The notes below the pieces were generated by a model. The model had not been told where the DNA came from. It saw nothing but the letters and a program-made list of their open reading frames with translations, and ran no database searches. A program made the translations under genes and the position numbers. A stretch of 64,000 nucleotides of DNA from Chryseobacterium wanjuense (GTDB lineage: Bacteria > Bacteroidota > Bacteroidia > Flavobacteriales > Weeksellaceae), in contig NZ_FOIU01000001.1 of the NCBI RefSeq assembly GCF_900111495.1, positions 1,736,001-1,800,000 of the forward strand, read 5' to 3'. This document shows, piece by piece, positions 1-64,000 of the stretch (the first letter of the stretch is position 1; the number at the start of each line of letters is the position of its first letter).

Positions 1-1658
1 ATTTTGAACAGTTGTCACATTATGATGCTTTTCGTGGTGAATTGTACCGAGATTTTGCCGACCCGATCGGAGTGGCGGCACGAACTTTAACGGAAGGGCT
101 TTTCGGAGTGTATCCTAAATTATTAGAAAATAAAATTCTACTAAAACCGGGCTTTCCAAAAGACTGGAATTTTGCAGAATTAAAACTTCCGGATTGGGAA
201 TTTAAATTTAACCAAAATTCAAAAAAAGCGGAATATTTTTTCAAATCAAATTATTCAAAACCGGTTGCTTTGGAAATGCAGATTCCGGTAAATCATACTC
301 AAATACAATCGGTAAAAGTAAATGGTAAAAAAGTGGATTGGAAGATTAAGCCCAACTCTATTTTACAGCCTTTCGCACAGTTTGAAACACCGGCTGGAAA
401 GGACTTTAAGGTTGAAATCAATTATTCCGGAGAAGAATTAAAAATTGAAAAAACAGATTATACAAGTTATATTTCTGAAAATCTTCAATTAAATTTCGGT
501 TTAAAAAAGAAAATTAAACAGGTTTTTGATCCTCAAGAATTAATTAAAAATTCTCCTTCTATGGAGGGATGGCCGAAGGTCGGGGCGGTTAATAACCAGT
601 TTGAATTAATTAAAGAAGAAAGAAAAGGAACTTTTTTCGTTCAGCTTGAACAAAACGGAACAACCTGGTGGCAACCTGTGAATGTTGATATTCAATATCC
701 TTTGGAAGCAAAATGGGTGAATAAAAAACTGGAGATTCAATCAAAATCAGAAAATTCTATTAATGGAAAACTGAATATCAAGGGTTTACATAAGACTTTT
801 TCAACTCAGAAAAATCAAAATACATCAATTGAAATTCCTGAAATTTTTTTAACGAAAGGAACCAATTCTCTTGAGCTTGAATATAATGGAATTAAGCAAA
901 ATATTGAAATTACAGACTGGGAAATTGACAATAAAGGCGACTTCAATCCAATTTCACTGGCTTCAAAATACAATGAAAAAGTAACCGGAATTTTCAACCA
1001 AAAATATCTTTCTCCAAGATTGAATGTCCCTACTCTACAGCTTCCGTGGCAGGGAATCGGGAATTGGTGTTATCCGTTAATCACAGCTCAAATCGACGAC
1101 AGCGGATTGATGAATAAAAGAAAAAACGATAAGGTGGATTTTCTTGGAATTCCTTTTTTAATTAATAATGAAGATAAAAATATCGTCTTTACGAGCCAAT
1201 GGGATAATTTCCCGAAATCGGTGGAAATCCCTGTTTCAGGAAAAGGTAAAAAAATTTATTTTCTGATGGCTGGTTCTACCAATCCTATGCAGTCGCAGAT
1301 CATTAACGGGAAAATTACGATTCAATATGTTGATGGATCGACAACGGAATTAGAACTGAAAAACCCGATCAACTGGTGGCCGATCGAGCAGGATTTATTT
1401 GATGATAATTATGCTTTTGAAATTCCGTATGATAAAATTCCGTACAGGGTAAAATTGAAAACGGGAGAAGTTTACAAAGGTGGAAGTTTGACCCAATATT
1501 CAGGCATAAAAGGATTCACCGACCGTGCTGTAGAAGGTGGCGCTGCAACGATTCTGGATTTGCCGATTAATCCAAATAAAGAATTAAAAACAATACAACT
1601 AACAGCAGTGAGCAACGATGTTGTTATCGGGATGATGAGTGCCACTGTTTTGAAATAA
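1..1658 (+). CDS. Secreted glycosidase-like protein with DUF4450 region (5' truncated)
   Basis: The reading frame is open from the first base of the window, so this is the C-terminal 550 or so residues of a larger protein. The first visible residues (DAFRGELYRDFADPIGVAARTL, then EGLFGVYPKLL and PGFPKDW) look like the closing helices of an (alpha/alpha)6 glycosidase barrel, followed by beta-rich domains of the DUF4450 type. Assignment to DUF4450 is from memory of the family, not from a search. It precedes another secreted (alpha/alpha)6 protein by 240 bp on the same strand. A role in plant cell wall glycan breakdown is inferred from the neighbourhood; substrate is unknown. A TTG at 12 could be mistaken for a start, but the frame continues upstream. 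Confidence 0.75.
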   Translation, partial: FEQLSHYDAFRGELYRDFADPIGVAARTLTEGLFGVYPKLLENKILLKPGFPKDWNFAELKLPDWEFKFNQNSKKAEYFFKSNYSKPVALEMQIPVNHTQIQSVKVNGKKVDWKIKPNSILQPFAQFETPAGKDFKVEINYSGEELKIEKTDYTSYISENLQLNFGLKKKIKQVFDPQELIKNSPSMEGWPKVGAVNNQFELIKEERKGTFFVQLEQNGTTWWQPVNVDIQYPLEAKWVNKKLEIQSKSENSINGKLNIKGLHKTFSTQKNQNTSIEIPEIFLTKGTNSLELEYNGIKQNIEITDWEIDNKGDFNPISLASKYNEKVTGIFNQKYLSPRLNVPTLQLPWQGIGNWCYPLITAQIDDSGLMNKRKNDKVDFLGIPFLINNEDKNIVFTSQWDNFPKSVEIPVSGKGKKIYFLMAGSTNPMQSQIINGKITIQYVDGSTTELELKNPINWWPIEQDLFDDNYAFEIPYDKIPYRVKLKTGEVYKGGSLTQYSGIKGFTDRAVEGGAATILDLPINPNKELKTIQLTAVSNDVVIGMMSATVLK

Positions 1659-1679
1659 AATGAAATTTTATGGTGTAGA

Positions 1680-1752
1680 CTTCGACAAGCTCAGTCTGAC
1701 AGCGCGAAAAAAGACATTTAGTATTAGGATTGTCAGGCTGAGCCTGTCGAAG
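1680..1752. repeat. Inverted repeat with 22-nt arms
   Basis: Arms at 1680-1701 and 1731-1752 (the second contains TGTCAGGCTGAGCCTGTCG) are reverse complements with two mismatches, separated by 29 bases. It lies just after a stop codon. It resembles an intergenic repeat common in Bacteroidota and may act as a transcription or RNA-processing hairpin, though no T-run follows it. Confidence 0.7.
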
Positions 1753-1790
1753 CCTCAGTGATAAATTTAAAGAGTAAATAGAATTAAAAG

Positions 1791-1860
1791 ATCAATAGAG
1801 GCGGGCTTTAGCCCGTCTGCAAATAATGAAAATCATCAGGGCTTTAGCCAAAACTTATTG
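1791..1860 (+). repeat. GGGCTTTAGCCC dispersed repeat, copy 1
   Basis: Begins ATCAATAG, then the hairpin CGGGCTTTAGCCCG (1802-1815), then a second GGGCTTTAGCC (1839-1849). The same arrangement recurs inverted at 6416-6485, and a single-hairpin version lies at 20530-20554. Confidence 0.75.
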
Positions 1861-1898
1861 AAGTTTAACATGTCTGATTCAATAAAATAAATTTAAAA

Positions 1899-4034
1899 AT
1901 GAAGAAATTAGTCATATACCTGAGTCTTTTTTGCATTGGATTTTCTTCTCTCAATGCACAGAAAATCGATCGTAAAAGGGTGGTTCAGCGACATAATATT
2001 GTCAATAACAAAATTGATACTTTATCGTCTTTGACGGTTGGAAACGGAAAATTCGCTTACACAGTCGATATCACCGGAATGCAGTCGTTTCCTGAATATT
2101 ATAAAAACGGAGTGTCTCTCGGAACACAATCAGAATGGGGCTGGAACAGTTTTCCAAATACTAAAAATTATACATTTGATGAAACGCTGAAACCTTACGA
2201 TTTCAATAATGATGGCCGAAAAGCGTTGTACAGTGTACAAATCAAAGAACCGGAGCGCAACAAAAAAGCTGTTGAGTATTTCCGTGTGAACCAACATCGT
2301 CTGCAATTGGGAAATATCGGGATCGAACTGTATAAAAAAGACGGTCAGAAAGCAAAAATTTCAGATTTACAAAATATTAATCAGAAATTTGATTTGTGGA
2401 CGGGGATTATCACCAGTGAGTTTACTTTAGAGGGAATTCCTGTAAAAGTCTGGACCGCTTCTTTTCAAAATTCCGACAAAATCGGAGTTAAAATTGAATC
2501 AGATTTAATTGCTCAAAACAAATTAAAAGTTTTCGCCCACTACCCTTCTCCTACCGGACAATTTTTGGACGATGCCGCTTTTTATGGCAATGAAAATGAT
2601 CATTCCACAAAAATTATTTCATCAAGTTCATCCCATGGATTAATTGAGCATAAATTACAAACTGCTGATTATTTTACTCAATTATATTTCACCGAAGGAA
2701 AATTACGTGAAGCCGGAAAGCATTATTTCGTCTATGAACCTTCTTCTAAAGCTAAAACCATCGAATTGAGCGTTGAATTTTCAGCTAAAAATCAAAAAAC
2801 TACAAAAAGTTTATTTGCTGATGCTGAAAAAGAAAGCACTTCAGGATGGAAATCTTTCTGGGAAAGCGGTGCAGCCGTAGATTTTGAAGGCAGCACAGAT
2901 CCAAGAGCCAACGAACTGGAGCGCAGAGTTGTTTTGTCGGAATATTTAACCAAAGTACAATGTGGCGGAAGCAATCCTCCCCAGGAAACGGGCTTAACCT
3001 TCAACAGCTGGTACGGAAAACCGCACACAGAAATGCATTGGTGGCACGGCGTTCATTACGCTTTATGGGGAAGACCTGAGATTTTAGAAAAACAATTGGA
3101 TTATTATTTCAGATCATTTGAAAAAGCCAAAAAATTAGCAGAAAGACAAGGTTACAAAGGCGTTCGATGGATCAAAATGTCTGATAATGAAGGTAATGAA
3201 AGTCCGTCTTCCGTAGCTGCATTTTTGATTTGGGAACAACCGCATTTGATTTACATGACTGAACTTTTATATCGAAATAACAAGGATAAAAAAGTATTGG
3301 AAAAATATAAAGATCTGGTTTTTGCAACGGCCGAATTTATGGCAGATTTTGCAACATATGACAAAGAGAAAAACCGCTATAATCTAGGAAAAGGTGTGAT
3401 TCCTGCACAGGAAGTTTTCCCGGCAAAAGACACCTACAACCCGACTTATGAAGTGGCGTATTGGGATTGGGCGCTGAAAGTTGCTCAACAGTGGAAGGAA
3501 AGATTAGGCCAGCCAAGAGATAAAAAATGGGATGATGTCATCTCAAAATTGGCTCCGCTTCCGGTTCAGGATGGTGTTTATTTATCAACAGAATCGGCAA
3601 AAGATTCGTTTACATTTCCGAAATGGATGACCGATCACCCTTCAGTTTTAGGAGCATTGGGAATGGTTCCCGAATCACCAAAATTGGATAAAAAAATCAT
3701 GAAAAACACGCTTGATATCGTTTGGGAAAGATGGAACTGGGAACACACCTGGGGTTGGGATTTCCCGATGACGGCGATGACAGCAGCACGATTGGGACTT
3801 CCGAATAAAGCTTTGGATGCACTTTTCATGAAAATTCAAACCAATACTTATCTGAAAAACGGACACAATTATCAGGACGGAAGATTGAGAATTTATCTTC
3901 CCGGAAACGGCGGAGTTCTGACAACCGTTGCCATGATGCTCGAAGGCTGGGACAATTCTCAGGGACAATTTCCCGGTTTCCCGAAAGACGGCTCATGGAA
4001 AATAAAAGCAGAAGGTTTCAAAAAAATGCCTTAA
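1899..4034 (+). CDS. Secreted (alpha/alpha)6-barrel glycosidase-like protein
   Basis: 711 residues with a clear signal peptide ending LNAQ (about residue 21). An N-terminal beta-sandwich region (about 30-290) is followed by a helical domain with motifs MHWWHGVHYALWGRPE, KMSDNEGNESPSS, WNWEHTWGWDFP and LPGNGGVLTTVAMMLEG. This layout resembles clan GH-L and GH65-like enzymes, but I cannot place it in a numbered family. Conserved acidic residues near NEGNES and WEHTWGWD are candidate catalytic sites. It follows the DUF4450-type gene in the same direction and ends before a good terminator. A glycan-cleaving role in the periplasm or outside the cell is inferred. Confidence 0.75.
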   Translation: MKKLVIYLSLFCIGFSSLNAQKIDRKRVVQRHNIVNNKIDTLSSLTVGNGKFAYTVDITGMQSFPEYYKNGVSLGTQSEWGWNSFPNTKNYTFDETLKPYDFNNDGRKALYSVQIKEPERNKKAVEYFRVNQHRLQLGNIGIELYKKDGQKAKISDLQNINQKFDLWTGIITSEFTLEGIPVKVWTASFQNSDKIGVKIESDLIAQNKLKVFAHYPSPTGQFLDDAAFYGNENDHSTKIISSSSSHGLIEHKLQTADYFTQLYFTEGKLREAGKHYFVYEPSSKAKTIELSVEFSAKNQKTTKSLFADAEKESTSGWKSFWESGAAVDFEGSTDPRANELERRVVLSEYLTKVQCGGSNPPQETGLTFNSWYGKPHTEMHWWHGVHYALWGRPEILEKQLDYYFRSFEKAKKLAERQGYKGVRWIKMSDNEGNESPSSVAAFLIWEQPHLIYMTELLYRNNKDKKVLEKYKDLVFATAEFMADFATYDKEKNRYNLGKGVIPAQEVFPAKDTYNPTYEVAYWDWALKVAQQWKERLGQPRDKKWDDVISKLAPLPVQDGVYLSTESAKDSFTFPKWMTDHPSVLGALGMVPESPKLDKKIMKNTLDIVWERWNWEHTWGWDFPMTAMTAARLGLPNKALDALFMKIQTNTYLKNGHNYQDGRLRIYLPGNGGVLTTVAMMLEGWDNSQGQFPGFPKDGSWKIKAEGFKKMP

Positions 4035-4059
4035 AAATACACATTCATACTTAGTTTGA

Positions 4060-4087
4060 GGTCTGTCGGAAACGGCAGGCCTTTTTT
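4060..4087 (+). terminator. Rho-independent terminator
   Basis: A 9-bp stem GGTCTGTCG/CGGCAGGCC (two G-U pairs) closes a GAAA loop and is followed by six T. It lies 26 bp after the stop codon at 4034. Confidence 0.85.
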
Positions 4088-4108
4088 GTGATGGGTTTTC
4101 CATATATC

Positions 4109-4141
4109 AAACCTTCAAGGTTTTTGAAACCTTCAAGGTTT
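4109..4141. repeat. 33-bp double palindrome (AAACCTTCAAGGTTT twice)
   Basis: Two copies of the 15-bp palindrome AAACCTTCAAGGTTT at 4109-4123 and 4127-4141 also pair with each other. It has the same size and layout as unrelated-sequence palindromes at 20617-20649 and 51072-51106. Confidence 0.75.
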
Positions 4142-4305
4142 ATTAGGCTTAAGTAAAAAAATCAATGTATTTTAAGTTTAAATCCGACAATAATAAAATA
4201 ATACAAGTAGATCGATATAAAATTTCCAACTTATCTGCAATCATTGGTTAATTTTTTATAAATTAGTTTCTTTAAAACCGTTTTAATCTCTCCTACCTGA
4301 AAGTC

Positions 4306-5349
4306 ATGGCAGAAACATTTGAAATCAATATCAATGAACACTCCAGAGTGCCTAAATATAAACAGATTGTAGATTCTATTCTGAATGGAATTGATGGTGG
4401 AGAAATTCAGATCGGAGAAAAAATCCCTTCCATCAACGAGCTCAGCGAATCCTGTTTTCTCTCCAGAGACACCGTGGAAAAAGCTTACAAAGAGCTTAGA
4501 AAAAGACAAATCATCGAATCTGTAAAAGGAAAAGGATATTATATTTCGCGTGTCAATAAAAATGATATCATTAATATTTTCTTCCTGATCAACAAGCCAA
4601 GTACGTACAAGATGATGATTTACAATTACTTCGTCAATGCAATCGGTACCAAAGGCAATGTGGAGATGTATATTTATCATTGTGACGAAACCCTTTTCAT
4701 TAATTCTTTAAAAAAGAACCTCGGAGGGTTTGATTATTATGTGATCATGCCCCATTTCCGTGATGAACAGTCGAAACACACCAGTTCTACAAGGGAAGTT
4801 TTAGATATGATCGAAAAAATCCCGAAGAACAAATTACTGATGCTTGACAATACCAAACCTAACATTTCAGGGGAATACGGTTCTATTTATCAGGATTTTG
4901 AACATGATATTTACAATGCATTGAAGGAAGGTTTGGATAAAATCAAAAAATACGAAAAGATCATTTTGGTGTATCCCGACAGATCGATTCACCCCTATCC
5001 TTTCCGTATTGTGCGGGGCTTTGAGAAATTTTGTAAAGATTTTAAACTCGATTATGAAATTTTGGATGAGATATACCCTGACATGGAACTTCAAAAAGAC
5101 ATTTTCATTACCATTCGTGAGCGTGATCTGGTGAATCTGGTGAAACAAATCCGACAGAATAATATGAAATTGGGAGAAGATATCGGAATTATTTCCTACA
5201 ACGAGACACCTTTGAAGGAATTGCTGGGAATCACCGTAATTACTACTGATTTTAAAGCAATGGGAGAATCTGCAGCTTATATGATTTTAAAAAATAAAAA
5301 GGAATCGGTGAATAATGTTTTTAAATTTATTCAGAGGGATTCTCTTTAA
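4306..5349 (+). CDS. GntR-type regulator with sugar-binding domain (putative rhamnose regulator)
   Basis: 347 residues. Residues 12-78 form a GntR winged helix (KYKQIVDSILNGI, IPSINELSESCFLSRDTVEK, GKGYYIS). Residues 80-345 resemble a LacI-type periplasmic-binding fold (MMIYNYFVNAI, FDYYVIMP, IGIISYNETPLKELLGITVITTD), the architecture of AraR. Such proteins repress sugar genes and release DNA when bound to sugar. It faces the rhamnose genes from the opposite strand. A palindrome centred on ATCGAT occurs before three neighbouring transcripts and is the best candidate operator. That this protein senses rhamnose or a rhamnose metabolite is inferred from position. Confidence 0.85.
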   Translation: MAETFEININEHSRVPKYKQIVDSILNGIDGGEIQIGEKIPSINELSESCFLSRDTVEKAYKELRKRQIIESVKGKGYYISRVNKNDIINIFFLINKPSTYKMMIYNYFVNAIGTKGNVEMYIYHCDETLFINSLKKNLGGFDYYVIMPHFRDEQSKHTSSTREVLDMIEKIPKNKLLMLDNTKPNISGEYGSIYQDFEHDIYNALKEGLDKIKKYEKIILVYPDRSIHPYPFRIVRGFEKFCKDFKLDYEILDEIYPDMELQKDIFITIRERDLVNLVKQIRQNNMKLGEDIGIISYNETPLKELLGITVITTDFKAMGESAAYMILKNKKESVNNVFKFIQRDSL

Positions 5350-5365
5350 AATTTTAATTTTTTAA

Positions 5366-5493
5366 ACGCAAAGATTTAATTTTAAAACAAACAATTTAAG
5401 TGAGCAAAGAATGCGACAAAGTCGCTGAAGAAGCCACTTAACACTCTTTGCTCACTTAAAAATATTCAGAAATAATATATAAAACTTTGTGTT
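5366..5493. repeat. MITE-like element with ACGCAAAG ends, copy A
   Basis: Left end ACGCAAAGATTTA (5366-5378); degenerate right end AAAACTTTGTGTTA. Inside is an inverted pair TAAGTGAGCAAAG/CTTTGCTCACTTA around the hairpin GCGACAAAGTCGC (5413-5425). Related copies lie at 6246-6400 (inverted core) and 20357-20503. It starts 17 bp after the regulator stop codon. Confidence 0.7.
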
Positions 5494-5519
5494 AAAAAAT
5501 TTTAGTTCTGCATATAAAA

Positions 5520-5535
5520 GTGCAATCGATTACAC
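5520..5535. promoter_or_regulatory. Candidate rhamnose-regulator operator before the NTF2-like gene
   Basis: GTGCAATCGATTACAC is a 16-bp palindrome with one mismatched pair, 40-55 bp before the start codon at 5575. The 11-bp core G(T/C)GCAATCGATT recurs before rhaT (20220-20235) and the PL11 gene (24698-24713). Confidence 0.6.
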
Positions 5536-5574
5536 AATTATATTTAATTAAGAAAAATATTATAAAATTTAATT

Positions 5575-6018
5575 ATGATTAAAAAATTAATTTTTGCCCT
5601 GAGTTTTTTGATGGCAGTGACTATTTCAGCACAAAAAACAAATGATAAAGATGCAGTGACCGCAGCGGCTGAAAAACTAAGATTAGCCATGATAAGCGGT
5701 GAAAAACCGGCATTGGAATCACTGATCTTACCGGAGCTTACTTACGGACACTCAGGTGGTCACATCGATGATGCAGCGGAGTTTGTAGAAAAATTAGTCA
5801 GTAAAAAATCTGATTTTGTAACCATTGATATTACAAATCAAACCATCAGTATCACTGGGAATACAGCGATTGTTCGTCATCATTTCTATGCAACGACTGC
5901 TGATGCAGGAAAAGCTCCTGGGGATGTGACTTTGGATATTTTATTGGTTTGGGTTAAAGTAAAAAAAGACTGGAAATTGTTGGCAAGACAAGCCGTAAAA
6001 TCTGAGAAGAAAAAGTAA
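5575..6018 (+). CDS. Secreted NTF2-like (DUF4440/SnoaL-type) protein
   Basis: 147 residues with a signal peptide ending ISAQ at about residue 20. The rest matches the small NTF2-like cone fold: a helical start (AVTAAAEKLRLAMISGEKPALESLI), LTYGHSGGHIDDAAEFVEKL, then strands ending LLVWVKVKKDWKLLARQAV. These folds bind small ligands or catalyse diverse reactions, so no function follows. It is a single gene between the regulator and the rhamnose operon with its own terminator. The rhamnose-type operator at 5520-5535 suggests co-regulation with rhamnose use. Confidence 0.8.
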   Translation: MIKKLIFALSFLMAVTISAQKTNDKDAVTAAAEKLRLAMISGEKPALESLILPELTYGHSGGHIDDAAEFVEKLVSKKSDFVTIDITNQTISITGNTAIVRHHFYATTADAGKAPGDVTLDILLVWVKVKKDWKLLARQAVKSEKKK

Positions 6019-6040
6019 TTGGATTAAATTATGATAAACA

Positions 6041-6070
6041 AAATTCGCAGAGTTTCTTTGCGAATTTTTT
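6041..6070 (+). terminator. Rho-independent terminator
   Basis: Stem AAATTCGCA (6041-6049) pairs with TGCGAATTT (6059-6067) and runs into T6. It lies 23 bp after the NTF2-like gene. Confidence 0.85.
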
Positions 6071-6093
6071 GTTGTAAAGATATTTAATTTTCA

Positions 6094-6214
6094 ACCATTA
6101 AGATTTTTATTAAGAAGTTTAGAGTAGATGAGCTTTGCTTTAAGAAGAATGCTTATAAAAATTATTTGATTTCTCTTAATTAAACTTAACAATTTAAATA
6201 TTCTTAATGTTTTT
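6094..6214. repeat. Imperfect inverted-end element (CCATTAAG ends)
   Basis: ACCATTAAGA at the left and TTCTTAATGT at the right form imperfect inverted ends of an AT-rich 120-bp segment without an ORF. A similar pair of ends brackets 9238-9344. Confidence 0.35.
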
Positions 6215-6245
6215 AAAATACTCCGTTGAAATCATTTTTATTTTT

Positions 6246-6400
6246 GACGCAAAGATTTATTATTTATCCTGAATATTTTTGAGTGAGCAAAAATTGAAAT
6301 CAATACATTGATTCTTATGAAGGTAGCTTCTTCAGCGACTTTGTCGCATTCTTTGCCCACTTAAAATGGAGAGTTTTTTAAATTAAATCTTTGCGTTAAA
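6246..6400. repeat. MITE-like element with ACGCAAAG ends, copy B
   Basis: Perfect 13-bp inverted ends: ACGCAAAGATTTA (6247-6259) and TAAATCTTTGCGT (6384-6396). The interior carries GCTTCTTCAGCGACTTTGTCGC, the reverse complement of the core of copy A at 5413-5434. Confidence 0.8.
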
Positions 6401-6415
6401 TTTTTTTTTTAAGTT

Positions 6416-6485
6416 TAAAGTTTGGGCTAAAGCCAATCGAGATGCTGCAATGAAAAAAACGGGCTAAAGCCCGTTCCTATTGATA
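6416..6485 (-). repeat. GGGCTTTAGCCC dispersed repeat, copy 2
   Basis: On the minus strand this reads ATCAATAG, the hairpin CGGGCTTTAGCCCG (6460-6473), then GGCTTTAGCCC, the same order as copy 1 at 1791-1860. Confidence 0.75.
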
Positions 6486-6559
6486 AAATCATTATGTAAT
6501 CTTTTTTTATTAAAGTTTGGCAACTTCCATCCTCCCTCCTCCATCTTCCAGCCCAAAAA

Positions 6560-7711
6560 CTACTTCACTCTAAAATTCTGCAAATCCCCCGGTTTTTCAC
6601 AGCAAACCTGCTCCATTACCTGTCTGAACTGCATTTTCAGCATTTCAATAATGTGATCGCCGCCTTTATCCCCTAAAGCTCCGACAGCATACATAAACGT
6701 TCTTCCCATAAAGGTAAATTCAGCGCCACAGCTTAATGCGCGGGCAACATCCGGACCGGTTCTCACGCCACTGTCCATCATTATTTTGATTTGATTTTTA
6801 TATTTTTCGCTGATTTCTTTTACAACCGCAATAGTAGATTCTCCCGCATCGAGCTGTCTTCCGCCATGGTTGGAGATGATCATTCCATCAAAACCTAAAC
6901 GTACGGCTTCTTCGGCATCTTCATCGGAAGCGACGCCTTTAATGACCAATTTTCCTTTCCATTTATCGCGGATTGCTTTGATTCTGTCTGGATTCAACCT
7001 ACCTGAAAAAGTGGAGTTCATGAACTGTCCCAATTGCTTCACGTTCATGTTTTTATCCATATATTTTTCCATGGTTTTAAAGCTTGGAATACCATGTTTC
7101 AACATTTCCATACACCATTGAGGTTTTACCAATGCCTGGGAAACGTTTCTGAAATTCAATTGAGGAGGCATAGCCAACCCGTTTCGGATTTCTTTTGCTC
7201 TGTATCCGAAAGTCGGAACATCTGCCAAAATACACAAAACATCGTAGCCAGAAGCTTCACAACGATCGAGAATATCGTCTCGCAACCACTCTTCTCTTGG
7301 ATGATACAATTGATACCAGGCTTTTCCTTCCGTTAATTCGGCAATTCTTTCGATACTGCTCGTCGTTACCGTACTTAAAATAAAGGGAATATTATGTTTA
7401 AAAGCAGCTTTTGCCAAAATTTCGGGAGCATTCGGCCACATTAATCCTTGTAAGCCAACAGGAGAAATTCCGAATGGTGCAGAATATTTTACTCCGAATA
7501 ACTCGGTTTCCATATTCGCTTCCGCAAAATTATTATTCAGATAACGCGGACGAAGCAGAACATCTCTTAATTCGTCTGTATTCCGGTCTCTGTTGATGTT
7601 TTCATTACAACCGCCATCCAGATATTCGAAGGCGAAACGGGGCATTCTTTTTTTAGCTCTTTCAATCAGAAGTTCAAGCGATGCATAGCGGGTATCAAAC
7701 GGAAATGCCAT
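6560..7711 (-). CDS. lldD: FMN-dependent L-lactate dehydrogenase / alpha-hydroxy-acid oxidase
   Basis: 383 residues, the usual length of the family. FMN and substrate motifs are intact: Y30 in FEYLDGG, D164 in ADVPTFGYR, K258 in VIKGVASDEDAEEA, and SNHGGRQLD at 280-288 with catalytic H282 and R285. It oxidises L-lactate to pyruvate at the inner face of the membrane, passing electrons to the respiratory chain. Its start is 3 bp after the rhaB stop, so the two are cotranscribed. Here it should consume the L-lactate that RhaEW produces from L-lactaldehyde, completing rhamnose conversion to pyruvate. Other 2-hydroxy acids as substrates cannot be excluded. Confidence 0.88.
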   Translation of the reverse strand: MAFPFDTRYASLELLIERAKKRMPRFAFEYLDGGCNENINRDRNTDELRDVLLRPRYLNNNFAEANMETELFGVKYSAPFGISPVGLQGLMWPNAPEILAKAAFKHNIPFILSTVTTSSIERIAELTEGKAWYQLYHPREEWLRDDILDRCEASGYDVLCILADVPTFGYRAKEIRNGLAMPPQLNFRNVSQALVKPQWCMEMLKHGIPSFKTMEKYMDKNMNVKQLGQFMNSTFSGRLNPDRIKAIRDKWKGKLVIKGVASDEDAEEAVRLGFDGMIISNHGGRQLDAGESTIAVVKEISEKYKNQIKIMMDSGVRTGPDVARALSCGAEFTFMGRTFMYAVGALGDKGGDHIIEMLKMQFRQVMEQVCCEKPGDLQNFRVK

Positions 7712-7714
7712 GAT

Positions 7715-9100
7715 TTATAAATTAAGAATTAAAGGTTGAAGCACTTTCATCTGATAATGCTGTTGTAAAAAAGTTTCATCTATTTTTTTGTTGGAAATCA
7801 CCATCGAAGCTCCCAACGCAGAACCTAGCGGAGAATGTGTAGACATCACGTTGTAATGCTGAAAATGGTGAGACATCAGCTTCATAAAAACATCATTGTC
7901 TGTAAATCCGCCGTCGATGTAAATGTTTTCAATTTCTGAATTTCCGATCGCATTTTTAATGGTATGAATCTGCAGATCCATCAATTCTATCATTAATTGA
8001 TGATACGCTTCTTCAAAGGTCTGGAATGAGTTTAAATCTGTTTCACTGATCATTTTTCGTTTTAAAGCAATACCTTCAAAACGGAAATAAACCGCTTTAT
8101 TTTTCATTAAACGAAGATACAAATCCTGATCAAACTGCACTTCCCTGTGGAAACCATATTCTTTTCCGTAATAATCACACAGTTTTTCTACCTGAATTTT
8201 GTATTCATTTCCCATGAAAAAACGCGATGCTTTCACACGTTTACCGTCGATTCGCATATAATTCAGGCAATTGTTTTCAATGTCTTCATCCGTCAGACTT
8301 TCATCATTAAATGGATTTAAAGAAATACTCCATGTTCCTGTCGACAGCAATAAGAACGGTTCTTTTTTACTTAAAATATAAGGTAACAACGCTGAAGAGC
8401 TGTCATGAATTCCAACGCCGATTTTTATTTTTTTGTTTCTGTATGAAGTGTTGATACTTGCAGAAGTCGGTACAATCGGTCCCAATAAGGCATCGATTCC
8501 CTCTTCGTAAACCCAGTCATGATAATCTGCTTTGTCATAATCCCACAAATTGGTGTGGCAGCCTATCGAAGTGAATTCCGACACACAAATTCCGGTAAAT
8601 AAATACGACAAATACTGAGGCAAATGCAGGCTGTACCTGATTTTTTTGAAGGTTTCCGGATGCTTGTATTTTAACCAGAATAATTGCAACCCTGAATTGA
8701 GCATTCCTGATTGTGGTGATGCTGTTTCGCGTGCAATTTTCAGTTTGTCTCCATGCTTTTCGTAAAATAAATCAAGAATTTCCTCATCCATCGGTTTGGT
8801 GTAATTGTACAAAGGTGTCAGAACATTTCCTTTCTGATCCAGATGTACAAAACTCGCTCCATACGTGGAAAAATTGATTGCTTTTACTTCATATTTTTCA
8901 TTATCAAGAATGGCATTGAAGTTATCTTTGATCCAGTTTTGCAGTGCGGCCAGATCTTCCGTCGGATAACCATCTTCATCGGTAGTGAGCGGCAATTCTG
9001 TATATTCCCGGACAACTTCTTTATAATTTTTATCAAATAAAAAGAATTTTTTATTGGTCTTTCCAATATCAAATACTATGGTTACCTTCTTTTTGGACAT
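7715..9100 (-). CDS. rhaB: FGGY-family kinase, L-rhamnulokinase
   Basis: 461 residues from MSKKKVTIVFDIGKTN. An upstream ATG at 9136 would add 12 residues that do not fit the conserved FGGY start. Motifs: DIGKTNKK (phosphate 1), NFSTYGASFVHLD, GIHDSSSALLPY, LLLSTGTWSISLNP and IYIDGGFTDNDVFMKLMS (adenosine). FGGY kinases phosphorylate sugars; with rhaI, rhaEW and rhaT alongside, L-rhamnulose to L-rhamnulose-1-phosphate is the best assignment. Fuculokinase is the main alternative. It is followed at 3 bp by lldD. Confidence 0.85.
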   Translation of the reverse strand: MSKKKVTIVFDIGKTNKKFFLFDKNYKEVVREYTELPLTTDEDGYPTEDLAALQNWIKDNFNAILDNEKYEVKAINFSTYGASFVHLDQKGNVLTPLYNYTKPMDEEILDLFYEKHGDKLKIARETASPQSGMLNSGLQLFWLKYKHPETFKKIRYSLHLPQYLSYLFTGICVSEFTSIGCHTNLWDYDKADYHDWVYEEGIDALLGPIVPTSASINTSYRNKKIKIGVGIHDSSSALLPYILSKKEPFLLLSTGTWSISLNPFNDESLTDEDIENNCLNYMRIDGKRVKASRFFMGNEYKIQVEKLCDYYGKEYGFHREVQFDQDLYLRLMKNKAVYFRFEGIALKRKMISETDLNSFQTFEEAYHQLMIELMDLQIHTIKNAIGNSEIENIYIDGGFTDNDVFMKLMSHHFQHYNVMSTHSPLGSALGASMVISNKKIDETFLQQHYQMKVLQPLILNL

Positions 9101-9128
9101 TCTTGTGATGAATTTATTTTTATAGTTT

Positions 9129-9213
9129 AAACACAAATGGCACTAATATTTTTCCACTAATAACACAATACCATTCGTGAAATTTGTGTAAAAATTAGTG
9201 TTTATTTGTGTTT
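9129..9213. repeat. Inverted-end repeat upstream of rhaB
   Basis: Ends AAACACAAATGGCACTAAT (9129-9147) and the near reverse complement at 9194-9213 enclose about 45 bases. It occupies the proximal upstream region of rhaB. Confidence 0.6.
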
Positions 9214-9237
9214 TATAATTTAAATATTTTTTTCGAA

Positions 9238-9344
9238 CCATTAAGGAGTGTTCAGATATTAAGATTCATGAAGAAAAAATCCACTAATTTCTCAAGCAAT
9301 GATGCTTAAACCCCAATAATCCAAACACTTTCAACCTTAATGAT
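9238..9344. repeat. Imperfect inverted-end element (CCATTAAGG ends)
   Basis: CCATTAAGG near 9239 and CCTTAATGAT at 9335-9344 are imperfect inverted ends, comparable to 6094-6214. Together with the 9129-9213 repeat it fills most of the 319-bp gap between rhaB and rhaI; no gene is seen there. Confidence 0.35.
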
Positions 9345-9370
9345 AAAAAAATAAGGATACATATAATTAA

Positions 9371-9396
9371 AAACTTTCGATTGCACTTGAAAGTTT
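9371..9396 (-). terminator. Terminator after rhaI, with operator-like loop
   Basis: Read on the minus strand, an 8-bp stem AAACTTTC/GAAAGTTT runs into T5, 24 bp after the rhaI stop codon. The loop reads AAGTGCAATC, so the loop and stem contain GTGCAATCGA, most of the core of the candidate rhamnose operator. Confidence 0.7.
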
Positions 9397-9419
9397 AAAT
9401 TATCAATTTTAAAACAGGA

Positions 9420-10700
9420 TTATAATCCCGTTGCTTTCACATTTAAGCCTCTTTCGGAAATTAAATTTTCTCTTACTTTAAGGTTTCTGTAAGCTGAAAT
9501 CGGGTCTAGCGCTGCCCCTGTCTGCAATCTTGCCGCTCTCAATAACGGACGAACGTCTGTTCTGTAGGCATTCTGCAAAATCTCCTGTGCACGAACGACA
9601 TCGTTATTCAGCTGTGCATCTTTTAATGCTTTCTGATTTACCAAAAGTGCCTGTGCATAAGCAATTAAGATCGCTTCCAAAGACTGAATCAAATCTTCCA
9701 AAGGATCTTTGATATTGTGACTTGCATCGATCATCCAGGCCGGATAAGGATTTTGAGGATTGTTTTCCATACCGTATACCAATTCATTGAAAATCAAGAA
9801 CAAAGCATAAGGTTTGATAGAACCCACCGTTAAATCATCATCTCCATATTTGCTGTCGTTGAAGTGGAAACCACCCAATTTCCCTTTATACATCAGGGTT
9901 GCAACGATCTGCTCGATATTCGTATTCGGTAAATGGTGACCCAAGTCTACCAGCGTGTAAGCTCTTTCTCCACAAGCATTGGCCAGCATAAAAGACGTTC
10001 CCCAATCCTGAATGGTGGTTGAATAGAAATTAGGTTCGTACGGTTTATATTCGATGAATAATCTCCAGTCTTCCGGCATTCCTGCGTAGATTTCTTTTAA
10101 GCTTTTTTCAGTATTTGATAAGGCCGTTTGGAAGTTTAATTGTCCCGGAAAACTTGCGCCATCTGCCAACCAAACGGTTAAGCTTTTGGAACCTAATTCT
10201 TTCCCGATTCTGATCACTTCTTTGTTGTGCTCCACTGCATAAGCTCTTGAATCTTCATTAACACTGTTCAAAGAACCGAATTTATAAGATTGCTCCGCTC
10301 CCGGCTGATCCTGAAACGTGTTGGAATTCATCGCATCAAAAATAAGCCCGTGAGAAGCTGCTTTTTCTTTAATTGCCGCCACATCACTCGGAATATCCCA
10401 TGGAATATGCAAAGATACCGCTCCCGCAGAGTGCGTTAAGGCGTGAATTAACCCAACATCATCTAATTTCTGTTCCAAAGAAGAAGGTTCGCCGCCGTAA
10501 GAAAATCTTCCGAAACGTGTTCCTCCAGCTCCTAAAGCCCAACTCGGAATAGCTACCTGAAAATCGGCAATTTTGTTGACGATTTCCGTAACATTGGCGC
10601 CGGTTTTTGTTAATTTATTTTGTAGAAAATCAAAATCTAAATTAAAATTTTCAACTTCATTTTTATTGTACTGTTCTATAATATCTTTTCCTATAATCAT
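9420..10700 (-). CDS. rhaI: L-rhamnose isomerase, RhaI type
   Basis: 426 residues from MIIGKDIIEQYN; the 14 extra residues of the longer frame (to 10742) are low-complexity and unlike the family. TIM-barrel sugar isomerase features: PSWALGAGGTRFGRF, LHIPWDIPSD, DAMNSNTFQDQ, WLADGASFPGQ, FIEYKPYEPNFY, LVDLGHHLPNTNIEQ, GGFHFNDSKYGDDDLT and DASHN, which supply the E/D/H metal ligands. It interconverts L-rhamnose and L-rhamnulose in the cytosol. It lies between rhaEW and rhaB with gaps of over 200 bp, and a terminator follows it, so it may be its own transcript. Confidence 0.92.
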   Translation of the reverse strand: MIIGKDIIEQYNKNEVENFNLDFDFLQNKLTKTGANVTEIVNKIADFQVAIPSWALGAGGTRFGRFSYGGEPSSLEQKLDDVGLIHALTHSAGAVSLHIPWDIPSDVAAIKEKAASHGLIFDAMNSNTFQDQPGAEQSYKFGSLNSVNEDSRAYAVEHNKEVIRIGKELGSKSLTVWLADGASFPGQLNFQTALSNTEKSLKEIYAGMPEDWRLFIEYKPYEPNFYSTTIQDWGTSFMLANACGERAYTLVDLGHHLPNTNIEQIVATLMYKGKLGGFHFNDSKYGDDDLTVGSIKPYALFLIFNELVYGMENNPQNPYPAWMIDASHNIKDPLEDLIQSLEAILIAYAQALLVNQKALKDAQLNNDVVRAQEILQNAYRTDVRPLLRAARLQTGAALDPISAYRNLKVRENLISERGLNVKATGL

Positions 10701-10822
10701 GATTTGATTTTTAAATTTAAATTGAGACCTGCCTGTAGACAAGCCCCAATTTAATAAATTAAATATTTTTTAAACCTAATCATAAAATTTTAATGATTAG
10801 TCTTTAGATTAATGTTAGTTTC

Positions 10823-10890
10823 TAACGCAATGTCCGCAAGGATTTTTTTTAATACGGATATTTTTACGTTCGCAAAGGCGTTTCACTCAG
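10823..10890. repeat. Degenerate ACGCAA/CTTTGCG repeat between rhaI and rhaEW
   Basis: AACGCAATGTCCGCAAGGA on the left and CGTTCGCAAAGGCG on the right resemble a flavobacterial repeat built of CTTTGCG and ACGCAAAG words. The ends are degenerate and the limits uncertain. Confidence 0.35.
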
Positions 10891-10928
10891 CCAATGATAC
10901 TAACTTTAATAAAAGTAGAATTTAAATT

Positions 10929-13031
10929 TTATCTTGGGAATGCATTCGCCATTCCACCATCTACATTGATGATGTTTCCTGTACTTTTATCTAAAATTGC
11001 GATGCAGGCAAAAACTCCGTTGGCAATGTCTTCAGGAAGGATAATTTCGTTTAATAAATTTCTTTTTGCGTAGAATGCAGGCAATTCTTCAACAGAAATT
11101 CCGTTGGCTTTTGCACGACCTTCCGCCCAAGAACCTTCCCATATTTTGCTGCCTACGATAACTCCGTCCGGATTTACAACATTCACACGGATCTTATCAG
11201 CTGCCAATTCTGCTGCCAATAATCTTGTCATGTGCTGTTGAGCCGCTTTTGCAGTTCCGTACGCTACATTATTTGGTCCCGCAACTAAACCATTTTTACT
11301 TGCAATATTGACGATATCTCCGCCTAAACCTTGTTTTTTAATGATTTCCACTCCATTTTTCACCATCAGGAACTGACCTTTAACCAAAACATCTTCCAGT
11401 AAATCCCAATCTTTTGTTGTGGTGTCTTCCAACGATTTAGAAATTGCCAAACCAGCTGAGTGAACGATGATATCCACCCCACCGAAAGCTAAAACAGTTT
11501 CTTTGAAAGCGTTTGCAATCGCCTCTTCATTGGTCACATCACAAGTCACGGCTACCGCCTGATCTTTATTGTATTTTGCCGTAACAGCTTCTACCGCTTC
11601 CTGATTTAAGTCTGTGAAAACGACTACCGCCCCTTCCTGAACCATTTTGTCAGCAATTGCCTGTCCGATTCCGCCTCCGGCTCCGGTTACTACAGCGATT
11701 TTTCTTGACAATGGCTTTTCTTTCGGCATTCTTTGAAGCTTAGCCTCTTCCAGCAACCAATATTCGATGTCGAAAGCTTCCTGTCTTGGTAATGAAGTGT
11801 ACTCAGAAATAGCTTCTGCTCCACGCATTACGTTGATTGCATTTACGTAAAACTCACTTGCAACACGCGTCGTCTGCTTATCTTTTGAGAAACTGAACAT
11901 TCCCACTCCCGGATAAATGATGATCACCGGATTCGGATCACGCATTGCAGGGCTGTTCGGATGTTTGCACGTTTCGTAATATTCTTTGTATTGTTGTCTG
12001 TACTGCTCGAAAAGAGGAGTTAATTTCTCTAAAATGGCTTTAGAATCGCTTAAATCTTCATTTTTATCTAAAGTCAAAACTAAAGGCTGAATTTTCGTAC
12101 GTAAGAAGTGATCCGGGCAAGAAGTTCCCAGTGGCGCCAACCGCTCCAGATCGTTGCTGTTGATGTATTCCAAAACAGTGTCGCTGTCTGTAAAATGACC
12201 TACCATTCTGCTTTCGGATGAAGCTAAACCACGCAATAAAGGCATGATTTGAGCTGCTTTATTCTTACGTTCATCGGCAGGAAGAGATTCTACTTTCTGA
12301 CCACCGAAAACCTGTCCGTTTTCTTCGATTTTTTTAGCAATATATTCAGAAGCCATTTCGATAACTTCCAAACTGTTGATGTAGCATTCGTACGAAGTGT
12401 CACCCCAAGTGAACAATCCGTGGCTGCCTAAAACAATCCCTCTGATGCCTGGATTATCGTTTAAACACTTTTCCAATTGCAGTCCTAAATCGAATCCCGG
12501 ACGTTGCCATGGAACCCAACCCATTGTATCTCCCCAGATTTCTTTGGTGATTTTTTCGCTGTCTTTCGCTGCTGCAACCGCAATTAAAGCATCCGGATGA
12601 AGGTGATCAATATGTTTGAATGGAAGTAAACCATGCAGAGGTGTGTCGATAGAAGGTGCTTTGCTATCCAAATCAAAAATACAGTGATTGAATAGGCCTA
12701 CCATTCTGTCTTCATCTGCTAAACCCTGGTAAATATTTTTTAAGTTTCGTAATCTTTCTGTGTACAATCCGGCAATACCTTTTCTGGTAAGAGTTCCGAT
12801 GTCGCCACCTGAACCTTTTACCCACATTACTTCAACCTCTTCGTTGGTCAAAGGGTCTTTTTCAATGGTTTTGCAGCTGGTATTTCCTCCTCCATAATTT
12901 GTGATTCTTAAATCTGCTCCCAGAATGTTTGAACGGTACAAAAATAAAGCAACCTGATCGTCTCCTAAAGCTGCAGCTTTATTTTCGTCCCATAAATAGT
13001 CTACGTATTTGAATGTTTTTACTTTTTCCAT
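10929..13031 (-). CDS. rhaEW: Bifunctional L-rhamnulose-1-phosphate aldolase / L-lactaldehyde dehydrogenase
   Basis: 700 residues and two domains. Residues 1-430 are a class II aldolase (NYGGGNTSCKT, FNHCIFDLD, KHIDHLHPDALIAVAAAK, GIVLGSHGLFTWG; the histidines bind the metal). Residues about 440-700 are a short-chain dehydrogenase (IAVVTGAGGGIGQAIA, NIASKNGLVAGPNNVAYGTAKA with the YxxxK pair, NVDGGMANAF). The aldolase splits rhamnulose-1-phosphate into DHAP and L-lactaldehyde, and the second domain oxidises L-lactaldehyde to L-lactate. This matches the RhaEW fusion known from bacilli and Chloroflexi. LldD in the same locus agrees with lactate as product. A GGGATGCT regulatory motif and a good -7 element lie upstream. 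Confidence 0.92.
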   Translation of the reverse strand: MEKVKTFKYVDYLWDENKAAALGDDQVALFLYRSNILGADLRITNYGGGNTSCKTIEKDPLTNEEVEVMWVKGSGGDIGTLTRKGIAGLYTERLRNLKNIYQGLADEDRMVGLFNHCIFDLDSKAPSIDTPLHGLLPFKHIDHLHPDALIAVAAAKDSEKITKEIWGDTMGWVPWQRPGFDLGLQLEKCLNDNPGIRGIVLGSHGLFTWGDTSYECYINSLEVIEMASEYIAKKIEENGQVFGGQKVESLPADERKNKAAQIMPLLRGLASSESRMVGHFTDSDTVLEYINSNDLERLAPLGTSCPDHFLRTKIQPLVLTLDKNEDLSDSKAILEKLTPLFEQYRQQYKEYYETCKHPNSPAMRDPNPVIIIYPGVGMFSFSKDKQTTRVASEFYVNAINVMRGAEAISEYTSLPRQEAFDIEYWLLEEAKLQRMPKEKPLSRKIAVVTGAGGGIGQAIADKMVQEGAVVVFTDLNQEAVEAVTAKYNKDQAVAVTCDVTNEEAIANAFKETVLAFGGVDIIVHSAGLAISKSLEDTTTKDWDLLEDVLVKGQFLMVKNGVEIIKKQGLGGDIVNIASKNGLVAGPNNVAYGTAKAAQQHMTRLLAAELAADKIRVNVVNPDGVIVGSKIWEGSWAEGRAKANGISVEELPAFYAKRNLLNEIILPEDIANGVFACIAILDKSTGNIINVDGGMANAFPR

Positions 13032-13060
13032 TGTTTGTCTTATATTTCTAAATTGTATCC

Positions 13061-13096
13061 CAAAATTAGACTGTAATATTTGTTACAGCATCCCGT
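13061..13096 (-). promoter_or_regulatory. rhaEW promoter with GCAGGATAYT-like activator site
   Basis: On the minus strand a perfect -7 element TAATTTTG (13068-13061) lies 18 bp after the half-site ACGGGATGCT (13096-13087). This half-site matches the consensus seen before both susC genes, the GH28 operon and the cupin. The second half-site GTAACAAATA is degenerate. Confidence 0.5.
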
Positions 13097-13289
13097 ACTA
13101 TACTGGTAAATACTGTATTTAAAGATAAATTAACTTTTAATTTTTTTTCATTTTAATTCATCTTTTGATTTTTTATAACAATCTCATTAATGGATATGCA
13201 TGGTTAATATTTTATGATTGTGTGGTTTTTATTTTAAATTATTAAGAAAGATTTAGAAGACTCATATTATATTGAGTCGTATTTTTTAT

Positions 13290-13449
13290 TTAACCACAAA
13301 AGTTACAAAAGATAATAAGTGTTATTTAAGTTCATAGATAAACTGTAAATAAGAACACATAAGCTTTTAAAAATCTTTGATTTTTGCTCTTTCTAAGGCT
13401 TTTATTAAACTTTAATAGTTCAATAATCTTTTGTTTCTTTTGTGGTTAA
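13290..13449. repeat. 160-bp element with TTAACCACAAAAG inverted ends
   Basis: The left end (13290-13313, TTAACCACAAAAG...) and right end (13426-13449, ...CTTTTGTGGTTAA) are inverted repeats matching over 22 of 24 bases. It lies between susD and rhaEW. A right-end fragment recurs at 34410-34445. No ORF is seen inside. Confidence 0.7.
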
Positions 13450-13499
13450 TTTTTTAAATATTTAATTCTTAATGTTAATACTATTCAAGCGGTTATTCA

Positions 13500-15566
13500 T
13501 TAATACCCTGGAAGCTGAGTCAGATTCGGATTATCAACTAATGGATGACCTGCAGAAGCTGCTGCGAATGGAAGCAATTCTGTTTTGTTTGGTACAAATC
13601 CATAGAAAAGCCCATCTCCACCGCCTTCGATCCAGTTTGGATATGTTCCTCCGTTTTCAGCAGAACCCGTTGGTTTTGTATAAATGATATTTCCGATCTG
13701 CAATGCATTAAATCCGCTTGTGAAACCTACCGCTTTTCTTGCATTTCCGTTAAAAGTACTTGTATAGGCCTCAAACATCCTGGTAGGATACCACTTGTCA
13801 CCAGCTACAACAGTTTGTCCGTGTGCAGTAACTATACTTGCCAAAGCTGTCTGATAAGCAGCATAATTTGCAGCCGATGTAGGAACATTTTGAACGATTG
13901 CAATCTCTGCAGGATTCGTTATCTCTATATATTTAAGTGCTAAAAACGGATCTCCGTATACCTGTGCATTTTTCTCAAATTTATACAGACGCAAAGCAGG
14001 TGTGTTTGCGTATGCTCCGCTTTTGTTTGATAAATTTTTCATTGCCTGTCTTGTTGCATCGATTTCACTTGCCAAACGGTTCATTCTGATCAAATCCGTA
14101 CGAAGATTAAATTCTCCCGCAAACTCCCATTTACGCTCCTGAACAATAGCAGATTCAAAAGCCTGCTGACCAGTCGGAGCCGGTATATTTCCGATTCCTG
14201 CACGGTTTCTTACCTGCATAAGAGCAGCAGTACCTGCAGCAGTAGGACCTCCGTTTAAGTAGTTTTGAGTTTCTGCATACATTAATAAAACATCTGCATA
14301 TCTTAAAATAGGGATATTCAAGTTACGTGCATCTGCCGCCTGAGGCGCCACACACCATCCCATTCTGAATTTTCCTGACATGATACAAGAGAACGTAGTT
14401 CCTACATTTACCCAAGTATCCGTAGCTGCACCGCCATTTAAGAAATAAATACTGTAAGAAGTACAAGAAACATCCCTACGGGTATCTCCCGGATTGAAAG
14501 ATAAATAATAACTAGGCAGTATAAACTGTAGTGCTTTACGCGAACCGTAAGTTCCTCCGCGGGAACCCTCCATTGCATAAACTCCAAAAGCTGAGTTGGT
14601 ATTGGCTCCGTATTCAGCGATATGCCATAGCATTTCCGGATTTGTTACGGCAAATTTTCTTTGATCAAAATTGAACCACAACGCCTCGAAGCCGCTTTTA
14701 CCACCCTGAGCCTGTACTAAACTTGCAGTACCGCCATTGATAACCGCTGCACAAGCATTATCTGCAATTTGATACAATTGCTGAACTCTTGCATTATCAC
14801 TTCTTCTGGACATTGTCCCAGCCGATCCTGTATTAAGATCCCATCTTAAAGAATACCCTGCTGCATACAAGGCGATTCTTGCTAACAGACCATTACCTGC
14901 TGCTTTTGTCAAACGTTCTGTCGTTGTTCCGGTAGCCGGTAAATCATTTACCGATTCCTGCATGTCTGCAATCACACGATCGTAGATTACATCACGGGAA
15001 GTACGTTTTGGATATAAAGTATTTGGGTCGTTAGGATCTGCATCTTCCAAAGGAATCCAAACTGCAGGAACGTCTCCGTATACCCTGATTAAATTGTGAT
15101 AGCAAAATGCACGGATAGCTTTTACCTCTGCAAGCAAAGAATTACGCTTTGCACTTGGCTCCATCAAACTTAATCTTGTGATGGCAATATTCGTTTTCTC
15201 TATACCGGCATACATCGCAGCATAAATTCCTGTAACAGTATTCGGTGTATAAGCATCATATTGATAGTTACAGATATTATACTTAGAATTATTAGTAGAT
15301 CCATCTTCAGAAGAATGAGTTACCGTATCTCCAGCTCCCAGCTGATAATACATTTCTGTAGGAACCAACCCTCTGTAACAGCCCTGAACAAACAAATCTG
15401 CAGTATCTAAGCTTTCAAAAACCGTATTGGTATCTGTAATATTATAGGCAGGCTGATCCAAAAAATCTGAACTACAAGAATTGATGAATAATCCGGCAAT
15501 TACAAAAGAAGGAATTACCACCAATTTTTTAATAAGTATTGATTTATTATTAATTATATTTTTCAT
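13500..15566 (-). CDS. SusD/RagB-family outer-membrane glycan-binding lipoprotein
   Basis: 688 residues, longer than the usual 500-600. Lipoprotein signal with lipobox INSC (KLVVIPSFVIAGLFINSCSSDFLDQPAY) and TPR-like SusD helices (ANAAIxRL-like TNIAITRLSLMEPSAK, LLAEVKAIRAFCYHNLIRVYGDVPAV, RYADVLLMYAETQN, RNRAGIG, QERKWEFAGEFNLRTDLIRMN). SusD caps the SusC channel and binds oligosaccharides. It follows susC by 9 bp, one transcript. The neighbouring enzymes suggest rhamnogalacturonan-I fragments as ligand. The extra length lies mostly in loops after residue 500. Confidence 0.92.
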   Translation of the reverse strand: MKNIINNKSILIKKLVVIPSFVIAGLFINSCSSDFLDQPAYNITDTNTVFESLDTADLFVQGCYRGLVPTEMYYQLGAGDTVTHSSEDGSTNNSKYNICNYQYDAYTPNTVTGIYAAMYAGIEKTNIAITRLSLMEPSAKRNSLLAEVKAIRAFCYHNLIRVYGDVPAVWIPLEDADPNDPNTLYPKRTSRDVIYDRVIADMQESVNDLPATGTTTERLTKAAGNGLLARIALYAAGYSLRWDLNTGSAGTMSRRSDNARVQQLYQIADNACAAVINGGTASLVQAQGGKSGFEALWFNFDQRKFAVTNPEMLWHIAEYGANTNSAFGVYAMEGSRGGTYGSRKALQFILPSYYLSFNPGDTRRDVSCTSYSIYFLNGGAATDTWVNVGTTFSCIMSGKFRMGWCVAPQAADARNLNIPILRYADVLLMYAETQNYLNGGPTAAGTAALMQVRNRAGIGNIPAPTGQQAFESAIVQERKWEFAGEFNLRTDLIRMNRLASEIDATRQAMKNLSNKSGAYANTPALRLYKFEKNAQVYGDPFLALKYIEITNPAEIAIVQNVPTSAANYAAYQTALASIVTAHGQTVVAGDKWYPTRMFEAYTSTFNGNARKAVGFTSGFNALQIGNIIYTKPTGSAENGGTYPNWIEGGGDGLFYGFVPNKTELLPFAAASAGHPLVDNPNLTQLPGY

Positions 15567-15575
15567 GATTAAATA

Positions 15576-18500
15576 TTAAAAAGTTAAATTGATACCAAGA
15601 ACATAACTTCTTGAACGTGGGTAAGATGAAGTATCATATCCAGGCGTGATCGCCACTCCTGTTGCTGCTGAAACTTCAGGGTCATAACCAGAGTACCCTG
15701 TAATTGTAGCCACATTGTTCACTGTAACGTAGATGCGCGCATTAGTTACCGCAATACGCTGTAAAAATTCTTTATTAAAACTATAGCCAAGCGTTAACTG
15801 AGCAATTCTCAGATAAGAGCCGTCTTCCACATAATATGATGATGGATAGGCTATATTTGCAGTATTCGTATTGCTTAAACTCCAAAGTCTTGAATTTTCA
15901 TCCGGGTTAAGCTCTTTTAATCTTTCTAAATTTGTTGTTGCCTGTCCTGTATTTGGATCTATTAAACGATAATAATTATTTCCGAATTCCGAAGGTACGT
16001 TCTGAAACATAGCGTAAGGACTTAAACTTTGTTTTGTCGCATTGTAAATATCACCACCAACGCTGAATTTCATGAATACAGCCAGATCAAACCCTTTGTA
16101 AGTAAAATTATTGCTGATTCCCCCAATAAAATCAGGTGTTCCGTTTCCTATTTTTACTAATTTTCTTGTAAACTGATCTCCCGCTTCATTATCTGCGGCA
16201 AATTTCATATCTCCCGGTTTAGGAGTTCCCGTAGCAGGTTTTACAACCCCCGGTTTTAAAGTAAGTGTTCCGTTTGGCCCCTGAATAAAGTCATCAGTCG
16301 TATAAACTCCCTGATAAACATATCCGTACATATCTCCCAGCTGTTCGCCTACTTTAGCATAATAAGTTACCATCCCGGATCTGCTTCCGCCAACGCTGAA
16401 AGGTCTGTTGTCTCTTCCATCCAAAGCAAGAACTTTAGACTTATTGAAACCAATATTAGCGTCTGTCGACCATCTGAAGGCTCCGGATTTTACGTTAATG
16501 GTATTAAGTGTAAATTCCATACCGCGGTTTCTCATCACTGCTATATTTTCATATCGTGTTGTATAGCCTGTAGACACCGGCAGCCCAACTGGTAGCAACA
16601 TTTTATTTACATCATTATTGTAAAATTCTGAAGTTAATCTTATCCTGCTATTGAAAAACGCCATATCTACCCCAATATTCGTTGCTTTCATCTCTTCCCA
16701 CTGCAAATTTTTATTCCCCACAGTAGAGCTTGTTGTAAGTGCCGGATTATTAGGATCATTGTTGGAAGGATAAGTCGTAAGCACTAAGTTTGTTGTGTAC
16801 AAGCTGTTTCCAATATCATTATTTCCTGTAATACCGTATTCAAATCTTAATTTCAGATCATTAAAAATATTATTAATCTTGCTGTTTTGCCAGAAACTTT
16901 CCTGAGAGACACGCCATGCTGCTGCTACTGACGGGAAATTTCCCCACTTTTTATTTGAACCAAATTTTGAAGATCCATCTCTACGAAAAGTAGCTGTCAA
17001 TAAATAACGGTCATCATAGCTATAGTTTACACGCCCAAAGAAAGAACTCATCGCATAGCTTGAGTGATCTACATTTTTATCGGCCACTGTTGCATTGGTG
17101 ATATCATCTAATCCATAATTAAAGAGTGGAAATTTGATCAATCTCATACTGCTACTTTCAGCTTCCTGATAAACAGCTTCTTGCCCTACCAAAACAGTAA
17201 CTTTATGTTTTTCTGCGAATGTTTTATTATATGTTAAAGTATTCGTAATCTGATAACGGTAATTTTCTGAATTTCCGATACTTCCATTGATCCCTGTATT
17301 TACAGGATCTGTAAGATAAGCACGGGAATTTGCATCTGAAAATGAAGTAGATTTGCTATTATTCCAGTTATAAGATCCTGCCGTTCTGAATGTGAAATTT
17401 TTCAGAAAATCAAATTCAATACCCGCATTAGCTACAAATGATCTGAAACGTCTGTTGGATGTAGATGCCTGAGTTTCTATATACGGGTTTTCTGTATCGA
17501 AGCTGGAATCCAATCCCGAATAATCACCATAGGTCTGTGTATTGAACAACTCATCCTGGGTAAATTTTGTTCCTCCAGTAATTGGTTGAAGAAGGATTTT
17601 TTTCATTCCGGAATATGCTCCTCCTCCATTAGTTGAATTGGAATTGAACATAGAACTGAAGTCTACTCTTATTCCTTTATATAATTCAGAATTGATATTA
17701 GCACGCAGTGAATTTCTGGTTTCACTGTAATTTTGTAATAATCCATCCTGTTTATTATAATTATAACTTATGTATGCCTGAGTTTTTTCATTTCCTACAG
17801 AAATGTTGACATTCTGGTTTTGAGTTGTCCCCGTCCCACCAAGCATTTTTTCTTGCCAATCCAATGCAGGAGCCGATGCATATCTACTGTTGATTCTTCC
17901 AAAAACTCCTGTATAAAATCCTGGAGTATCAGTCCCTAAGCTATTATCGAAAACATTGCTCCATTGTGTTGTTTTTCCTGCAAGCTGTGCCAGTTCGTAT
18001 TGATATTTCACATACTCTTCCGATTTGGAAACCATATCCAGCTTCTTCGAAAGCATGTCGAATGACATAAAAGAGTTGTAATTAACAGTCGTTCTGCCCT
18101 TTTTTCCGGTTTTTGTTTTAATTACAATAATACCGTTGGAACCACGTGCTCCATAGATCGCAATCGCAGAAGCTCCTTTTAATACATCAATACTTTCTAT
18201 ATCATTTGGATTGATAACATTCAATGCATTATCCAGCTGGAAGCCATCTACAATATAAAGTGGTTCCGTACCCTGGGTAATAGATGCACCCCCACGAAGG
18301 GTAACGTTGGCTCCTGCTCCCGGAGCACCGCCTGCTGTGACGATATTAAGACCGGCAGCTCTTCCCTGTAATGCCTGCAAAGCGTTCATGGCCGGTGTTG
18401 CCGCAAGATCTTTTGCCGAAACAGAAGATACCGATCCCGTAAGATCAGATTTTTTTACTTTGCCGTAGCCGATAACAACAACCTCTTCGATATCTTTCGT

Positions 18501-18608
18501 TTTTGCAGAATCCTTAGTTGTTGTTTGCCCAAAGACAAAACCAGATGCAAGCAGAAATAAAGGTGCAATTAATGGCTTTAAATTCTTGTTTGTATTTTTT
18601 AAAGACAT
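15576..18608 (-). CDS. SusC/RagA-family TonB-dependent oligosaccharide transporter
   Basis: 1010 residues with a signal peptide ending VFGQ. A TonB box (IEEVVVIGYGKVKKSDLTGSV, about 40-60) leads directly to the plug (ALQALQGRAAGLNI, GGASITQGTEPLYIVDG, IESIDVLKGASAIAIYGARGSNGIIVIKTK) and a 22-strand-type barrel ending YVLGINLTF. Unlike many SusC proteins, it lacks an N-terminal carboxypeptidase-regulatory-like domain. It imports oligosaccharides across the outer membrane with SusD using TonB energy. The promoter carries the clearest copy of the tandem GCAGGATATT/GCAGGATGCC motif. Confidence 0.93.
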   Translation of the reverse strand: MSLKNTNKNLKPLIAPLFLLASGFVFGQTTTKDSAKTKDIEEVVVIGYGKVKKSDLTGSVSSVSAKDLAATPAMNALQALQGRAAGLNIVTAGGAPGAGANVTLRGGASITQGTEPLYIVDGFQLDNALNVINPNDIESIDVLKGASAIAIYGARGSNGIIVIKTKTGKKGRTTVNYNSFMSFDMLSKKLDMVSKSEEYVKYQYELAQLAGKTTQWSNVFDNSLGTDTPGFYTGVFGRINSRYASAPALDWQEKMLGGTGTTQNQNVNISVGNEKTQAYISYNYNKQDGLLQNYSETRNSLRANINSELYKGIRVDFSSMFNSNSTNGGGAYSGMKKILLQPITGGTKFTQDELFNTQTYGDYSGLDSSFDTENPYIETQASTSNRRFRSFVANAGIEFDFLKNFTFRTAGSYNWNNSKSTSFSDANSRAYLTDPVNTGINGSIGNSENYRYQITNTLTYNKTFAEKHKVTVLVGQEAVYQEAESSSMRLIKFPLFNYGLDDITNATVADKNVDHSSYAMSSFFGRVNYSYDDRYLLTATFRRDGSSKFGSNKKWGNFPSVAAAWRVSQESFWQNSKINNIFNDLKLRFEYGITGNNDIGNSLYTTNLVLTTYPSNNDPNNPALTTSSTVGNKNLQWEEMKATNIGVDMAFFNSRIRLTSEFYNNDVNKMLLPVGLPVSTGYTTRYENIAVMRNRGMEFTLNTINVKSGAFRWSTDANIGFNKSKVLALDGRDNRPFSVGGSRSGMVTYYAKVGEQLGDMYGYVYQGVYTTDDFIQGPNGTLTLKPGVVKPATGTPKPGDMKFAADNEAGDQFTRKLVKIGNGTPDFIGGISNNFTYKGFDLAVFMKFSVGGDIYNATKQSLSPYAMFQNVPSEFGNNYYRLIDPNTGQATTNLERLKELNPDENSRLWSLSNTNTANIAYPSSYYVEDGSYLRIAQLTLGYSFNKEFLQRIAVTNARIYVTVNNVATITGYSGYDPEVSAATGVAITPGYDTSSYPRSRSYVLGINLTF

Positions 18609-18641
18609 ATATTAATTTTTAATAACGTTAAATAAGTATGA

Positions 18642-18687
18642 GCAATGTACACTCTTAGAAAAGTTTGGGCATCCTGCAATATCCTGC
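18642..18687 (-). promoter_or_regulatory. susC promoter with tandem GCAGGAT activator site
   Basis: On the minus strand GCAGGATATT (18687-18678) is directly followed by GCAGGATGCC (18677-18668), a 10-bp direct repeat. A -7-like TACATTGC (18649-18642) begins 18 bp further on. The susC start codon is at 18608. Confidence 0.6.
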
Positions 18688-18984
18688 ATTATAAAATTCT
18701 TAATTTTTCTTAATAATTTATTAATATTTCACGTAAAATTTAGAAATTATAACGATATAATCATATTTATTTAAAATAATTGTTGAAATTTACAACCGTA
18801 ATTCTCGCAGGTTTCCTGATTTTATTTCATTCTGTTGAAATTTTACCTAAGCCAGCAAGAAAATTTTTCTTAAAACTGAGTTTTCATTGGCTCCATTAGA
18901 ATTATTTACCGGTAATGTTTGATTTTATAGTGATGATCTTTCATTATTCTTGTACATTTTTCAAAAATACAGTATTCATTAAAC

Positions 18985-19017
18985 ATAAAAAAGGCAGCTG
19001 AAAAATTCAGTGCCTTT
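18985..19017 (-). terminator. Rho-independent terminator after rhaT
   Basis: Read on the minus strand, AAAGGCA pairs with TGCCTTT, with an inner CTGAA/TTCAG pairing, followed by T-rich sequence. It lies about 77 bp after the rhaT stop. The remaining bases to susC hold its promoter and nothing else recognisable. Confidence 0.8.
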
Positions 19018-19093
19018 GGTGAGTTAAAAAAATCTAACTCTGAAACTATATGAATGGTATAAAAAATTAAAGTTAAAAAAAACTGTAAACACT

Positions 19094-20182
19094 TTATCTC
19101 AAAGAATTACCGTATCCTACAATTAAAATTGAAATAAACATCACCGTCATTCCAATAGCAATGGTGGTAGTTGTTTTTTTGGAAACACCTTTCCATTCCT
19201 TTATGATGATCCCCCATAAATTGGCAATTAAAATAATAAAAGCCATGTGTAAGATCCACGAGCTGGCGCCATTTCCCATTTTACTTTCTCCCATTCCGTA
19301 GAAGAAGAACTGTAAAAACCACATTGTTCCGGCCATTGCACAGAAAATAAGATTGCTCAAAACAGGCACATTTCTTTTGGTGTAGTCGGTATACGATTTA
19401 TTTTTAATGGCAAGATATAAACAACCTATCAGGTTCACTGCCATCCCGCCCCAAAGCACAACGACATATGTTACATTGTTTTGAAAAAGGAATTCTCCCT
19501 GTCCCGGATTTGCGTTTTTCCACAATTCGTTGGCTACGGTTGCCATTGGTTTTCCGGCTTCCAGTCCAAAATTGAAGCATGCACTTAATACTCCTGATAT
19601 GATGGAAACTATTAATCCCAATCCGAATTTATATTCCGTTTTTACCTGTGTCCCATGAGGATCCAAAGAATCTGTCTGTAATTCCTTTTCCTTCATCATC
19701 CCTGCTTTTCCACTGATGATGATTCCGATAACGCAGACAAATAATCCTAATAAAACCATCTGTCCCCATTTACTGGAAAGCATTAAACCGATATTATCTT
19801 TCCCTGTTTGCGGAGAAAATTCATAATAAATCGAAGGAACCAGCGAGCCAAAAACCATGCAAAGCCCCAAAATAATGCTGCTTCCGAGCGCTACCCCCAA
19901 ATATCGGACTCCCAAACCATAAGTAAAACCTCCAATTCCCCACAAGGCACCGAACAAAAACGTCAGTCCCAATATGGAAGAACTCTCATTCTGTATAATT
20001 TCCCAAAAATTAGGAATGGTAAGAAAAGCAGCCAACGGCGGAACGATGATCCATGAGACAATTCCTCCTATCAACCAATATGTTTCCCAAGACCATCCTT
20101 TGACTTTTTTATACGGCAAGTAAAAACTTCCTGAAGAAAAGCCTCCTAAAAAATGAAAAAAAACTCCTAATAATGCATTCAT
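19094..20182 (-). CDS. rhaT: L-rhamnose/proton symporter RhaT
   Basis: 362 residues, about ten hydrophobic helices, matching RhaT along its length: start LLGVFFHFLGGFSSGSFYLPYKKVKGWSWETYW, then FGALWGIGGFTYGLGVRYLGVALGSSIILGLC, GVLSACFNFGLEAGKP and GTMWFLQFFFYGMGESKMG. It carries L-rhamnose with a proton across the inner membrane. Monocistronic by appearance, with its own terminator and an ATCGAT-type operator 38-53 bp before the start. It supplies RhaI with rhamnose freed by GH106. Confidence 0.93.
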   Translation of the reverse strand: MNALLGVFFHFLGGFSSGSFYLPYKKVKGWSWETYWLIGGIVSWIIVPPLAAFLTIPNFWEIIQNESSSILGLTFLFGALWGIGGFTYGLGVRYLGVALGSSIILGLCMVFGSLVPSIYYEFSPQTGKDNIGLMLSSKWGQMVLLGLFVCVIGIIISGKAGMMKEKELQTDSLDPHGTQVKTEYKFGLGLIVSIISGVLSACFNFGLEAGKPMATVANELWKNANPGQGEFLFQNNVTYVVVLWGGMAVNLIGCLYLAIKNKSYTDYTKRNVPVLSNLIFCAMAGTMWFLQFFFYGMGESKMGNGASSWILHMAFIILIANLWGIIIKEWKGVSKKTTTTIAIGMTVMFISILIVGYGNSLR

Positions 20183-20219
20183 AATTTTATCTTATGGATT
20201 GAATTTGAAAATTAGCAAT

Positions 20220-20235
20220 ATGAAATCGATTGCGC
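20220..20235. promoter_or_regulatory. Candidate rhamnose-regulator operator before rhaT
   Basis: Read on the minus strand, GCGCAATCGATTTCAT shares the core G(T/C)GCAATCGATT with the sites at 5520 and 24698. It lies 38-53 bp before the rhaT start codon, where a bound repressor would cover the promoter. Confidence 0.6.
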
Positions 20236-20356
20236 ATCTTGTAGTGTCATGCACTTAATTTTATAGCTTTCTTTTTGGCAATAAATCTAAGATTTTTTCT
20301 TAAATTCTTTAATACTATTTTGTTTTTGAAATTTTTGAAACTGTTGAATGATTTTA

Positions 20357-20503
20357 ACGCAAAGATTTTCAATGGTATATCTTCTAATTCTAGGAAACAA
20401 AGGAGGCGAATAAATTCGCTTCAGAAGCAGGCGCTTTATAAAATTGATTTACAAATTCTTTGCTTTCTCGCTTAAATTTAATTATTGAGATAAATCTTTG
20501 CGT
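20357..20503. repeat. MITE-like element with ACGCAAAG ends, copy C
   Basis: ACGCAAAGATTT (20357-20368) and AAATCTTTGCGT (20492-20503) are perfect inverted ends. The interior has a hairpin GCGAATAAATTCGC (20406-20419), placed like the GCGACAAAGTCGC hairpin of copies A and B but different in sequence. Confidence 0.75.
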
Positions 20504-20529
20504 TAAAAAAATAAGGTTTTATTTTTAGT

Positions 20530-20554
20530 CGGGCTAAAGCCCGAATCTATTGAT
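20530..20554 (-). repeat. GGGCTTTAGCCC dispersed repeat, copy 3 (single hairpin)
   Basis: On the minus strand ATCAATAG is followed by CGGGCTTTAGCCCG (20543-20530), as in copies 1 and 2, but the second hairpin half is absent. Confidence 0.7.
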
Positions 20555-20559
20555 ATTCC

Positions 20560-20588
20560 CACAGATTTCACAGATTTGCACAGATTTT
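20560..20588. repeat. Tandem CACAGATTT triplet
   Basis: CACAGATTT occurs three times in 29 bases (20560, 20569, 20579). It is wedged between the GGGCTTTAGCCC repeat and the palindrome at 20617, so the rhaT-GH105 gap is mostly repeat sequence. Confidence 0.6.
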
Positions 20589-20616
20589 TATGTTATATTT
20601 TTTATTGTCATTGAAA

Positions 20617-20649
20617 AAACCTAACGGGTTTTCAAAACCCGTTAGGTTT
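20617..20649. repeat. 33-bp perfect palindrome (AACCTAACGGGTTT type)
   Basis: AAACCTAACGGGTTTT and its exact reverse complement are separated by one base. It has the same size and design as 4109-4141 and 51072-51106 but a different core. It could also act as a terminator downstream of GH105, though no T-run follows on the minus strand. Confidence 0.75.
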
Positions 20650-20702
20650 GAGACGCTAAATCTGATATTTTCAGAGATTAAAAGGTATGATTATTTTAAA
20701 AT

Positions 20703-21866
20703 CTATTTCAATTGATAAACCTCGCTCGCTGCAAGCAACAGACAACCCAAACCGTAATCTTCAAAATCCGGTTGCTTATCGATGGCAAGAGGCTGACCAT
20801 CTTTCGGTTCTTTCCCGGTTCCCTGTACCCAGCCCAAAAATCCATTCGGCTGAACAGAATCTTTAACAATAGCATTCCAGGCTTTAATAACAACAGGTAA
20901 ATACTTTTCTCTGTCAATCAATCCTTTATTGATTCCATACGCCATTCCGTATACGAAAAGAGCGGTTCCTGTCATTTCTTTTCCTCCGAAATTGGTAGGA
21001 TCATGCAGACTTACATTCCAGAATCCGTCTTCTCTCTGAATCGGAGGCAACGCAGACAACAAATCTTTGTAATCCTGCAAATATTCCTGATAATGAGCGT
21101 CGGATTTTGGGGTATCTTCCAATGTTCTGGCCAAAGCAGCCACTACCCAGCCATTTCCGCGGCTCCAGTAGCAATCTTCACCATTCGGTTCTTTATAAGG
21201 TGGAACAAAACTTTTATCTCTCCACCAAAGTTTGTCTTTAGGGTTGTAAAGGCCGTTTCCACCGTGCTTGTATTTTGTAAAGGCATACATTTCGTAGTTT
21301 TTATCGAAATATTTCTGCTCTCCGGTAATTCTTCCCAACTTCGTAAAGATCGGCATTCCCATTTGCAAAGCATCGATCCACCACCAGTCATCGGATTTTT
21401 TGGAAGCGATCATACTGTCCATCGAAGCTTTAACAAATTTAATTCTCTCCGGATTCTTTTTGCCGTCAATTTCATAAAGATCCAGATAGGTTTGTCCGCA
21501 AGCCTGATTGTCTGCATTACGCGTGTAAGTGTCACGCATCATGTTCCATTTGTGATTTTCTGACCATGAAATTGCGTAATCGTAATATTCTTTTTTCGGA
21601 TCTACTTTATACAGTGCCATCAATCCTTCATAATAAACCGCGCGCGTCCACAAGTTGCTTGGCCATACTTTTTTACCTACAATTTCTTTTCCCGTGTCCG
21701 GCCATTTGTTCATGAAATATTGGTTAGCCCGCCTTGAAACTTCCAACACTTCTTTTTTATCAGGCAGATTATTATTTTTAGCTGATGCCTGTTTTTGAAC
21801 GGAACACGAGGATAAAGCCCCGAATATCAGTATAAAAACAGCACTTCTCATTATTACCTTTTTCAT
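20703..21866 (-). CDS. GH105 unsaturated rhamnogalacturonyl hydrolase, lipoprotein
   Basis: 387 residues starting at MKKVIMRSAVFILIF; the longer frame to 21905 adds 13 residues that overlap the preceding gene. Lipobox LSSC (C21) predicts a lipoprotein. The (alpha/alpha)6 core shows TRAVYYEGLMALYKVD, DNQACGQTYLDLYEID, WWWIDALQMGMPIF (D165, the probable catalytic Asp), YWSRGNGWVVAALARTLED and MTGTALFVYGMAYGI, as in YteR/YesR. It removes the unsaturated galacturonyl residue that rhamnogalacturonan lyase leaves on the non-reducing end. It is cotranscribed with the CE12 gene (11 bp gap). Confidence 0.88.
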   Translation of the reverse strand: MKKVIMRSAVFILIFGALSSCSVQKQASAKNNNLPDKKEVLEVSRRANQYFMNKWPDTGKEIVGKKVWPSNLWTRAVYYEGLMALYKVDPKKEYYDYAISWSENHKWNMMRDTYTRNADNQACGQTYLDLYEIDGKKNPERIKFVKASMDSMIASKKSDDWWWIDALQMGMPIFTKLGRITGEQKYFDKNYEMYAFTKYKHGGNGLYNPKDKLWWRDKSFVPPYKEPNGEDCYWSRGNGWVVAALARTLEDTPKSDAHYQEYLQDYKDLLSALPPIQREDGFWNVSLHDPTNFGGKEMTGTALFVYGMAYGINKGLIDREKYLPVVIKAWNAIVKDSVQPNGFLGWVQGTGKEPKDGQPLAIDKQPDFEDYGLGCLLLAASEVYQLK

Positions 21867-21877
21867 AATATTTATTT

Positions 21878-22651
21878 TTATTTTATATATTTTTTCAGTT
21901 CGCAACTTTTTAAATCCTTAATTCCTTTAGTCACCAATTCTGCATTTAAGACAGCTCCTTCTTTATTAGTATGGGTATGGTCTTTCGGGAAGAAAGCTTT
22001 CACTTTTTCCTGTCCCATTTCCTGATATTTTTCGATGACCATTTTATTTAAATCAATAAAATAAGCTCCTGTTTGTTGTGCAACTTGCTGTGCCCAAATT
22101 CCGTATTGATCTTTTTTTATTTTCCCGCTTTTATCAAAATCATTTCTCGGAATTGGAGAAACAATAATAGGAATTGCGCCTTTAGCTTTTGCTTCCTGAG
22201 CATACTTTCTCATATAATGCCCGTACGTATAAACGGTTTCGTTCACTTTATGAATTGGATTATAGATATCTTTTGACTCTTCTCCAATACCTTTGATCGT
22301 GCCTCTTGCCCGCAATGTATCTGCCAGTTCACCCCCATCATTGTGACCAAACTGCATTAAAACATAGTCTCCTTTTTTAATCGTTTTCATAATCGAATCC
22401 CAACGACCTTCCGTTATAAATGTTCGACTGCTTCTGCCTCCTTTTGCATGATTCTGAATTTCAATTTTATTTGTATTTAAATATAAATTCATAAAACTTC
22501 CCCAGCCCCAAAGTGAATCTGAGCCTTTGCCTGAACCGTTTTGCACCGTGGAATCACCGATAATGTAAAGAACAGGTTTGTCCTGAAGTTTTTGAAATGA
22601 AACTCCTAAAAACACTGCTAATAGAAGCGGAATGATAATTTTAAATTTCAT
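21878..22651 (-). CDS. CE12 rhamnogalacturonan acetylesterase (SGNH)
   Basis: 257 residues with an N-terminal hydrophobic signal (FKIIIPLLLAVFLGVSF). SGNH blocks are complete: GDS at 32-34 (nucleophile S34), G72 in KGGRSSRTF, GHND at 102-105, and D224/H227 in DHTHTN. CE12 enzymes remove acetyl groups from galacturonic acid in rhamnogalacturonan I, letting lyases act. It is followed by GH105 and preceded by PL11 on the same strand. A second, larger CE12 enzyme lies at 27605-28930. Confidence 0.88.
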   Translation of the reverse strand: MKFKIIIPLLLAVFLGVSFQKLQDKPVLYIIGDSTVQNGSGKGSDSLWGWGSFMNLYLNTNKIEIQNHAKGGRSSRTFITEGRWDSIMKTIKKGDYVLMQFGHNDGGELADTLRARGTIKGIGEESKDIYNPIHKVNETVYTYGHYMRKYAQEAKAKGAIPIIVSPIPRNDFDKSGKIKKDQYGIWAQQVAQQTGAYFIDLNKMVIEKYQEMGQEKVKAFFPKDHTHTNKEGAVLNAELVTKGIKDLKSCELKKYIK

Positions 22652-22798
22652 AAATCTTTTATTTTTTCATAATTCTGAATTTTAAATACTAAGCTCACCA
22701 AGTTTTTATTTGAAATCTCAAAACTATTATTTAAAGTTTCACAAAGCTGCTAAAGCTTATAAAAGTTCACTATTCTAGTGATGACCGCTTACAGCCAT

Positions 22799-24670
22799 TT
22801 ATTTTTCCGTATAAATATTCGGTTTTGGCACTTCTTTCACTGATTCATCAAGATAATAATCCGTATGTGGGGGCTGATTGTAGCCTACATTTTGCCAAAC
22901 GATGCTCAAACGATATTGCGGATTGTGCATCAAAGTATACAAACGATGCTTTGTAGGAATAGTTGAACTAAAGATTCTAAGCTCCTGATTATCTGAAGTC
23001 CTGTAGATCAATTCTTCCCGCCAGTCTCCGAATAAATCTGCTACCAACGAAGGGTTTTTCTTCGTCCCGTTGTTGGATTCACACTGAAAATCTTTAGCAT
23101 CAAATATTAAGTTTGATTTCTCATTTTTCCAATTCCATTTTGATACCGTAGTTCCATCTAAAATTTCGCTTAAAAAATCGCCGTCCCAATAAATTCCCAT
23201 ATTAACAGCCGGATTTTTATTACTTATTTTATTTCCTTTGGCATCATAAAGCCCCTTCACTCCCGCTCCTGCAGCCCAACATTCTGATCCTTCGTGACGG
23301 GGATCGATATTTAAAGATAATCCTCTTCCGGGACCTTGGAATTTGCCTTGCTTACTATAAATCAAAGAAGGTAATTTCCATAAAACCTTTCCTGTTGCAC
23401 CATCTCTGAAATGTGCTCCCGCATCGTCAAACCTTTCCTGAATGTCGAAAATTTCCAATCCGGGATGAGAAGGGTCGAGATCACCGACGTGCAAAGCATC
23501 ACCATGACCAAATCCTGTGCTGTTTAAAACTTTCCCGTTGTCATCGACCGTCATGGCGCCAAAAACGATCTCATCTTTCCCGTCGTTATCAACATCTGCA
23601 ATGCTCAGATTATGGTTTCCCTGTCCGCGAAATTTCTTGTTTTCTTCCGAGCTTTCCGTATCAAATAACCATCGCAAGCTGAGCTTTTTATCTTTGTAAT
23701 CCCAGGCTGCAATCGCCGTTCGGGTGTAATATCCCCTCGACATAATCACACTTGGGTTTTTCCCATCAAGATACGCAACTGCGCCCAAAAACCGATCTAT
23801 CCGGTTTCCTTTTGCATCGCCCCAGGTTTCGGTCATTTGTTCATCAGTAGGATTCAAACTGCCTGCAAATCTTGGAACCTGATAATTGACTGTATTAATT
23901 TCCTCACCTGTCTCTCCGTTAAAAACGGTCAGATATTCTGGTCCGGAAAGGATAAATCCGTTTTCATTGACGTAATTTTTTGTGGCATCTCCGATAACTT
24001 TTCCTTTGCCATCCTTACTTCCGTCCGCTGTTTTCATCACCACTTCCGCTTTACCGTCCTGGTCTAAATCGTACACCAAAAACTGGGTATAATGTGCCCC
24101 TTCCCTAATATTTTTCCCTAAATTAATTTCCCATAAAAACTTCCCATTCAATTTATAAGCCTGGATAACCGGAGGATCTGTGATCCCTTTCTGGCTGTTG
24201 TCGCGGGATTGTCCCGTTTGATGAAGGATGATCTCGTATTCACCATCACCGTCAAGATCTGCAACTGAAATATCATTGGGCGTATATCCGGCTGGTGTTT
24301 TCAAAGGAATTGAAAAATACGGCTTTTGAGAAGCTGTATATTTTGCAGAATCCTGATCGATCTCCTGATTTTTGGTATTTGACTTTACAAAATATGTGTA
24401 ATTTTTTCTTTTATCTGCTGTTTTGTCTAAAAAGCTGGTTTCATTAAGCAATGGCTTTTCATTCAGTTTTTTAGTTGAATTATTTTCAATCCGATAGAGA
24501 TCAAAATGAGTATTCTGAGGTTCTGTTCCGAGTAATCTCCAGCTTACAAAAATGCCTGATTCTGCAGGTATAGCGACAATTCCTCTTTTCAGGTATTCCA
24601 TTTGTCTCTGTGCTGAAATGGATTGTGAAAAAAGAACCGTAAGTATAATTAAGTTAAATTTTATATTCAT
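22799..24670 (-). CDS. PL11 rhamnogalacturonan lyase
   Basis: 623 residues, signal peptide ending ISAQ. It matches YesW/YesX over the full length: QMEYLKRGIVAI at the start, repeated calcium-binding loops of the eight-bladed propeller (DLDGDGEYEIIL, DLDQDGKAEVVMKTADG, DVDNDGKDEIVFG), FGHGDALHVGDLDP, and the ending SIVWQNVGYNQPPHTDYYL. PL11 enzymes cut the rhamnose-galacturonate backbone by beta-elimination. Endo or exo mode cannot be decided here. An ATCGAT-type operator lies 28-43 bp before the start. Confidence 0.92.
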   Translation of the reverse strand: MNIKFNLIILTVLFSQSISAQRQMEYLKRGIVAIPAESGIFVSWRLLGTEPQNTHFDLYRIENNSTKKLNEKPLLNETSFLDKTADKRKNYTYFVKSNTKNQEIDQDSAKYTASQKPYFSIPLKTPAGYTPNDISVADLDGDGEYEIILHQTGQSRDNSQKGITDPPVIQAYKLNGKFLWEINLGKNIREGAHYTQFLVYDLDQDGKAEVVMKTADGSKDGKGKVIGDATKNYVNENGFILSGPEYLTVFNGETGEEINTVNYQVPRFAGSLNPTDEQMTETWGDAKGNRIDRFLGAVAYLDGKNPSVIMSRGYYTRTAIAAWDYKDKKLSLRWLFDTESSEENKKFRGQGNHNLSIADVDNDGKDEIVFGAMTVDDNGKVLNSTGFGHGDALHVGDLDPSHPGLEIFDIQERFDDAGAHFRDGATGKVLWKLPSLIYSKQGKFQGPGRGLSLNIDPRHEGSECWAAGAGVKGLYDAKGNKISNKNPAVNMGIYWDGDFLSEILDGTTVSKWNWKNEKSNLIFDAKDFQCESNNGTKKNPSLVADLFGDWREELIYRTSDNQELRIFSSTIPTKHRLYTLMHNPQYRLSIVWQNVGYNQPPHTDYYLDESVKEVPKPNIYTEK

Positions 24671-24697
24671 AATTCTGAATTATTTAAAATTAGCATT

Positions 24698-24713
24698 ATT
24701 CAATCGATTGCAC
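24698..24713. promoter_or_regulatory. Candidate rhamnose-regulator operator before PL11
   Basis: On the minus strand GTGCAATCGATTGAAT shares the core with 5520-5535 and 20220-20235. It sits in the 65-bp gap between GH106 and the PL11 gene. Confidence 0.6.
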
Positions 24714-24735
24714 AAATTTAAAAATGCATCATCTA

Positions 24736-27513
24736 TTATTTTGAATAATGCAAAGGCATCAACTGAATCTGTCCATCCAATCCTGAAGGCTGAACTTTCC
24801 AATTGGAAGCATCAAAAGCTTTATAATCAATATTTACAAAATTGATTTCATGGTAATTCCGCCATTGGATTTTGTTCTGATCCATGTATCGGATTCTGTT
24901 TGCCATCAGATTACACACCTCAATCTGAATGGTATTTTTACCTTTTTTAAGGTATTTTCCAATGTTTATTTCAAACGGAATACTCCATACAATCCCCGCA
25001 TCCTGACCATTGACAATCACTTTTGCACTTTCGTACAATTTGTCAAATTTTAAAAGATAATCGTCTGCATTTTTCTTGTTTAAATTCAAAGTTGTTGTGT
25101 AAACACCCGTTCCTGAAAAGCTTTGTGTAGCAGGGTCTTCTGAAAAATTTGTCCAGGGTTCAAGCTTTTTTAAATTTCTGGATTTCGGAAGTTCGGGACC
25201 GCCTTCCTTGAAACTCAAATGCCAAGGTTGATTCAAAATAATCGGAGAATCTGTTTTTTCAATGTATTTCCATTTTGGGATTGATTTATCGGGATTTTCA
25301 ACAGTTTTTAATACTAAAGATTCTCCCGGTTTCAGCTGGATTTTAACTAAATTATTCTGTACTTCAGCAACACCAAAATCTCCATTTTCAGGGTTCATTA
25401 TCGTTGTTTGCTTTCCTGTATAATTCATCGGGACAAATTGATTGATCTCCTTTGAAGTATGATTAACAATGAAATAATATTTTCCACCATCAAAGGTTCT
25501 TCTCACAAACTTCAATCCGGTTTCCGTTAATTTTTCTCTTTCTATTCTTAAATATTCCAATCCTTTTGCAACATCAAAACTTAAAATAATTTTTCCTTTT
25601 CCGAATGTTGCAATTTTCATAGTTTCACCTTGATTTTGAAACGGAATTTTGTTCCACAACGATGTTAATTCATTCCTTCTTTTTTCAACTTCAAAATATC
25701 CCGGAATATCTTTCGGTTCGTTTTGAAAAACAACGGAAGCGCCGTTTTCGGCTAATTTTAAAATATGATTTAAGGTAGTTTCCGGTAAATATTTTAATTC
25801 AGGAATAATTAAAACCTGATAAGAAGAACCTTTATCCGTCGTCTGAATTCTTTGATTTTGAAATGTTGACTCGCCAATCATTTTATCCGAAATCATATCC
25901 AACGAATATCCAATTTTGCTCAGCTTCGTCAGATCTTGATAAAAAGGTGTCGGCTGCAGCCATTTTTCAACGTTATGAACTTTAAAGGCCATATCTTTCC
26001 CTTTCGGATTCGCCCATTGGTCGTAAATTGGCCAGTACATTAAAACTTCGTTATCGGATTTTCCGCTCTGTAAAACACTTTGGGTACGTTCGATATAAGA
26101 ATTGAGACCTTTCAAATGCGGCCAAAGGCTGTTTTCAGGAACAAAATTCACCGAGGCATAAAACAGCCATCCCGGAAACGGAACATCGGCAGGTGTATAC
26201 GTTGTCCCATGATAAAAAACGTGATTGATTCCTGATAAAAAAACCTGCTCCACTTCCGGTTTTGCCTGTGACCAGGAGGTTTTAAAATGTTCCGTCAGCC
26301 AAGTGAAAGTTTCGTTGGATATCAATGGTTTTCCTGTAACATTTGCAGCCGAAGATGCAAATTTCAGCATATTAATATCTGGAATATCGGATTTTTGAAC
26401 ATCTGCACTATCCCTTCTCAACCCCGGAATATCAAAAACAGTACTTCCGAATGTTTCAGATTCAGGAATATCGACTGCAGCGTACAAATCAAGCAAATTT
26501 CCGGGCGACCCGTGTGCCTGATTGGTATTTTTTGAGTTTTTCGAATCTGCCCAGCTGGTGAAATTATCGGCAAAATTATTTAAAATCAATTCACTCAGCG
26601 TTTCGCGGTAATCGGATTTTATTCTTGTTGTAATTTCATTATCCTCATCGCTCACCAAATATTTGATGTACGGACTTAGATCGTACCCTCTCCTTTTTTT
26701 AAATTCATTTGTAAAATCAGGCGTCCAGTCGGCATTGAAGACTTCATAACTATCATTAAAAAAAGAACGAACCCCATAGTTGGAATTTCCAAAAGCTTTA
26801 TCGAAAGTTTTCAAATAATCTTTGGTGGCATCAGGTGAAAAATGGTCTAAAGTATATCCCTCTCCACCCGGAGCGGCACGTTTTACTTTTTGCAAAGTTT
26901 TCCCTGTAAAAACTGCATAAACTGTCCATTTTCCGGAATCAGGTTTCCAGTTGAGAGAGCCGTCGCTGGTGATTTTTTCAGTTAAGACAATCGCTTCATT
27001 TTTTTCGTTATAAGCGGTTACAATGTTTAATTTTATCCTTTTTAAATTCTTTAACTTTTCATCTTTTAAAACAATTTTTTCTGAAAATTTTTCACCCGAT
27101 GAAATGGTGTAAGTCTGAACGATCATTTTGGTTGCAGCATCCTGTTCATCAACCTGAGGTCCACCGATCGGCCAGCCTGTTCCGACAGCCATATCAACAC
27201 CCATATTCATGCTTTTGGCTTTGTTTGTGGTAAATTGAAGCATTTTCATCCACTCTGGAGAAAGGTAATTGATGTATTGATTTTCAAATCCTTTTGCTCC
27301 GTAAATCGGAACGATTTCTACGCCTCCAAAACCTGCTTTATGAAGTGTTGTCAGCTGTTTATCCAGTCCTTTTTCGTCAACGGCATTTCCCATCCACCAC
27401 CAGCGCGTCCACGGTTGGGCGGTGTTTGTAGTTGGCGGCCATGGGTTTTGTGCGGAAAGATTTCCGAAGGCAAGACAGATGACACTTAGACAGATTATAT
27501 TTTTAATTTTCAT
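24736..27513 (-). CDS. GH106 alpha-L-rhamnosidase
   Basis: 925 residues, signal peptide ending LSAQ. GH106 features: PWTRWWWMGNAVDEKGLDKQL, AGFGGVEIVPIYGAKG, WMKMLQFTTNKAKSMNMGVDMAVGTGWPIGGPQV, RSFFNDSYEVF, AHGSPGNLLDLYAAVDIPESE and ISNETFTWL, ending in a beta-sandwich (YTTTLNLNKKNADDYLLKFD, GIVWSIPFEINI). The Glu residues of the ESE and SNETF segments are candidate catalytic residues. It releases L-rhamnose from rhamnogalacturonan fragments, the sugar taken up by RhaT. Short gaps (65 and 91 bp) on both sides fit an operon. Confidence 0.9.
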   Translation of the reverse strand: MKIKNIICLSVICLAFGNLSAQNPWPPTTNTAQPWTRWWWMGNAVDEKGLDKQLTTLHKAGFGGVEIVPIYGAKGFENQYINYLSPEWMKMLQFTTNKAKSMNMGVDMAVGTGWPIGGPQVDEQDAATKMIVQTYTISSGEKFSEKIVLKDEKLKNLKRIKLNIVTAYNEKNEAIVLTEKITSDGSLNWKPDSGKWTVYAVFTGKTLQKVKRAAPGGEGYTLDHFSPDATKDYLKTFDKAFGNSNYGVRSFFNDSYEVFNADWTPDFTNEFKKRRGYDLSPYIKYLVSDEDNEITTRIKSDYRETLSELILNNFADNFTSWADSKNSKNTNQAHGSPGNLLDLYAAVDIPESETFGSTVFDIPGLRRDSADVQKSDIPDINMLKFASSAANVTGKPLISNETFTWLTEHFKTSWSQAKPEVEQVFLSGINHVFYHGTTYTPADVPFPGWLFYASVNFVPENSLWPHLKGLNSYIERTQSVLQSGKSDNEVLMYWPIYDQWANPKGKDMAFKVHNVEKWLQPTPFYQDLTKLSKIGYSLDMISDKMIGESTFQNQRIQTTDKGSSYQVLIIPELKYLPETTLNHILKLAENGASVVFQNEPKDIPGYFEVEKRRNELTSLWNKIPFQNQGETMKIATFGKGKIILSFDVAKGLEYLRIEREKLTETGLKFVRRTFDGGKYYFIVNHTSKEINQFVPMNYTGKQTTIMNPENGDFGVAEVQNNLVKIQLKPGESLVLKTVENPDKSIPKWKYIEKTDSPIILNQPWHLSFKEGGPELPKSRNLKKLEPWTNFSEDPATQSFSGTGVYTTTLNLNKKNADDYLLKFDKLYESAKVIVNGQDAGIVWSIPFEINIGKYLKKGKNTIQIEVCNLMANRIRYMDQNKIQWRNYHEINFVNIDYKAFDASNWKVQPSGLDGQIQLMPLHYSK

Positions 27514-27561
27514 TTTTGATTCCTATTTTTTCACCGAGTTTCACCCGATACTATTCATATT

Positions 27562-27578
27562 GAACCACTTCGTGGTTC
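27562..27578. repeat. Short palindrome GAACCACTTCGTGGTTC
   Basis: A 7-bp stem with a TTC loop lies in the gap between two genes of the pectin cluster. It may attenuate expression of GH106, but no T-run follows on the minus strand. Confidence 0.5.
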
Positions 27579-27604
27579 TTTAAACTTTACGTTTAAGTTG
27601 ATTT

Positions 27605-28930
27605 TCAATTTCCATCAGGTTTTAAAGATTCCATAAAGATGCTTTCCGGCCAGTAAAATTTCTCGACGGCATCAGGTTTATTTAAATCAAAACCTTTATA
27701 ATTCTTGGAAACAAATTTACTCAAAGGTAATTTTTGATCTACCATACTTTTTACCACACATTTTGCCAGTTCATAAGCTCCATACGTATTAAAATGAGTG
27801 TCATCCGCCAAAGCATTCGGTTGGTTCGGATAAGAATTTGCCGGATAATAGACAAATGCTTTTTTAGAATTTTCCGGTCCCATTGCTTCAAACAACGTTT
27901 TGCTCATGGCATTTAGATCTATCAAAAATATATTTTCTTCCTTTGCCACTTCACGCATCGCTTCAGGAAAATCATCCAAAGTATTGACAATCTTGTTATT
28001 TTCATCAAAAACATGACGGTTCATTGAAGTCACCAACACCGGAATTGCTCCCCATTGTTTTGCTTTATCAATCCATTCTTTTAACCTTTTTCTATATCCT
28101 GATTTTTCACTATTTCCATACTTTTGGTCGTTGTGTCCGAATTGAATGAATAGGTAATCACCTGGTCTTAATTTCTTCCAGATTTTATCGATTCTGTGAC
28201 GGTCTTCAAAGGCTTTTAGCGTTTCGCCGCTTTCGGCATAATTGGCAATCACAACTTTTTCCGGTACAAAAAAATACGGCAGCATCTGCCCCCACGAAGC
28301 CCACGGTTCGTACTGCGCGTCCACCACAGTGGAATCTCCTGTCAGGTAAATTGTTTTCGCTGTTTTATTAGGCTGAATGATTAATGAACAGACTTTCGGA
28401 GCTTTATCATTAAACTCGATCGTCAGTAAATTGTCCCAATGCAGGTATTTCCTTTCTCTTGGCTTTAATTTTACAATCCCGATTTTTTCTCCATCATGAT
28501 TGCGGATGATGCTGTCTTTTACGTGAACAGTGATTGTTTTTTCTAAAATTTCGCCTTCTTTTGTTTTCACATTATCCAACATGAGGCGACGGTTTTCTAC
28601 GCGAACTGTTGTTTCAGAAGTGCCATTTGTATCGCCAAGATTGAGTTTAATATCATAATTTCCTTCCGGAATGACCACCGAAAAATAGAAAGGTTTGTCG
28701 CTGGTGATGTAATCTCCCGTCAATGCGTTTCCTCCGTTGTCCACGGATTTTAAACCGGAAATATCCATGAAGCCGTAACCTGTTTTTCTATCAAATTTTG
28801 AATTTTTAGTAATGGGGATATATCCGTTTTCGACTCTGCTTCCTCCAAAATCAAATTTGAAAGTGGTTTGTTGAGCAAACATCAACGAACAGACAAAAAT
28901 CATTAAAAATTTTATTCTATTTTCCATCAT
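27605..28930 (-). CDS. Two-domain CE12 rhamnogalacturonan acetylesterase
   Basis: 441 residues with a signal peptide ending FAQ. Residues 22-185 are a beta-rich domain (FKFDFGG, YYFSVVIPEGNYDIKLNLGD-like, VHVKDSIIRN) probably for carbohydrate binding. Residues 190-440 are the SGNH esterase: GDS with S200, QFGHND at 263-268, and D376/H379 in DDTHFN. It is larger than the CE12 enzyme at 21878-22651 and may act on polymer rather than oligomer; that division is inferred. Its start overlaps the GH2 stop (TAATG), so translation is coupled. Confidence 0.85.
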   Translation of the reverse strand: MMENRIKFLMIFVCSLMFAQQTTFKFDFGGSRVENGYIPITKNSKFDRKTGYGFMDISGLKSVDNGGNALTGDYITSDKPFYFSVVIPEGNYDIKLNLGDTNGTSETTVRVENRRLMLDNVKTKEGEILEKTITVHVKDSIIRNHDGEKIGIVKLKPRERKYLHWDNLLTIEFNDKAPKVCSLIIQPNKTAKTIYLTGDSTVVDAQYEPWASWGQMLPYFFVPEKVVIANYAESGETLKAFEDRHRIDKIWKKLRPGDYLFIQFGHNDQKYGNSEKSGYRKRLKEWIDKAKQWGAIPVLVTSMNRHVFDENNKIVNTLDDFPEAMREVAKEENIFLIDLNAMSKTLFEAMGPENSKKAFVYYPANSYPNQPNALADDTHFNTYGAYELAKCVVKSMVDQKLPLSKFVSKNYKGFDLNKPDAVEKFYWPESIFMESLKPDGN

Positions 28931-31785
28931 TAATCCGTTAAAATATTAACTTCCGGCATGGTAAACTGTTTCTTTTCATCGCCCAAATCCGGCAGTCCGA
29001 AATAGAAATACAGTGTTCTTTTAAAAGTTCCGTTGAGATGATTCAACTCACTTTCTGGCCCTAAAGATTCTGTTTTATCATTAATATTAAAAGCCAAAAC
29101 AGTTCCCAACGGCGGTATTGCATCTAGAAATGAAATATTTCCTGTCGGCAATTTCGGATAACCTTCTGCACCATAAATTCCATAAAAATCGAAAAGTCGG
29201 ACGAACATTTTTTCTTCTTTCGTTCCGATGGTGATTTTACCTTCTGCCGTGTCTAGCTGCAACCAGGAAATATCATCAAAATAGCCTTTAAATTCAGGAT
29301 AAATCCATGATGAAAAGCCTGTTCTGGTAGAGTTTTTCAAATTCTGCCAAACATTATAAGTTTGTCCCTGAGTACGATTTTTCCAGACGTGATAAGGACC
29401 TTTGCCCAGCCATTTTGCGTTAATGACATAATTTTCAGGATAATCAAAACTTACGCCTGCAAACGGATAATCGCCTGAAAGTGCATATTCGTAATTTAAC
29501 TCTAAAATTCCGTCAGGATTTAGCTTCCAGATTATTTTATTTCCATTTTTATAGTATGCTTCAATGAATTGATTTTTTCCTTCAGCAAAAGATTTTATAG
29601 ATGATAATTCTACTTTTCCATTCATGAAAACAGGTCCGTTTCGAAAGGTCATTTTTTTTCCTTTTTTATCGAGAATAACTGATTTTAATAATCCATCCTT
29701 TTTCCCGATTGAAAATTCTTTTTCATCAGATTTTAAAATAAATAAAGAATCATTTTCCGCAACAGAAACCGGGAATTCTTTGGTTAAATTTTTCTGAAAC
29801 TGTTTTGAAATTTCAAGATTTGAAGCAATTTTCCAAGTCCAGGTATACATTTCTTTCCCGAAAGGATCGATTGCGGTTAATGACAAAGCATCACTTTCTT
29901 TCCAGTTTTGAGGAAGATTGAGATTAACATTTCCTTTTTCTGTCGGTTTAATATTGGGAGATTCGGCTTTTCCTGTTTTAATACTCTCAAACCCTGATTC
30001 TGATGAGAATGGTGTTTTAAATTGTATTAATTTCCATTCAAACTGACATTCATTTAAGTTGGTAAAATGGTAGCGGTTTTCTACCGGAATACTTCCGTTA
30101 AAATCGTTTGAAATCGTCTTTAAATCAATCTTTACCGGACTGTAAATTTCGCGGATGGCGTAAAAACTTCCCTCCTTTTCACGATGCGGCCCAACAACTC
30201 CATCCGGCGCGTTGATGGCATTGACATCGATCTGATTGTTGAAATCGGTTCTTACCAAACCTTCATCTGCAAACGCCCAGATAAAGCCTCCTGCTCCTTT
30301 TTTGGAATTCCAGTGAAGTTCCCAATAATCGGCCAGAGAAGTTCCGCCGCCGCCATCATCCTGTGCGTGCAAAAATTCGGTCGGCATATAGATATTTTCT
30401 CCGTTAAGGATTTTTTGTGTGCTGTAATAATCTTCGTAATGGTTGCAATCGATCCCGTTGAAAGCATTTCCCGGCTTGTGATGCGCGTGAATGACCGGGC
30501 GATTGGAAAGGTCATATTTTGCAAATTCTGCATCCAGATCAAAATTATGTCCGCCTTCGTTTCCGTTGCTCCAGAAAATGATGGAAGGATGGTTTGCATC
30601 TCTTGTAACCATTTCCCTCACGAGTTTTTTTCCGATTTCCGTGCTGTATTTTTTCTGCCAGCCTGCCAATTCATCCAAGACATATAATCCTAAAGAATCA
30701 CAGATTTTTAAAAATGATCTATTCGGTGGATAATGCGAACAGCGAACGGCATTCATATTCATTTCTTTGATGAGCTGAACATCCATCAAATCAATATTTT
30801 CCGTCACAGAACGACCGGTTTCCGGCCACCAAACGTGTCGGTTGATGCCTTTCATTTTAATTTTAGTTCCGTTGATGTAAATTCCATCATCTTTCCGGAT
30901 TTCAATGGTTCGGAAGCCGAATTTTTCTTCGGTCTGATAAATTCTTCTTTTATTTTTATTTAAAGTAAATTTTGCTTTGTATAAATTCGGCGTTTCGGCT
31001 GTCCAGAGTTTGGGATTTTTAACGGAAAACTGAAGTTGTTTTAAAGTATCTCCTTTTTCAATGTTAACTTGAGATTCAGCAACCAGAGTATTGTTTGAAT
31101 CAAATAATTCCACTTTTAAATTATTGCTGGATTCAATTCCTTTTAAATGAATATTGGAGCGAAAAGTTCCGTCGGCTTTAGCATCAATGGCTGTCCATGA
31201 AATATTTTCTCTTGGAGTCGCTTCCAGATAAACAGGTCTGAAAATTCCTCCCAAAACCCAATAATCGGCGAGACGTTCTGCATTGTTGACGGATTTGTCG
31301 GCGGACATTTTGGAGACTTTGACTTCAAGAATATTCTCTTTTCCGAAAATTAATTTATCAGAAATATCATATTTAAACTCATAAAAAGCGCCTTGATGAG
31401 TTGCTCCGGCAGGCTTTCCATTAATTTTCACTTCGGTGTCGGTCATTGAACCTTCAAAAACGATGTTCACCGATTTTCCTTTCCACGAATTTGAAACTGA
31501 AAACTTGTGTTTATATACACCTACTTCATCATTAAATTTAAAATTTTTGCCGTAGGTTACATAGTCTCTGCCGTAATTGTACGAGCCAAATCCCTGCTGT
31601 TCCCATTGAGAAGGTACCTGGATTTTGCTCCAATTTCCGGATTTCCGACCTCCATTGATCCAAAAATCCCATGCTTCAGTATGCTCAGCATCTTTCCCGC
31701 TCAGGAATTGGATTTCCTTAGACTGAGAATGCAATAATTGTGAGCATAAACATAACAGAAAGAATATTTTAGAAGAATAATTCAT
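28930..31785 (-). CDS. GH2 beta-galactosidase
   Basis: 951 residues, signal peptide ending HSQ. Domain order: jelly-roll (25-190), Ig-like (195-295), TIM barrel (297-600) and C-terminal beta domains ending in a small-chain-type sandwich. Acid/base E410 lies in FWSNGNEGGHN and the probable nucleophile E470 in MPTEFLHA. GVGVYKHKF, NRHVWWPETG and VRCSHYPPNRSF are typical of GH2. It would trim galactose side chains from rhamnogalacturonan I in the periplasm. The specificity is inferred from neighbours; other beta-glycosides are possible. It overlaps both adjacent genes by one base. Confidence 0.87.
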   Translation of the reverse strand: MNYSSKIFFLLCLCSQLLHSQSKEIQFLSGKDAEHTEAWDFWINGGRKSGNWSKIQVPSQWEQQGFGSYNYGRDYVTYGKNFKFNDEVGVYKHKFSVSNSWKGKSVNIVFEGSMTDTEVKINGKPAGATHQGAFYEFKYDISDKLIFGKENILEVKVSKMSADKSVNNAERLADYWVLGGIFRPVYLEATPRENISWTAIDAKADGTFRSNIHLKGIESSNNLKVELFDSNNTLVAESQVNIEKGDTLKQLQFSVKNPKLWTAETPNLYKAKFTLNKNKRRIYQTEEKFGFRTIEIRKDDGIYINGTKIKMKGINRHVWWPETGRSVTENIDLMDVQLIKEMNMNAVRCSHYPPNRSFLKICDSLGLYVLDELAGWQKKYSTEIGKKLVREMVTRDANHPSIIFWSNGNEGGHNFDLDAEFAKYDLSNRPVIHAHHKPGNAFNGIDCNHYEDYYSTQKILNGENIYMPTEFLHAQDDGGGGTSLADYWELHWNSKKGAGGFIWAFADEGLVRTDFNNQIDVNAINAPDGVVGPHREKEGSFYAIREIYSPVKIDLKTISNDFNGSIPVENRYHFTNLNECQFEWKLIQFKTPFSSESGFESIKTGKAESPNIKPTEKGNVNLNLPQNWKESDALSLTAIDPFGKEMYTWTWKIASNLEISKQFQKNLTKEFPVSVAENDSLFILKSDEKEFSIGKKDGLLKSVILDKKGKKMTFRNGPVFMNGKVELSSIKSFAEGKNQFIEAYYKNGNKIIWKLNPDGILELNYEYALSGDYPFAGVSFDYPENYVINAKWLGKGPYHVWKNRTQGQTYNVWQNLKNSTRTGFSSWIYPEFKGYFDDISWLQLDTAEGKITIGTKEEKMFVRLFDFYGIYGAEGYPKLPTGNISFLDAIPPLGTVLAFNINDKTESLGPESELNHLNGTFKRTLYFYFGLPDLGDEKKQFTMPEVNILTD

Positions 31786-33164
31786 TATTTTTTTCCTTCG
31801 TCGGAGTCGTCTTTTTTATCGTATGATTGGTTGAGAGAAGCTATTTTGGTAACAGTTACATTCGTTTTCTTTAAATTTTCAATCGCATTCAAGTTCTGCT
31901 CTTCAGGCTTTAATGCTTTAATTTTTACATTTTCAAAAGTAAAGTCTTTCAACTGGTACAGATCTGATTTTTCAATATCGAAAGCCGTTTGACAACTGAT
32001 GTCGATATTTTTTAGAACAATATTATTTGCTAACCTCCTTTTCGGTGCTTCTTCTCCTTTCAAATCGAAAAACTGGTTCCAGCCTTTTACAAATAAGAAC
32101 GTTTTTACGTTTCCTTTGATATTGTCAAGTGTGATGTATTCGTAGTGTTGCGGCGTATCCGGACGCATTTTCAAATGCAATAATCGTGACGCATCTTTCA
32201 CCGTAGAATTTCTGAAAATGATGTTGTAATTGTGGATCGATTCACTGCCGCACGTCAATGCAGAATGACAGAATCCAAACGTATTGTCTTCGATGATAAT
32301 GTTTCTGTTTTCACCATTATTTGGGTCTTTATCCGCTTTTGGACCTTTTCCGCCTTTCAAGGCAATGGCGTCGTCATTCACGGACATATAACAATTTTTA
32401 ATTAAAAAATCCGAACATGCGTCGATGTCTACAGCGTCTGTACTAGGCGCTTTTACAGGTTCTTTCGGGGCTAAAATTGTTAAGTTTAATAATTTTACGA
32501 ATTGACTTTTATAATAATGAGTGCTCCAGAAAGGTGAATTTTTCACCGTAATATCTTCAATCTGAACATTTTTAGAATTTGAAATATAGATAATGCGAGG
32601 TCTCATTTCATCCATATTGGTGCATTTGGGATTCCATTCGCGTCTTTTCCAGAAGGCTTTCCAGAATCGAAGTCCGTTTCCGTTGAGTGTACCTTTTCCT
32701 GAAATTGTGAAACCATCCAATCCATCGGCGTTTATCAGTGCAGGGAAATATTTTACGGTTTGTCCTTCCATTCTTGTTGTCACAACCGGATAATCGCTGA
32801 TATCGTCACTTCCTTTTAAAACCGCTCCTTTTTCTAAATGCAAATGCGTTCCCTGCTTAAAAAAAACAGAACTGATCAGGAAAGTTCCTTTCGGGACGAT
32901 GATTACCCCACCTCCATTTTTAGCAGCTTCATCAATGACGGCCTGAACCTGTTTTGTCTGCAGGACTGTACTATCATTTTTAACTCCAAAATCTGTAAGA
33001 ATATATTTTTTTCCTAATTTGTTGATGTCTGTAGGCTTATTTTCTTTAAACCATTTCGGAATGAGCGTTCCGTCGGGAAATTTATCCTGGCTTTTCACTC
33101 CTGATGAAAAGAAAAAAAGTATCAATAGAGAGAATAGAAGACTTGATTTATTTTGAAATTTCAT
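31785..33164 (-). CDS. GH28 polygalacturonase / rhamnogalacturonan hydrolase
   Basis: 459 residues, signal peptide ending VKSQ (about 26). A right-handed beta-helix with GH28 signatures: STDAVDID (241-248; the usual NTD is STD here), NDDAIALK (263-270, catalytic D264/D265), CHSALTCGSE (299-308 with H300) and LKMRP (331-335, replacing RIK). It hydrolyses alpha-galacturonosyl linkages. In this setting rhamnogalacturonan I or its unsaturated ends are plausible, but homogalacturonan is not excluded. It is the first gene of the GH28-GH2-CE12 operon, with a GCAGGATACT site upstream. Confidence 0.88.
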   Translation of the reverse strand: MKFQNKSSLLFSLLILFFFSSGVKSQDKFPDGTLIPKWFKENKPTDINKLGKKYILTDFGVKNDSTVLQTKQVQAVIDEAAKNGGGVIIVPKGTFLISSVFFKQGTHLHLEKGAVLKGSDDISDYPVVTTRMEGQTVKYFPALINADGLDGFTISGKGTLNGNGLRFWKAFWKRREWNPKCTNMDEMRPRIIYISNSKNVQIEDITVKNSPFWSTHYYKSQFVKLLNLTILAPKEPVKAPSTDAVDIDACSDFLIKNCYMSVNDDAIALKGGKGPKADKDPNNGENRNIIIEDNTFGFCHSALTCGSESIHNYNIIFRNSTVKDASRLLHLKMRPDTPQHYEYITLDNIKGNVKTFLFVKGWNQFFDLKGEEAPKRRLANNIVLKNIDISCQTAFDIEKSDLYQLKDFTFENVKIKALKPEEQNLNAIENLKKTNVTVTKIASLNQSYDKKDDSDEGKK

Positions 33165-33210
33165 AATCTTTTTCAGTAAATCCTGAATTTATTTTAATTA
33201 AACTAATTAA

Positions 33211-33252
33211 CAAAAATAAAAATATACATTTTAAGCACTTGCAGTATCCTGC
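33211..33252 (-). promoter_or_regulatory. GH28-operon promoter with GCAGGATACT activator site
   Basis: On the minus strand GCAGGATACT (33252-33243) is followed by GCAAGTGCTT (33242-33233), a degenerate 10-bp direct repeat. A perfect -7 element TATTTTTG ends at 33211. The start codon is at 33164. Confidence 0.55.
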
Positions 33253-33302
33253 TCTTTCATGTTGTGCCTATATTGGATATTTAACAAAAACTTAGGTTAA
33301 AA

Positions 33303-33338
33303 GAAAAAGGAAAAACAACTATAATTGCTTTTCCTTTT
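33303..33338 (-). terminator. Terminator after the terpene synthase cluster
   Basis: AAAAGGAAAAAC and GCTTTTCCTTTT are inverted repeats about 26 bp after the last terpene synthase stop. Read on the minus strand the hairpin is followed by T-rich sequence. Confidence 0.75.
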
Positions 33339-33363
33339 GTCATGAAAATAAGATATTGTAGAG

Positions 33364-34392
33364 TTATTTTTTCACAAAAATACTGTGCGGAATGAAGATC
33401 TCGTCTCCTTCTCTGCCGTATTTTGGTACGATAAATCCTTTGGGTTCGTAGCGGTTGGTTCCGGAATTGTAATACCAGTTTGCACAGCCGCTGATCTGCA
33501 GTTTAATATGATAAATATGATTATAAGCTTCTTTCTGAAAAGGTCCGAAATCCGGAAGTGACCGATGCAGCTCGTCGAGTTCATTCGCATAAGCATCATG
33601 CAGTTTCATCGCTTCTGTACAGGCATCCTGATAAGAAAGATTGTACTGATGGCTTAGAATAAAGATAATATTCAGGCATTCGGCTTCTATTTCAAGTTCC
33701 TTTTTCAAAGAGGCAAAATCATTTTGGATTACAATAATTAAAGAAAGCAATTCCCGGCATCTCTGTACAACAGGATGGTTGTAAATGTGGACAGGCAAAG
33801 CAAAATTAACACAAGGATCTATCAAATCCCCGTAAGGCCACATCCCGATGGAATATTTCCGGAAACTCAGATAGTGCGGAAGCAAGGGGTATGTTCTTTT
33901 TTCAGCCTGTTTGAAGGGGATTTCCTCCGCCATTCCGTACATGATGAATTCATAGAAATTCTTGGAAACACGTTCTATCCAGAAACGGGGCATTCCGTTG
34001 ACGATCCATTCCTTTCTTGCCTGTGCCATCTGGCGGAGAATACCGATTTCGCCCGGACTCGGCTCGTCTCCCATCATTATTTCGTAGACACGGTCTGCCA
34101 TTATTTTCAGTTCATTTCTTGGAGTCAGTCCAAAAAAATCATCAAAAAGCGTAATGTAGATCATCAATCTGGCGCAGGGACGCATTCTTTCGATACTATC
34201 GCAAGTCGGATTCATATAAGTGGCCACTCTCGACAGAAACTGTGGTTTGCATCTTTTGATGCCTTCTTCGGAAATAAAAGTATAGTCGCTATCATACCAG
34301 TCTTTTTCTTCATCATCAAATGCATTGGCAATAGGACTATTGACTGTTGGCCACGGATAATGGCATTTGGGAACTATTAATTCTTCTCTCAT
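33364..34392 (-). CDS. Class I terpene synthase 1 (variant aspartate motif)
   Basis: 342 residues, full length for bacterial terpene synthases. The first motif is LFDDFFG: D84 and D85 are present but the family's acidic fifth position is glycine. The NSE triad is complete (N224, S228, E232 in NDFASLKKE). The diphosphate sensor R178 lies 46 residues before N224, and the RY pair is R314-Y315. Such enzymes ionise a prenyl diphosphate, usually GPP or FPP, and cyclise it. The product cannot be predicted. It is the last of three tandem paralogues and no prenyltransferase is adjacent. Confidence 0.88.
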   Translation of the reverse strand: MREELIVPKCHYPWPTVNSPIANAFDDEEKDWYDSDYTFISEEGIKRCKPQFLSRVATYMNPTCDSIERMRPCARLMIYITLFDDFFGLTPRNELKIMADRVYEIMMGDEPSPGEIGILRQMAQARKEWIVNGMPRFWIERVSKNFYEFIMYGMAEEIPFKQAEKRTYPLLPHYLSFRKYSIGMWPYGDLIDPCVNFALPVHIYNHPVVQRCRELLSLIIVIQNDFASLKKELEIEAECLNIIFILSHQYNLSYQDACTEAMKLHDAYANELDELHRSLPDFGPFQKEAYNHIYHIKLQISGCANWYYNSGTNRYEPKGFIVPKYGREGDEIFIPHSIFVKK

Positions 34393-34409
34393 GGTTATAT
34401 ATTTTTAAA

Positions 34410-34445
34410 TAGTTCAATAATAGCTTTTGTATCTTTTGTGGCTAA
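34410..34445. repeat. Right-end fragment of the TTAACCACAAAAG element
   Basis: The stretch with AGTTCAATAAT and CTTTTGTATCTTTTGTGGC matches the right end of the element at 13290-13449. The left end is missing. It lies between terpene synthases 1 and 2. Confidence 0.55.
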
Positions 34446-34483
34446 ATTTTTAATGAGTTTAAACAAACTTTACATTAAAGATA

Positions 34484-35488
34484 TTACAGTTGTATTTTAT
34501 CTGTATTGCTCATTTCCGGCCATGCAAACCCCTCTCCTCCGTGCTTGTATCTTTCTGTTTCTAAGTAAAAAGAATTCACACCCTGCAGCCCAACTCCTGC
34601 ATAATAGACAAATTTATCTACATGTTCCTGATATTCACCAAATTCACGATACTCGGCATGTAAAGTGAGTGCTTTTTCCAACTCTTTGTGATGGATGTTG
34701 AGTGCTTCTGCACAGGCATCCTCCAGCGAAAGATTATATTCCTGCTGCAATACAAAAACGAGGTTGAAAACTTCGGTACCTTTTGCCATTTCTTTCGGCA
34801 GGGAATGAATATCATTTTGCCAGGCAACCACTAAGGTCATGTGAGATATCATCTTTTGGAAAACAATATGTTCAAAAATATGTTCCGGTAAGACAAGTCC
34901 CGATTCAATCTCTCCGAAAATAAGATATGGGCGCATAAGAACAGAATACTCACGAATCGTTTTGAAAAGGGTAAGAGAAGGCGGTCGCTGTGCTATTTTA
35001 TAAGGATATTCCAATTCAATTCCATACCTGAAAGATTGATAGAAATAGTAAATAAAGCGTTCTACCCAAATATCGGGCATCAAAGCACGGAATTCATCCC
35101 GTATCAACGCCATATGATGATAAAGTGCATTTTCTTCAGGTTTTGGCTGAGCTCCCTTGAGAATGTCCACACAACGAATTCGTAACTGCTGGATTTCCTC
35201 TAAGGAAGAGTTTTCTACCTGATCATCAAGAGCAACATACTGAAGCATGAATCTGTTGCAGGGAATAGACTGCTCATAGGTCAGATCCGGCCACATGCGC
35301 GCTGTGCACATATGCAATTTCATTTTCTTGTATGTTTTGCGCTGTTTTTCTGTGAGAAAAGTGTAGTCATTATCAATCCATCCGTCCATATCTTTTCCCA
35401 TTTGTTCTGCATGCGGATTAATAAGGTCGGGCCAGGGATAATGACCGAGTGGCAGGTAATTTTTTGATTTATATTCTTCTGGGTTCAT
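34484..35488 (-). CDS. Class I terpene synthase 2 (canonical motifs)
   Basis: 334 residues. The aspartate motif LDDQVE (D88, D89, E92) and NSE triad NDIHSLPKE (N225, S229, E233) are both canonical. The diphosphate sensor is R179, 46 residues before N225, and the RY pair is R313-Y314. Of the three it best fits the textbook pattern and is the most secure as an active cyclase. It shares the opening PWPxxxNPHA and DYTFLTE with its neighbours, so the three arose by duplication. Substrate and product are unknown. Confidence 0.9.
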   Translation of the reverse strand: MNPEEYKSKNYLPLGHYPWPDLINPHAEQMGKDMDGWIDNDYTFLTEKQRKTYKKMKLHMCTARMWPDLTYEQSIPCNRFMLQYVALDDQVENSSLEEIQQLRIRCVDILKGAQPKPEENALYHHMALIRDEFRALMPDIWVERFIYYFYQSFRYGIELEYPYKIAQRPPSLTLFKTIREYSVLMRPYLIFGEIESGLVLPEHIFEHIVFQKMISHMTLVVAWQNDIHSLPKEMAKGTEVFNLVFVLQQEYNLSLEDACAEALNIHHKELEKALTLHAEYREFGEYQEHVDKFVYYAGVGLQGVNSFYLETERYKHGGEGFAWPEMSNTDKIQL

Positions 35489-35542
35489 TATTTTTCATTT
35501 TTAAGTTTTCTGAAGTGGAAATATTTATAAATTAATATCTCC

Positions 35543-36556
35543 TTATATTTGGTTGAGTCTTTCTTTTAGTTCCTTTGCTTCCGGAAATTCCATTGCGTTA
35601 TAACGGCCGAGCTTGGTAGAGATGTTCTTCCAACCGCTCAGAACCATACTCATGTAGTGTACCCAGTTGACCACAGCATCCTGCCATATTCCAAAATCGG
35701 GAAGTGAAGACTGGAGTTTTACAAATTCTTTTAAATCTTCATTGTGCAGGCGAAGATCTTCAAGGCAGGCTTCTTTCAGGGAAATGTTTTTTTCGTGCTG
35801 TATGACTTTAACAATATTGTAATAAATACTGTCGGTAGCTTCATCTTTCATCACCGATTGTACCTCGTTGAAAAAAGTAACCAGATGGCACGCCAAAGTC
35901 TGCAAACGGCAGATCACCGGATGCTCATGGATCTCGGGAGGCAGGATAATCCCAGTCTCTACCTCGGTAAGCTGCAGGAAGGGATAAAGACATATAGAAT
36001 TTTCGCGTAAAGCAATACATTCTGCTACAGAAGGAAACATTTTGTTCTTTTTGTACTTCAGTTCGGTTTCCAATCCTTTGAAATATCTGCTGATCATCTG
36101 TGTAAAACGGGAAATCGATTCCTGTGGGATGAACTGCAGCAATTCTTCCCGCAATGAAGCCAGCATTCCTCCTAAAGGTATTCCCGATTCTGCGGCGGTT
36201 ATTTCACCATTCAGAACAGCGATGGATCGAGCGTGTACAAACTCAATATCTTCAGGTTCGCTTTCTTCGTAAAGATCATCATTGTATAAAGTCCACAACA
36301 TCAATCTGCAGATAGGCCTGAATCGCTCCATAGATGCCGTCGGAAACCACTGCGCAGCAATATGTGCCGTTTTGGTTTTCTTATACTTTTTGCGGAGGTC
36401 GGGATTTTGCTCGTAGAGCCAGAGATATTCTCCATCAATCCATTGATTTTCGGTAATCTCCTGTAATTGGTCTGCGTGAGGATTTTTTAGTGTTGGAAAA
36501 GGGTACCTAAACTGACTGTTGAGCAGCTCAAGCGGATCAAAATTTTCATGGTTCAT
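35543..36556 (-). CDS. Class I terpene synthase 3 (variant NSE motif)
   Basis: 337 residues, first gene of the cluster. The aspartate motif NDDLYEE is canonical (D93, D94, E97). The second metal motif reads NEVQSVMKD: N230, then E231 in place of D, S234, and D238 in place of E, so the acidic residues are swapped but charge is kept. The sensor R184 lies 46 residues before N230, and the RY pair is R318-Y319. Activity is plausible but untested by sequence. A tandem 10-bp direct repeat lies 63-82 bp upstream. Confidence 0.88.
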   Translation of the reverse strand: MNHENFDPLELLNSQFRYPFPTLKNPHADQLQEITENQWIDGEYLWLYEQNPDLRKKYKKTKTAHIAAQWFPTASMERFRPICRLMLWTLYNDDLYEESEPEDIEFVHARSIAVLNGEITAAESGIPLGGMLASLREELLQFIPQESISRFTQMISRYFKGLETELKYKKNKMFPSVAECIALRENSICLYPFLQLTEVETGIILPPEIHEHPVICRLQTLACHLVTFFNEVQSVMKDEATDSIYYNIVKVIQHEKNISLKEACLEDLRLHNEDLKEFVKLQSSLPDFGIWQDAVVNWVHYMSMVLSGWKNISTKLGRYNAMEFPEAKELKERLNQI

Positions 36557-36933
36557 AATTTGGTGGTTTTTAAGGTTTTAGTTTGATTACTAATATAAAT
36601 TTTTATTTAATATGATACCACATTATTTCACATTATTTTGAATTTTAATGCAAAAATTTTTACATTTTATAGTATTTAAAGGAAATAAATATTGATAAAC
36701 ATTTGTTTAATATCAGCATCAAATCTCAAAAATCCTGTCTTTTTTAATGAAATTGATGACCTCTTTCACTCCCATTTTTTCAACAGAAAAGACTTAAAAA
36801 TAAAAATTAATAAAAAATATAACCACCTAGGTATTGAGTATTCTGATTTTAATTTAAATAAAAGATAATGCAACCTCTTTGCTTTAAAAGAAGCTAGTGT
36901 TGTTAAGAAAAGAAAATTTAATTTGTCTTAAAA
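36557..36933. other. 377-bp gene-free region upstream of the terpene synthases
   Basis: AT-rich, between terpene synthase 3 and the HxlR gene, both on the minus strand. The only structure seen is the direct repeat at 36619-36638. No clear -7 element, hairpin or small ORF was recognised. Confidence 0.6.
36619..36638 (-). promoter_or_regulatory. Tandem CACATTATTT direct repeat before terpene synthases
   Basis: CACATTATTT occurs twice head to tail (36619-36628, 36629-36638), 63-82 bp before the first terpene synthase. One helical turn between half-sites suits an activator that binds as a dimer on one DNA face. The function is inferred. Confidence 0.35.
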
Positions 36934-37314
36934 CTAAATATCTACGGATGCAGGTGCCTTATCCCCTACTTTTTCGCGGTGCATATTTCCCCAATCGGAC
37001 ATGGCTTCCAACATCGGGTTCATTGTTTTTCCAAGGTCTGTCAAACGGTATTCTACACGAGGCGGAACTTCCGGATAGACGATTCTCTCGATGATCTGAT
37101 CCTCTTCCAATTCCCGAAGCTGCGTAACCAACATACGTTCCGAAATCCCTTCAATAGATTTTTTTAATTCGCCATAGCGCATCGTATTATGCTTTAATCT
37201 GCACAATATGGCGGGTTTCCATCGGCCACCGACAATGCTTAATGCTCTGGCCATACCACAACCGTCGATAATGAGTTTTTCATTGATAGCGTTCGTAGAT
37301 GTCGTCTTTCTCAT
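36934..37314 (-). CDS. HxlR-family winged-helix regulator
   Basis: 126 residues with the HxlR core: CGMARALSIVGGRWKPAILCRL, MRYGELKKSIEGISERMLVTQLRELEEDQIIERIVYPEVPPRVEYRLTDLG. No extra domain. HxlR proteins often respond to electrophiles or oxidants, some through an N-terminal cysteine; here a cysteine lies in the DGCGMA segment. It is divergent from an SDR oxidoreductase over an 84-bp gap with repeated AGTACTTA sites, the usual sign of control of the neighbour. Confidence 0.88.
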   Translation of the reverse strand: MRKTTSTNAINEKLIIDGCGMARALSIVGGRWKPAILCRLKHNTMRYGELKKSIEGISERMLVTQLRELEEDQIIERIVYPEVPPRVEYRLTDLGKTMNPMLEAMSDWGNMHREKVGDKAPASVDI

Positions 37315-37330
37315 TTCTTACTTTTTTGTT

Positions 37331-37385
37331 AGTACTTAACAATTTCATCAGTACTTACAAATTTATAAATTACCCTCTACATTTG
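37331..37385. promoter_or_regulatory. HxlR/SDR divergent promoter with AGTACTTA repeats
   Basis: AGTACTTA occurs at 37331-37338 and 37350-37357, starts 19 bp apart. A perfect -7 element TACATTTG (37378-37385) precedes the SDR gene, whose ATG at 37399 implies a very short leader. The repeats are candidate HxlR operators. Confidence 0.5.
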
Positions 37386-37398
37386 CATAAAAAAAGAA

Positions 37399-38139
37399 AT
37401 GAAAAATTTATCAAACAAAATTGCTGTTGTTACCGGCGGATCTCGCGGAATAGGAGCTGCCATCACCCGTAAACTTGCTGCTGAAGGCGCTCATGTAATA
37501 TTTACTTATCAAAATTCTGCAGAAAAAGCAGAAGCACTGGCCGACGATATTAAAAATAATGGAGGAAATGCCATTGCTTTTGCTGCCGACAGCTCCAACC
37601 CTTCTGATTTACAAAACGTTATTGAAAAAACCGTTCAACAATTTGGAAAGATCGATATTTTGGTAAACAATGCAGGAATTTATGTAGGAAAACCATTTGA
37701 AAATTATACAGCAGAAGATTATCAATCTACGATGGATGTCAATGTGAGAGCGGTTTTCCTGGGATCTCAGGAAGCTGTAAAACACATGCCGCAAGGTGGC
37801 CGCATCATCTCAATTGGAAGCAATATGGCTGAAAATTCGATCGGGCCACAAACTACACTTTATACAATGAGTAAATCTGCGTTACAAGGTTTCACCAGAG
37901 GACTTGCCCGTGATCTGGGACCAAAAAAGATCACGGTAAATCTTGTACAGCCGGGACCTATTAATACAGATATGAATCCTGATAATACCGAGTTTGCAGA
38001 TTTCCTTAGAACCCGTATGGCGACAGGAGAATATGGTAAATCTGAAGATATTGCCAATGCCGTTGCCTTCCTTGCCAGCGAAGAAAGCGGATTTATCACC
38101 GGTTCGTTTGTGACTGTGGATGGTGGTTTTAATGCATAA
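37399..38139 (+). CDS. Short-chain dehydrogenase/reductase
   Basis: 246 residues, classical SDR: cofactor loop VVTGGSRGIGAAI, NNAG in ILVNNAGIYVG, catalytic S in SIGSNMAEN, YxxxK in YTMSKSALQG, and the ending GSFVTVDGGFNA. R or S after the second strand (TYQNSAEKAEAL) favours NADPH. Substrate is unknown. Single-gene transcript under a TACATTTG promoter shared with the HxlR gene, so induction by the HxlR ligand is likely. Confidence 0.88.
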   Translation: MKNLSNKIAVVTGGSRGIGAAITRKLAAEGAHVIFTYQNSAEKAEALADDIKNNGGNAIAFAADSSNPSDLQNVIEKTVQQFGKIDILVNNAGIYVGKPFENYTAEDYQSTMDVNVRAVFLGSQEAVKHMPQGGRIISIGSNMAENSIGPQTTLYTMSKSALQGFTRGLARDLGPKKITVNLVQPGPINTDMNPDNTEFADFLRTRMATGEYGKSEDIANAVAFLASEESGFITGSFVTVDGGFNA

Positions 38140-38162
38140 AAGACAGATAAAAGCTTAAAAAT

Positions 38163-38195
38163 AAACAGCAAGTAGTAATTATTTGCTGTTTTTTT
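38163..38195 (+). terminator. Terminator between convergent genes
   Basis: AAACAGCAA (38163-38171) pairs with TTGCTGTTT (38183-38191) and runs into T7 on the plus strand. The minus strand also reads into a T-rich tail, so it may serve both the SDR gene and the TPR-LuxR gene. Confidence 0.85.
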
Positions 38196-38223
38196 ATTTA
38201 AAAATGTCTAAAATAAATAAGAA

Positions 38224-39681
38224 TTAAAATTCCTGAATCCATTTGATAAGATCTGTTTCCGGGGCAATTCCCAGCTTCTTTTTTAGCCTGTATTTTCTTG
38301 TTTCCACAGCACGTAAAGTGACATTTTCATATTGTCCTATTTCTTTATTAGTAAGGTTAAGCCTTATAAAGGCGCATATTTTCAGATCACTGTCTGTAAG
38401 ATCGGGGTATTGAGACATCAGTTTTTCATAAAATTCAGGATAGACTTCTTTGAAGCGTACAATAAAAAAAGGATCATTATTTTTTGCAAGTTTGATCAGT
38501 TGTGGAAATTTGGTATTAATTTTCTTTTTCAACTGAGACGTTTCCTGTGAATGTTTTTCTATTAGCTGGTCTTTTTTCTCTATCAATTCATCTTTTTGTT
38601 CAATCAGGTTATCTTTTTTCTTTTGTTTCTCGAGATAAGCTTTGCGAAGGAAATACAGTAAACCTACAAATACAGCCGAAATAACACAAATTAAAATGAA
38701 AAGCCTCGTTTTATTGCTTTCTTCCTGTTTTTTTTCTTCGTCTAACTTTTCTACAATGGCATGAAGCACTCTCTTCTCTCCTGCATTGATACTGTCATTC
38801 AAAAAGGAATAGTTTTTATAATATTCATCGGCTTTTTCCTGATTATTAAGAGCTTTAAAAGTTTTTGAAATTCTTTCATATCCATTTCTTATATGATCCC
38901 TGCGTTTCATTTTCTGAGAAATGGCCAGAGACTGAAAATAATAATCCAAAGCCTTCTGATATTCTTTCTTTTCTGTGTAAAGATCTCCGAAAAGCAGTAA
39001 AGTAAGCGCTTTTTGGTCTGCCGGACTTTTTTCAAATAGAGGAATTGCTTTATTCAGATAATATTCTGCAGAATCCAGATGTTTTTTTTCGTCGATAAAT
39101 CTTCCCGCTGCTTTTACATAAATGATCGGCTCCTGAATAATTTCCAGGCATTTTTTCTGCATACTGTATACAGAATCCATTTTTTTCATGTATTCGAAAT
39201 TGTACCATTTCCACGTATAGCTGAAATAAAGCTGATGTTTTTTCTTTTTCTGATTCGAAACTTTCAGTGCATAACCGATGGCTTTATCAAGATTTTCATT
39301 TCCTTTCCCAAATAAACCCAACAAAGAATAATCTCTGCCGAATTCATTATAAAGCCTTGCATATAAATAAGGATTTTTAGTTTTTGAAATTTCAGATTTG
39401 GCTTCTTCCAGATAAGAAATACTTTCTTTATACTGATTAAGCGTGCAGAGAAGGTTTCCCAGATTAATATTTACGGCAATGATTCCTTCCCGATTATCAT
39501 TTTTCCTGTATTGTTTTAAAGCATTTTGGTTAAAATCTACCGCCTTTTCTATATCTCCTTTTGTTTTATACATCTCGGTAATGCTGTCGAGTTCAAATAT
39601 ACTATACGTCTGTGCCTGATACGGAACCATAAAAAGCACCGTAGACATTAAAAAGAGTTTTATGAAATAGTTTTTGACCAT
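38224..39681 (-). CDS. TPR membrane regulator with C-terminal LuxR-type HTH
   Basis: 485 residues from MVKNYFIKLFLMSTVLF, chosen because it places the signal peptide (ending YQAQ) at the N-terminus; the frame extends 20 residues upstream. TPR helices fill about 25-310, a transmembrane helix follows (LFILICVISAVFVGLLYFL), then a charged coiled coil (KKKDNLIEQKDELIEKKDQLIEK), and a LuxR-type HTH (DLKICAFIRLNLTNKEIGQYENVTLRAVE, KYRLKKKLG). This sensor-regulator design is common in flavobacteria. Ligand and targets are unknown. It is transcribed away from the secreted repeat proteins at 40000. Confidence 0.85.
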   Translation of the reverse strand: MVKNYFIKLFLMSTVLFMVPYQAQTYSIFELDSITEMYKTKGDIEKAVDFNQNALKQYRKNDNREGIIAVNINLGNLLCTLNQYKESISYLEEAKSEISKTKNPYLYARLYNEFGRDYSLLGLFGKGNENLDKAIGYALKVSNQKKKKHQLYFSYTWKWYNFEYMKKMDSVYSMQKKCLEIIQEPIIYVKAAGRFIDEKKHLDSAEYYLNKAIPLFEKSPADQKALTLLLFGDLYTEKKEYQKALDYYFQSLAISQKMKRRDHIRNGYERISKTFKALNNQEKADEYYKNYSFLNDSINAGEKRVLHAIVEKLDEEKKQEESNKTRLFILICVISAVFVGLLYFLRKAYLEKQKKKDNLIEQKDELIEKKDQLIEKHSQETSQLKKKINTKFPQLIKLAKNNDPFFIVRFKEVYPEFYEKLMSQYPDLTDSDLKICAFIRLNLTNKEIGQYENVTLRAVETRKYRLKKKLGIAPETDLIKWIQEF

Positions 39682-39883
39682 CCTAATGATTTTACCAGAG
39701 AATATTTTATGAAAAAATAATAAAAATCTATCAAAACCCAATTTTTTTTCACATTAAATCATATAAAAATAGAATTTTTTTCACTCTACCACTGTACTTC
39801 AAAAATATTTATAATTAATTGATTTTAAATAAATTAAAAACATGACGTATAACTGCAGTAGAAGTTTTCCTCTTCCATCAGTA

Positions 39884-39891
39884 TAATTTTG
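39884..39891 (+). promoter_or_regulatory. -7 promoter element TAATTTTG
   Basis: A perfect flavobacterial -7 element about 109 bp before the first secreted repeat protein, implying a leader of about 100 nt. A matching -33 TTTG is not clear. Confidence 0.4.
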
Positions 39892-39999
39892 CCCTCACAT
39901 TTTCATCAATGATACTTCGAAAAAACAGAAAGCCTGTTTTGGAGATACGATTCTAAACACACAAGAAAGAAAAATTTAAGAATGTAAAAAATTTAAGAA

Positions 40000-40719
40000 A
40001 TGAAAAAACATGTAATTATTTTACCTGCACTATTAGTTTCAGCCTTTGCCTACTCTCAGGTAGGAATCAATACCCCTGATCCTAAGGCAGATCTAGACAT
40101 TGTAGGAAATACGCTGGGATTGAAATCCAGTGCAAATTCAGGAAGCTGGGACAATATCTGGCTTCAGGTGGACAGCAGAAAGGCTGCCGTAAATGCTTCA
40201 GGTGCAGAAGACGGTCTACAGTTTAATGTCGGAAGCAATAACAAAGGAACTTACGGAGATGACCAAACACTGAAAACCGTAGCTACAATGACGCACAATG
40301 GAAATCTGGGAATAGGAACCACGACTCCTCAAAACAGAATAGACCTTGGAAGTGATGCTCCCGGTGCAACCAATAATCCTGCGGGAAAAAAACTCGCGGT
40401 CTATAACACCTCAACAGCATCTTCTTTTTACGGATTGGGAGTAAGCTCATATACCCTTCAGATACATGCAGGTTCACCTGCTGATGGCGAACCCGGAATG
40501 GTGCTTACCCAATCCGGTAACGTAGGAATCGGAGCACCCTCCCCAAGCTCAAGTGCAATTCTGGAATTAGCTTCTACCAACAAAGGTTTTCTTCCGCCAA
40601 GAATGACAACAGCCCAAAGAGACGCCGTGAATCCCAAGCCTGCAGGACTCATGATTTACAACACGACTGTAAACATTATGCAGTACTGGAACGGTTCATC
40701 CTGGATCAATTACCAATAA
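40000..40719 (+). CDS. Secreted repeat protein A of a tandem duplicate pair
   Basis: 239 residues with a signal peptide ending AYSQ. The mature part has VGINTPDPKADLDI, GNLGIGTTTPQNRIDLGS and GNVGIGAPSPSSSAILEL, short beta repeats of the (V/I)GI(G/N)T.xP type seen in flavobacterial surface proteins, then GFLPPRMTTAQRDAV and a short tail QYWNGSSWINYQ. It is secreted or surface-exposed; no enzyme motif is seen. The following gene repeats this sequence almost throughout (DNA offset 754 bp) and adds a new domain. Confidence 0.85.
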   Translation: MKKHVIILPALLVSAFAYSQVGINTPDPKADLDIVGNTLGLKSSANSGSWDNIWLQVDSRKAAVNASGAEDGLQFNVGSNNKGTYGDDQTLKTVATMTHNGNLGIGTTTPQNRIDLGSDAPGATNNPAGKKLAVYNTSTASSFYGLGVSSYTLQIHAGSPADGEPGMVLTQSGNVGIGAPSPSSSAILELASTNKGFLPPRMTTAQRDAVNPKPAGLMIYNTTVNIMQYWNGSSWINYQ

Positions 40720-40753
40720 TAGAATGATTAATAATAATGTAAACATCAACAGA

Positions 40754-42049
40754 ATGAAAAAAAATATAATTATTCTATCACTATTACTGGTCTCTGCATC
40801 CTTTTACTCGCAGGTCGGGATAAAAACACCCGATCCTAAGGCTTCCTTAGACATTGTCGGAAATACGTTAGGAATGAAAACAGGAGCAAACTCAGGAAGC
40901 TGGGAAAATATCTGGCTTCAGGTGGACAACAGGAAAGCATCCATTAACGCTTCGAGTGCGGAAGACGGTCTGCAATTTAATGTCGGAAGCAACGGTAAGG
41001 GAACTTACGGAGACGATCAGGTATTGAGAACCGTAGCTACAATGACATCTGATGGGAATCTGGGAATAGGAACCACGACTCCTCAAAACAGAATAGATCT
41101 GGGAAGTGATGCTCCCGGTGCAACCAATAATCCTGCGGGGAAGAAACTTGCGGTCTACAATACCTCAACAGCATCATCTTTTTACGGATTGGGGGTAAGC
41201 TCAAATACCCTTCAGATACATGCAGGTTCGGCTGCTGATGGCGAACCGGGAATGGTGCTTACCCGAAACGGAAATGCCGGAATCGGAGCGCCTTCTCCAA
41301 ACTCCGCAGCTTTATTAGAATTAAATTCTATAAATAAAGGTTTTCTCCCACCAAGAATGACAACTGCGCAAAGAGATGCCATCAATCCCAAATTAGCCGG
41401 GCTTACCATTTACAATACCAGTCTCAACTGTATGCAATACTGGAATACCCAGGCCTGGAAAGGCAGCTGTGGCACAACACCGCCAACACCGGATCTTTCG
41501 GCTAACTGTACAGGTTGGAGATTGCCATACAAGACTAACAATCAAAGTGCTACAGGTACTGTAAAAGGGACTTCCCTTACGGCTACTTTTTCAGATTATG
41601 GTAATGTAAAACATTCTACTAATGGCCCGAACAGATGCGGGATTAGCTTAACACCTGCAGACATTTACTGGTTGGGTGACGATAGAAGTCAGAATACCAA
41701 AATGAAGATTAGATTCAGTCGTGGAGTAACTAATTTTAAGGTAATACAAGCCGGAACACATGCCAGAGAAACGTTCACTTTTACTTTAAAATATAAAGGT
41801 GTCGCAGTTTCTCCTACCGTAACGGTTTCCCCGGTGGGAGGATGTAACGATCAGTTCCAGATTACTAAACCAGCCAGCAATCAGGTGGAAGTGAAGTCAC
41901 TGAATAACTGGAATTGGACAGTGGACGGAACAGGTATTATTTACAATATCGGAGGCGTTTGGTTTGATGAAATTGATATTACTGCACTGGAAACAACAAA
42001 CCAGCAAAACGGAAGCAGTTTCAATTTTTGTGTAGGAGATGTTTTATAG
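40754..42049 (+). CDS. Secreted repeat protein B with extra C-terminal domain
   Basis: 431 residues from MKKNIIILSLLLVSASFYSQ; an ATG at 40724 would put ten residues before the signal peptide. Residues 20-235 are near-identical to the preceding protein. Residues 240-431 are new: DLSANCTGWRLPYKTNNQSATGTV, GDDRSQNTKMKIRFSRGVTNFKV, YNIGGVWFDEIDITALE, a beta-rich domain with paired cysteines that I do not recognise. It could be a ligand-binding module displayed by the repeat stalk. The 34-bp gap to the previous gene fits cotranscription. Confidence 0.83.
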   Translation: MKKNIIILSLLLVSASFYSQVGIKTPDPKASLDIVGNTLGMKTGANSGSWENIWLQVDNRKASINASSAEDGLQFNVGSNGKGTYGDDQVLRTVATMTSDGNLGIGTTTPQNRIDLGSDAPGATNNPAGKKLAVYNTSTASSFYGLGVSSNTLQIHAGSAADGEPGMVLTRNGNAGIGAPSPNSAALLELNSINKGFLPPRMTTAQRDAINPKLAGLTIYNTSLNCMQYWNTQAWKGSCGTTPPTPDLSANCTGWRLPYKTNNQSATGTVKGTSLTATFSDYGNVKHSTNGPNRCGISLTPADIYWLGDDRSQNTKMKIRFSRGVTNFKVIQAGTHARETFTFTLKYKGVAVSPTVTVSPVGGCNDQFQITKPASNQVEVKSLNNWNWTVDGTGIIYNIGGVWFDEIDITALETTNQQNGSSFNFCVGDVL

Positions 42050-42132
42050 CTCCTTTACTTTAAAATTTATTTTTAATTAAATAAAATATACAGAAATTCT
42101 TCACATAATTCAGTTTTTATTTAGTGTTTGTG

Positions 42133-42184
42133 GACACAGGGGCAAAATCTTATCAAGCCATACTTATGCCCCTGCTGTCTTTTA
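42133..42184 (+). terminator. First terminator after the secreted repeat protein pair
   Basis: GACA plus CAGGGGCA (42137-42144) pair with TGCCCCTG (42167-42174) plus TGTC and run into T4. It lies about 90 bp after the stop codon. Confidence 0.65.
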
Positions 42185-42201
42185 AATACAATAACATAAA
42201 A

Positions 42202-42351
42202 GTATGTTCCTGTAAAAAAATACAAATTATATATACAATATCTCAACCTGGCAGGAACTTACAAAAACAAAATTATTCATTTCAAATTTTAGTTAGTGAT
42301 TGGATTTGGTTTGAGCCGGAAATTTCCTTTGTGAAGTTTCCGGTTTTTTTT
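42202..42351 (+). ncRNA. Possible small structured RNA ending in a strong terminator
   Basis: Between two successive plus-strand terminators lies a long inverted pair: GTATGTTCCTG (42202-42212) and CAGGAACTTAC (42252-42262). A strong second terminator follows (CCGGAAA/TTTCCGG, 42316-42343, then T8). An independent short transcript is one explanation; a two-step terminator for the upstream gene is the other. No promoter is convincing and no coding ORF is likely. Confidence 0.25.
42314..42351 (+). terminator. Second plus-strand terminator
   Basis: CCGGAAA (42316-42322) and TTTCCGG (42337-42343) form a stem directly followed by eight T. Confidence 0.85.
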
Positions 42352-42378
42352 ATTATTAAAAATTATCATATGAGATAT

Positions 42379-42405
42379 AAAAAAGCCCGCTGTGTGCAGG
42401 CTTTT
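42379..42405 (-). terminator. Minus-strand terminator for the S74 protein gene
   Basis: Read on the minus strand, AAGCCTGC pairs with GCGGGCTT around ACACA and runs into T6. It lies about 200 bp after the stop at 42611. The bases between hold nothing recognisable. Confidence 0.8.
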
Positions 42406-42610
42406 CAACGTATTAAAAAAATAATAAATGTAAACTTCCAAACATTACAATTATTGATGTATCTGTATTTTATTATTAATGAAAACTGAGGGATGTCTCA
42501 TTAATTTTACAAAAATTCTTGTGTTTTTAGAATCTCTCGGCTGATAGAAGTTTAATTTTTATTTTCAGGTTATCGGGAAAAAATTTAATATGTATCATGT
42601 CTCTTTGTTT

Positions 42611-44212
42611 TTACAGCCCTAATTTCTTTTTCACGGCCTGCATTTCAAGTTCCATCTTTTTGATTTTTATTTTTTGATGTTCTATTTCTGCCTGTTGCTC
42701 CTGAATGGCTTTTGTTAAGGCCGGGACAAGTACGGCATAATCCACAGCCCAGGCTTCTTTGCTGTCATCTTTTGGTTTGTGCACCGCTTCGGGAACCAAT
42801 TTATAAAGATCCTGCGCCAGGAAACCGATTTTATGCTGAGTATTCAATTCGGGATCTACAGCGGGTTTTCCGTTTTTAATCTCTGTATTGTCAGAAATTT
42901 CATATTGTTTCGGTTCTAAGGCTAAAATAGTTTTGAGACCATAGTTAATTTCTTTAATCTGAGTTTTCAGACGCATATCGGAAGTATTGACAAAACCTCC
43001 TGCTGCATAGACCGTTCCGTTACCGTCGATCCACATGGGCGTGTTGCCGTTGTATCTGTACTTAAACCCGTTGGTACCCAAATAAATCTGAGTAGGCTGA
43101 GCCGGATTCAGGGTATTATAGCCACTTAAATCCAGATGACCTGCTGTAGCTGAAATTCTATTTCCACCACTGGTTTCAGATATTTCGGGTCTGTTCATAT
43201 AAATATCGCCATTCCCATCCACATTCATCCAATTTCCGCCGTTGTAATAATATTGAAGTCCATTAAAACCGACATTAAATTGGGCAAATGAATTATTTCC
43301 CCTTAAACTCAAAGGTCCATTAACAGAATTAAAAAAATTGGAAGAAGCTCCGTAAGTATTGATGCTTCCGTCACCATCGATCTGAAGCCTTCTTGTTCCA
43401 TTAAAGAAATACTCGCCACCGCCGGCTGTGCTTAGTTTGAGCTGTGCGATATTGTTATTTCCGGCTACCGTTAAAGGACCACCCGTATTGTTTATCGTTG
43501 CAGCATTGGCACCTCCGTCTGCAGTTCTCGTGGATGAGTTAAGAAACATATTAAGAGTACCCGTAGAATTATTTGTAAACTGTAAAAGTGCAGCGGCACT
43601 GGTTCCGGCATTCACATTACCGATTGAGGTAAGCCCGAAATTGTTTACATTACTGCTTAAGTATAACGATTTATCACCATAATTGATGGATGTATTTTGC
43701 GAAAGCGTTCCGCCCAGTCTCACATCGGTGCCGACAGCCGTCAATCCGTTACTTGCCGTTACTGCAGTTGTTACCGATGAGTTATTTCCTGATATGTCCC
43801 ATGTAGAAGCTGCTCCTGTAAGCCCTGTACTAATTAGTTGCAGGCTTTGGTTGGGTGAAACCGTCATGCTGGCGTTTCCGTTAATGGTTTCTGAAGCTGC
43901 GGGATTTACTGTAATCGTAAAAGCAGTATTATTTTTAATGGTGTACATTCTCCCTTTGAAATTCCCCTCTCCCGCTATCGCCACCGGTAAGGTAAAAGTA
44001 GCGTTTGCGGTTCCGTTGTATGAAATATGGAAATCTGCGGAAGTCATTGCATAGGTTGCAGCAGTGACAGCCGTATATTTTGCGGCCAAAGAACCGTTTA
44101 CATCCAGCGTAGAGCCGGGTTTATCCATGTTGACGCCGACACTTTGTGCAGAAGCAATACCGTATGAAAGCAATGCTGCAGCTACTGATAACGTAGTAAA
44201 ATTTTTAAACAT
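42611..44212 (-). CDS. Surface tail-fibre-like protein with S74 intramolecular chaperone domain
   Basis: 533 residues with a signal peptide ending ASAQ. VGVNMDKPGSTLDVNG opens a long beta-rich stalk (about 25-420) of degenerate repeats with many Asn, Gly and Thr (FNVGFNGLQYYYNGGNWMNVDGNGDIYMN). The C-terminal 110 residues are a Peptidase_S74 chaperone: TSDMRLKTQIKEINYGLKTILALEPKQYE, HKIGFLAQDLYKLVPEAV, VDYAVLVPALTKAIQEQQ, then a coiled coil. In phage fibres this domain trimerises the stalk and then cleaves itself off using a Ser-Lys pair, here S and K of SDMRLK. No phage genes surround it, so a cell-surface adhesin is more likely. Confidence 0.85.
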   Translation of the reverse strand: MFKNFTTLSVAAALLSYGIASAQSVGVNMDKPGSTLDVNGSLAAKYTAVTAATYAMTSADFHISYNGTANATFTLPVAIAGEGNFKGRMYTIKNNTAFTITVNPAASETINGNASMTVSPNQSLQLISTGLTGAASTWDISGNNSSVTTAVTASNGLTAVGTDVRLGGTLSQNTSINYGDKSLYLSSNVNNFGLTSIGNVNAGTSAAALLQFTNNSTGTLNMFLNSSTRTADGGANAATINNTGGPLTVAGNNNIAQLKLSTAGGGEYFFNGTRRLQIDGDGSINTYGASSNFFNSVNGPLSLRGNNSFAQFNVGFNGLQYYYNGGNWMNVDGNGDIYMNRPEISETSGGNRISATAGHLDLSGYNTLNPAQPTQIYLGTNGFKYRYNGNTPMWIDGNGTVYAAGGFVNTSDMRLKTQIKEINYGLKTILALEPKQYEISDNTEIKNGKPAVDPELNTQHKIGFLAQDLYKLVPEAVHKPKDDSKEAWAVDYAVLVPALTKAIQEQQAEIEHQKIKIKKMELEMQAVKKKLGL

Positions 44213-44594
44213 GATCTTAGAGTTTTTAGTTAGTATATTTCCTGTATAATTGCTGTCTGAAAATAAAATTGAAACCCCTGTATCCGATGATTGGTACAGG
44301 ATCTGTTTTAATTATATCGAAAAGCTTAAAAGAGAAGAAAAATGACAATTGTATTCTTTCATGGTGAGGCGTTTTTTATTCTTACAAAGCTAATTTTTCC
44401 CTAAGCGTTGAATAAATAAAGTTTGTAGAAATTTTGTTACTTCCCTGTAGTAATATTGCCATTTTTTTGTAGAAAAAATTATACACCAAAGGTGAAACCC
44501 ATTGAAACCATTTAAAAAACAACAGTTTATAAAATAAAAAAATCCCTGAAGAAAAACCAGGGATTGTATATTGAATGTAAACTATAATTTTAAG
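44213..44594. other. 382-bp gap with S74-gene leader hairpin and terminator
   Basis: CCTGTATC and GGTACAGG at 44277-44302 can form a hairpin in the 5' leader of the S74 protein gene. The response-regulator terminator is at the other end. Nothing else is recognised. Confidence 0.45.
44537..44567 (-). terminator. Terminator after the response regulator
   Basis: Read on the minus strand, AATCCCTGG pairs with TCAGGGATT around a T-rich loop and runs into T7, 28 bp after the stop. Confidence 0.85.
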
Positions 44595-45209
44595 CTAATG
44601 CAAATTGCTGTGCATTTCTATTAATTCTGCGATGTTCTGAATTTTAATTTTTTTAAAAATATTCCTTTTAATCGTACTTACGGTAGTTTCTTTAATTCCT
44701 AACTGGTTTGAAATTTCAAGGTTTCCGCCGCCTTCCGCCAGAAGCTCAAAAATCTGATACTCCCTTTTGGTAAGGCTTTCCAGCACGGGAGTTTCCCTGG
44801 AACTTTTTACCAGCTCGGGAATCAGTTGAGACGGATAATGACATCCTTTTTCAAACATATTTTTAATCCCGTTTTTAAGTTCCTGCTCATTGCATTTTTT
44901 ATGGAGATACCCTTCTGCACCTTTGCGGATGTACTGCAAACCAATGTTCTGGTCATAAGATGTAAATATTAAAATCTTAACATCTTTCTGAATATTTTTC
45001 AGTTCGGAAATGATCCGTGTGCTTTGTATTCCCGCCATGCTGATATCAAGAATGACGAGGAAATAGTTGTGATTTTGCAAAGAAACCATCACCTCTTCAT
45101 AACTTTCTGCCATATCAATGATAAGGTCGGGATATTCAGCTTGTAAGGCTACTGAAATGCCCAGCCTTACCACCAAATGATCATCTGCTATTAAAACTCT
45201 TTTATTCAT
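44595..45209 (-). CDS. NarL/FixJ-type response regulator
   Basis: 204 residues. Receiver domain (1-120) with D9/D10, phosphorylation site D55 in LVILDIS, T86-like in LIFTSYD, and K104-like in GYLHKK. LuxR-type HTH at about 140-200 (LTKREYQIFELLAEGGGNLEISNQLGIKETTVSTIKRNIFKKI). No histidine kinase is adjacent, so the partner must be elsewhere. Its own promoter and terminator make it a single-gene unit beside a surface-protein gene, a possible but unproven target. Confidence 0.9.
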   Translation of the reverse strand: MNKRVLIADDHLVVRLGISVALQAEYPDLIIDMAESYEEVMVSLQNHNYFLVILDISMAGIQSTRIISELKNIQKDVKILIFTSYDQNIGLQYIRKGAEGYLHKKCNEQELKNGIKNMFEKGCHYPSQLIPELVKSSRETPVLESLTKREYQIFELLAEGGGNLEISNQLGIKETTVSTIKRNIFKKIKIQNIAELIEMHSNLH

Positions 45210-45403
45210 AATGTATTTTTTAAAAGCAGGGATTTAGTAACTGTTTTTGCAAGAATATTTTAGTCAATTTAAAAATAATAAAAAGAAATTTCATTAAAGT
45301 AAATTTTTAATCGAATCCTTTATTAGCCTGATAAAATTACTATAATTATTCTCATTTTTAATTTAAATAAAAAAGATTTTGTCTTAAAAACTTAAAATAA
45401 CCT

Positions 45404-45886
45404 CTATTTATTTCTGGGATCATCTTCTGAGTGGATATAATTTATTCCCAACGGCCCGGTTGCGCTTACCTGTGTCACATATTCACCGGATTTTGCCCAA
45501 TGAAAATGTGGCGTATTTCCGGGAAGAGTAATCACACTTCCGGGTGGATAGGCTTTCAATTTTGAAGGGTCGAATTCCTTACCGATCCCGATATAAAACA
45601 CCCCTGAAATAACGGTATAAATACGGTTTTCAGGATGAATATGAGGCATCAGCTTCAATCCTGCGGGAACTTTTACGCGCACCGTATAAGATTCGGCATT
45701 TTTCGGATCACCGACTAACACTGAGAGCCGAGCTTCAGGTGGAAAAGCCGGAAATGACGACCATTGTATGTCTTCAGGAAATATCTCTCCCAACTTAGTT
45801 TCTGTTAAACTCTGAGCTTTGATAACGGTTGCAGACAGCAATGCGACAAAAGATACTGTCTGTGCAAATTTGTTTATCTTTTTCAT
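45404..45886 (-). CDS. Secreted single-domain cupin
   Basis: 160 residues with a signal peptide ending IKAQ. One cupin barrel (about 50-145): the metal-binding motif HIHPENR with a following acidic residue, then GSVITLPGNTPHFHWAKSGEYVTQVSATGPLG. Function is unknown; many periplasmic cupins of this kind bind a metal and small molecules. It lies between SusD2 and the response regulator, with a GCGGGATACT site 38-47 bp upstream, the motif shared with both susC promoters. A terminator separates it from susD2, so any link to that pair is regulatory. Confidence 0.85.
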   Translation of the reverse strand: MKKINKFAQTVSFVALLSATVIKAQSLTETKLGEIFPEDIQWSSFPAFPPEARLSVLVGDPKNAESYTVRVKVPAGLKLMPHIHPENRIYTVISGVFYIGIGKEFDPSKLKAYPPGSVITLPGNTPHFHWAKSGEYVTQVSATGPLGINYIHSEDDPRNK

Positions 45887-45901
45887 AATGATAAGTATTA
45901 A

Positions 45902-45933
45902 AAATTATACCTCAAAGTACAGCAGTATCCCGC
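45902..45933 (-). promoter_or_regulatory. Cupin promoter with GCGGGATACT activator-type site
   Basis: On the minus strand GCGGGATACT (45933-45924) is followed by GCTGTACTTT (45923-45914), then a -7-like TATAATTT (45909-45902). The start codon is at 45886. Confidence 0.5.
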
Positions 45934-46000
45934 GATGGATTGCGTGACCTATATCACATTTATAAGTCACTGATTTATATCAAATTCATTTATATTAAAT

Positions 46001-46028
46001 AAAAAAAGAGTCCCTGTACAGAACTCTT
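46001..46028 (-). terminator. Terminator after susD2
   Basis: Read on the minus strand, AAGAGTT pairs with GACTCTT around a short loop and runs into T7. It lies 40 bp after the susD2 stop. Confidence 0.8.
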
Positions 46029-46067
46029 CATTTCAATGATGAAATATTTATATTAAAAAAAACGATT

Positions 46068-47606
46068 TTAAGGATTTTGTTCGTATCCCGCTACCTGAAT
46101 CTGCGATAAAGGAATCTGATACAGATAATCTTTCGTTGTAATGGTAAAATTATAATTAAGATCCGCAGCTGCCTGATTGATCACATCTGCCGCAATATTC
46201 CAGCGAACCAAGTCATGCCAGTAAACCCCTTCTCCGGCAAACTCAATTCTTCTCTCTTTACGAAGTGCCGTAGTGAAATCGCTGCCTGAAATAGACGTAG
46301 AAAGCGGAGCCAGACCGGCTCTCTGGCGAATTCTGTTCACATACGGAACAGCAAGACCAGTATTTCCTTCATTATTCAAAACTTCTGCATACATTAAAAG
46401 AACATCTTCGTACCGAATAACCGGAAAGTTGATCGGCCAGTCGTAGCGGTTGGTCAGGGCAATTCCCGGCTCACGGAATTTTACAAAATAATTGGCATTA
46501 TCAGGTTGTCCGTTTTGAGCGATAAACTGAGTTTTAACCGTTAACGGGCGTCTTAAATCTCCCGGTTCATAAGCATTGATCAACGATTGGGAAACACCTA
46601 GTTCGGCAGAACTGTATAAACTTCCCTGTGCATTATACAAAGGATCGGCAGACCCAAAAGTAGGTGAAACGTAGCTCGGCAGATAAGAACCCTGCGACAA
46701 CCCGCCACTGATATGCTGGATCTCAAAAATATGGTATTTGTTATCATTTACACTTTTAAACAAATCTGCATAATTCGCTGCAAACGTCACATACTGTCCT
46801 TCCACCTGAATCACAGCATACAAATGTTCTTTTGCTTTTTGCAGATAAGAGCTGTTGTTGAGAGGATAGCCGTACCCTGTAAGATACATTCTGCCCAACA
46901 TCGCATGAGCAGCCGATTTTGTTATTCTCCCTTTATTGCCTGTATCGTAGACATTTTTCAAACCTGCTACAGAGGCCTCAATTTCTGAAGTGATAAAATT
47001 ATAAAGCGATGTTAAATCCTTTCTTGGTATTGTAGCTGCTTCTTCAGGGCTCACCGGATGGTCTATTAAAGGGACTTTTCCGAAATTGCGCATCAGTTCG
47101 AAATACGCATATGCCCTTAAAAAACGCGTTTCGGAACGGTACTGCTCCCTGACCGCCGGATCATTGAAAGGAACGGCATCAATTCTTGCTAAAATATTAT
47201 TTGCATAAGAAATAAGCTGATAAGCGTCTTCCCAAAGAACCTCCACTTCTTCCGTTGAAGAGGTATCCTGAAAACGATTGATCGCATAATAATCTCTATT
47301 TCCGTTTTGTGAAATGGCGTTGAAATTATTGGAACGAACTTCCGATGCCAGTAAATAAAAATTAACATCAAAACCTCCTCTGGATGAAGAATTGATCATT
47401 GCAGAATACACTCCCGACAACGCCTGCTGAATCTGTAGCTCGGTGGTGTAAAAAGAGGTCTGCGTAATATTATTTTCGGGCTCCAGCATCAGGTCTTTTT
47501 CACAGCTTATTGCTCCTAATGTTAATGTTCCCCAGATTAATGCTTTTCCAAAAGTTTTAAAATTTAATGGAAAAAAAGAAATATTTTTATTGTACGTTGT
47601 TTTCAT
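46068..47606 (-). CDS. SusD/RagB-family lipoprotein 2
   Basis: 512 residues, typical size. Signal with lipobox AISC (LIWGTLTLGAISCEKDLMLEPEN). SusD motifs: TELQIQQALSGVYSAM, NILARIDAVP, YRSETRFLRAYAYFELMRNFGKVPLID, KSAAHAMLGRMYL, PVIRYEDVLLMYAEVLNNEGN, RQRAGLAPLS, and KERRIEFAGEGVYWHDLVRW. It pairs with the SusC protein encoded 10 bp upstream. No glycosidase is nearby, so the ligand is open. Confidence 0.93.
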   Translation of the reverse strand: MKTTYNKNISFFPLNFKTFGKALIWGTLTLGAISCEKDLMLEPENNITQTSFYTTELQIQQALSGVYSAMINSSSRGGFDVNFYLLASEVRSNNFNAISQNGNRDYYAINRFQDTSSTEEVEVLWEDAYQLISYANNILARIDAVPFNDPAVREQYRSETRFLRAYAYFELMRNFGKVPLIDHPVSPEEAATIPRKDLTSLYNFITSEIEASVAGLKNVYDTGNKGRITKSAAHAMLGRMYLTGYGYPLNNSSYLQKAKEHLYAVIQVEGQYVTFAANYADLFKSVNDNKYHIFEIQHISGGLSQGSYLPSYVSPTFGSADPLYNAQGSLYSSAELGVSQSLINAYEPGDLRRPLTVKTQFIAQNGQPDNANYFVKFREPGIALTNRYDWPINFPVIRYEDVLLMYAEVLNNEGNTGLAVPYVNRIRQRAGLAPLSTSISGSDFTTALRKERRIEFAGEGVYWHDLVRWNIAADVINQAAADLNYNFTITTKDYLYQIPLSQIQVAGYEQNP

Positions 47607-47616
47607 TTTTAAAATT

Positions 47617-50600
47617 TTAGAAATTAAAGTTGATGCCCATCATATACACCTTTGCATTAGGATAAGCTCCGTAGTCGGTTCCGTCGGATTGTACGGATTC
47701 GGGGTTGTAACCGCCGTAGTAATGGTCTTTTCTCCAGACATTTTCTAAACTGATATATACTCTCAGATTTGAAATTTTTAATTTACTGGCCAGATCCTGA
47801 TCGAAATTATATCCTAAAGTCACATTTTTAAGCTGAATATACGTTGCATCATACAGCCATCTTGTATCCAGAAGGCTTCCTGTGGTTCCGTCTAATCTAG
47901 GTGTTTTTCCATCTCCGGGATTTTCGTCGGAACGCCAGCGATTCACCCAATTTCCCATGGCATTGACAGTAGTTCCCATCCCTGTGCGATCGATTGCACG
48001 ACCTAATAAAGCATAACTGTAACCTCCTTTCTGCCCTTGAAAGAAAATAGAAAGATCGAAATTTTTATATGAAAAAGTATTCGTGAAACCCCAATAATAA
48101 TCAGGAGTCGGACCTCCAATGATATGACGGTCTTCTTCATTGATAACGCCGTCTCCGTTCACATCCCTGTATTTGACATCTCCTGCGATTGCCCCAGTCG
48201 TTTTAGCGACACTTGCATTGTTGATGTCTGCTGTTGAAAGTACGCCAATGGCTTCATACAGGTAAAATGAATTCAGCTCCTCGCCTACTTTTATGATATT
48301 TGTACTGTTGCTGAAACCTGTGTAAATAGGGGCATTATCAGTACCCAGCTGCAATACTTTATTATTATTGAAAGCAATATTGGCCGAAGTATTCCATCTG
48401 AAGGCACCTGTTAAGTTTTTTGTGGTTAATTCCAATTCCAAGCCTTTGTTCTGAACCGATCCTACGTTTTTCCACATCGTTGTATATCCCGTTACAGCAG
48501 GTATCGGCTGTTCCAAAAGAAGGTCTTTTGTTTTTTTAATATAATAATCTGCCGTAAAATCTATTCGGTTGAAAAGTCCCAGTTCAAAACCAAAATCCGA
48601 GGATTGTGTTTTTTCCCAAGTCAGATCAGGATTGGGAATGGTGTTGGGAATTAACCCGTTTGACAAACTTCCTCCAAATGAATAATTTCCTCCCGAAAGC
48701 GTTCCGAATGCCCTGTAATCACCGATTGAATTGTTACCATTTTCTCCCCAGCTATATCTGAATTTAAGGTTATTCAGCCATTTTACATCTTTTAAAAATT
48801 CTTCATTATCTACTTTCCAGCCAGCTCCAAATGCAGCAAATGTCCCCCAAAGATTGTTCCACCCGAATCTGGAAGAACCGTCTCTACGAATACTCGCCGA
48901 TACCATATATTTTTCTTTGTAATCGTAATTGACACGTCCAAACATAGAGATCAGCATCCATTCTGCAGCGGTATACTCAGAATTGAGCACAGATGCCGAC
49001 TGCGTGAAATTAAACGTTTCCAAATCATCATTCGGGAAGCCTTTATTTCGATTGTACTGAGTCGTTGTTCTGTAATTTTCTGCACTGTACCCCGCAATAG
49101 CATTGATATCGTGTTCTCCGAAAGATTTTTTATAGCTTAATAAAGCTTCGCCCAAATATCTGTTGTAATTTACCGTTCTGCGGCTTGCAATACTCACTTG
49201 CCCCGGTATATTGGTGATAAGATCGAAAGTCGGGGTATAGCCGTTGTTAAGGTTAAAATTATTCGTTGCCCCTCCTGAAATTTTAATATTTAAATCCGGT
49301 AAAATATCATAAGACACATACAAACTCGACAATAATCTGAATTCGTTGGTATTATTGGTCGTTTCCTCCATCACCCCGATCGGACTTTGAGTAGAACCCG
49401 CCCATCTGTATCTCGTATTTTTCCAGAAATTGGTGTAAAGTCCGGCGCTCACTTCCGCTACAGGAACCATTGACAACATTTTATGGGCTAGATTGTCTTT
49501 TCCATCGACGGTGGCTCCGTAACTTTGAGAATAGCTTGGTCGCAATGCAATTCCGGCTTTCCATTTATCTGAAATATTGACGTCGATAACGGCACTTAAA
49601 TTAAATCTGTTAAAACCTGTATTAATTGCCAGACCTTCCTGATCAAAATACGCTCCGGAAATCATATATTTCACATTTTTACTTCCCCCTCGAACTGCCA
49701 ACTGATAACTCTGAATGGCTGCGGGACGATAAAATGCATCCTGCCAATCGATATTAGCCACCTGATTGGTACCCCATCGAGGATCGATCATGTAATTGAT
49801 ATTAGCGAGATTATAATCGGTAGCATTTGCCAAACCAAAATAATTTGCCCTCACCGCATAACTGTCTGACGCTGAATTCCCCGGAGCTAAAGCGACCCAT
49901 CTTTTATTAATCGCTTCAGTGGCAAAATCAATCCACTCTGAACTGTTCATGATATCCAGCTTCTTTTCAATCGTCTGAACACCGTAATATTGGGAAAAAC
50001 TAAATGAGGGTTTTCCTGATGTTCCTTTTTTTGTGGTTACGATCACGACCCCATTAGAACCTCTCGAACCGTACATTGCGGTGGATGCCGCATCTTTTAA
50101 CACTTCAATCGACTGTATATCGTCCGGTGAAATATTGGCCATATCGTCGACAACCATCCCGTCTACAACGTAAACCGGTGAATTACTTGCCGATATGGAA
50201 GCCGTTCCACGCACTCGGATTTCCAGCGGTTCGCCTGGTTTTCCCGTTGTCGAACGGGTTTTCACTCCGGCAATCTGACCGGTCAGTGCCTGATCAACCC
50301 TCGCAATAGGACGATCTTTAAAACTTTGAGCATCGACCCTGCCGACTGAACCTGTAACTTCCCCTCTTTTTTGCGTACCATAAGCAATCACAACGACTTC
50401 TTCGATGTTATTCACTTTGTTGTCAGGTGTTGGCTGCAAAGTAATTTTTACATTTTCCTGATTGGAAATATCAACCGTTTTATTGAGATATCCCTCGTGA
50501 GAAATAGCCAAGACAGGCTTATTAACTTCCTCTGAAACCTTGATACTAAAAGCTCCGTCGGTATCGGTGGCCACTTCCTGAGAAGTATTATTGAGTTTCA

Positions 50601-50724
50601 CAACGGCATTTTGCAGGGGCTTTTCATCCTGGCCTAAGATGATACCGGTAACCTGTTTTTCCTGCCCGAAAACAAGACCTGTCGTACTGATTAAAAGACC
50701 TAAAATTATTATAGAATTTTTCAT
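47617..50724 (-). CDS. SusC/RagA-family TonB-dependent transporter 2
   Basis: 1035 residues, signal peptide ending VFGQ. It has the carboxypeptidase-regulatory-like domain (about 23-98; VTGIILGQDEKPLQNAVVKL, DGAFSIKV) that the first SusC protein lacks, then a TonB box (NIEEVVVIAYGTQKRGEVTGSV), plug (RVDQALTGQIAGVKT, SPVYVVDGMVVDD, IQSIEVLKDAASTAMYGSRGSNGVVIVTTKKG) and a barrel ending YMMGINFNF. It imports an unidentified ligand with SusD2. Confidence 0.93.
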   Translation of the reverse strand: MKNSIIILGLLISTTGLVFGQEKQVTGIILGQDEKPLQNAVVKLNNTSQEVATDTDGAFSIKVSEEVNKPVLAISHEGYLNKTVDISNQENVKITLQPTPDNKVNNIEEVVVIAYGTQKRGEVTGSVGRVDAQSFKDRPIARVDQALTGQIAGVKTRSTTGKPGEPLEIRVRGTASISASNSPVYVVDGMVVDDMANISPDDIQSIEVLKDAASTAMYGSRGSNGVVIVTTKKGTSGKPSFSFSQYYGVQTIEKKLDIMNSSEWIDFATEAINKRWVALAPGNSASDSYAVRANYFGLANATDYNLANINYMIDPRWGTNQVANIDWQDAFYRPAAIQSYQLAVRGGSKNVKYMISGAYFDQEGLAINTGFNRFNLSAVIDVNISDKWKAGIALRPSYSQSYGATVDGKDNLAHKMLSMVPVAEVSAGLYTNFWKNTRYRWAGSTQSPIGVMEETTNNTNEFRLLSSLYVSYDILPDLNIKISGGATNNFNLNNGYTPTFDLITNIPGQVSIASRRTVNYNRYLGEALLSYKKSFGEHDINAIAGYSAENYRTTTQYNRNKGFPNDDLETFNFTQSASVLNSEYTAAEWMLISMFGRVNYDYKEKYMVSASIRRDGSSRFGWNNLWGTFAAFGAGWKVDNEEFLKDVKWLNNLKFRYSWGENGNNSIGDYRAFGTLSGGNYSFGGSLSNGLIPNTIPNPDLTWEKTQSSDFGFELGLFNRIDFTADYYIKKTKDLLLEQPIPAVTGYTTMWKNVGSVQNKGLELELTTKNLTGAFRWNTSANIAFNNNKVLQLGTDNAPIYTGFSNSTNIIKVGEELNSFYLYEAIGVLSTADINNASVAKTTGAIAGDVKYRDVNGDGVINEEDRHIIGGPTPDYYWGFTNTFSYKNFDLSIFFQGQKGGYSYALLGRAIDRTGMGTTVNAMGNWVNRWRSDENPGDGKTPRLDGTTGSLLDTRWLYDATYIQLKNVTLGYNFDQDLASKLKISNLRVYISLENVWRKDHYYGGYNPESVQSDGTDYGAYPNAKVYMMGINFNF

Positions 50725-50835
50725 TTTTAAGTTATTAATTGTTTAAAGAAATTATCATAACTTTTAAATATTTTCAATGTATCAAATCAAAAATTAGTAA
50801 AAGCATCCAGTGAGCTTTCAATATTTGTTTTTATA

Positions 50836-50879
50836 AAAATATACTTATAGAAAAATTCTGCTATCCTGTAGTTACCTGC
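50836..50879 (-). promoter_or_regulatory. susC2 promoter with tandem GCAGG activator-type site
   Basis: On the minus strand GCAGGTAACT (50879-50870) is directly followed by ACAGGATAGC (50869-50860). A -7-like TATATTTT (50843-50836) lies 16 bp further. The leader to the start codon at 50724 would be about 105 nt. Confidence 0.5.
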
Positions 50880-51071
50880 TATTATTCTCTTCGATGAGAA
50901 ATATGATTAAAAAAATTAATTTTACCCCTCTTTATTAATGCAAATAATTTATTTAATGAATATTTAGGAGGTCAAGAAAGAAAAGGTGAAAATGGATGAT
51001 TTTCGAAGAATTAAAGATTTTTTTTAAATGAAGCTTAGATTGAGGTCAATGATGAGTATTTTGAAAACTAA

Positions 51072-51106
51072 AAACTTTGTCAAAGTTTAGAACTTTGACA
51101 AAGTTT
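51072..51106. repeat. 35-bp palindrome (AACTTTGTCAAAGTT type)
   Basis: AAACTTTGTCAAAGTTT and AACTTTGACAAAGTTT are inverted copies around AG. Same size and design as 4109-4141 and 20617-20649. Confidence 0.75.
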
Positions 51107-51212
51107 ATGGGTTATAATTAGAATGGTTTATTAGAGATTACTTTTGTTGGGAAAAGACAATCTTATTCTAATTTTATTTTTTTACAATTTTTAAATTTTA
51201 CTTACTTAATCT

Positions 51213-51815
51213 TTAAATTTTTAAACTTTTACTTTTTATTATTCTTCCGGGATTGCCTACTACCGTACAACCGTCCGGGACATCACTAATGATAACTGCT
51301 CCTGCTCCAATGGTACACCATTTTCCGATAGTTATTCCCTGTATGACATTTACTCCGATTCCGACGTGGGTTCCTTCGCCTACATAAACGTTTCCACCAA
51401 GTCCGACATTTGGTGAGATATGTACAAAATCTTCGAGGATACAATCATGATCAATAGATGCATTGGTATTCACAATACAGTGTTTTCCCACCTTTACTAT
51501 TGCATTTATGGTGGCACCTGGCATTACAACAGTTCCTTCCCCGATCTTTACTCTTTTAGAAATGATCGATTTTGGGTGGATCAATGTAGCATAACTGAAT
51601 TGTTCGTTTTGTGCAACTATTCTTTTTCTTATTCTATTGTGTCCTATAGAAATAAGTATTTCTATCTCTTGCTGCGGAATTTCATTAAGAACAGGATAAC
51701 TCAGGAGTTTATCTTTCGATGGGTTTTCATCGATATACGCATCAATATTATAACCACATTCTTCAGCGACTTCTGCCACTACTTTACCATGACCACTTGC
51801 TCCGTATAAATACAT
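51213..51815 (-). CDS. PglD/NeuD-type sugar O- or N-acetyltransferase
   Basis: 200 residues. N-terminal nucleotide-sugar binding fold (MYLYGASGHGKVVAEVAEEC, AYIDENPSK) and a left-handed beta-helix of hexapeptide repeats from about 85 (VKIGEGTVVMPGATINAIVKVG). The catalytic base is probably H123 in NTNASIDHDCIL, matching the PglD histidine, with H132 nearby; GAGAVIISDVPDGCTVVGNPGR is the acetyl-CoA end. It acetylates an amino-sugar nucleotide or nascent glycan. In flavobacteria this gene normally follows a PglC-type transferase, whose remnant is directly upstream, and precedes a PglE aminotransferase, which is absent here. Confidence 0.87.
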   Translation of the reverse strand: MYLYGASGHGKVVAEVAEECGYNIDAYIDENPSKDKLLSYPVLNEIPQQEIEILISIGHNRIRKRIVAQNEQFSYATLIHPKSIISKRVKIGEGTVVMPGATINAIVKVGKHCIVNTNASIDHDCILEDFVHISPNVGLGGNVYVGEGTHVGIGVNVIQGITIGKWCTIGAGAVIISDVPDGCTVVGNPGRIIKSKSLKI

Positions 51816-51839
51816 ATTCTAACTACATTTAATTTAAAT

Positions 51840-52080
51840 TAATAATTTCCTCTTAAAGCTTCTACCACAGCTTGTTGTGCCTGGTTCATGCCTTCTTTTT
51901 TAATTACTCTTTTTCAAGTAAGGAACATCACTCTGCAATCTGTTTGTTTGCAAATGATACATTATCTCTGTATCATATCTCTAATTCAAATTTCATCGTC
52001 CGGGAAATCATATTTCTTTCATTTCCCTGCGCCCAGTCTGTAATTCCGGGCTTCTGTGTCTTCTTTTTTGAGATCTAAAG
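51840..52080 (-). pseudogene. Decayed C-terminus of a sugar-phosphate transferase (PglC/WcaJ type)
   Basis: Translating the minus strand across stops and one frame change gives QKPGITDWAQGNERNMISR, then KFELEI, a stop where the family has W, then Y.DN.SF, and finally KEGMNQAQQAVVEALRGNY ending 25 bp before the PglD gene. These match, in order, the last 80 or so residues of bacterial initiating sugar transferases (KPGITGWAQ, KFELD.WYVDNWSF, REGINQ.GQAT). At least three in-frame stops make it non-functional. No N-terminal part (membrane helix, catalytic DE) is found. Confidence 0.75.
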
Positions 52081-52100
52081 TCTATAATTCATTAAAAAAA

Positions 52101-53279
52101 TTATACACGATATTCTCTTTCTTTAATTAGTTTTTTGTATTCTGCCAATACGGCATTCCAGACCTCTGACTGCTCGTAGCGAGATTCAATCATCGGGCGG
52201 GCATTCGTTTTTAATTTTTGATAATACGCTGTGTCCGATTTTATTCTTTCCATGGCCTGGCTAAGCTTTTCACTGTTTTTTACCGGAACGATGACCCCGT
52301 TTTGATCTTCCATGATAATTTCGTTGCATCCGTTGATGTCTGAAACTATACTCGGCAATCCCATTGCTCCCGCCTGCATCACTACATTGGGGAATCCTTC
52401 GCGATAACTTGGGAAAGCCAATGCGTGAGAAATTGCAAAATACGGACGAACATCACTCTGAAAACCGACCGATATGATATCCGGATTATTTTTAATTTCT
52501 TCTAAAATATCGGGACGTACAGGATCCAGCTCGTGTTCCAGCGGACCAACTAACAATAATTTGGATCTGCGTTCTGAATCTTTGTTATTTAAAAGCGTAA
52601 ATGCTTCTACCAGCTCATTAATTCCCTTATCTCCCAGCAAACGCCCTACAAAGACAAAGACGAAATCACTATCTTCTATATTCAATTCTTTTCTTAAAAG
52701 CTTTTTTTGCTCCTCGGAAATTTGTTCGGACGAAAAATGATTCAGGTCGATCCCGTTTACATTTCCATTTCCGATAACTCTTAAATATTTTGAAGTGATT
52801 TTGTAATTAATCAAATCTTTTTTCACGCCTTCCCCTTCCGGATAAACATGAGTGGCGGCTGAACACAGCAGCCTGTCCATATTAATAAGAAGCTTCTGCA
52901 CCGGCCCTTTTCTGGTGGGAAAAATAAGCCCCGTAAAGGTGTGAATCCGGATAGGAACTCCTGCCATTTTCCCTGAAAGCATCGTTAAAAGCCCTGCCTT
53001 AGGTGTGATGGAGTGTACAATGACCGGCTTTTCTGTTTTTAAAATTTTATACAACTTATATAGAGAACTCAGGTCTTTTAAAGGACTGATTCCTCTTTCC
53101 ATGTTCACTTTAATCGTTTTGATACCTTCTCTCTGCTTTACTTCGTCAAGTAACTCGCCTTCTGAAGATATTCCTACAATCTCATAAAATTCGTTTAAGA
53201 ATTTCAATTGTCCTTTTAATAAAAGATTTAAGGACAATGGTACTGTTGATGTGCGAATTACTTTCTCATTTTTTGTCAT
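52101..53279 (-). CDS. GT4-family glycosyltransferase
   Basis: 392 residues, GT-B fold. N-terminal acceptor half (PLSLNLLLKGQLKFLNEFYEIVGISSEGE, VHSITPKAGLLTMLSGKMAGVP, HTFTGLIFPTRKG) and C-terminal donor half (FVFVFVGRLLGDKGINELVEAF, SYREGFPNVVMQAGAMGLPSIVSDINGCNE). The E-x7-E nucleotide-sugar motif is E-x7-Q here, a variant found in related proteins. It resembles PglA-type transferases that add a HexNAc to a lipid-linked sugar; donor and acceptor are not determined. Start overlaps the next gene's stop by 4 bp. Confidence 0.88.
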   Translation of the reverse strand: MTKNEKVIRTSTVPLSLNLLLKGQLKFLNEFYEIVGISSEGELLDEVKQREGIKTIKVNMERGISPLKDLSSLYKLYKILKTEKPVIVHSITPKAGLLTMLSGKMAGVPIRIHTFTGLIFPTRKGPVQKLLINMDRLLCSAATHVYPEGEGVKKDLINYKITSKYLRVIGNGNVNGIDLNHFSSEQISEEQKKLLRKELNIEDSDFVFVFVGRLLGDKGINELVEAFTLLNNKDSERRSKLLLVGPLEHELDPVRPDILEEIKNNPDIISVGFQSDVRPYFAISHALAFPSYREGFPNVVMQAGAMGLPSIVSDINGCNEIIMEDQNGVIVPVKNSEKLSQAMERIKSDTAYYQKLKTNARPMIESRYEQSEVWNAVLAEYKKLIKEREYRV

Positions 53280-54142
53280 ACCTTCATTCTTAATTTAGTT
53301 TGATGTTCCTGTAATTCATTCTGAAGCGTCGGGCGCCCTATTTTATTGAGGTAAATCTTTTCCTTTCCTACAAGGCAAAGTATCCCCACATACATTATTT
53401 TCACTTGGTTGATAATGTATATTTTTAATAAATCCAATGCTCCCAATTGCAGTTTCTTTTTAGCATAAAAAGCCAGATGTAATGATTTTTTATACTTTTT
53501 AAAAGAAAAAGAATCAGCTCTGTTATATAAATATCCTATCTTAGGAATAAATGCATACTTCTTTTTTATCAACATTCTGATCATAAAATCCTGATCCTGA
53601 CCCAACAACAGTTTTTCATCAAATGTAACCTCCCCGATTTCGGAAAGCCTGATGATGGAACATGCGTGCGGAACTGCTTTATAATTGATATAATGATCAA
53701 ATTCCATAATCTGCTCTTTATCAAATGTTTCCAGAACACCTACAAGCTTGTTATCATGATCAATATATCCTATCGAGCAAGATAACAATGCTATATCCGG
53801 ATGAAGCTCCATATAGTCATATTGCCATTTCAGCTTATCCGAGTAATAAAGGTCATCTGCATCCAGCATACACATATACTTCGCATCAATTTCCTTTACT
53901 TTTTCCAGTGCTATTTTTCTTGCAGCTCCCCTTCCCACATTATTTTCCAGATTGATGATATAAAACCTCTCATCGTTCTGATATTTTTCCAGGATCTTTC
54001 TGGTTTCGTCGGTAGATCCGTCATTTACGATAACATTCACCCAGCTATCAAAAGTTTGATCCAATAGTGACCTGATTGACTTTTCAATCGTTTCTGCACC
54101 ATTATAAACGGGAGTTACTACTGCAATTCTTTCATTCTTCAT
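53276..54142 (-). CDS. GT2-family glycosyltransferase
   Basis: 288 residues, GT-A fold: VVTPVYNGAETIEKSIRSLLDQTF, VNDGSTDETRKILE, and the metal-binding DxD as MLDADDLYY. A short cationic tail after 250 may sit against the membrane. It adds one sugar to the growing repeat unit in the cytosol. Part of the three-gene GT operon (8-bp gap to the preceding GT4, 4-bp overlap with the following one). Confidence 0.88.
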   Translation of the reverse strand: MKNERIAVVTPVYNGAETIEKSIRSLLDQTFDSWVNVIVNDGSTDETRKILEKYQNDERFYIINLENNVGRGAARKIALEKVKEIDAKYMCMLDADDLYYSDKLKWQYDYMELHPDIALLSCSIGYIDHDNKLVGVLETFDKEQIMEFDHYINYKAVPHACSIIRLSEIGEVTFDEKLLLGQDQDFMIRMLIKKKYAFIPKIGYLYNRADSFSFKKYKKSLHLAFYAKKKLQLGALDLLKIYIINQVKIMYVGILCLVGKEKIYLNKIGRPTLQNELQEHQTKLRMKV

Positions 54143-54150
54143 ACTCCTAA

Positions 54151-55320
54151 TTATTTGACCTTAATTTTCAGCAACTGTTCTATTTGATTATCTGTTGTAT
54201 AGCATTTCCCTATAAGCCCGGAAGCATTATTGGAGATAAATCCGTACAGTTCTTTATCTTTTTGCAAAAGACCGCAATACTTTATATAATCTTCAATAGA
54301 ATTAAAATTGGTGAGATATCCTGTAAATCCGTGTAGAATATAGTCTGTCATTCCGCCTACAGCATTACCGATCACCGGTTTTCCCAACGCCATTGCTTCC
54401 ATCACAACACGTGGTAATCCTTCTGTAGATGAGGGATGCAGTAAAACATCCATTTTCCCGAAATACTCCAGAACGTCACTTTTATTCAGTACAATTTCAA
54501 AATATTCCTGAAGCTGCTCTTCCTCAATCTGCTTTAAAATCTTATCATAATATTTCTGAGAAGCATCTCCCTGATAAATAATTCCTACCAACAGAATTTT
54601 AAACCTTACCTTATCACGCTTAAGCTTTTTCGCAATTTCAATCGTAATATGCTGTCCTTTTGACGGTAAAAACCCACCACAATGCATGATTACAAAAGGT
54701 CTGTCCGCTTGGTCATCGCTCCAGTTCGGGATATTTTCTCTGTCTTTAAAGTCATTTAAAAACCCGGTATAATCTATGGCATTCGGTACCGTATAAATAT
54801 CTTCCAGGGCGGCAAAACCTCCTGAGAAAATGGCCTGTCTCGTTGATTGCGAAACTCCGATGTAGATATCCGTTAATTTTTTAATTAAAATGGTATTAAA
54901 GCGGTTAACTGTTCGTGGTAAAAACCATCCTCTTGCAAAAAATGCAATTTTATAGCTTCCGGATTTCGATAATATGGATAATGTTTTGGTATTATTCACA
55001 ATCACAAGATCCGGCTGAAAATCATTGATCAGTAGTTTTATTTTTTTTCTGTAAGCACTTAGCAATTGCAGATATTTCATGTAATTAGAAAGCATCTTAA
55101 TTTTATTGCTGCTTGCCAATATGAACGGAGTTTGCCTTTTGTCAAGAATAGAATAGCTGATATTACGCTTTTCCATTGCCTGTACGAAAGGTTCGCAGGT
55201 TCCCCAGAAATCTATTATTTTCACCCCATGTCCGTTTTCCTGTAACCGCCCAGCCAATTCTACGGTGCTTTTTCTTGCACCCCCATAGTTCTGAACAGCT
55301 TCAACAAATAATATTTTCAT
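54151..55320 (-). CDS. GT4-family glycosyltransferase, second
   Basis: 389 residues, GT-B fold: MKILFVEAVQNYGGARKSTVELAGRLQENGH at the N-terminus, VPNAIDYTGF, and the donor-site motif STEGLPRVVMEAMALGKPVIGNAVGG with the E-x7-E pair intact. It transfers one sugar of the repeat unit; donor is unknown. A decayed copy of its own 5' end lies immediately upstream (55317-55535) and overlaps the start by 4 bp. Confidence 0.88.
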   Translation of the reverse strand: MKILFVEAVQNYGGARKSTVELAGRLQENGHGVKIIDFWGTCEPFVQAMEKRNISYSILDKRQTPFILASSNKIKMLSNYMKYLQLLSAYRKKIKLLINDFQPDLVIVNNTKTLSILSKSGSYKIAFFARGWFLPRTVNRFNTILIKKLTDIYIGVSQSTRQAIFSGGFAALEDIYTVPNAIDYTGFLNDFKDRENIPNWSDDQADRPFVIMHCGGFLPSKGQHITIEIAKKLKRDKVRFKILLVGIIYQGDASQKYYDKILKQIEEEQLQEYFEIVLNKSDVLEYFGKMDVLLHPSSTEGLPRVVMEAMALGKPVIGNAVGGMTDYILHGFTGYLTNFNSIEDYIKYCGLLQKDKELYGFISNNASGLIGKCYTTDNQIEQLLKIKVK

Positions 55321-55535
55321 GAGAAATTTATTTCTTTAAAATCATCAATAGTTTCATACTCAAAATTTGACTTGGCTTCATGCAAATTCGAGCCTGTATC
55401 CTTTTCAGAATAAGACTGAACATTGTAACAGAAATTTACTTTTGGTGACCCCTCTTCACGTAGTCGTCTTTCTAATTTTATGGCACTTTTGCGAACACCA
55501 AAAATCTGAACGGCTTCAAGGAAACTTATATTCAT
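55317..55535 (-). pseudogene. Truncated duplicate of the GT4 5' end
   Basis: A 72-codon frame begins MNISFLEAVQIFG then VRKSAIKLERRLREEG, which aligns with MKILFVEAVQNYGGARKSTVELAGRLQENG of the next gene with about 16 of 29 identities. After that the sequence does not match a glycosyltransferase. It is most likely a remnant of a lost paralogue or a partial duplication. Translation as a short peptide cannot be excluded. Confidence 0.6.
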
Positions 55536-55908
55536 TTTTATAGCACTTTCATTGTTATTATTGCAATCTGATAAAATTTGAGGTTATAGTTTTTTTAAGG
55601 CAAATATGAATAAACCAATACCACACTTTCAGAGCCATTAATGCTGAAAATATCGTTATTAATTCATTAATAAAAATGATTTTTTTTCAAAACTGTGTGT
55701 TCAGATACGAGTAGAAATGATACAAAAATGTTATTCACTAAATAATACAATCTTGCAAATTTATTTCTCGCAAAACCATTATTTAGATTACTATTTTACT
55801 ACTTTCAAAACAAATATACGAAAAAATAATATATCACAAATATTAGAATAAAAAATCCAATATGAATTTTTGTAAACATTCATATTTTTAACCATAATTC
55901 TTTATTAT
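55536..55908. other. 373-bp AT-rich gap within the polysaccharide locus
   Basis: Holds the terminator of the right-hand operon at its right end and should hold the promoter of the glycosyltransferase genes. No clear -7 element or ORF is recognised. Confidence 0.5.
55859..55887 (-). terminator. Terminator after the ATP-grasp gene
   Basis: Read on the minus strand, AATATGAATG pairs with ATTCATATT and is followed by GGATTTTTT. It lies 22 bp after the stop at 55909 and ends the Wzy-to-ATP-grasp operon. Confidence 0.65.
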
Positions 55909-56937
55909 TCAAGAATATGCATTTAAGAAACTGTGGACAATTTCGTATTCTAAATTAACATCTGTTTTATTCCATTTTAGATCCTTATCATAAAAACCTA
56001 AGCACTGATCATAAACATACGGTTGAAACCCGTAACTGATCTCTACCACCAATGGCTGATCATTTTCATCAAAAATAAAATCATACGCCACACATATCAT
56101 ATTAAGTTGCCGAGCCGCTTTAAAAGCTATATCTACAGCTTCTAAATTGAATTTTCCCGGAGCAAATTCGAGCATTCCGCTGCCGGAAGCTCTAAAATCA
56201 TTATTTCGGGTATTCCTTTTTAAATAATAACACTTATTACCAATAACGATAAGCCTTATATCATAGCTCAGGTTCGGAATAAACTCCTGAAAATAGACAT
56301 AGTTTCTCTGTTTGGGAAAAACTTTATATTGTTTGTCTACAAAAATGCCTTTCCCTCCCCATTTTATAATTCTTAGAAAATTGTGAAGTGTTTTTTGTCT
56401 CCGGAACCTTTCGATGGTATCCGTAAAGACCGTCCAGGAATCGAAAGCGTCAAACCCACGACCAAATGCCTGTTTCACCAGCTTTTTGGCCTGTTGTTTT
56501 GTTTTTACAAGTTTTACGTTGATGGATCCTGCACCTCCTTTTAGTTTAAAAACTTTCGGAAATGAGGTATTTTCTATATACTTTTCAGCTTCGTTCTGAT
56601 GATAAAAAACATCTGATTTTACTAATGGAATATCAAGGGCTTCCAGAAGATATTTCTGTGACACTTTATCATCAAAATGCCAGTAAGATTCTTCATTGGG
56701 GAATGTTTTTATCCCGATCTGATTAATAGATCTGAACAGGGTTCTCGCCTGCAGCATGTCCTCAAAATAATTCTGATTGAAATGCCACATAAAATGCGTT
56801 ATCCCATTGTCTTTTATCTGCTTAATAATATCATTATCAAAAGCATTCAATATCACATAAGGTATCTTTTTCTCCTCCAGATATTCAATCCAGCGATCAG
56901 AAAAACTTCCTTTACGATGATGTATTCCTATCTTCAT
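55909..56937 (-). CDS. ATP-grasp ligase of a surface polysaccharide locus
   Basis: 342 residues. N-terminal part (MKIGIHHRKGSFSDRWIEYL, ITHFMWHFNQ) precedes an ATP-grasp fold: DDKVSQKYLLEALDIPLVKS, FPKVFKLKGGAGSINVKLVKT (ATP-binding K and Gly loop), YVYFQEFIPNLSYDIRLIVIG, and the metal-binding end CVAYDFIFDENDQPLVVEISYGFQP. Such enzymes join a carboxylate to an amine or thiol through acyl phosphate. With HexNAc uronic acid made in the same locus, amide formation on the uronic acid carboxyl is an attractive guess. Start overlaps the wzx stop by 4 bp. Confidence 0.8.
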   Translation of the reverse strand: MKIGIHHRKGSFSDRWIEYLEEKKIPYVILNAFDNDIIKQIKDNGITHFMWHFNQNYFEDMLQARTLFRSINQIGIKTFPNEESYWHFDDKVSQKYLLEALDIPLVKSDVFYHQNEAEKYIENTSFPKVFKLKGGAGSINVKLVKTKQQAKKLVKQAFGRGFDAFDSWTVFTDTIERFRRQKTLHNFLRIIKWGGKGIFVDKQYKVFPKQRNYVYFQEFIPNLSYDIRLIVIGNKCYYLKRNTRNNDFRASGSGMLEFAPGKFNLEAVDIAFKAARQLNMICVAYDFIFDENDQPLVVEISYGFQPYVYDQCLGFYDKDLKWNKTDVNLEYEIVHSFLNAYS

Positions 56938-58172
56938 TTCTTTCTGTTAAAAAATTTATAATATAATCCTCCACCCATTACACATCTTGCCAATGATAAA
57001 TTGATAGCAGCCCCTAAAACAGAGTAAAAATGGATCAAAGGATAGGCTAAAACAAATCCCAAAAGGGAAGCAAATAATGTATTCTTCATCACCAGTTTAT
57101 CCTGACGGTGTACAATAAAATAATTAAGCCCAAAAACATTATATAACGTATATCCAAACAAACCAATCGCCAATATCAGCAATATCCAGAAGGCATTATC
57201 ATAGCTTACATTCAGATACCAGAAAATTACTTTATTAAAAGCCAACACCCCAATTACCATTACGGTTATCATGATCAGCATCATTTTTTTATACCATTGG
57301 AAAGCATCTTTTCTTCGGTTTAAAAAAGGGAAAAATACACGCGAAAGAATTTCAATTAAGGCTACAATTAGATTTATAATCGTTAAAATAGCCTGATAAA
57401 TACCCACTAACTGTGCTGTTCCAAAGATCCCCAACACAAACGTACTGGTGTTATTATACAACGTAGGAACAAACTGATTGATGAAAATCGGTGAATTCAC
57501 TTTTATTGTTTTAATAACCGTTTTGTAGGGCAGAAAAATAAACTTCAGTTTATATTTTTTTATCAATAAATACTGTCCTACTAAAGCTGCTCCGATATAT
57601 CCGGCACTTTGAAGCAGAGGATAAATCCAGAAATCACTTTCTTTTTTAATAAAAATAAAAACGCATAGGGTAAAAAAAAGCTTAATGCCTAAATTTAAAT
57701 AAGTGATATAACGCATTTTCTCAATCCCCTGAAAAAACCATTCTGGAAATAAAGCATATCCTAATAAGAGTAAACTTGTATAAAAATAAATGACTCTATT
57801 TTCATAAAAAGGCGGATAAAAATAAACTACTAATGCAATAACAAGCCATGAAAGCAATAGAAACAAAGCCTTAATTGTTAAAACTTTACTGTAAATAATA
57901 TTCAGTTTTTTCGGGCTGTCTCTGTAGATAGCCACATCGCGGGTCGCCGTAATCTTGAAGCTATAATCCGTAAGTGCCGTAAAATAAGCAATCAACGATG
58001 CCGAAAAGACAATAACTCCATATTTTTCGAACCCAATTACCCTTAAAATATAAGGCAACGTGATCAGAGGCAGCACCATTCCTATGAGCTGCAATGCAGA
58101 TAATGAAACAAAGTTTTCCAACAATGCTTTTTTATCTTTGGTGTTAAAAATCTTTTTTATCCTGTTAATCAT
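56934..58172 (-). CDS. wzx: Wzx-type repeat-unit flippase
   Basis: 412 residues with 10-12 hydrophobic helices and family landmarks LITLPYILRVIGFEKYGVIVFSASLIAYF, ITATRDVAIYRD, YALFPEWFFQGIEKM and SPIFINQFVPTLYNNTSTFVLG. It moves the undecaprenyl-linked repeat unit across the inner membrane. Overlaps the ATP-grasp gene by 4 bp and the beta-helix gene by 1 bp, so these are translated as a coupled set with wzy. Confidence 0.9.
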   Translation of the reverse strand: MINRIKKIFNTKDKKALLENFVSLSALQLIGMVLPLITLPYILRVIGFEKYGVIVFSASLIAYFTALTDYSFKITATRDVAIYRDSPKKLNIIYSKVLTIKALFLLLSWLVIALVVYFYPPFYENRVIYFYTSLLLLGYALFPEWFFQGIEKMRYITYLNLGIKLFFTLCVFIFIKKESDFWIYPLLQSAGYIGAALVGQYLLIKKYKLKFIFLPYKTVIKTIKVNSPIFINQFVPTLYNNTSTFVLGIFGTAQLVGIYQAILTIINLIVALIEILSRVFFPFLNRRKDAFQWYKKMMLIMITVMVIGVLAFNKVIFWYLNVSYDNAFWILLILAIGLFGYTLYNVFGLNYFIVHRQDKLVMKNTLFASLLGFVLAYPLIHFYSVLGAAINLSLARCVMGGGLYYKFFNRKK

Positions 58173-59269
58173 TACTTTAAGGTAATCGTTTCGTCGTTAT
58201 TTTTAAACTTCTGACCAAAGCCGTTGGCATTTTTTGAAGCTGGATTTATTTTCTGCAGATCGATATTCACATTTACCTGATGCGGAGCCCCTTTAAATGA
58301 CCTGAATTTCGCAGTTGCATTGTTTTGTGAAGAAAAATTATTCACACTGATATTTCCGCTCAGCTGAGGAAATCCTGCATTTGGCTTATCTCTGGTAACC
58401 GCCATCCCGAAGCCTATTTTAGATCCATTATCTTTAAAATTATTGATGGCAATTGAAATGGCTTTCTGCTGTTTTCCAACTATACTTCCGGGAGAAATTA
58501 CGATTCCGTAATTGCCGTTGTTCTGGGTTTCTATATTGGTAAGCTTTACATTTTTTACTTCGTAATTATTACTGTCCGGCTCAACATCAATCCCCGCCTG
58601 AGGATTATGTCCGGACGTATTGGCGATGTAGGCATTTTCTACCACCAAATTGGTAACTCCTCCTATGGTAAGACCATTTCTGCGGTTGTCTTTTAAGATG
58701 GTATTTTTTAGTGTTATATCCGAAGAACTGATATTATTTCTGCCGCCGATGCAAATTCCGTCGCCCCAGCAGCTTTCGATGGAAGCTCCGATGATTTTAA
58801 TATTGCTTCCGGACAAAATATAAATTCCCATTCCCCATTCTCCGGTGGTCGACAAATGTTTGTGTTTGTCCCCGATAAGTGTTGGATAATAAATCGTTAC
58901 GTTTTGAATATTAAACAAATTAAGAATACCGTTGCGGTCTTTTGCATTGGGCTTCATGATCAGTTTTGAATTTTTCTGAAACAGAATTTTTTGATTTGAT
59001 TTTAAAGCCAATCCGTTTTCATTAACCAAAACAGGAAAATCAGGCATGATCAACACAGTATTTTCGTTGATCCCTTTTTGTATATAATCGGTATAATCTG
59101 TGTCCCCGTTTTTAGAATAGCCTTTTGGCAGGTACGACGTAAGATCTTTCGTTGTTTTAAAATATTGACTTTTAACGGTTGCATAGCCTGAAAAACGGTC
59201 TTGTACATACTGCTGACTGTTTCCCAAAAAATACATTAACGCAAAAAATAAGAATATTACCTTTTTCAT
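58172..59269 (-). CDS. Secreted right-handed beta-helix protein in a wzx/wzy operon
   Basis: 365 residues, signal peptide ending GNSQ. Pectate-lyase-type parallel beta-helix repeats from about 90 to 330 (NVTIYYPTLIGDKHKH, GICIGGRNNISSSDITLKNTIL, NGLTIGGVTNLVVENAYI, GIDVEPDSNNYEVKNVKLTNI). Acidic and Lys/Arg residues along the helix could form a lyase or epimerase site; none is diagnostic. Its placement between wzx and wzy with overlaps on both sides ties it to polymer handling in the periplasm, as alginate-type lyases and C5-epimerases are in other pathways. Confidence 0.78.
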   Translation of the reverse strand: MKKVIFLFFALMYFLGNSQQYVQDRFSGYATVKSQYFKTTKDLTSYLPKGYSKNGDTDYTDYIQKGINENTVLIMPDFPVLVNENGLALKSNQKILFQKNSKLIMKPNAKDRNGILNLFNIQNVTIYYPTLIGDKHKHLSTTGEWGMGIYILSGSNIKIIGASIESCWGDGICIGGRNNISSSDITLKNTILKDNRRNGLTIGGVTNLVVENAYIANTSGHNPQAGIDVEPDSNNYEVKNVKLTNIETQNNGNYGIVISPGSIVGKQQKAISIAINNFKDNGSKIGFGMAVTRDKPNAGFPQLSGNISVNNFSSQNNATAKFRSFKGAPHQVNVNIDLQKINPASKNANGFGQKFKNNDETITLK

Positions 59270-60645
59270 TTTGTTACATTTAATTTGTTAATCATTGTAA
59301 AGAATGGTATAAACACCACTAAATTGATAAATAATGTAGCAGAAATAGAACCTATATTAATCATCATGGAAGTCGCACAGCCAAAAGCCAGAATGATGTA
59401 TAAAAAAAACAATACTGCCGAATTGGTAGAATAAGCTTTTCTTTCAAATCTAAAGGCTAAAAGCGTTAAAATAAATATATAGATATAAAAAAAATAAATC
59501 GAAAAATGATACAATCCTGCTACCGAAACCGGAACAATCTGATCTCTGGAACGTCCCGCTCCGTAGATCTCATTATTGAATTTAATATTTGTCTTATAAT
59601 TATCATTGGAAAACCTTGACAATACAGGAATATTCTGCGTAATATCCGATACAAAATAATAATACTTTTCAAAAGGATTCACCTGATTTTTTTTATAAGA
59701 ATCATATCCTATCGCATAGTTGGCCACCCCTCCAAAATAAGCATTCAGATCATGAAGACTGAAAAACCCACCGACATCCGCCTTTTTTGTATTTTCTGAG
59801 AATTTAGCCACTGAAGCCAGCAACAATATAATTCCAAAGAACACAGAAGTATAGGTAAGGATTCTTTTCCTGTAAACCGGGTAAAAATAAATTAATAAAA
59901 GTACCAGCGGAAAAGTAGCATACACAATACTGAATCGGCTGATCCCCACAATTATCGTCGCATTCATCAATACAACGAGTATTGAAAGGGCAAGCTTTGT
60001 TCCTTGTTTTATCTTAAACGAATCTATTGCCGAAAAAATAAAAAGAACGATATACGCCCTCATCACAGGGAACATGATACTTACCAACGGAGAAATAGCC
60101 TCGAGGTCACCGGAAAGTTTCAGCTTCAAATAGGTTGAAATATCCCATACGAAACTTAATTTCTGCAAAAAGCTCCTGTTTAAAGCAATAATTAATATAA
60201 ACAGAACAAATAAGCCGGTATTCACGGTATTAAGCGGTAAAAATTTTAACTGGTTTTTCTCTGCTTTAATTTCCTTTGAATACGTACAGATATGATAAGC
60301 TATTAATACAAACAACAGCTCTACCAACATCATAGCAACAGCATAAGGCTCATTAATTGTCGTACTTCCAAATCTCAGTTTATCAGTAGTCAAAAAAAGA
60401 CATGGAATAACAATATACCGTATCAATTGCTGAATTGTAATGATCCAGAAAATAAAATAAGATTTGAGCTTAACAAATATATTTGAGATAAATAATGTGA
60501 AAAAGCCCAGCCCCACCGGTAAAAAATAAACATCCTGATAAGAAGCATTATTCACCTTTCCATAGATTAAAAAACCTATGAAAAAAAACAAAAAACTAAA
60601 AGCGAATAAAACTAATTTGAATGATTTATTTACCTCCATGCTCAA
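59266..60645 (-). CDS. wzy: Wzy-type polysaccharide polymerase
   Basis: 459 residues with about 12 transmembrane helices and a large periplasmic loop around 290-370 (FFSLHDLNAYFGGVANYAIGYDSYKKNQVNPFEKYYYF, GRSRDQIVPVSVAG). This topology fits Wzy/O-antigen polymerase. A start at the second Met gives MEVNKSFK; the difference is two residues. It polymerises flipped repeat units at the outer face of the inner membrane. First gene of the wzy, beta-helix, wzx, ATP-grasp operon. Confidence 0.82.
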   Translation of the reverse strand: MSMEVNKSFKLVLFAFSFLFFFIGFLIYGKVNNASYQDVYFLPVGLGFFTLFISNIFVKLKSYFIFWIITIQQLIRYIVIPCLFLTTDKLRFGSTTINEPYAVAMMLVELLFVLIAYHICTYSKEIKAEKNQLKFLPLNTVNTGLFVLFILIIALNRSFLQKLSFVWDISTYLKLKLSGDLEAISPLVSIMFPVMRAYIVLFIFSAIDSFKIKQGTKLALSILVVLMNATIIVGISRFSIVYATFPLVLLLIYFYPVYRKRILTYTSVFFGIILLLASVAKFSENTKKADVGGFFSLHDLNAYFGGVANYAIGYDSYKKNQVNPFEKYYYFVSDITQNIPVLSRFSNDNYKTNIKFNNEIYGAGRSRDQIVPVSVAGLYHFSIYFFYIYIFILTLLAFRFERKAYSTNSAVLFFLYIILAFGCATSMMINIGSISATLFINLVVFIPFFTMINKLNVTK

Positions 60646-60749
60646 TACAATGCTTCCTTCTTACTTAAATAAATACTAATGCATTACAATTTCAAATTCG
60701 GATGAACTATAGAAAAGCTTAAAAACCTTCTATCCTCAACTTTACCATA

Positions 60750-62042
60750 TTACAATCTGGAATCACATACTTCCAGCACGCCTTTTACATCATAAATTAC
60801 CCCTTCTTCTTTTAAATACTTACGTAGGTCTAAATTCCTGAATTCATTGTGTGCTACGGTAAGAATGATCGCATCAAACTTCTCTTCCGGAACCTCGTTG
60901 ACAACCGTAAGACCGTACTCATGCTGTACCTCTGCAGGATCAGCCCAAGGATCAAAAGTAGTCACCTGTAAAGCGTAATCTTCAAGCCCCTGAATGACAT
61001 CTACTGCTTTGGTATTTCTCACGTCAGGGCAATTTTCTTTAAATGTTATCCCTAAGTTTAAAACACGGGCATCATTTATATTAATTTTCTTTTTGATCAT
61101 GGTTTTTACCAGCTGTGAAGCCACATACTGCCCCATTGAATCGTTAAGACGACGTCCTGCCAATATGATTTCAGGGTGATAACCGTTTTCCTGAGCCTTT
61201 TGAGCCAGATAATAAGGATCTACTCCGATGCAGTGACCACCTACCAATCCTGGTTTGAAGGGTAGAAAATTCCACTTCGTTCCGGCAGCTTTTAAAACCG
61301 CATGGGTATCAATTTCCAGAAGATTGAAAATTTTTGCTAATTCATTAACAAAAGCGATATTAATATCTCTCTGTGAATTTTCAATTACTTTGGCTGCTTC
61401 CGCAATCTTGATTGTCGGTGCCAAGTGGGTTCCTGCAATAATCACAGATTTATATAAACCATCTACGATTTCACCAATTTCAGGTGTTGAACCGGAAGTT
61501 ACTTTTAATATTTTTTCTACCGTATGTTCCTTATCTCCGGGATTGATACGTTCCGGCGAGTATCCTGCAAAGAAATCCTGATTAAATTTTAATCCTGAAA
61601 CCTTTTCCAGAACGGGAATACATTCTTCTTCAGTTGCTCCCGGATATACCGTAGATTCATAGATTACGATATCATTTTTAGATAAAACCTTCCCTACCGT
61701 TTCCGAAGCTTTGTACAAAGGTGTCAGGTCGGGGCGGTTATGTTGGTCAACCGGAGTCGGAACCGTGATAATGTAAATATTCGCATCCTGAATATCGCTG
61801 ATATCATGAGAGCAGAACAATCCGTTTTTATCAGTTTGATGAAAAGGATTTTCCTGTATCAATACAGATTCCAACACATCGTTTTCTACTTCCAGTGTAC
61901 TGTCTGTTCCTGTTTTCAATTCACCAATTCTTTTCTGATTGATATCAAAACCTACAACCGGAAATCGGGTTGCAAATAATCGGGCTAAAGGAAGACCTAC
62001 GTATCCTAAGCCGATAACGGCTATTTTATATTGTTTTTCCAC
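60750..62042 (-). CDS. UDP-N-acetylhexosamine 6-dehydrogenase (TviB/WbpO type)
   Basis: 430 residues. NAD site [10 protein letters not shown] (11-20), [34 protein letters not shown], catalytic C271 in [19 protein letters not shown], and K212 in [27 protein letters not shown]. Two rounds of oxidation turn the 6-OH of UDP-GalNAc or UDP-GlcNAc into a carboxyl. With the WbpP-type epimerase next door, UDP-GalNAc uronic acid is the best product guess. It is followed by a 104-bp gap before wzy and preceded at 25 bp by the epimerase gene. Confidence 0.9.
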
Positions 62043-62067
62043 AAAGATTTACTTTAGAAATGTTTTA

Positions 62068-63036
62068 TTATTTTAAATTTTCCCAATACCAACTTATAGC
62101 TTCCTGTAAGCCTTTTTCTATAGTATGGGTAGGTTTGTATCCTAATAATTTTCCTGCTTTTTCCACCGACGCCAGCGAATGCGGGATATCACCGACACGG
62201 TTTGGGCCATAAGTCGCTTCAATACCGGCAATTTTTTCATCGAATTCACTTAAATATTGTTTAAGATATCCGATCAGGTCGTTTAATGTCGTACGATCAC
62301 CGACTGCTGTATTATAAACTGTATTGATCGCTTCAGGATTTTCAGTCAGCATCGCCAGTTCATTCATCTGGATGACATTATCGATATAAGTAAAATCACG
62401 TGAATAATCTCCTGTCCCGTTGATTTTAGGAGATTCATGATTTATTAATTGTTTTATAAATAACGGAATTACAGCCGCATAAGCTCCGTTAGGATCCTGT
62501 CTGCGCCCGAATACGTTGAAATATCGTAATCCGATACATTCCATCCCATAGGTTTTTCCGAATACATCAGCATACAATTCATTGACATATTTGGTAATGG
62601 CATAAGGTGATAACGGTCTTCCGATGACATCCTCCACTTTTGGAAGCGATGCAGAATCACCGTATGTAGACGATGAAGCGGCATAGATAAAACGTTTCAC
62701 TTTAGCATCACGCGCGGCAACCAGCATATTCAAAAACCCTGAAACATTCACTTCGTTACTCGTAATAGGATTTTTAATCGACCTTGGAACTGAGCCTAAT
62801 GCAGCCTGATGCAGTACATAATCTACATCTTCCACTGCCTGCTGACAGGTTTCCAAATCACGTATATCTCCTTCGATTAATTTATAATTTGGATTTTGAA
62901 GAAAAGGCTCGATATTATGACGGTGTCCTGTTGCAAAATTATCTAAGCAGACAACATAATAACCTTTATTTAAAAAATACTCTGTAAGGTTGGAACCGAT
63001 AAATCCTGCTCCCCCTGTAATTAAAATTTTCTGCAT
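62068..63036 (-). CDS. UDP-N-acetylglucosamine 4-epimerase (WbpP/TviC type)
   Basis: 322 residues, extended SDR. Cofactor loop GGAGFIGSNL (8-17), catalytic S122 region AASSSTYGD, Y145 and K149 in YAITKYVNE, and the WbpP/TviC signature GSVPRSIKNPITSNEVNVSG. It interconverts UDP-GlcNAc and UDP-GalNAc, or the matching uronic acids. It overlaps nothing but sits 2 bp before the tyrosine-kinase stop, so it is cotranscribed with the kinase and dehydrogenase. Confidence 0.9.
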   Translation of the reverse strand: MQKILITGGAGFIGSNLTEYFLNKGYYVVCLDNFATGHRHNIEPFLQNPNYKLIEGDIRDLETCQQAVEDVDYVLHQAALGSVPRSIKNPITSNEVNVSGFLNMLVAARDAKVKRFIYAASSSTYGDSASLPKVEDVIGRPLSPYAITKYVNELYADVFGKTYGMECIGLRYFNVFGRRQDPNGAYAAVIPLFIKQLINHESPKINGTGDYSRDFTYIDNVIQMNELAMLTENPEAINTVYNTAVGDRTTLNDLIGYLKQYLSEFDEKIAGIEATYGPNRVGDIPHSLASVEKAGKLLGYKPTHTIEKGLQEAISWYWENLK

Positions 63037-63038
63037 TT

Positions 63039-64000
63039 CTATGATTTAAACATTTTCTTCCACCAACTTTTCTTATCATTCGTTTGACTGTAACCATAAC
63101 CGTAGCTATAGTTATATCCATAACCTCCTGCGCGTTTTGAAACATCGTTAATGACAAAAGACACATTATTTAATTTTGAATCCTTCACTAAATCATTAGC
63201 AAAATTTATCAATATATTTCTCGATTCTCCGGATCTCACCACATATAATGTAGCATCTGCGGTATCTGCGATACTTAGCGTATCCGAAACCAACATAAGC
63301 GGTGCAGAATCTATAATAATATAAGCGTATTGAGAAGACATCTGCTCGATAAGCTTCTGATATCTTCCATTAGAAAGCAATTCTTGCGGATTGGGAGGAA
63401 TTGTTCCTGCATATATCACATCACATGCAGGATTGGTCGTTGATGTATGGATAAGTTCTTCTACATCTACCGAATCATCATATAAATATTCTGTAAGACC
63501 TTTTCTTTTCGTCGGTTCGTTATCATACCTCTGAATTTGAGGGTTACGAATATCTGAGCCGATAAGAAGAGCTCTTCCGTTTTTATTGGCTAAAGTAAGG
63601 GCAAGATTCACAGAAACAAGGGTCTTCCCTTCTCCTTTTACCGAAGATGTCACCATAATTACTTTGGCAGAATCTTTTATTGGTAAAATAAATTTAAGAT
63701 TGGAAACAAGTACCCTGAATGCTTCTGCCAACTCCGAAAAGTCGTTTTTCTGTACCAGATGATTTTCATTGTCTTTAAGTGAAGGTATATCAACCAATAC
63801 TCCCAGCCCGGAACGTTCTTTAATATCGTCTCGGCTGTAGATTTTGTCATCCAGAGTGAATGATATGTAGAAAACTGCAAAAGGAAGCAATAATCCTAGG
63901 AACAAAGCTCCTGCAAAAATAATATCTTTTTTGGGTGATACAGGAAGATCTTCTGTAAATGCAGGATTTACAATTTTGGCTTTTGGTACATCTACTGATA
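63039..64000 (-). CDS. wzc: Wzc-type tyrosine kinase and chain-length regulator (5' truncated)
   Basis: The frame is open to the window end, so about 320 C-terminal residues are visible. They begin before the second transmembrane helix (AKIVNPAFTEDLPVSPKKD, then LFLGLLLPFAVFYISF). The cytosolic BY-kinase has Walker A in SSVKGEGKT, an atypical Walker A' (LLIGSDIRNPQ, with Gly where the first Asp is usual) and Walker B YIIIDSAP. The tail has a tyrosine cluster (GYGYNYSYGYGYSQ) for autophosphorylation. Wzc controls polymer length and export with Wza. A TTG at 63905 is not the real start. Confidence 0.9.
   Translation of the reverse strand, partial: SVDVPKAKIVNPAFTEDLPVSPKKDIIFAGALFLGLLLPFAVFYISFTLDDKIYSRDDIKERSGLGVLVDIPSLKDNENHLVQKNDFSELAEAFRVLVSNLKFILPIKDSAKVIMVTSSVKGEGKTLVSVNLALTLANKNGRALLIGSDIRNPQIQRYDNEPTKRKGLTEYLYDDSVDVEELIHTSTTNPACDVIYAGTIPPNPQELLSNGRYQKLIEQMSSQYAYIIIDSAPLMLVSDTLSIADTADATLYVVRSGESRNILINFANDLVKDSKLNNVSFVINDVSKRAGGYGYNYSYGYGYSQTNDKKSWWKKMFKS

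Follow-up and report, generated by a model that had tools for sequence, protein, structure and literature searches.

In a 64,000-nucleotide stretch of the Chryseobacterium wanjuense genome, which we call the window, three terpene synthase genes lie next to each other on one strand: a CjCS-type gene (TS3) comes first, and two other synthases (TS2, then TS1) are directly behind it (Table 1). These genes probably form a diterpene-synthase operon with a single promoter, of a type in which a leader gene precedes one or more followers. What is new is the architecture: the CjCS-type leader is constant and comes first, and the followers vary. As judged from gene order, comparison across genomes shows that putative leaders of this type come first in their groups within the genus sample, and that neighboring synthase genes are rare without one. 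Leader-follower arrays were not described in titles or abstract openings from the CC-licensed literature in PMC (which is no proof of absence).

Table 1. Features of the synthase array, by position in the window.
Feature	Position	Strand	Description
Promoter-like element GTGAAATAA-N-TATATTAG	36590..36631	-	begins 75 nt upstream of the TS3 start
TS3 (leader), CjCS-type diterpene synthase	35543..36556	-	337 aa; DDLYEE, R184, NEVQSVMKD with D238, RY
TS2 (first follower), class I synthase	34484..35488	-	334 aa; canonical DDQVE, NDIHSLPKE, RY
TS1 (second follower), class I synthase	33364..34392	-	342 aa; DDFFG, R178, NDFASLKKE, RY
Terminator-like inverted repeat	33305..33338	-	directly 3' of the TS1 stop; 15-bp stem with only 3 G-C pairs

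The genes are transcribed in the order TS3, TS2, TS1, with 54 nt from the stop of TS3 to the start of TS2 and 91 nt from the stop of TS2 to the start of TS1. On the genes' own strand, neither gap contains a terminator-like site. The inverted repeat behind TS1 suggests the end of the operon, although this signal is weak on its own (6 terminator-like sites were found in the region, compared to 3.5 expected). Standard promoter scans gave no signal above chance. The strict form of GTGAAATAA-N-TATATTAG, a pattern that we picked after inspecting 25 of 71 leader upstreams, is found in 11 of the 71 and in 0 of 106 partner upstreams. The short gaps without terminator-like sites, the repeat after TS1, and the leader-only element fit with co-transcription.

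Shared regulation might be all that holds these arrays together. If the sole promoter is on the leader, then expression would be limited to genes captured behind it and the rest would be lost, with no biochemical coupling. The leader-only element and the short gaps between array genes fit this idea, and the genes flanking the window's array do not recur beside other arrays (weak matches or none). We consider this explanation possible but somewhat doubtful, and we return to it below.

All three synthases are intact. The first-pass annotation had described three full-length synthases with specific metal-binding motifs, a sensor Arg, and an RY pair, and this is confirmed by the open reading frames, by PF19086 from Pfam, and by alignments. 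The scores for PF19086 are 110 bits (TS3), 103.1 bits (TS2), and 95.7 bits (TS1), all above the cut-off of 23.7 bits, so these matches are not due to chance. In each protein, the sensor Arg is 46 residues N-terminal of the Asn of the NSE motif (R178/N224 in TS1, R179/N225 in TS2, and R184/N230 in TS3). The NSE triad and the RY pair are also present in each, with Asp replacing Glu in TS3, as in CjCS. The aspartate-rich motif, DDxx(x)D/E, is complete in TS2 and TS3; TS1 has the first two Asp without the third acid. TS1, which is the only protein whose fold we examined, is confidently predicted to have the structure of a class I synthase (pLDDT 87), and the best match in PDB for this predicted structure is T-muurolol synthase (TM 0.77/0.86, E = 2.9e-11).

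The genes are also constrained. Using NG86, with saturated pairs dropped, the median dN/dS was 0.05 for TS1 (14 of 20 pairs were usable), 0.04 for TS2 (22 of 29), and 0.04 for TS3 (only 5 of 52). The idea that TS1 is a decaying pseudogene is ruled out by its dN/dS of ~0.05 across the 14 usable pairs; the relatives in this comparison were detected through their open frames, which under-counts broken copies.

Of the nine positions in NDxxSxxxE, the metal ligands are the N, the S, and the E. This implies that the D-to-E change at the second position of the motif in TS3 is not a ligand swap; of the two swapped residues that had been proposed for TS3, only the E-to-D change at 238 stands. Position 238 is described as part of the NSE triad (PMC12535395). 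The last position of the motif is Asp in 121/121 and 73/73 aligned rows of the TS3 type, which rules out a sequencing error or drift. Similarly, the third-acid position in the 23 closest homologs of TS1 is usually G (20 G, 2 A, and 1 E). Because these residues are nearly fixed among relatives, they are features of their clades and not relaxed motifs, as had been proposed. Active synthases with an altered third position include epi-isozizaene synthase (86DDHRN) and sesterviolene synthase (88DDFIV) (PMC10509563). Like TS1, these are class I synthases with a change at the third position of the aspartate-rich motif; unlike TS1, they are actinobacterial, and we liken them by motif only.

The first-pass annotation had interpreted the locus as a tandem duplication whose relaxed but charge-conserving metal motifs suggest new products or substrates. 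The motif letters are as claimed. But pairwise identities are just 31% (TS1/TS2), 30% (TS2/TS3), and 25-27% (TS1/TS3), and the three proteins fall in three separate clades of our tree (its long branches are unsure, and 3 of 40 fetched rows duplicate genes of the array set). Also, the motifs are conserved within each clade, and TS3 matches a characterized enzyme. On this sequence evidence, the three are old separate lineages, not recent duplicates, and a scenario of recent duplication with relaxed motifs and new substrates is extremely unlikely. The interpretation was partly supported, in that the synthases are intact and constrained.

CjCS (WP_076356785) from C. joostei converts GGPP to chryseojoostenes, via a mechanism that includes deprotonation-reprotonation (PMC12535395). 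TS3 is from a related organism, its NSE motif also ends in D238, and it is identical to CjCS, at identical numbers, for 7/7 of the active-site residues discussed for that enzyme (I66, M86, L90, I188, C189, L190, and D238; offset 0) (PMC12535395). The next-best offset within 30 gives 2/7. So, TS3 groups with an enzyme of known product, which is an outcome that the annotation had listed as evidence against its own view, and its expectation of new substrates is not supported for TS3, whose 7/7 residues are those of a characterized GGPP cyclase. We predict that TS3 cyclizes GGPP via 1,11-10,14-cyclization to form chryseojoostene-type diterpenes.

The CjCS gene was stated to be in no cluster (PMC12535395). 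In contrast, a second synthase is directly behind TS3 and also directly behind a 7/7 CjCS-type gene from C. joostei (locus L169), and the window also has a third. At L169, the second gene is of the TS2 type (P0153) and lies 56 nt behind the first. This arrangement bears on the published no-cluster record.

Other diterpene synthases from Chryseobacterium include CwWS (wanjudiene synthase) and CpPS (polytrichastrene synthase) (PMC7383580, PMC8518897). The window's genome encodes another synthase (L007) that matches six CpPS residues. A further one, L003, shares T86 and V191 with CwWS and also matches at four positions that we inferred from CpPS. In our tree, the CwWS/CpPS clade is apart from TS1, TS2, and TS3, and it comprises mainly single genes. 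CsDTPS, ClDTPS, and CvTPS are expressed synthases (PMC7192455).

No polyprenyl synthase (PF00348) or P450 matches were found within the window, which agrees with the earlier claim that no prenyltransferase or P450 is linked to the array. There are three matches to PF00348 elsewhere in the genome, and GGPP would come from a prenyltransferase encoded elsewhere. The claim that precursors come from elsewhere holds for the window but not for all related loci, as 7/73 have a polyprenyl synthase in the fetched flank, and DXS and LytB are at 5. In P. caeni (a Pedobacter; L066), the gene order is polyprenyl synthase, GcpE, DXS, LytB, DXR, leader, and TS1-type; this leader-follower pair terminates an isoprenoid-precursor operon. 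Among the 14 most widespread neighbor families, there was no P450 or methyltransferase (7 representatives were scanned with Pfam and the rest were checked by eye). We rejected conserved tailoring genes in the flanks: beside other arrays, the HxlR, SDR, and pectin genes of the window find only weak matches or none.

Across 60 genomes from the genus, groups with a TS3-type gene were multi-gene in 27/28 cases, with the TS3-type gene first in 28/28, and groups without one were single genes in 27/28 cases (Fisher p = 2e-13). In 20 genomes from other genera, 17/23 leader groups were multi-gene and 95/96 other groups were single (p = 1e-14). Among the matches listed from 173 genomes of the genus, a TS3-type gene was upstream of TS2 types in 36/36 cases at 60% identity or above and in 14/14 cases at 45-50% (a broken copy in 2 of these 14), and upstream of TS1 types in 27/29 cases at 75% or above; 9/45 of the TS1-like genes (39-57%) had no leader. 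Some genomes have more than one leader: among the matches listed, 14/52 had 2-4 copies (2-3 intact), and copies within one genome carry different follower sets. In a tree of leaders with 73 rows, the label of the next gene changes 34 times (counting "none" and "other" as labels). In a class-wide sample of 395 genomes, the window's own genome was the only one with a leader match (E <= 1e-50); this sample was too sparse to use.

The thresholds behind the counts of groups, followers, and upstream elements were our choice. The locus set was leader-centered: of 74 loci, we removed L083 (a fragment without a full ORF) and L084 (not a leader), which left 72 leaders. Broken or partial copies were counted as leaders (G062:C27:10649, G058:C3:356345, G168, and G063:C4:105935). 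Without them, the upstream counts by hand were 12/14 for TS2-like genes and 34/45 for TS1-like genes, and 64/73 leaders had a follower within 400 nt (all among the matches listed); 25/26 leader groups were multi-gene.

We lean slightly towards the view that TS2 and TS1 draw mainly on the GGPP pool that TS3 also uses. They would be diterpene cyclases expressed together with TS3, and the strain would owe a product set of its own to them. This view leaves three observations without an explanation: no TS2 type was found in the genus without a TS3-type gene, 14 of the 52 genomes among the matches listed have 2-4 leader copies, and motif-disrupted followers are retained. The combination of a constant leader with a changing set of followers suggests dependence of the latter on the former. 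We view a need for the leader protein or the leader's product as a tentative alternative. Against dependence, the fetched flank of 9/72 named leader loci contained no follower on the same strand, and among the matches listed, 9/45 TS1-like genes (39-57%) and 2/29 TS1 genes were leaderless. Also, the follower is still present beside a broken leader in 2/28 leader groups from the 60 genomes, and the sole leaderless multi-gene group (G141) is a pair in which an intact synthase comes after a frame-broken one. CjCS is active alone in vitro, and cultured C. joostei emitted no diterpenes (PMC12535395).

The two TS2-like followers that remain behind broken leaders, along with the G141 pair, slightly lower our confidence in dependence and raise it for linkage through the promoter alone, which allows such followers. 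But under promoter linkage alone, leader loss should be more common than the 2/50 seen for TS2 types among the matches listed, and the presence of several leaders in a single genome would have no explanation.

In four array followers, the Asp motif is ED, the NSE Glu is Lys, and the Arg of RY is lost. At locus L011, the second gene (9026-10036) is a motif-disrupted follower. These four have dN/dS of 0.10-0.17, which indicates purifying selection, and they lose motif columns preferentially (4/10 versus 17/183 other invariant columns, p = 0.014). The third acid is missing from TS1 and from followers of clusters c7 and c15. The sensor Arg, RY pair, and NSE triad are kept in 36/36 TS2-type and 37/37 TS1-cluster followers.

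One way for followers to depend on the leader's product is a relay in trans: the leader's neutral diterpene would be re-protonated and rearranged by the follower. In that case, a follower would require the leader but could sometimes do without residues that bind diphosphate. The precedent is geosmin synthase, which has two fused class I domains in sequence; its C-terminal domain protonates, cyclizes, and fragments the neutral product of the N-terminal domain (PMC7251104, PMC7192455). In contrast, the arrays have separate genes with a variable second partner, and the relay is only hypothetical here. It would account for followers being mostly behind a leader, for the exchange of the next gene behind a constant leader, for the constraint on the four motif-disrupted followers, and for the missing third acid in TS1, c7, and c15; the deprotonation-reprotonation of CjCS (PMC12535395) also fits. 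But the motifs kept in 36/36 and 37/37 followers are beyond what a neutral substrate needs, and some followers remain where the leader is broken. We consider a relay unlikely.

Alternatively, leader and follower might form a mixed oligomer, in which the leader stabilizes or tunes the follower and the disrupted followers are structural or regulatory subunits. The linkage and fixed order of the genes, the purifying selection on disrupted copies that have preferentially lost motif columns, and the several leader copies per genome with differing follower sets are consistent with this. However, CjCS is active without a partner (PMC12535395), and we judge this explanation to be improbable as well.

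Most assays of class I terpene synthases take a single gene at a time. If the followers are leader-dependent, then some "inactive" or poorly productive homologs were perhaps assayed without their partner. It is conceivable, although we would bet against it, that Bacteroidota have a two-component terpene cyclase: a constant CjCS-type leader plus an exchangeable follower that uses the leader's neutral product or partners with it. If this is true, then some followers can lose key metal-diphosphate residues and yet stay under selection, and the published single-enzyme assays of array members missed the real natural products.

The proteins encoded by TS1, TS2 and TS3 all exceed the PF19086 cut-off in a profile search, and the genes are separated by 54 nt (TS3/TS2) and 91 nt (TS2/TS1). 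The motifs noted in the first-pass annotation are borne out: DDFFG in TS1, canonical motifs in TS2, and NEVQSVMKD in TS3, along with the RY pair and a sensor Arg 46 residues ahead of the NSE Asn in all three. Elsewhere in the source genome (4.67 Mb), there are four further PF19086 matches, each solitary. On other contigs of this genome, one single synthase (L003) matches wanjudiene synthase at two named and four inferred residues, whereas another (L007) matches polytrichastrene synthase at six named residues; given these matches, the strain may perhaps make those diterpenes too. Within the window, two similar neighboring genes at 40000-42049 had no Pfam match.

Terpene synthase genes of the window, and motif-disrupted synthases behind a leader (a TS3-type gene, first of its array)
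Gene or locus	Coordinates	Strand	Description
TS3	35543-36556	minus	class I terpene synthase, first in transcription
TS2	34484-35488	minus	class I terpene synthase, second in transcription
TS1	33364-34392	minus	class I terpene synthase, third in transcription
L011	9026-10036		synthase with disrupted catalytic motifs directly behind leader, frame intact
L013	9026-10036		synthase with disrupted catalytic motifs directly behind leader, frame intact
L019	9026-10036		synthase with disrupted catalytic motifs directly behind leader, frame intact
L078	9026-10036		synthase with disrupted catalytic motifs directly behind leader, frame intact
L119	9604-10614		synthase with disrupted catalytic motifs directly behind leader, frame intact

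TS3 resembles the chryseojoostene synthase of C. joostei (CjCS), which converts GGPP to chryseojoostenes. The published work on CjCS gives seven mutated positions (I66, M86, L90, I188, C189, L190, and D238), remarks that Glu is usual at the NSE position of D238, and reports that D238E lowered output (PMC12535395). TS3 shares all seven residues, with identical numbering; the next best offset gives two matches. All seven are kept in 92 of the 120 TS3 homologs among the matches listed, which include five window copies. In TS3-type proteins, Asp occupies the last NSE position in 121/121 and 73/73 aligned rows, and Glu the second in 121/121 and 69/73. Because Asp is fixed in these rows and the CjCS residues match, the swapped motif of TS3 is a clade feature of a characterized type of diterpene synthase.

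The third-acid position of TS1 is Gly in 20 of its 23 closest homologs (at least 67% identity), Ala in 2, and Glu in 1; it is also Glu in four more distant homologs. All 21 members of the TS1 cluster from named loci (at least 76% identity, counting the window copy) have Gly; this state is found in array clusters c7, c15, and c16 as well, and in another synthase of the same genome (L002, FDDLYG). Active enzymes with DDHRN and DDFIV motifs are described in a published study (PMC10509563). Purifying selection on TS1 is strong (median dN/dS of 0.05; 14 of 20 pairs usable), and its predicted structure (pLDDT 87) is that of a class I synthase, with T-muurolol synthase as the nearest. The window enzymes themselves are members of known families.

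We collected 74 named loci around TS3 homologs, of which 72 contain a leader ORF. In the fetched flank, a same-strand synthase (the follower) lies downstream at 63 of the 72 and within 400 nt at 60; the spacing is typically 26-110 nt in a tally of 73 loci that includes L084, which has no leader. At three of the nine loci with no same-strand downstream synthase in this flank (L053, L069, and L071), an opposite-strand synthase adjoins the leader. The Dyadobacter locus (L054) does have a synthase on the leader's strand, but about 8 kb farther along, past MEP-pathway genes. The leaders at L057, L061, and L063, which lack any follower, form one clade with branches of 0.31-0.7 (median end branch 0.089), as if their constraint had altered after partner loss.

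To avoid leader-centered bias, we took 60 of the 173 genus genomes and examined every PF19086 match in them. There were 106 matches, spread over 24 genomes and falling into 56 groups under a 2 kb rule. When a group included a TS3-type gene, it was multi-gene in 27/28 cases, with that gene first in 28/28 (two of these hold a broken copy), while groups without one were single in 27/28 (Fisher p = 2e-13). The lone exception, G141 (L170 649-2791), has a frame-broken c7-related synthase and then an intact L002-like synthase. Outside Chryseobacterium, a leader was found in 21 genomes, of which we also surveyed 20; as they were picked for holding a leader, the contrast is informative only within genomes. 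Leader groups were multi-gene on one strand in 17/23 cases (20/23 on either strand) with the leader first in 21/23, and leaderless groups were multi-gene in 1/96 (p = 1e-14). That one is from Pedobacter caeni (G576:C11:162024-163666), where a TS2-type gene is second behind a different synthase. Possibly, the leaderless pairs of P. caeni and G141 have another kind of leader. We did not find the leader-follower rule in the literature searched, whose coverage omits most subscription papers. At L169 (1307-3366) in genome G059, taken as C. joostei, a CjCS-type gene with 7/7 residues is followed 56 nt later by a TS2-type synthase (P0153). This contradicts the published statement on CjCS that there is no gene cluster.

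Followers need the leader more than the leader needs followers. Across the 173 genus genomes, TS2 types have a same-strand TS3-type gene no more than 9 kb upstream in 36/36 cases (30 directly), and TS1 types (at least 75% identity) have one in 27/29. Among the matches listed, the same holds for 14/14 TS2-like (45-50%) and 36/45 TS1-like proteins (39-57%), with two of each behind broken copies. From the leader's side, a listed follower lies no more than 400 nt from 66 of 75 long leader places (52 genomes; two places broken). A strict dependence on the leader is opposed by lone followers and by followers beside broken leaders. A TS2-like follower is retained beside a broken or truncated leader copy at G058:C3:356345-358426 and G063:C4:105935-107222.

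Two to four long leader places are present in 14 of the 52 genomes; for instance, C. jejuense CC143 has three leader loci whose follower sets differ. Along the 73-row leader tree, the next-gene label, with "none" and "other" counted as labels, changes 34 times, versus a shuffled mean of 42.4 (as low in 0/200), so follower types are clustered and yet have often been exchanged. In a tree of the array set and 40 synthases fetched from leaderless groups, the leaders make up a single clade, and most followers belong to two further clades (13 followers and 1 single; 23 followers and 6 singles), all apart from the clade of wanjudiene and polytrichastrene synthases. Thus, leaders and followers represent separate lineages, and genes of follower type are occasionally solitary.

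Some arrays are linked to precursor genes. A polyprenyl synthase is in the flank at 7/73 loci (on the opposite strand at two), together with DXS and LytB at 5. In P. caeni (L066, 598-10029), the genes run in the order polyprenyl synthase, GcpE, DXS, LytB, DXR, leader, and TS1-type; P. cryoconitis (L062, 580-11070) apparently has the same order plus an extra synthase (GcpE was judged by eye). Both Pedobacter loci are compact operons in which four MEP-pathway genes are combined with a polyprenyl synthase and two or three terpene synthases, and variants occur in Parapedobacter, Taibaiella, and Dyadobacter. Ahead of the first DDxxD, the flank polyprenyl synthases have Phe at -5 (except at L069) and a small residue at -4, a pattern that we take, as a lead, to mark C20 synthases. 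The window's genome has three PF00348 genes, all outside the window; one (L008) shares this pattern and is 39-43% identical to the cluster enzymes.

An element, GTGAAATAA ... TATATTAG, sits 75 nt ahead of TS3. Its strict form occurs in 11/71 leader upstreams and 0/106 partner upstreams (0.02 expected from shuffles), with the pattern derived from 25 of these same stretches. A terminator-like repeat follows TS1; both features fit a single operon. Past this site, at 27605-33164, are GDSL esterase, GH2, and GH28 genes (pectin-type degradation) on the array's strand. TS3, TS2, and TS1 are probably a co-transcribed diterpene synthase operon in which TS3 would convert GGPP to chryseojoostene-type products. 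In the simplest chemistry, TS2 and TS1 would share GGPP with TS3.

The motif-disrupted followers are found in four arrays from three named species (L011, L013, L019, and L078) and recur in G101. DD is changed to ED, the NSE Glu to Lys with Ser at the second NSE position, and the RY Arg to H, Y, or C; the sensor Arg is also missing in two of the four, while the N and S ligands are retained. Although the first-position D-to-E change is conservative, these proteins are predicted to be inactive. Loss affects motif columns more often than other invariant columns (4/10 vs. 17/183, p = 0.014), and dN/dS among the four copies is 0.10-0.17 (bootstrap upper limits at most 0.21 in five pairs and 0.30 in the closest pair). 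They are a possible conserved pseudo-enzyme. Conservation of a protein that is unlikely to ionize a diphosphate points to action on a neutral substrate or to a function as a subunit. Rather than by a shared GGPP pool, the gene order, the linkage, the repeated leaders, and the motif-disrupted followers are better explained if followers act on the leader's neutral diterpene, or if leader and follower form one mixed oligomer.
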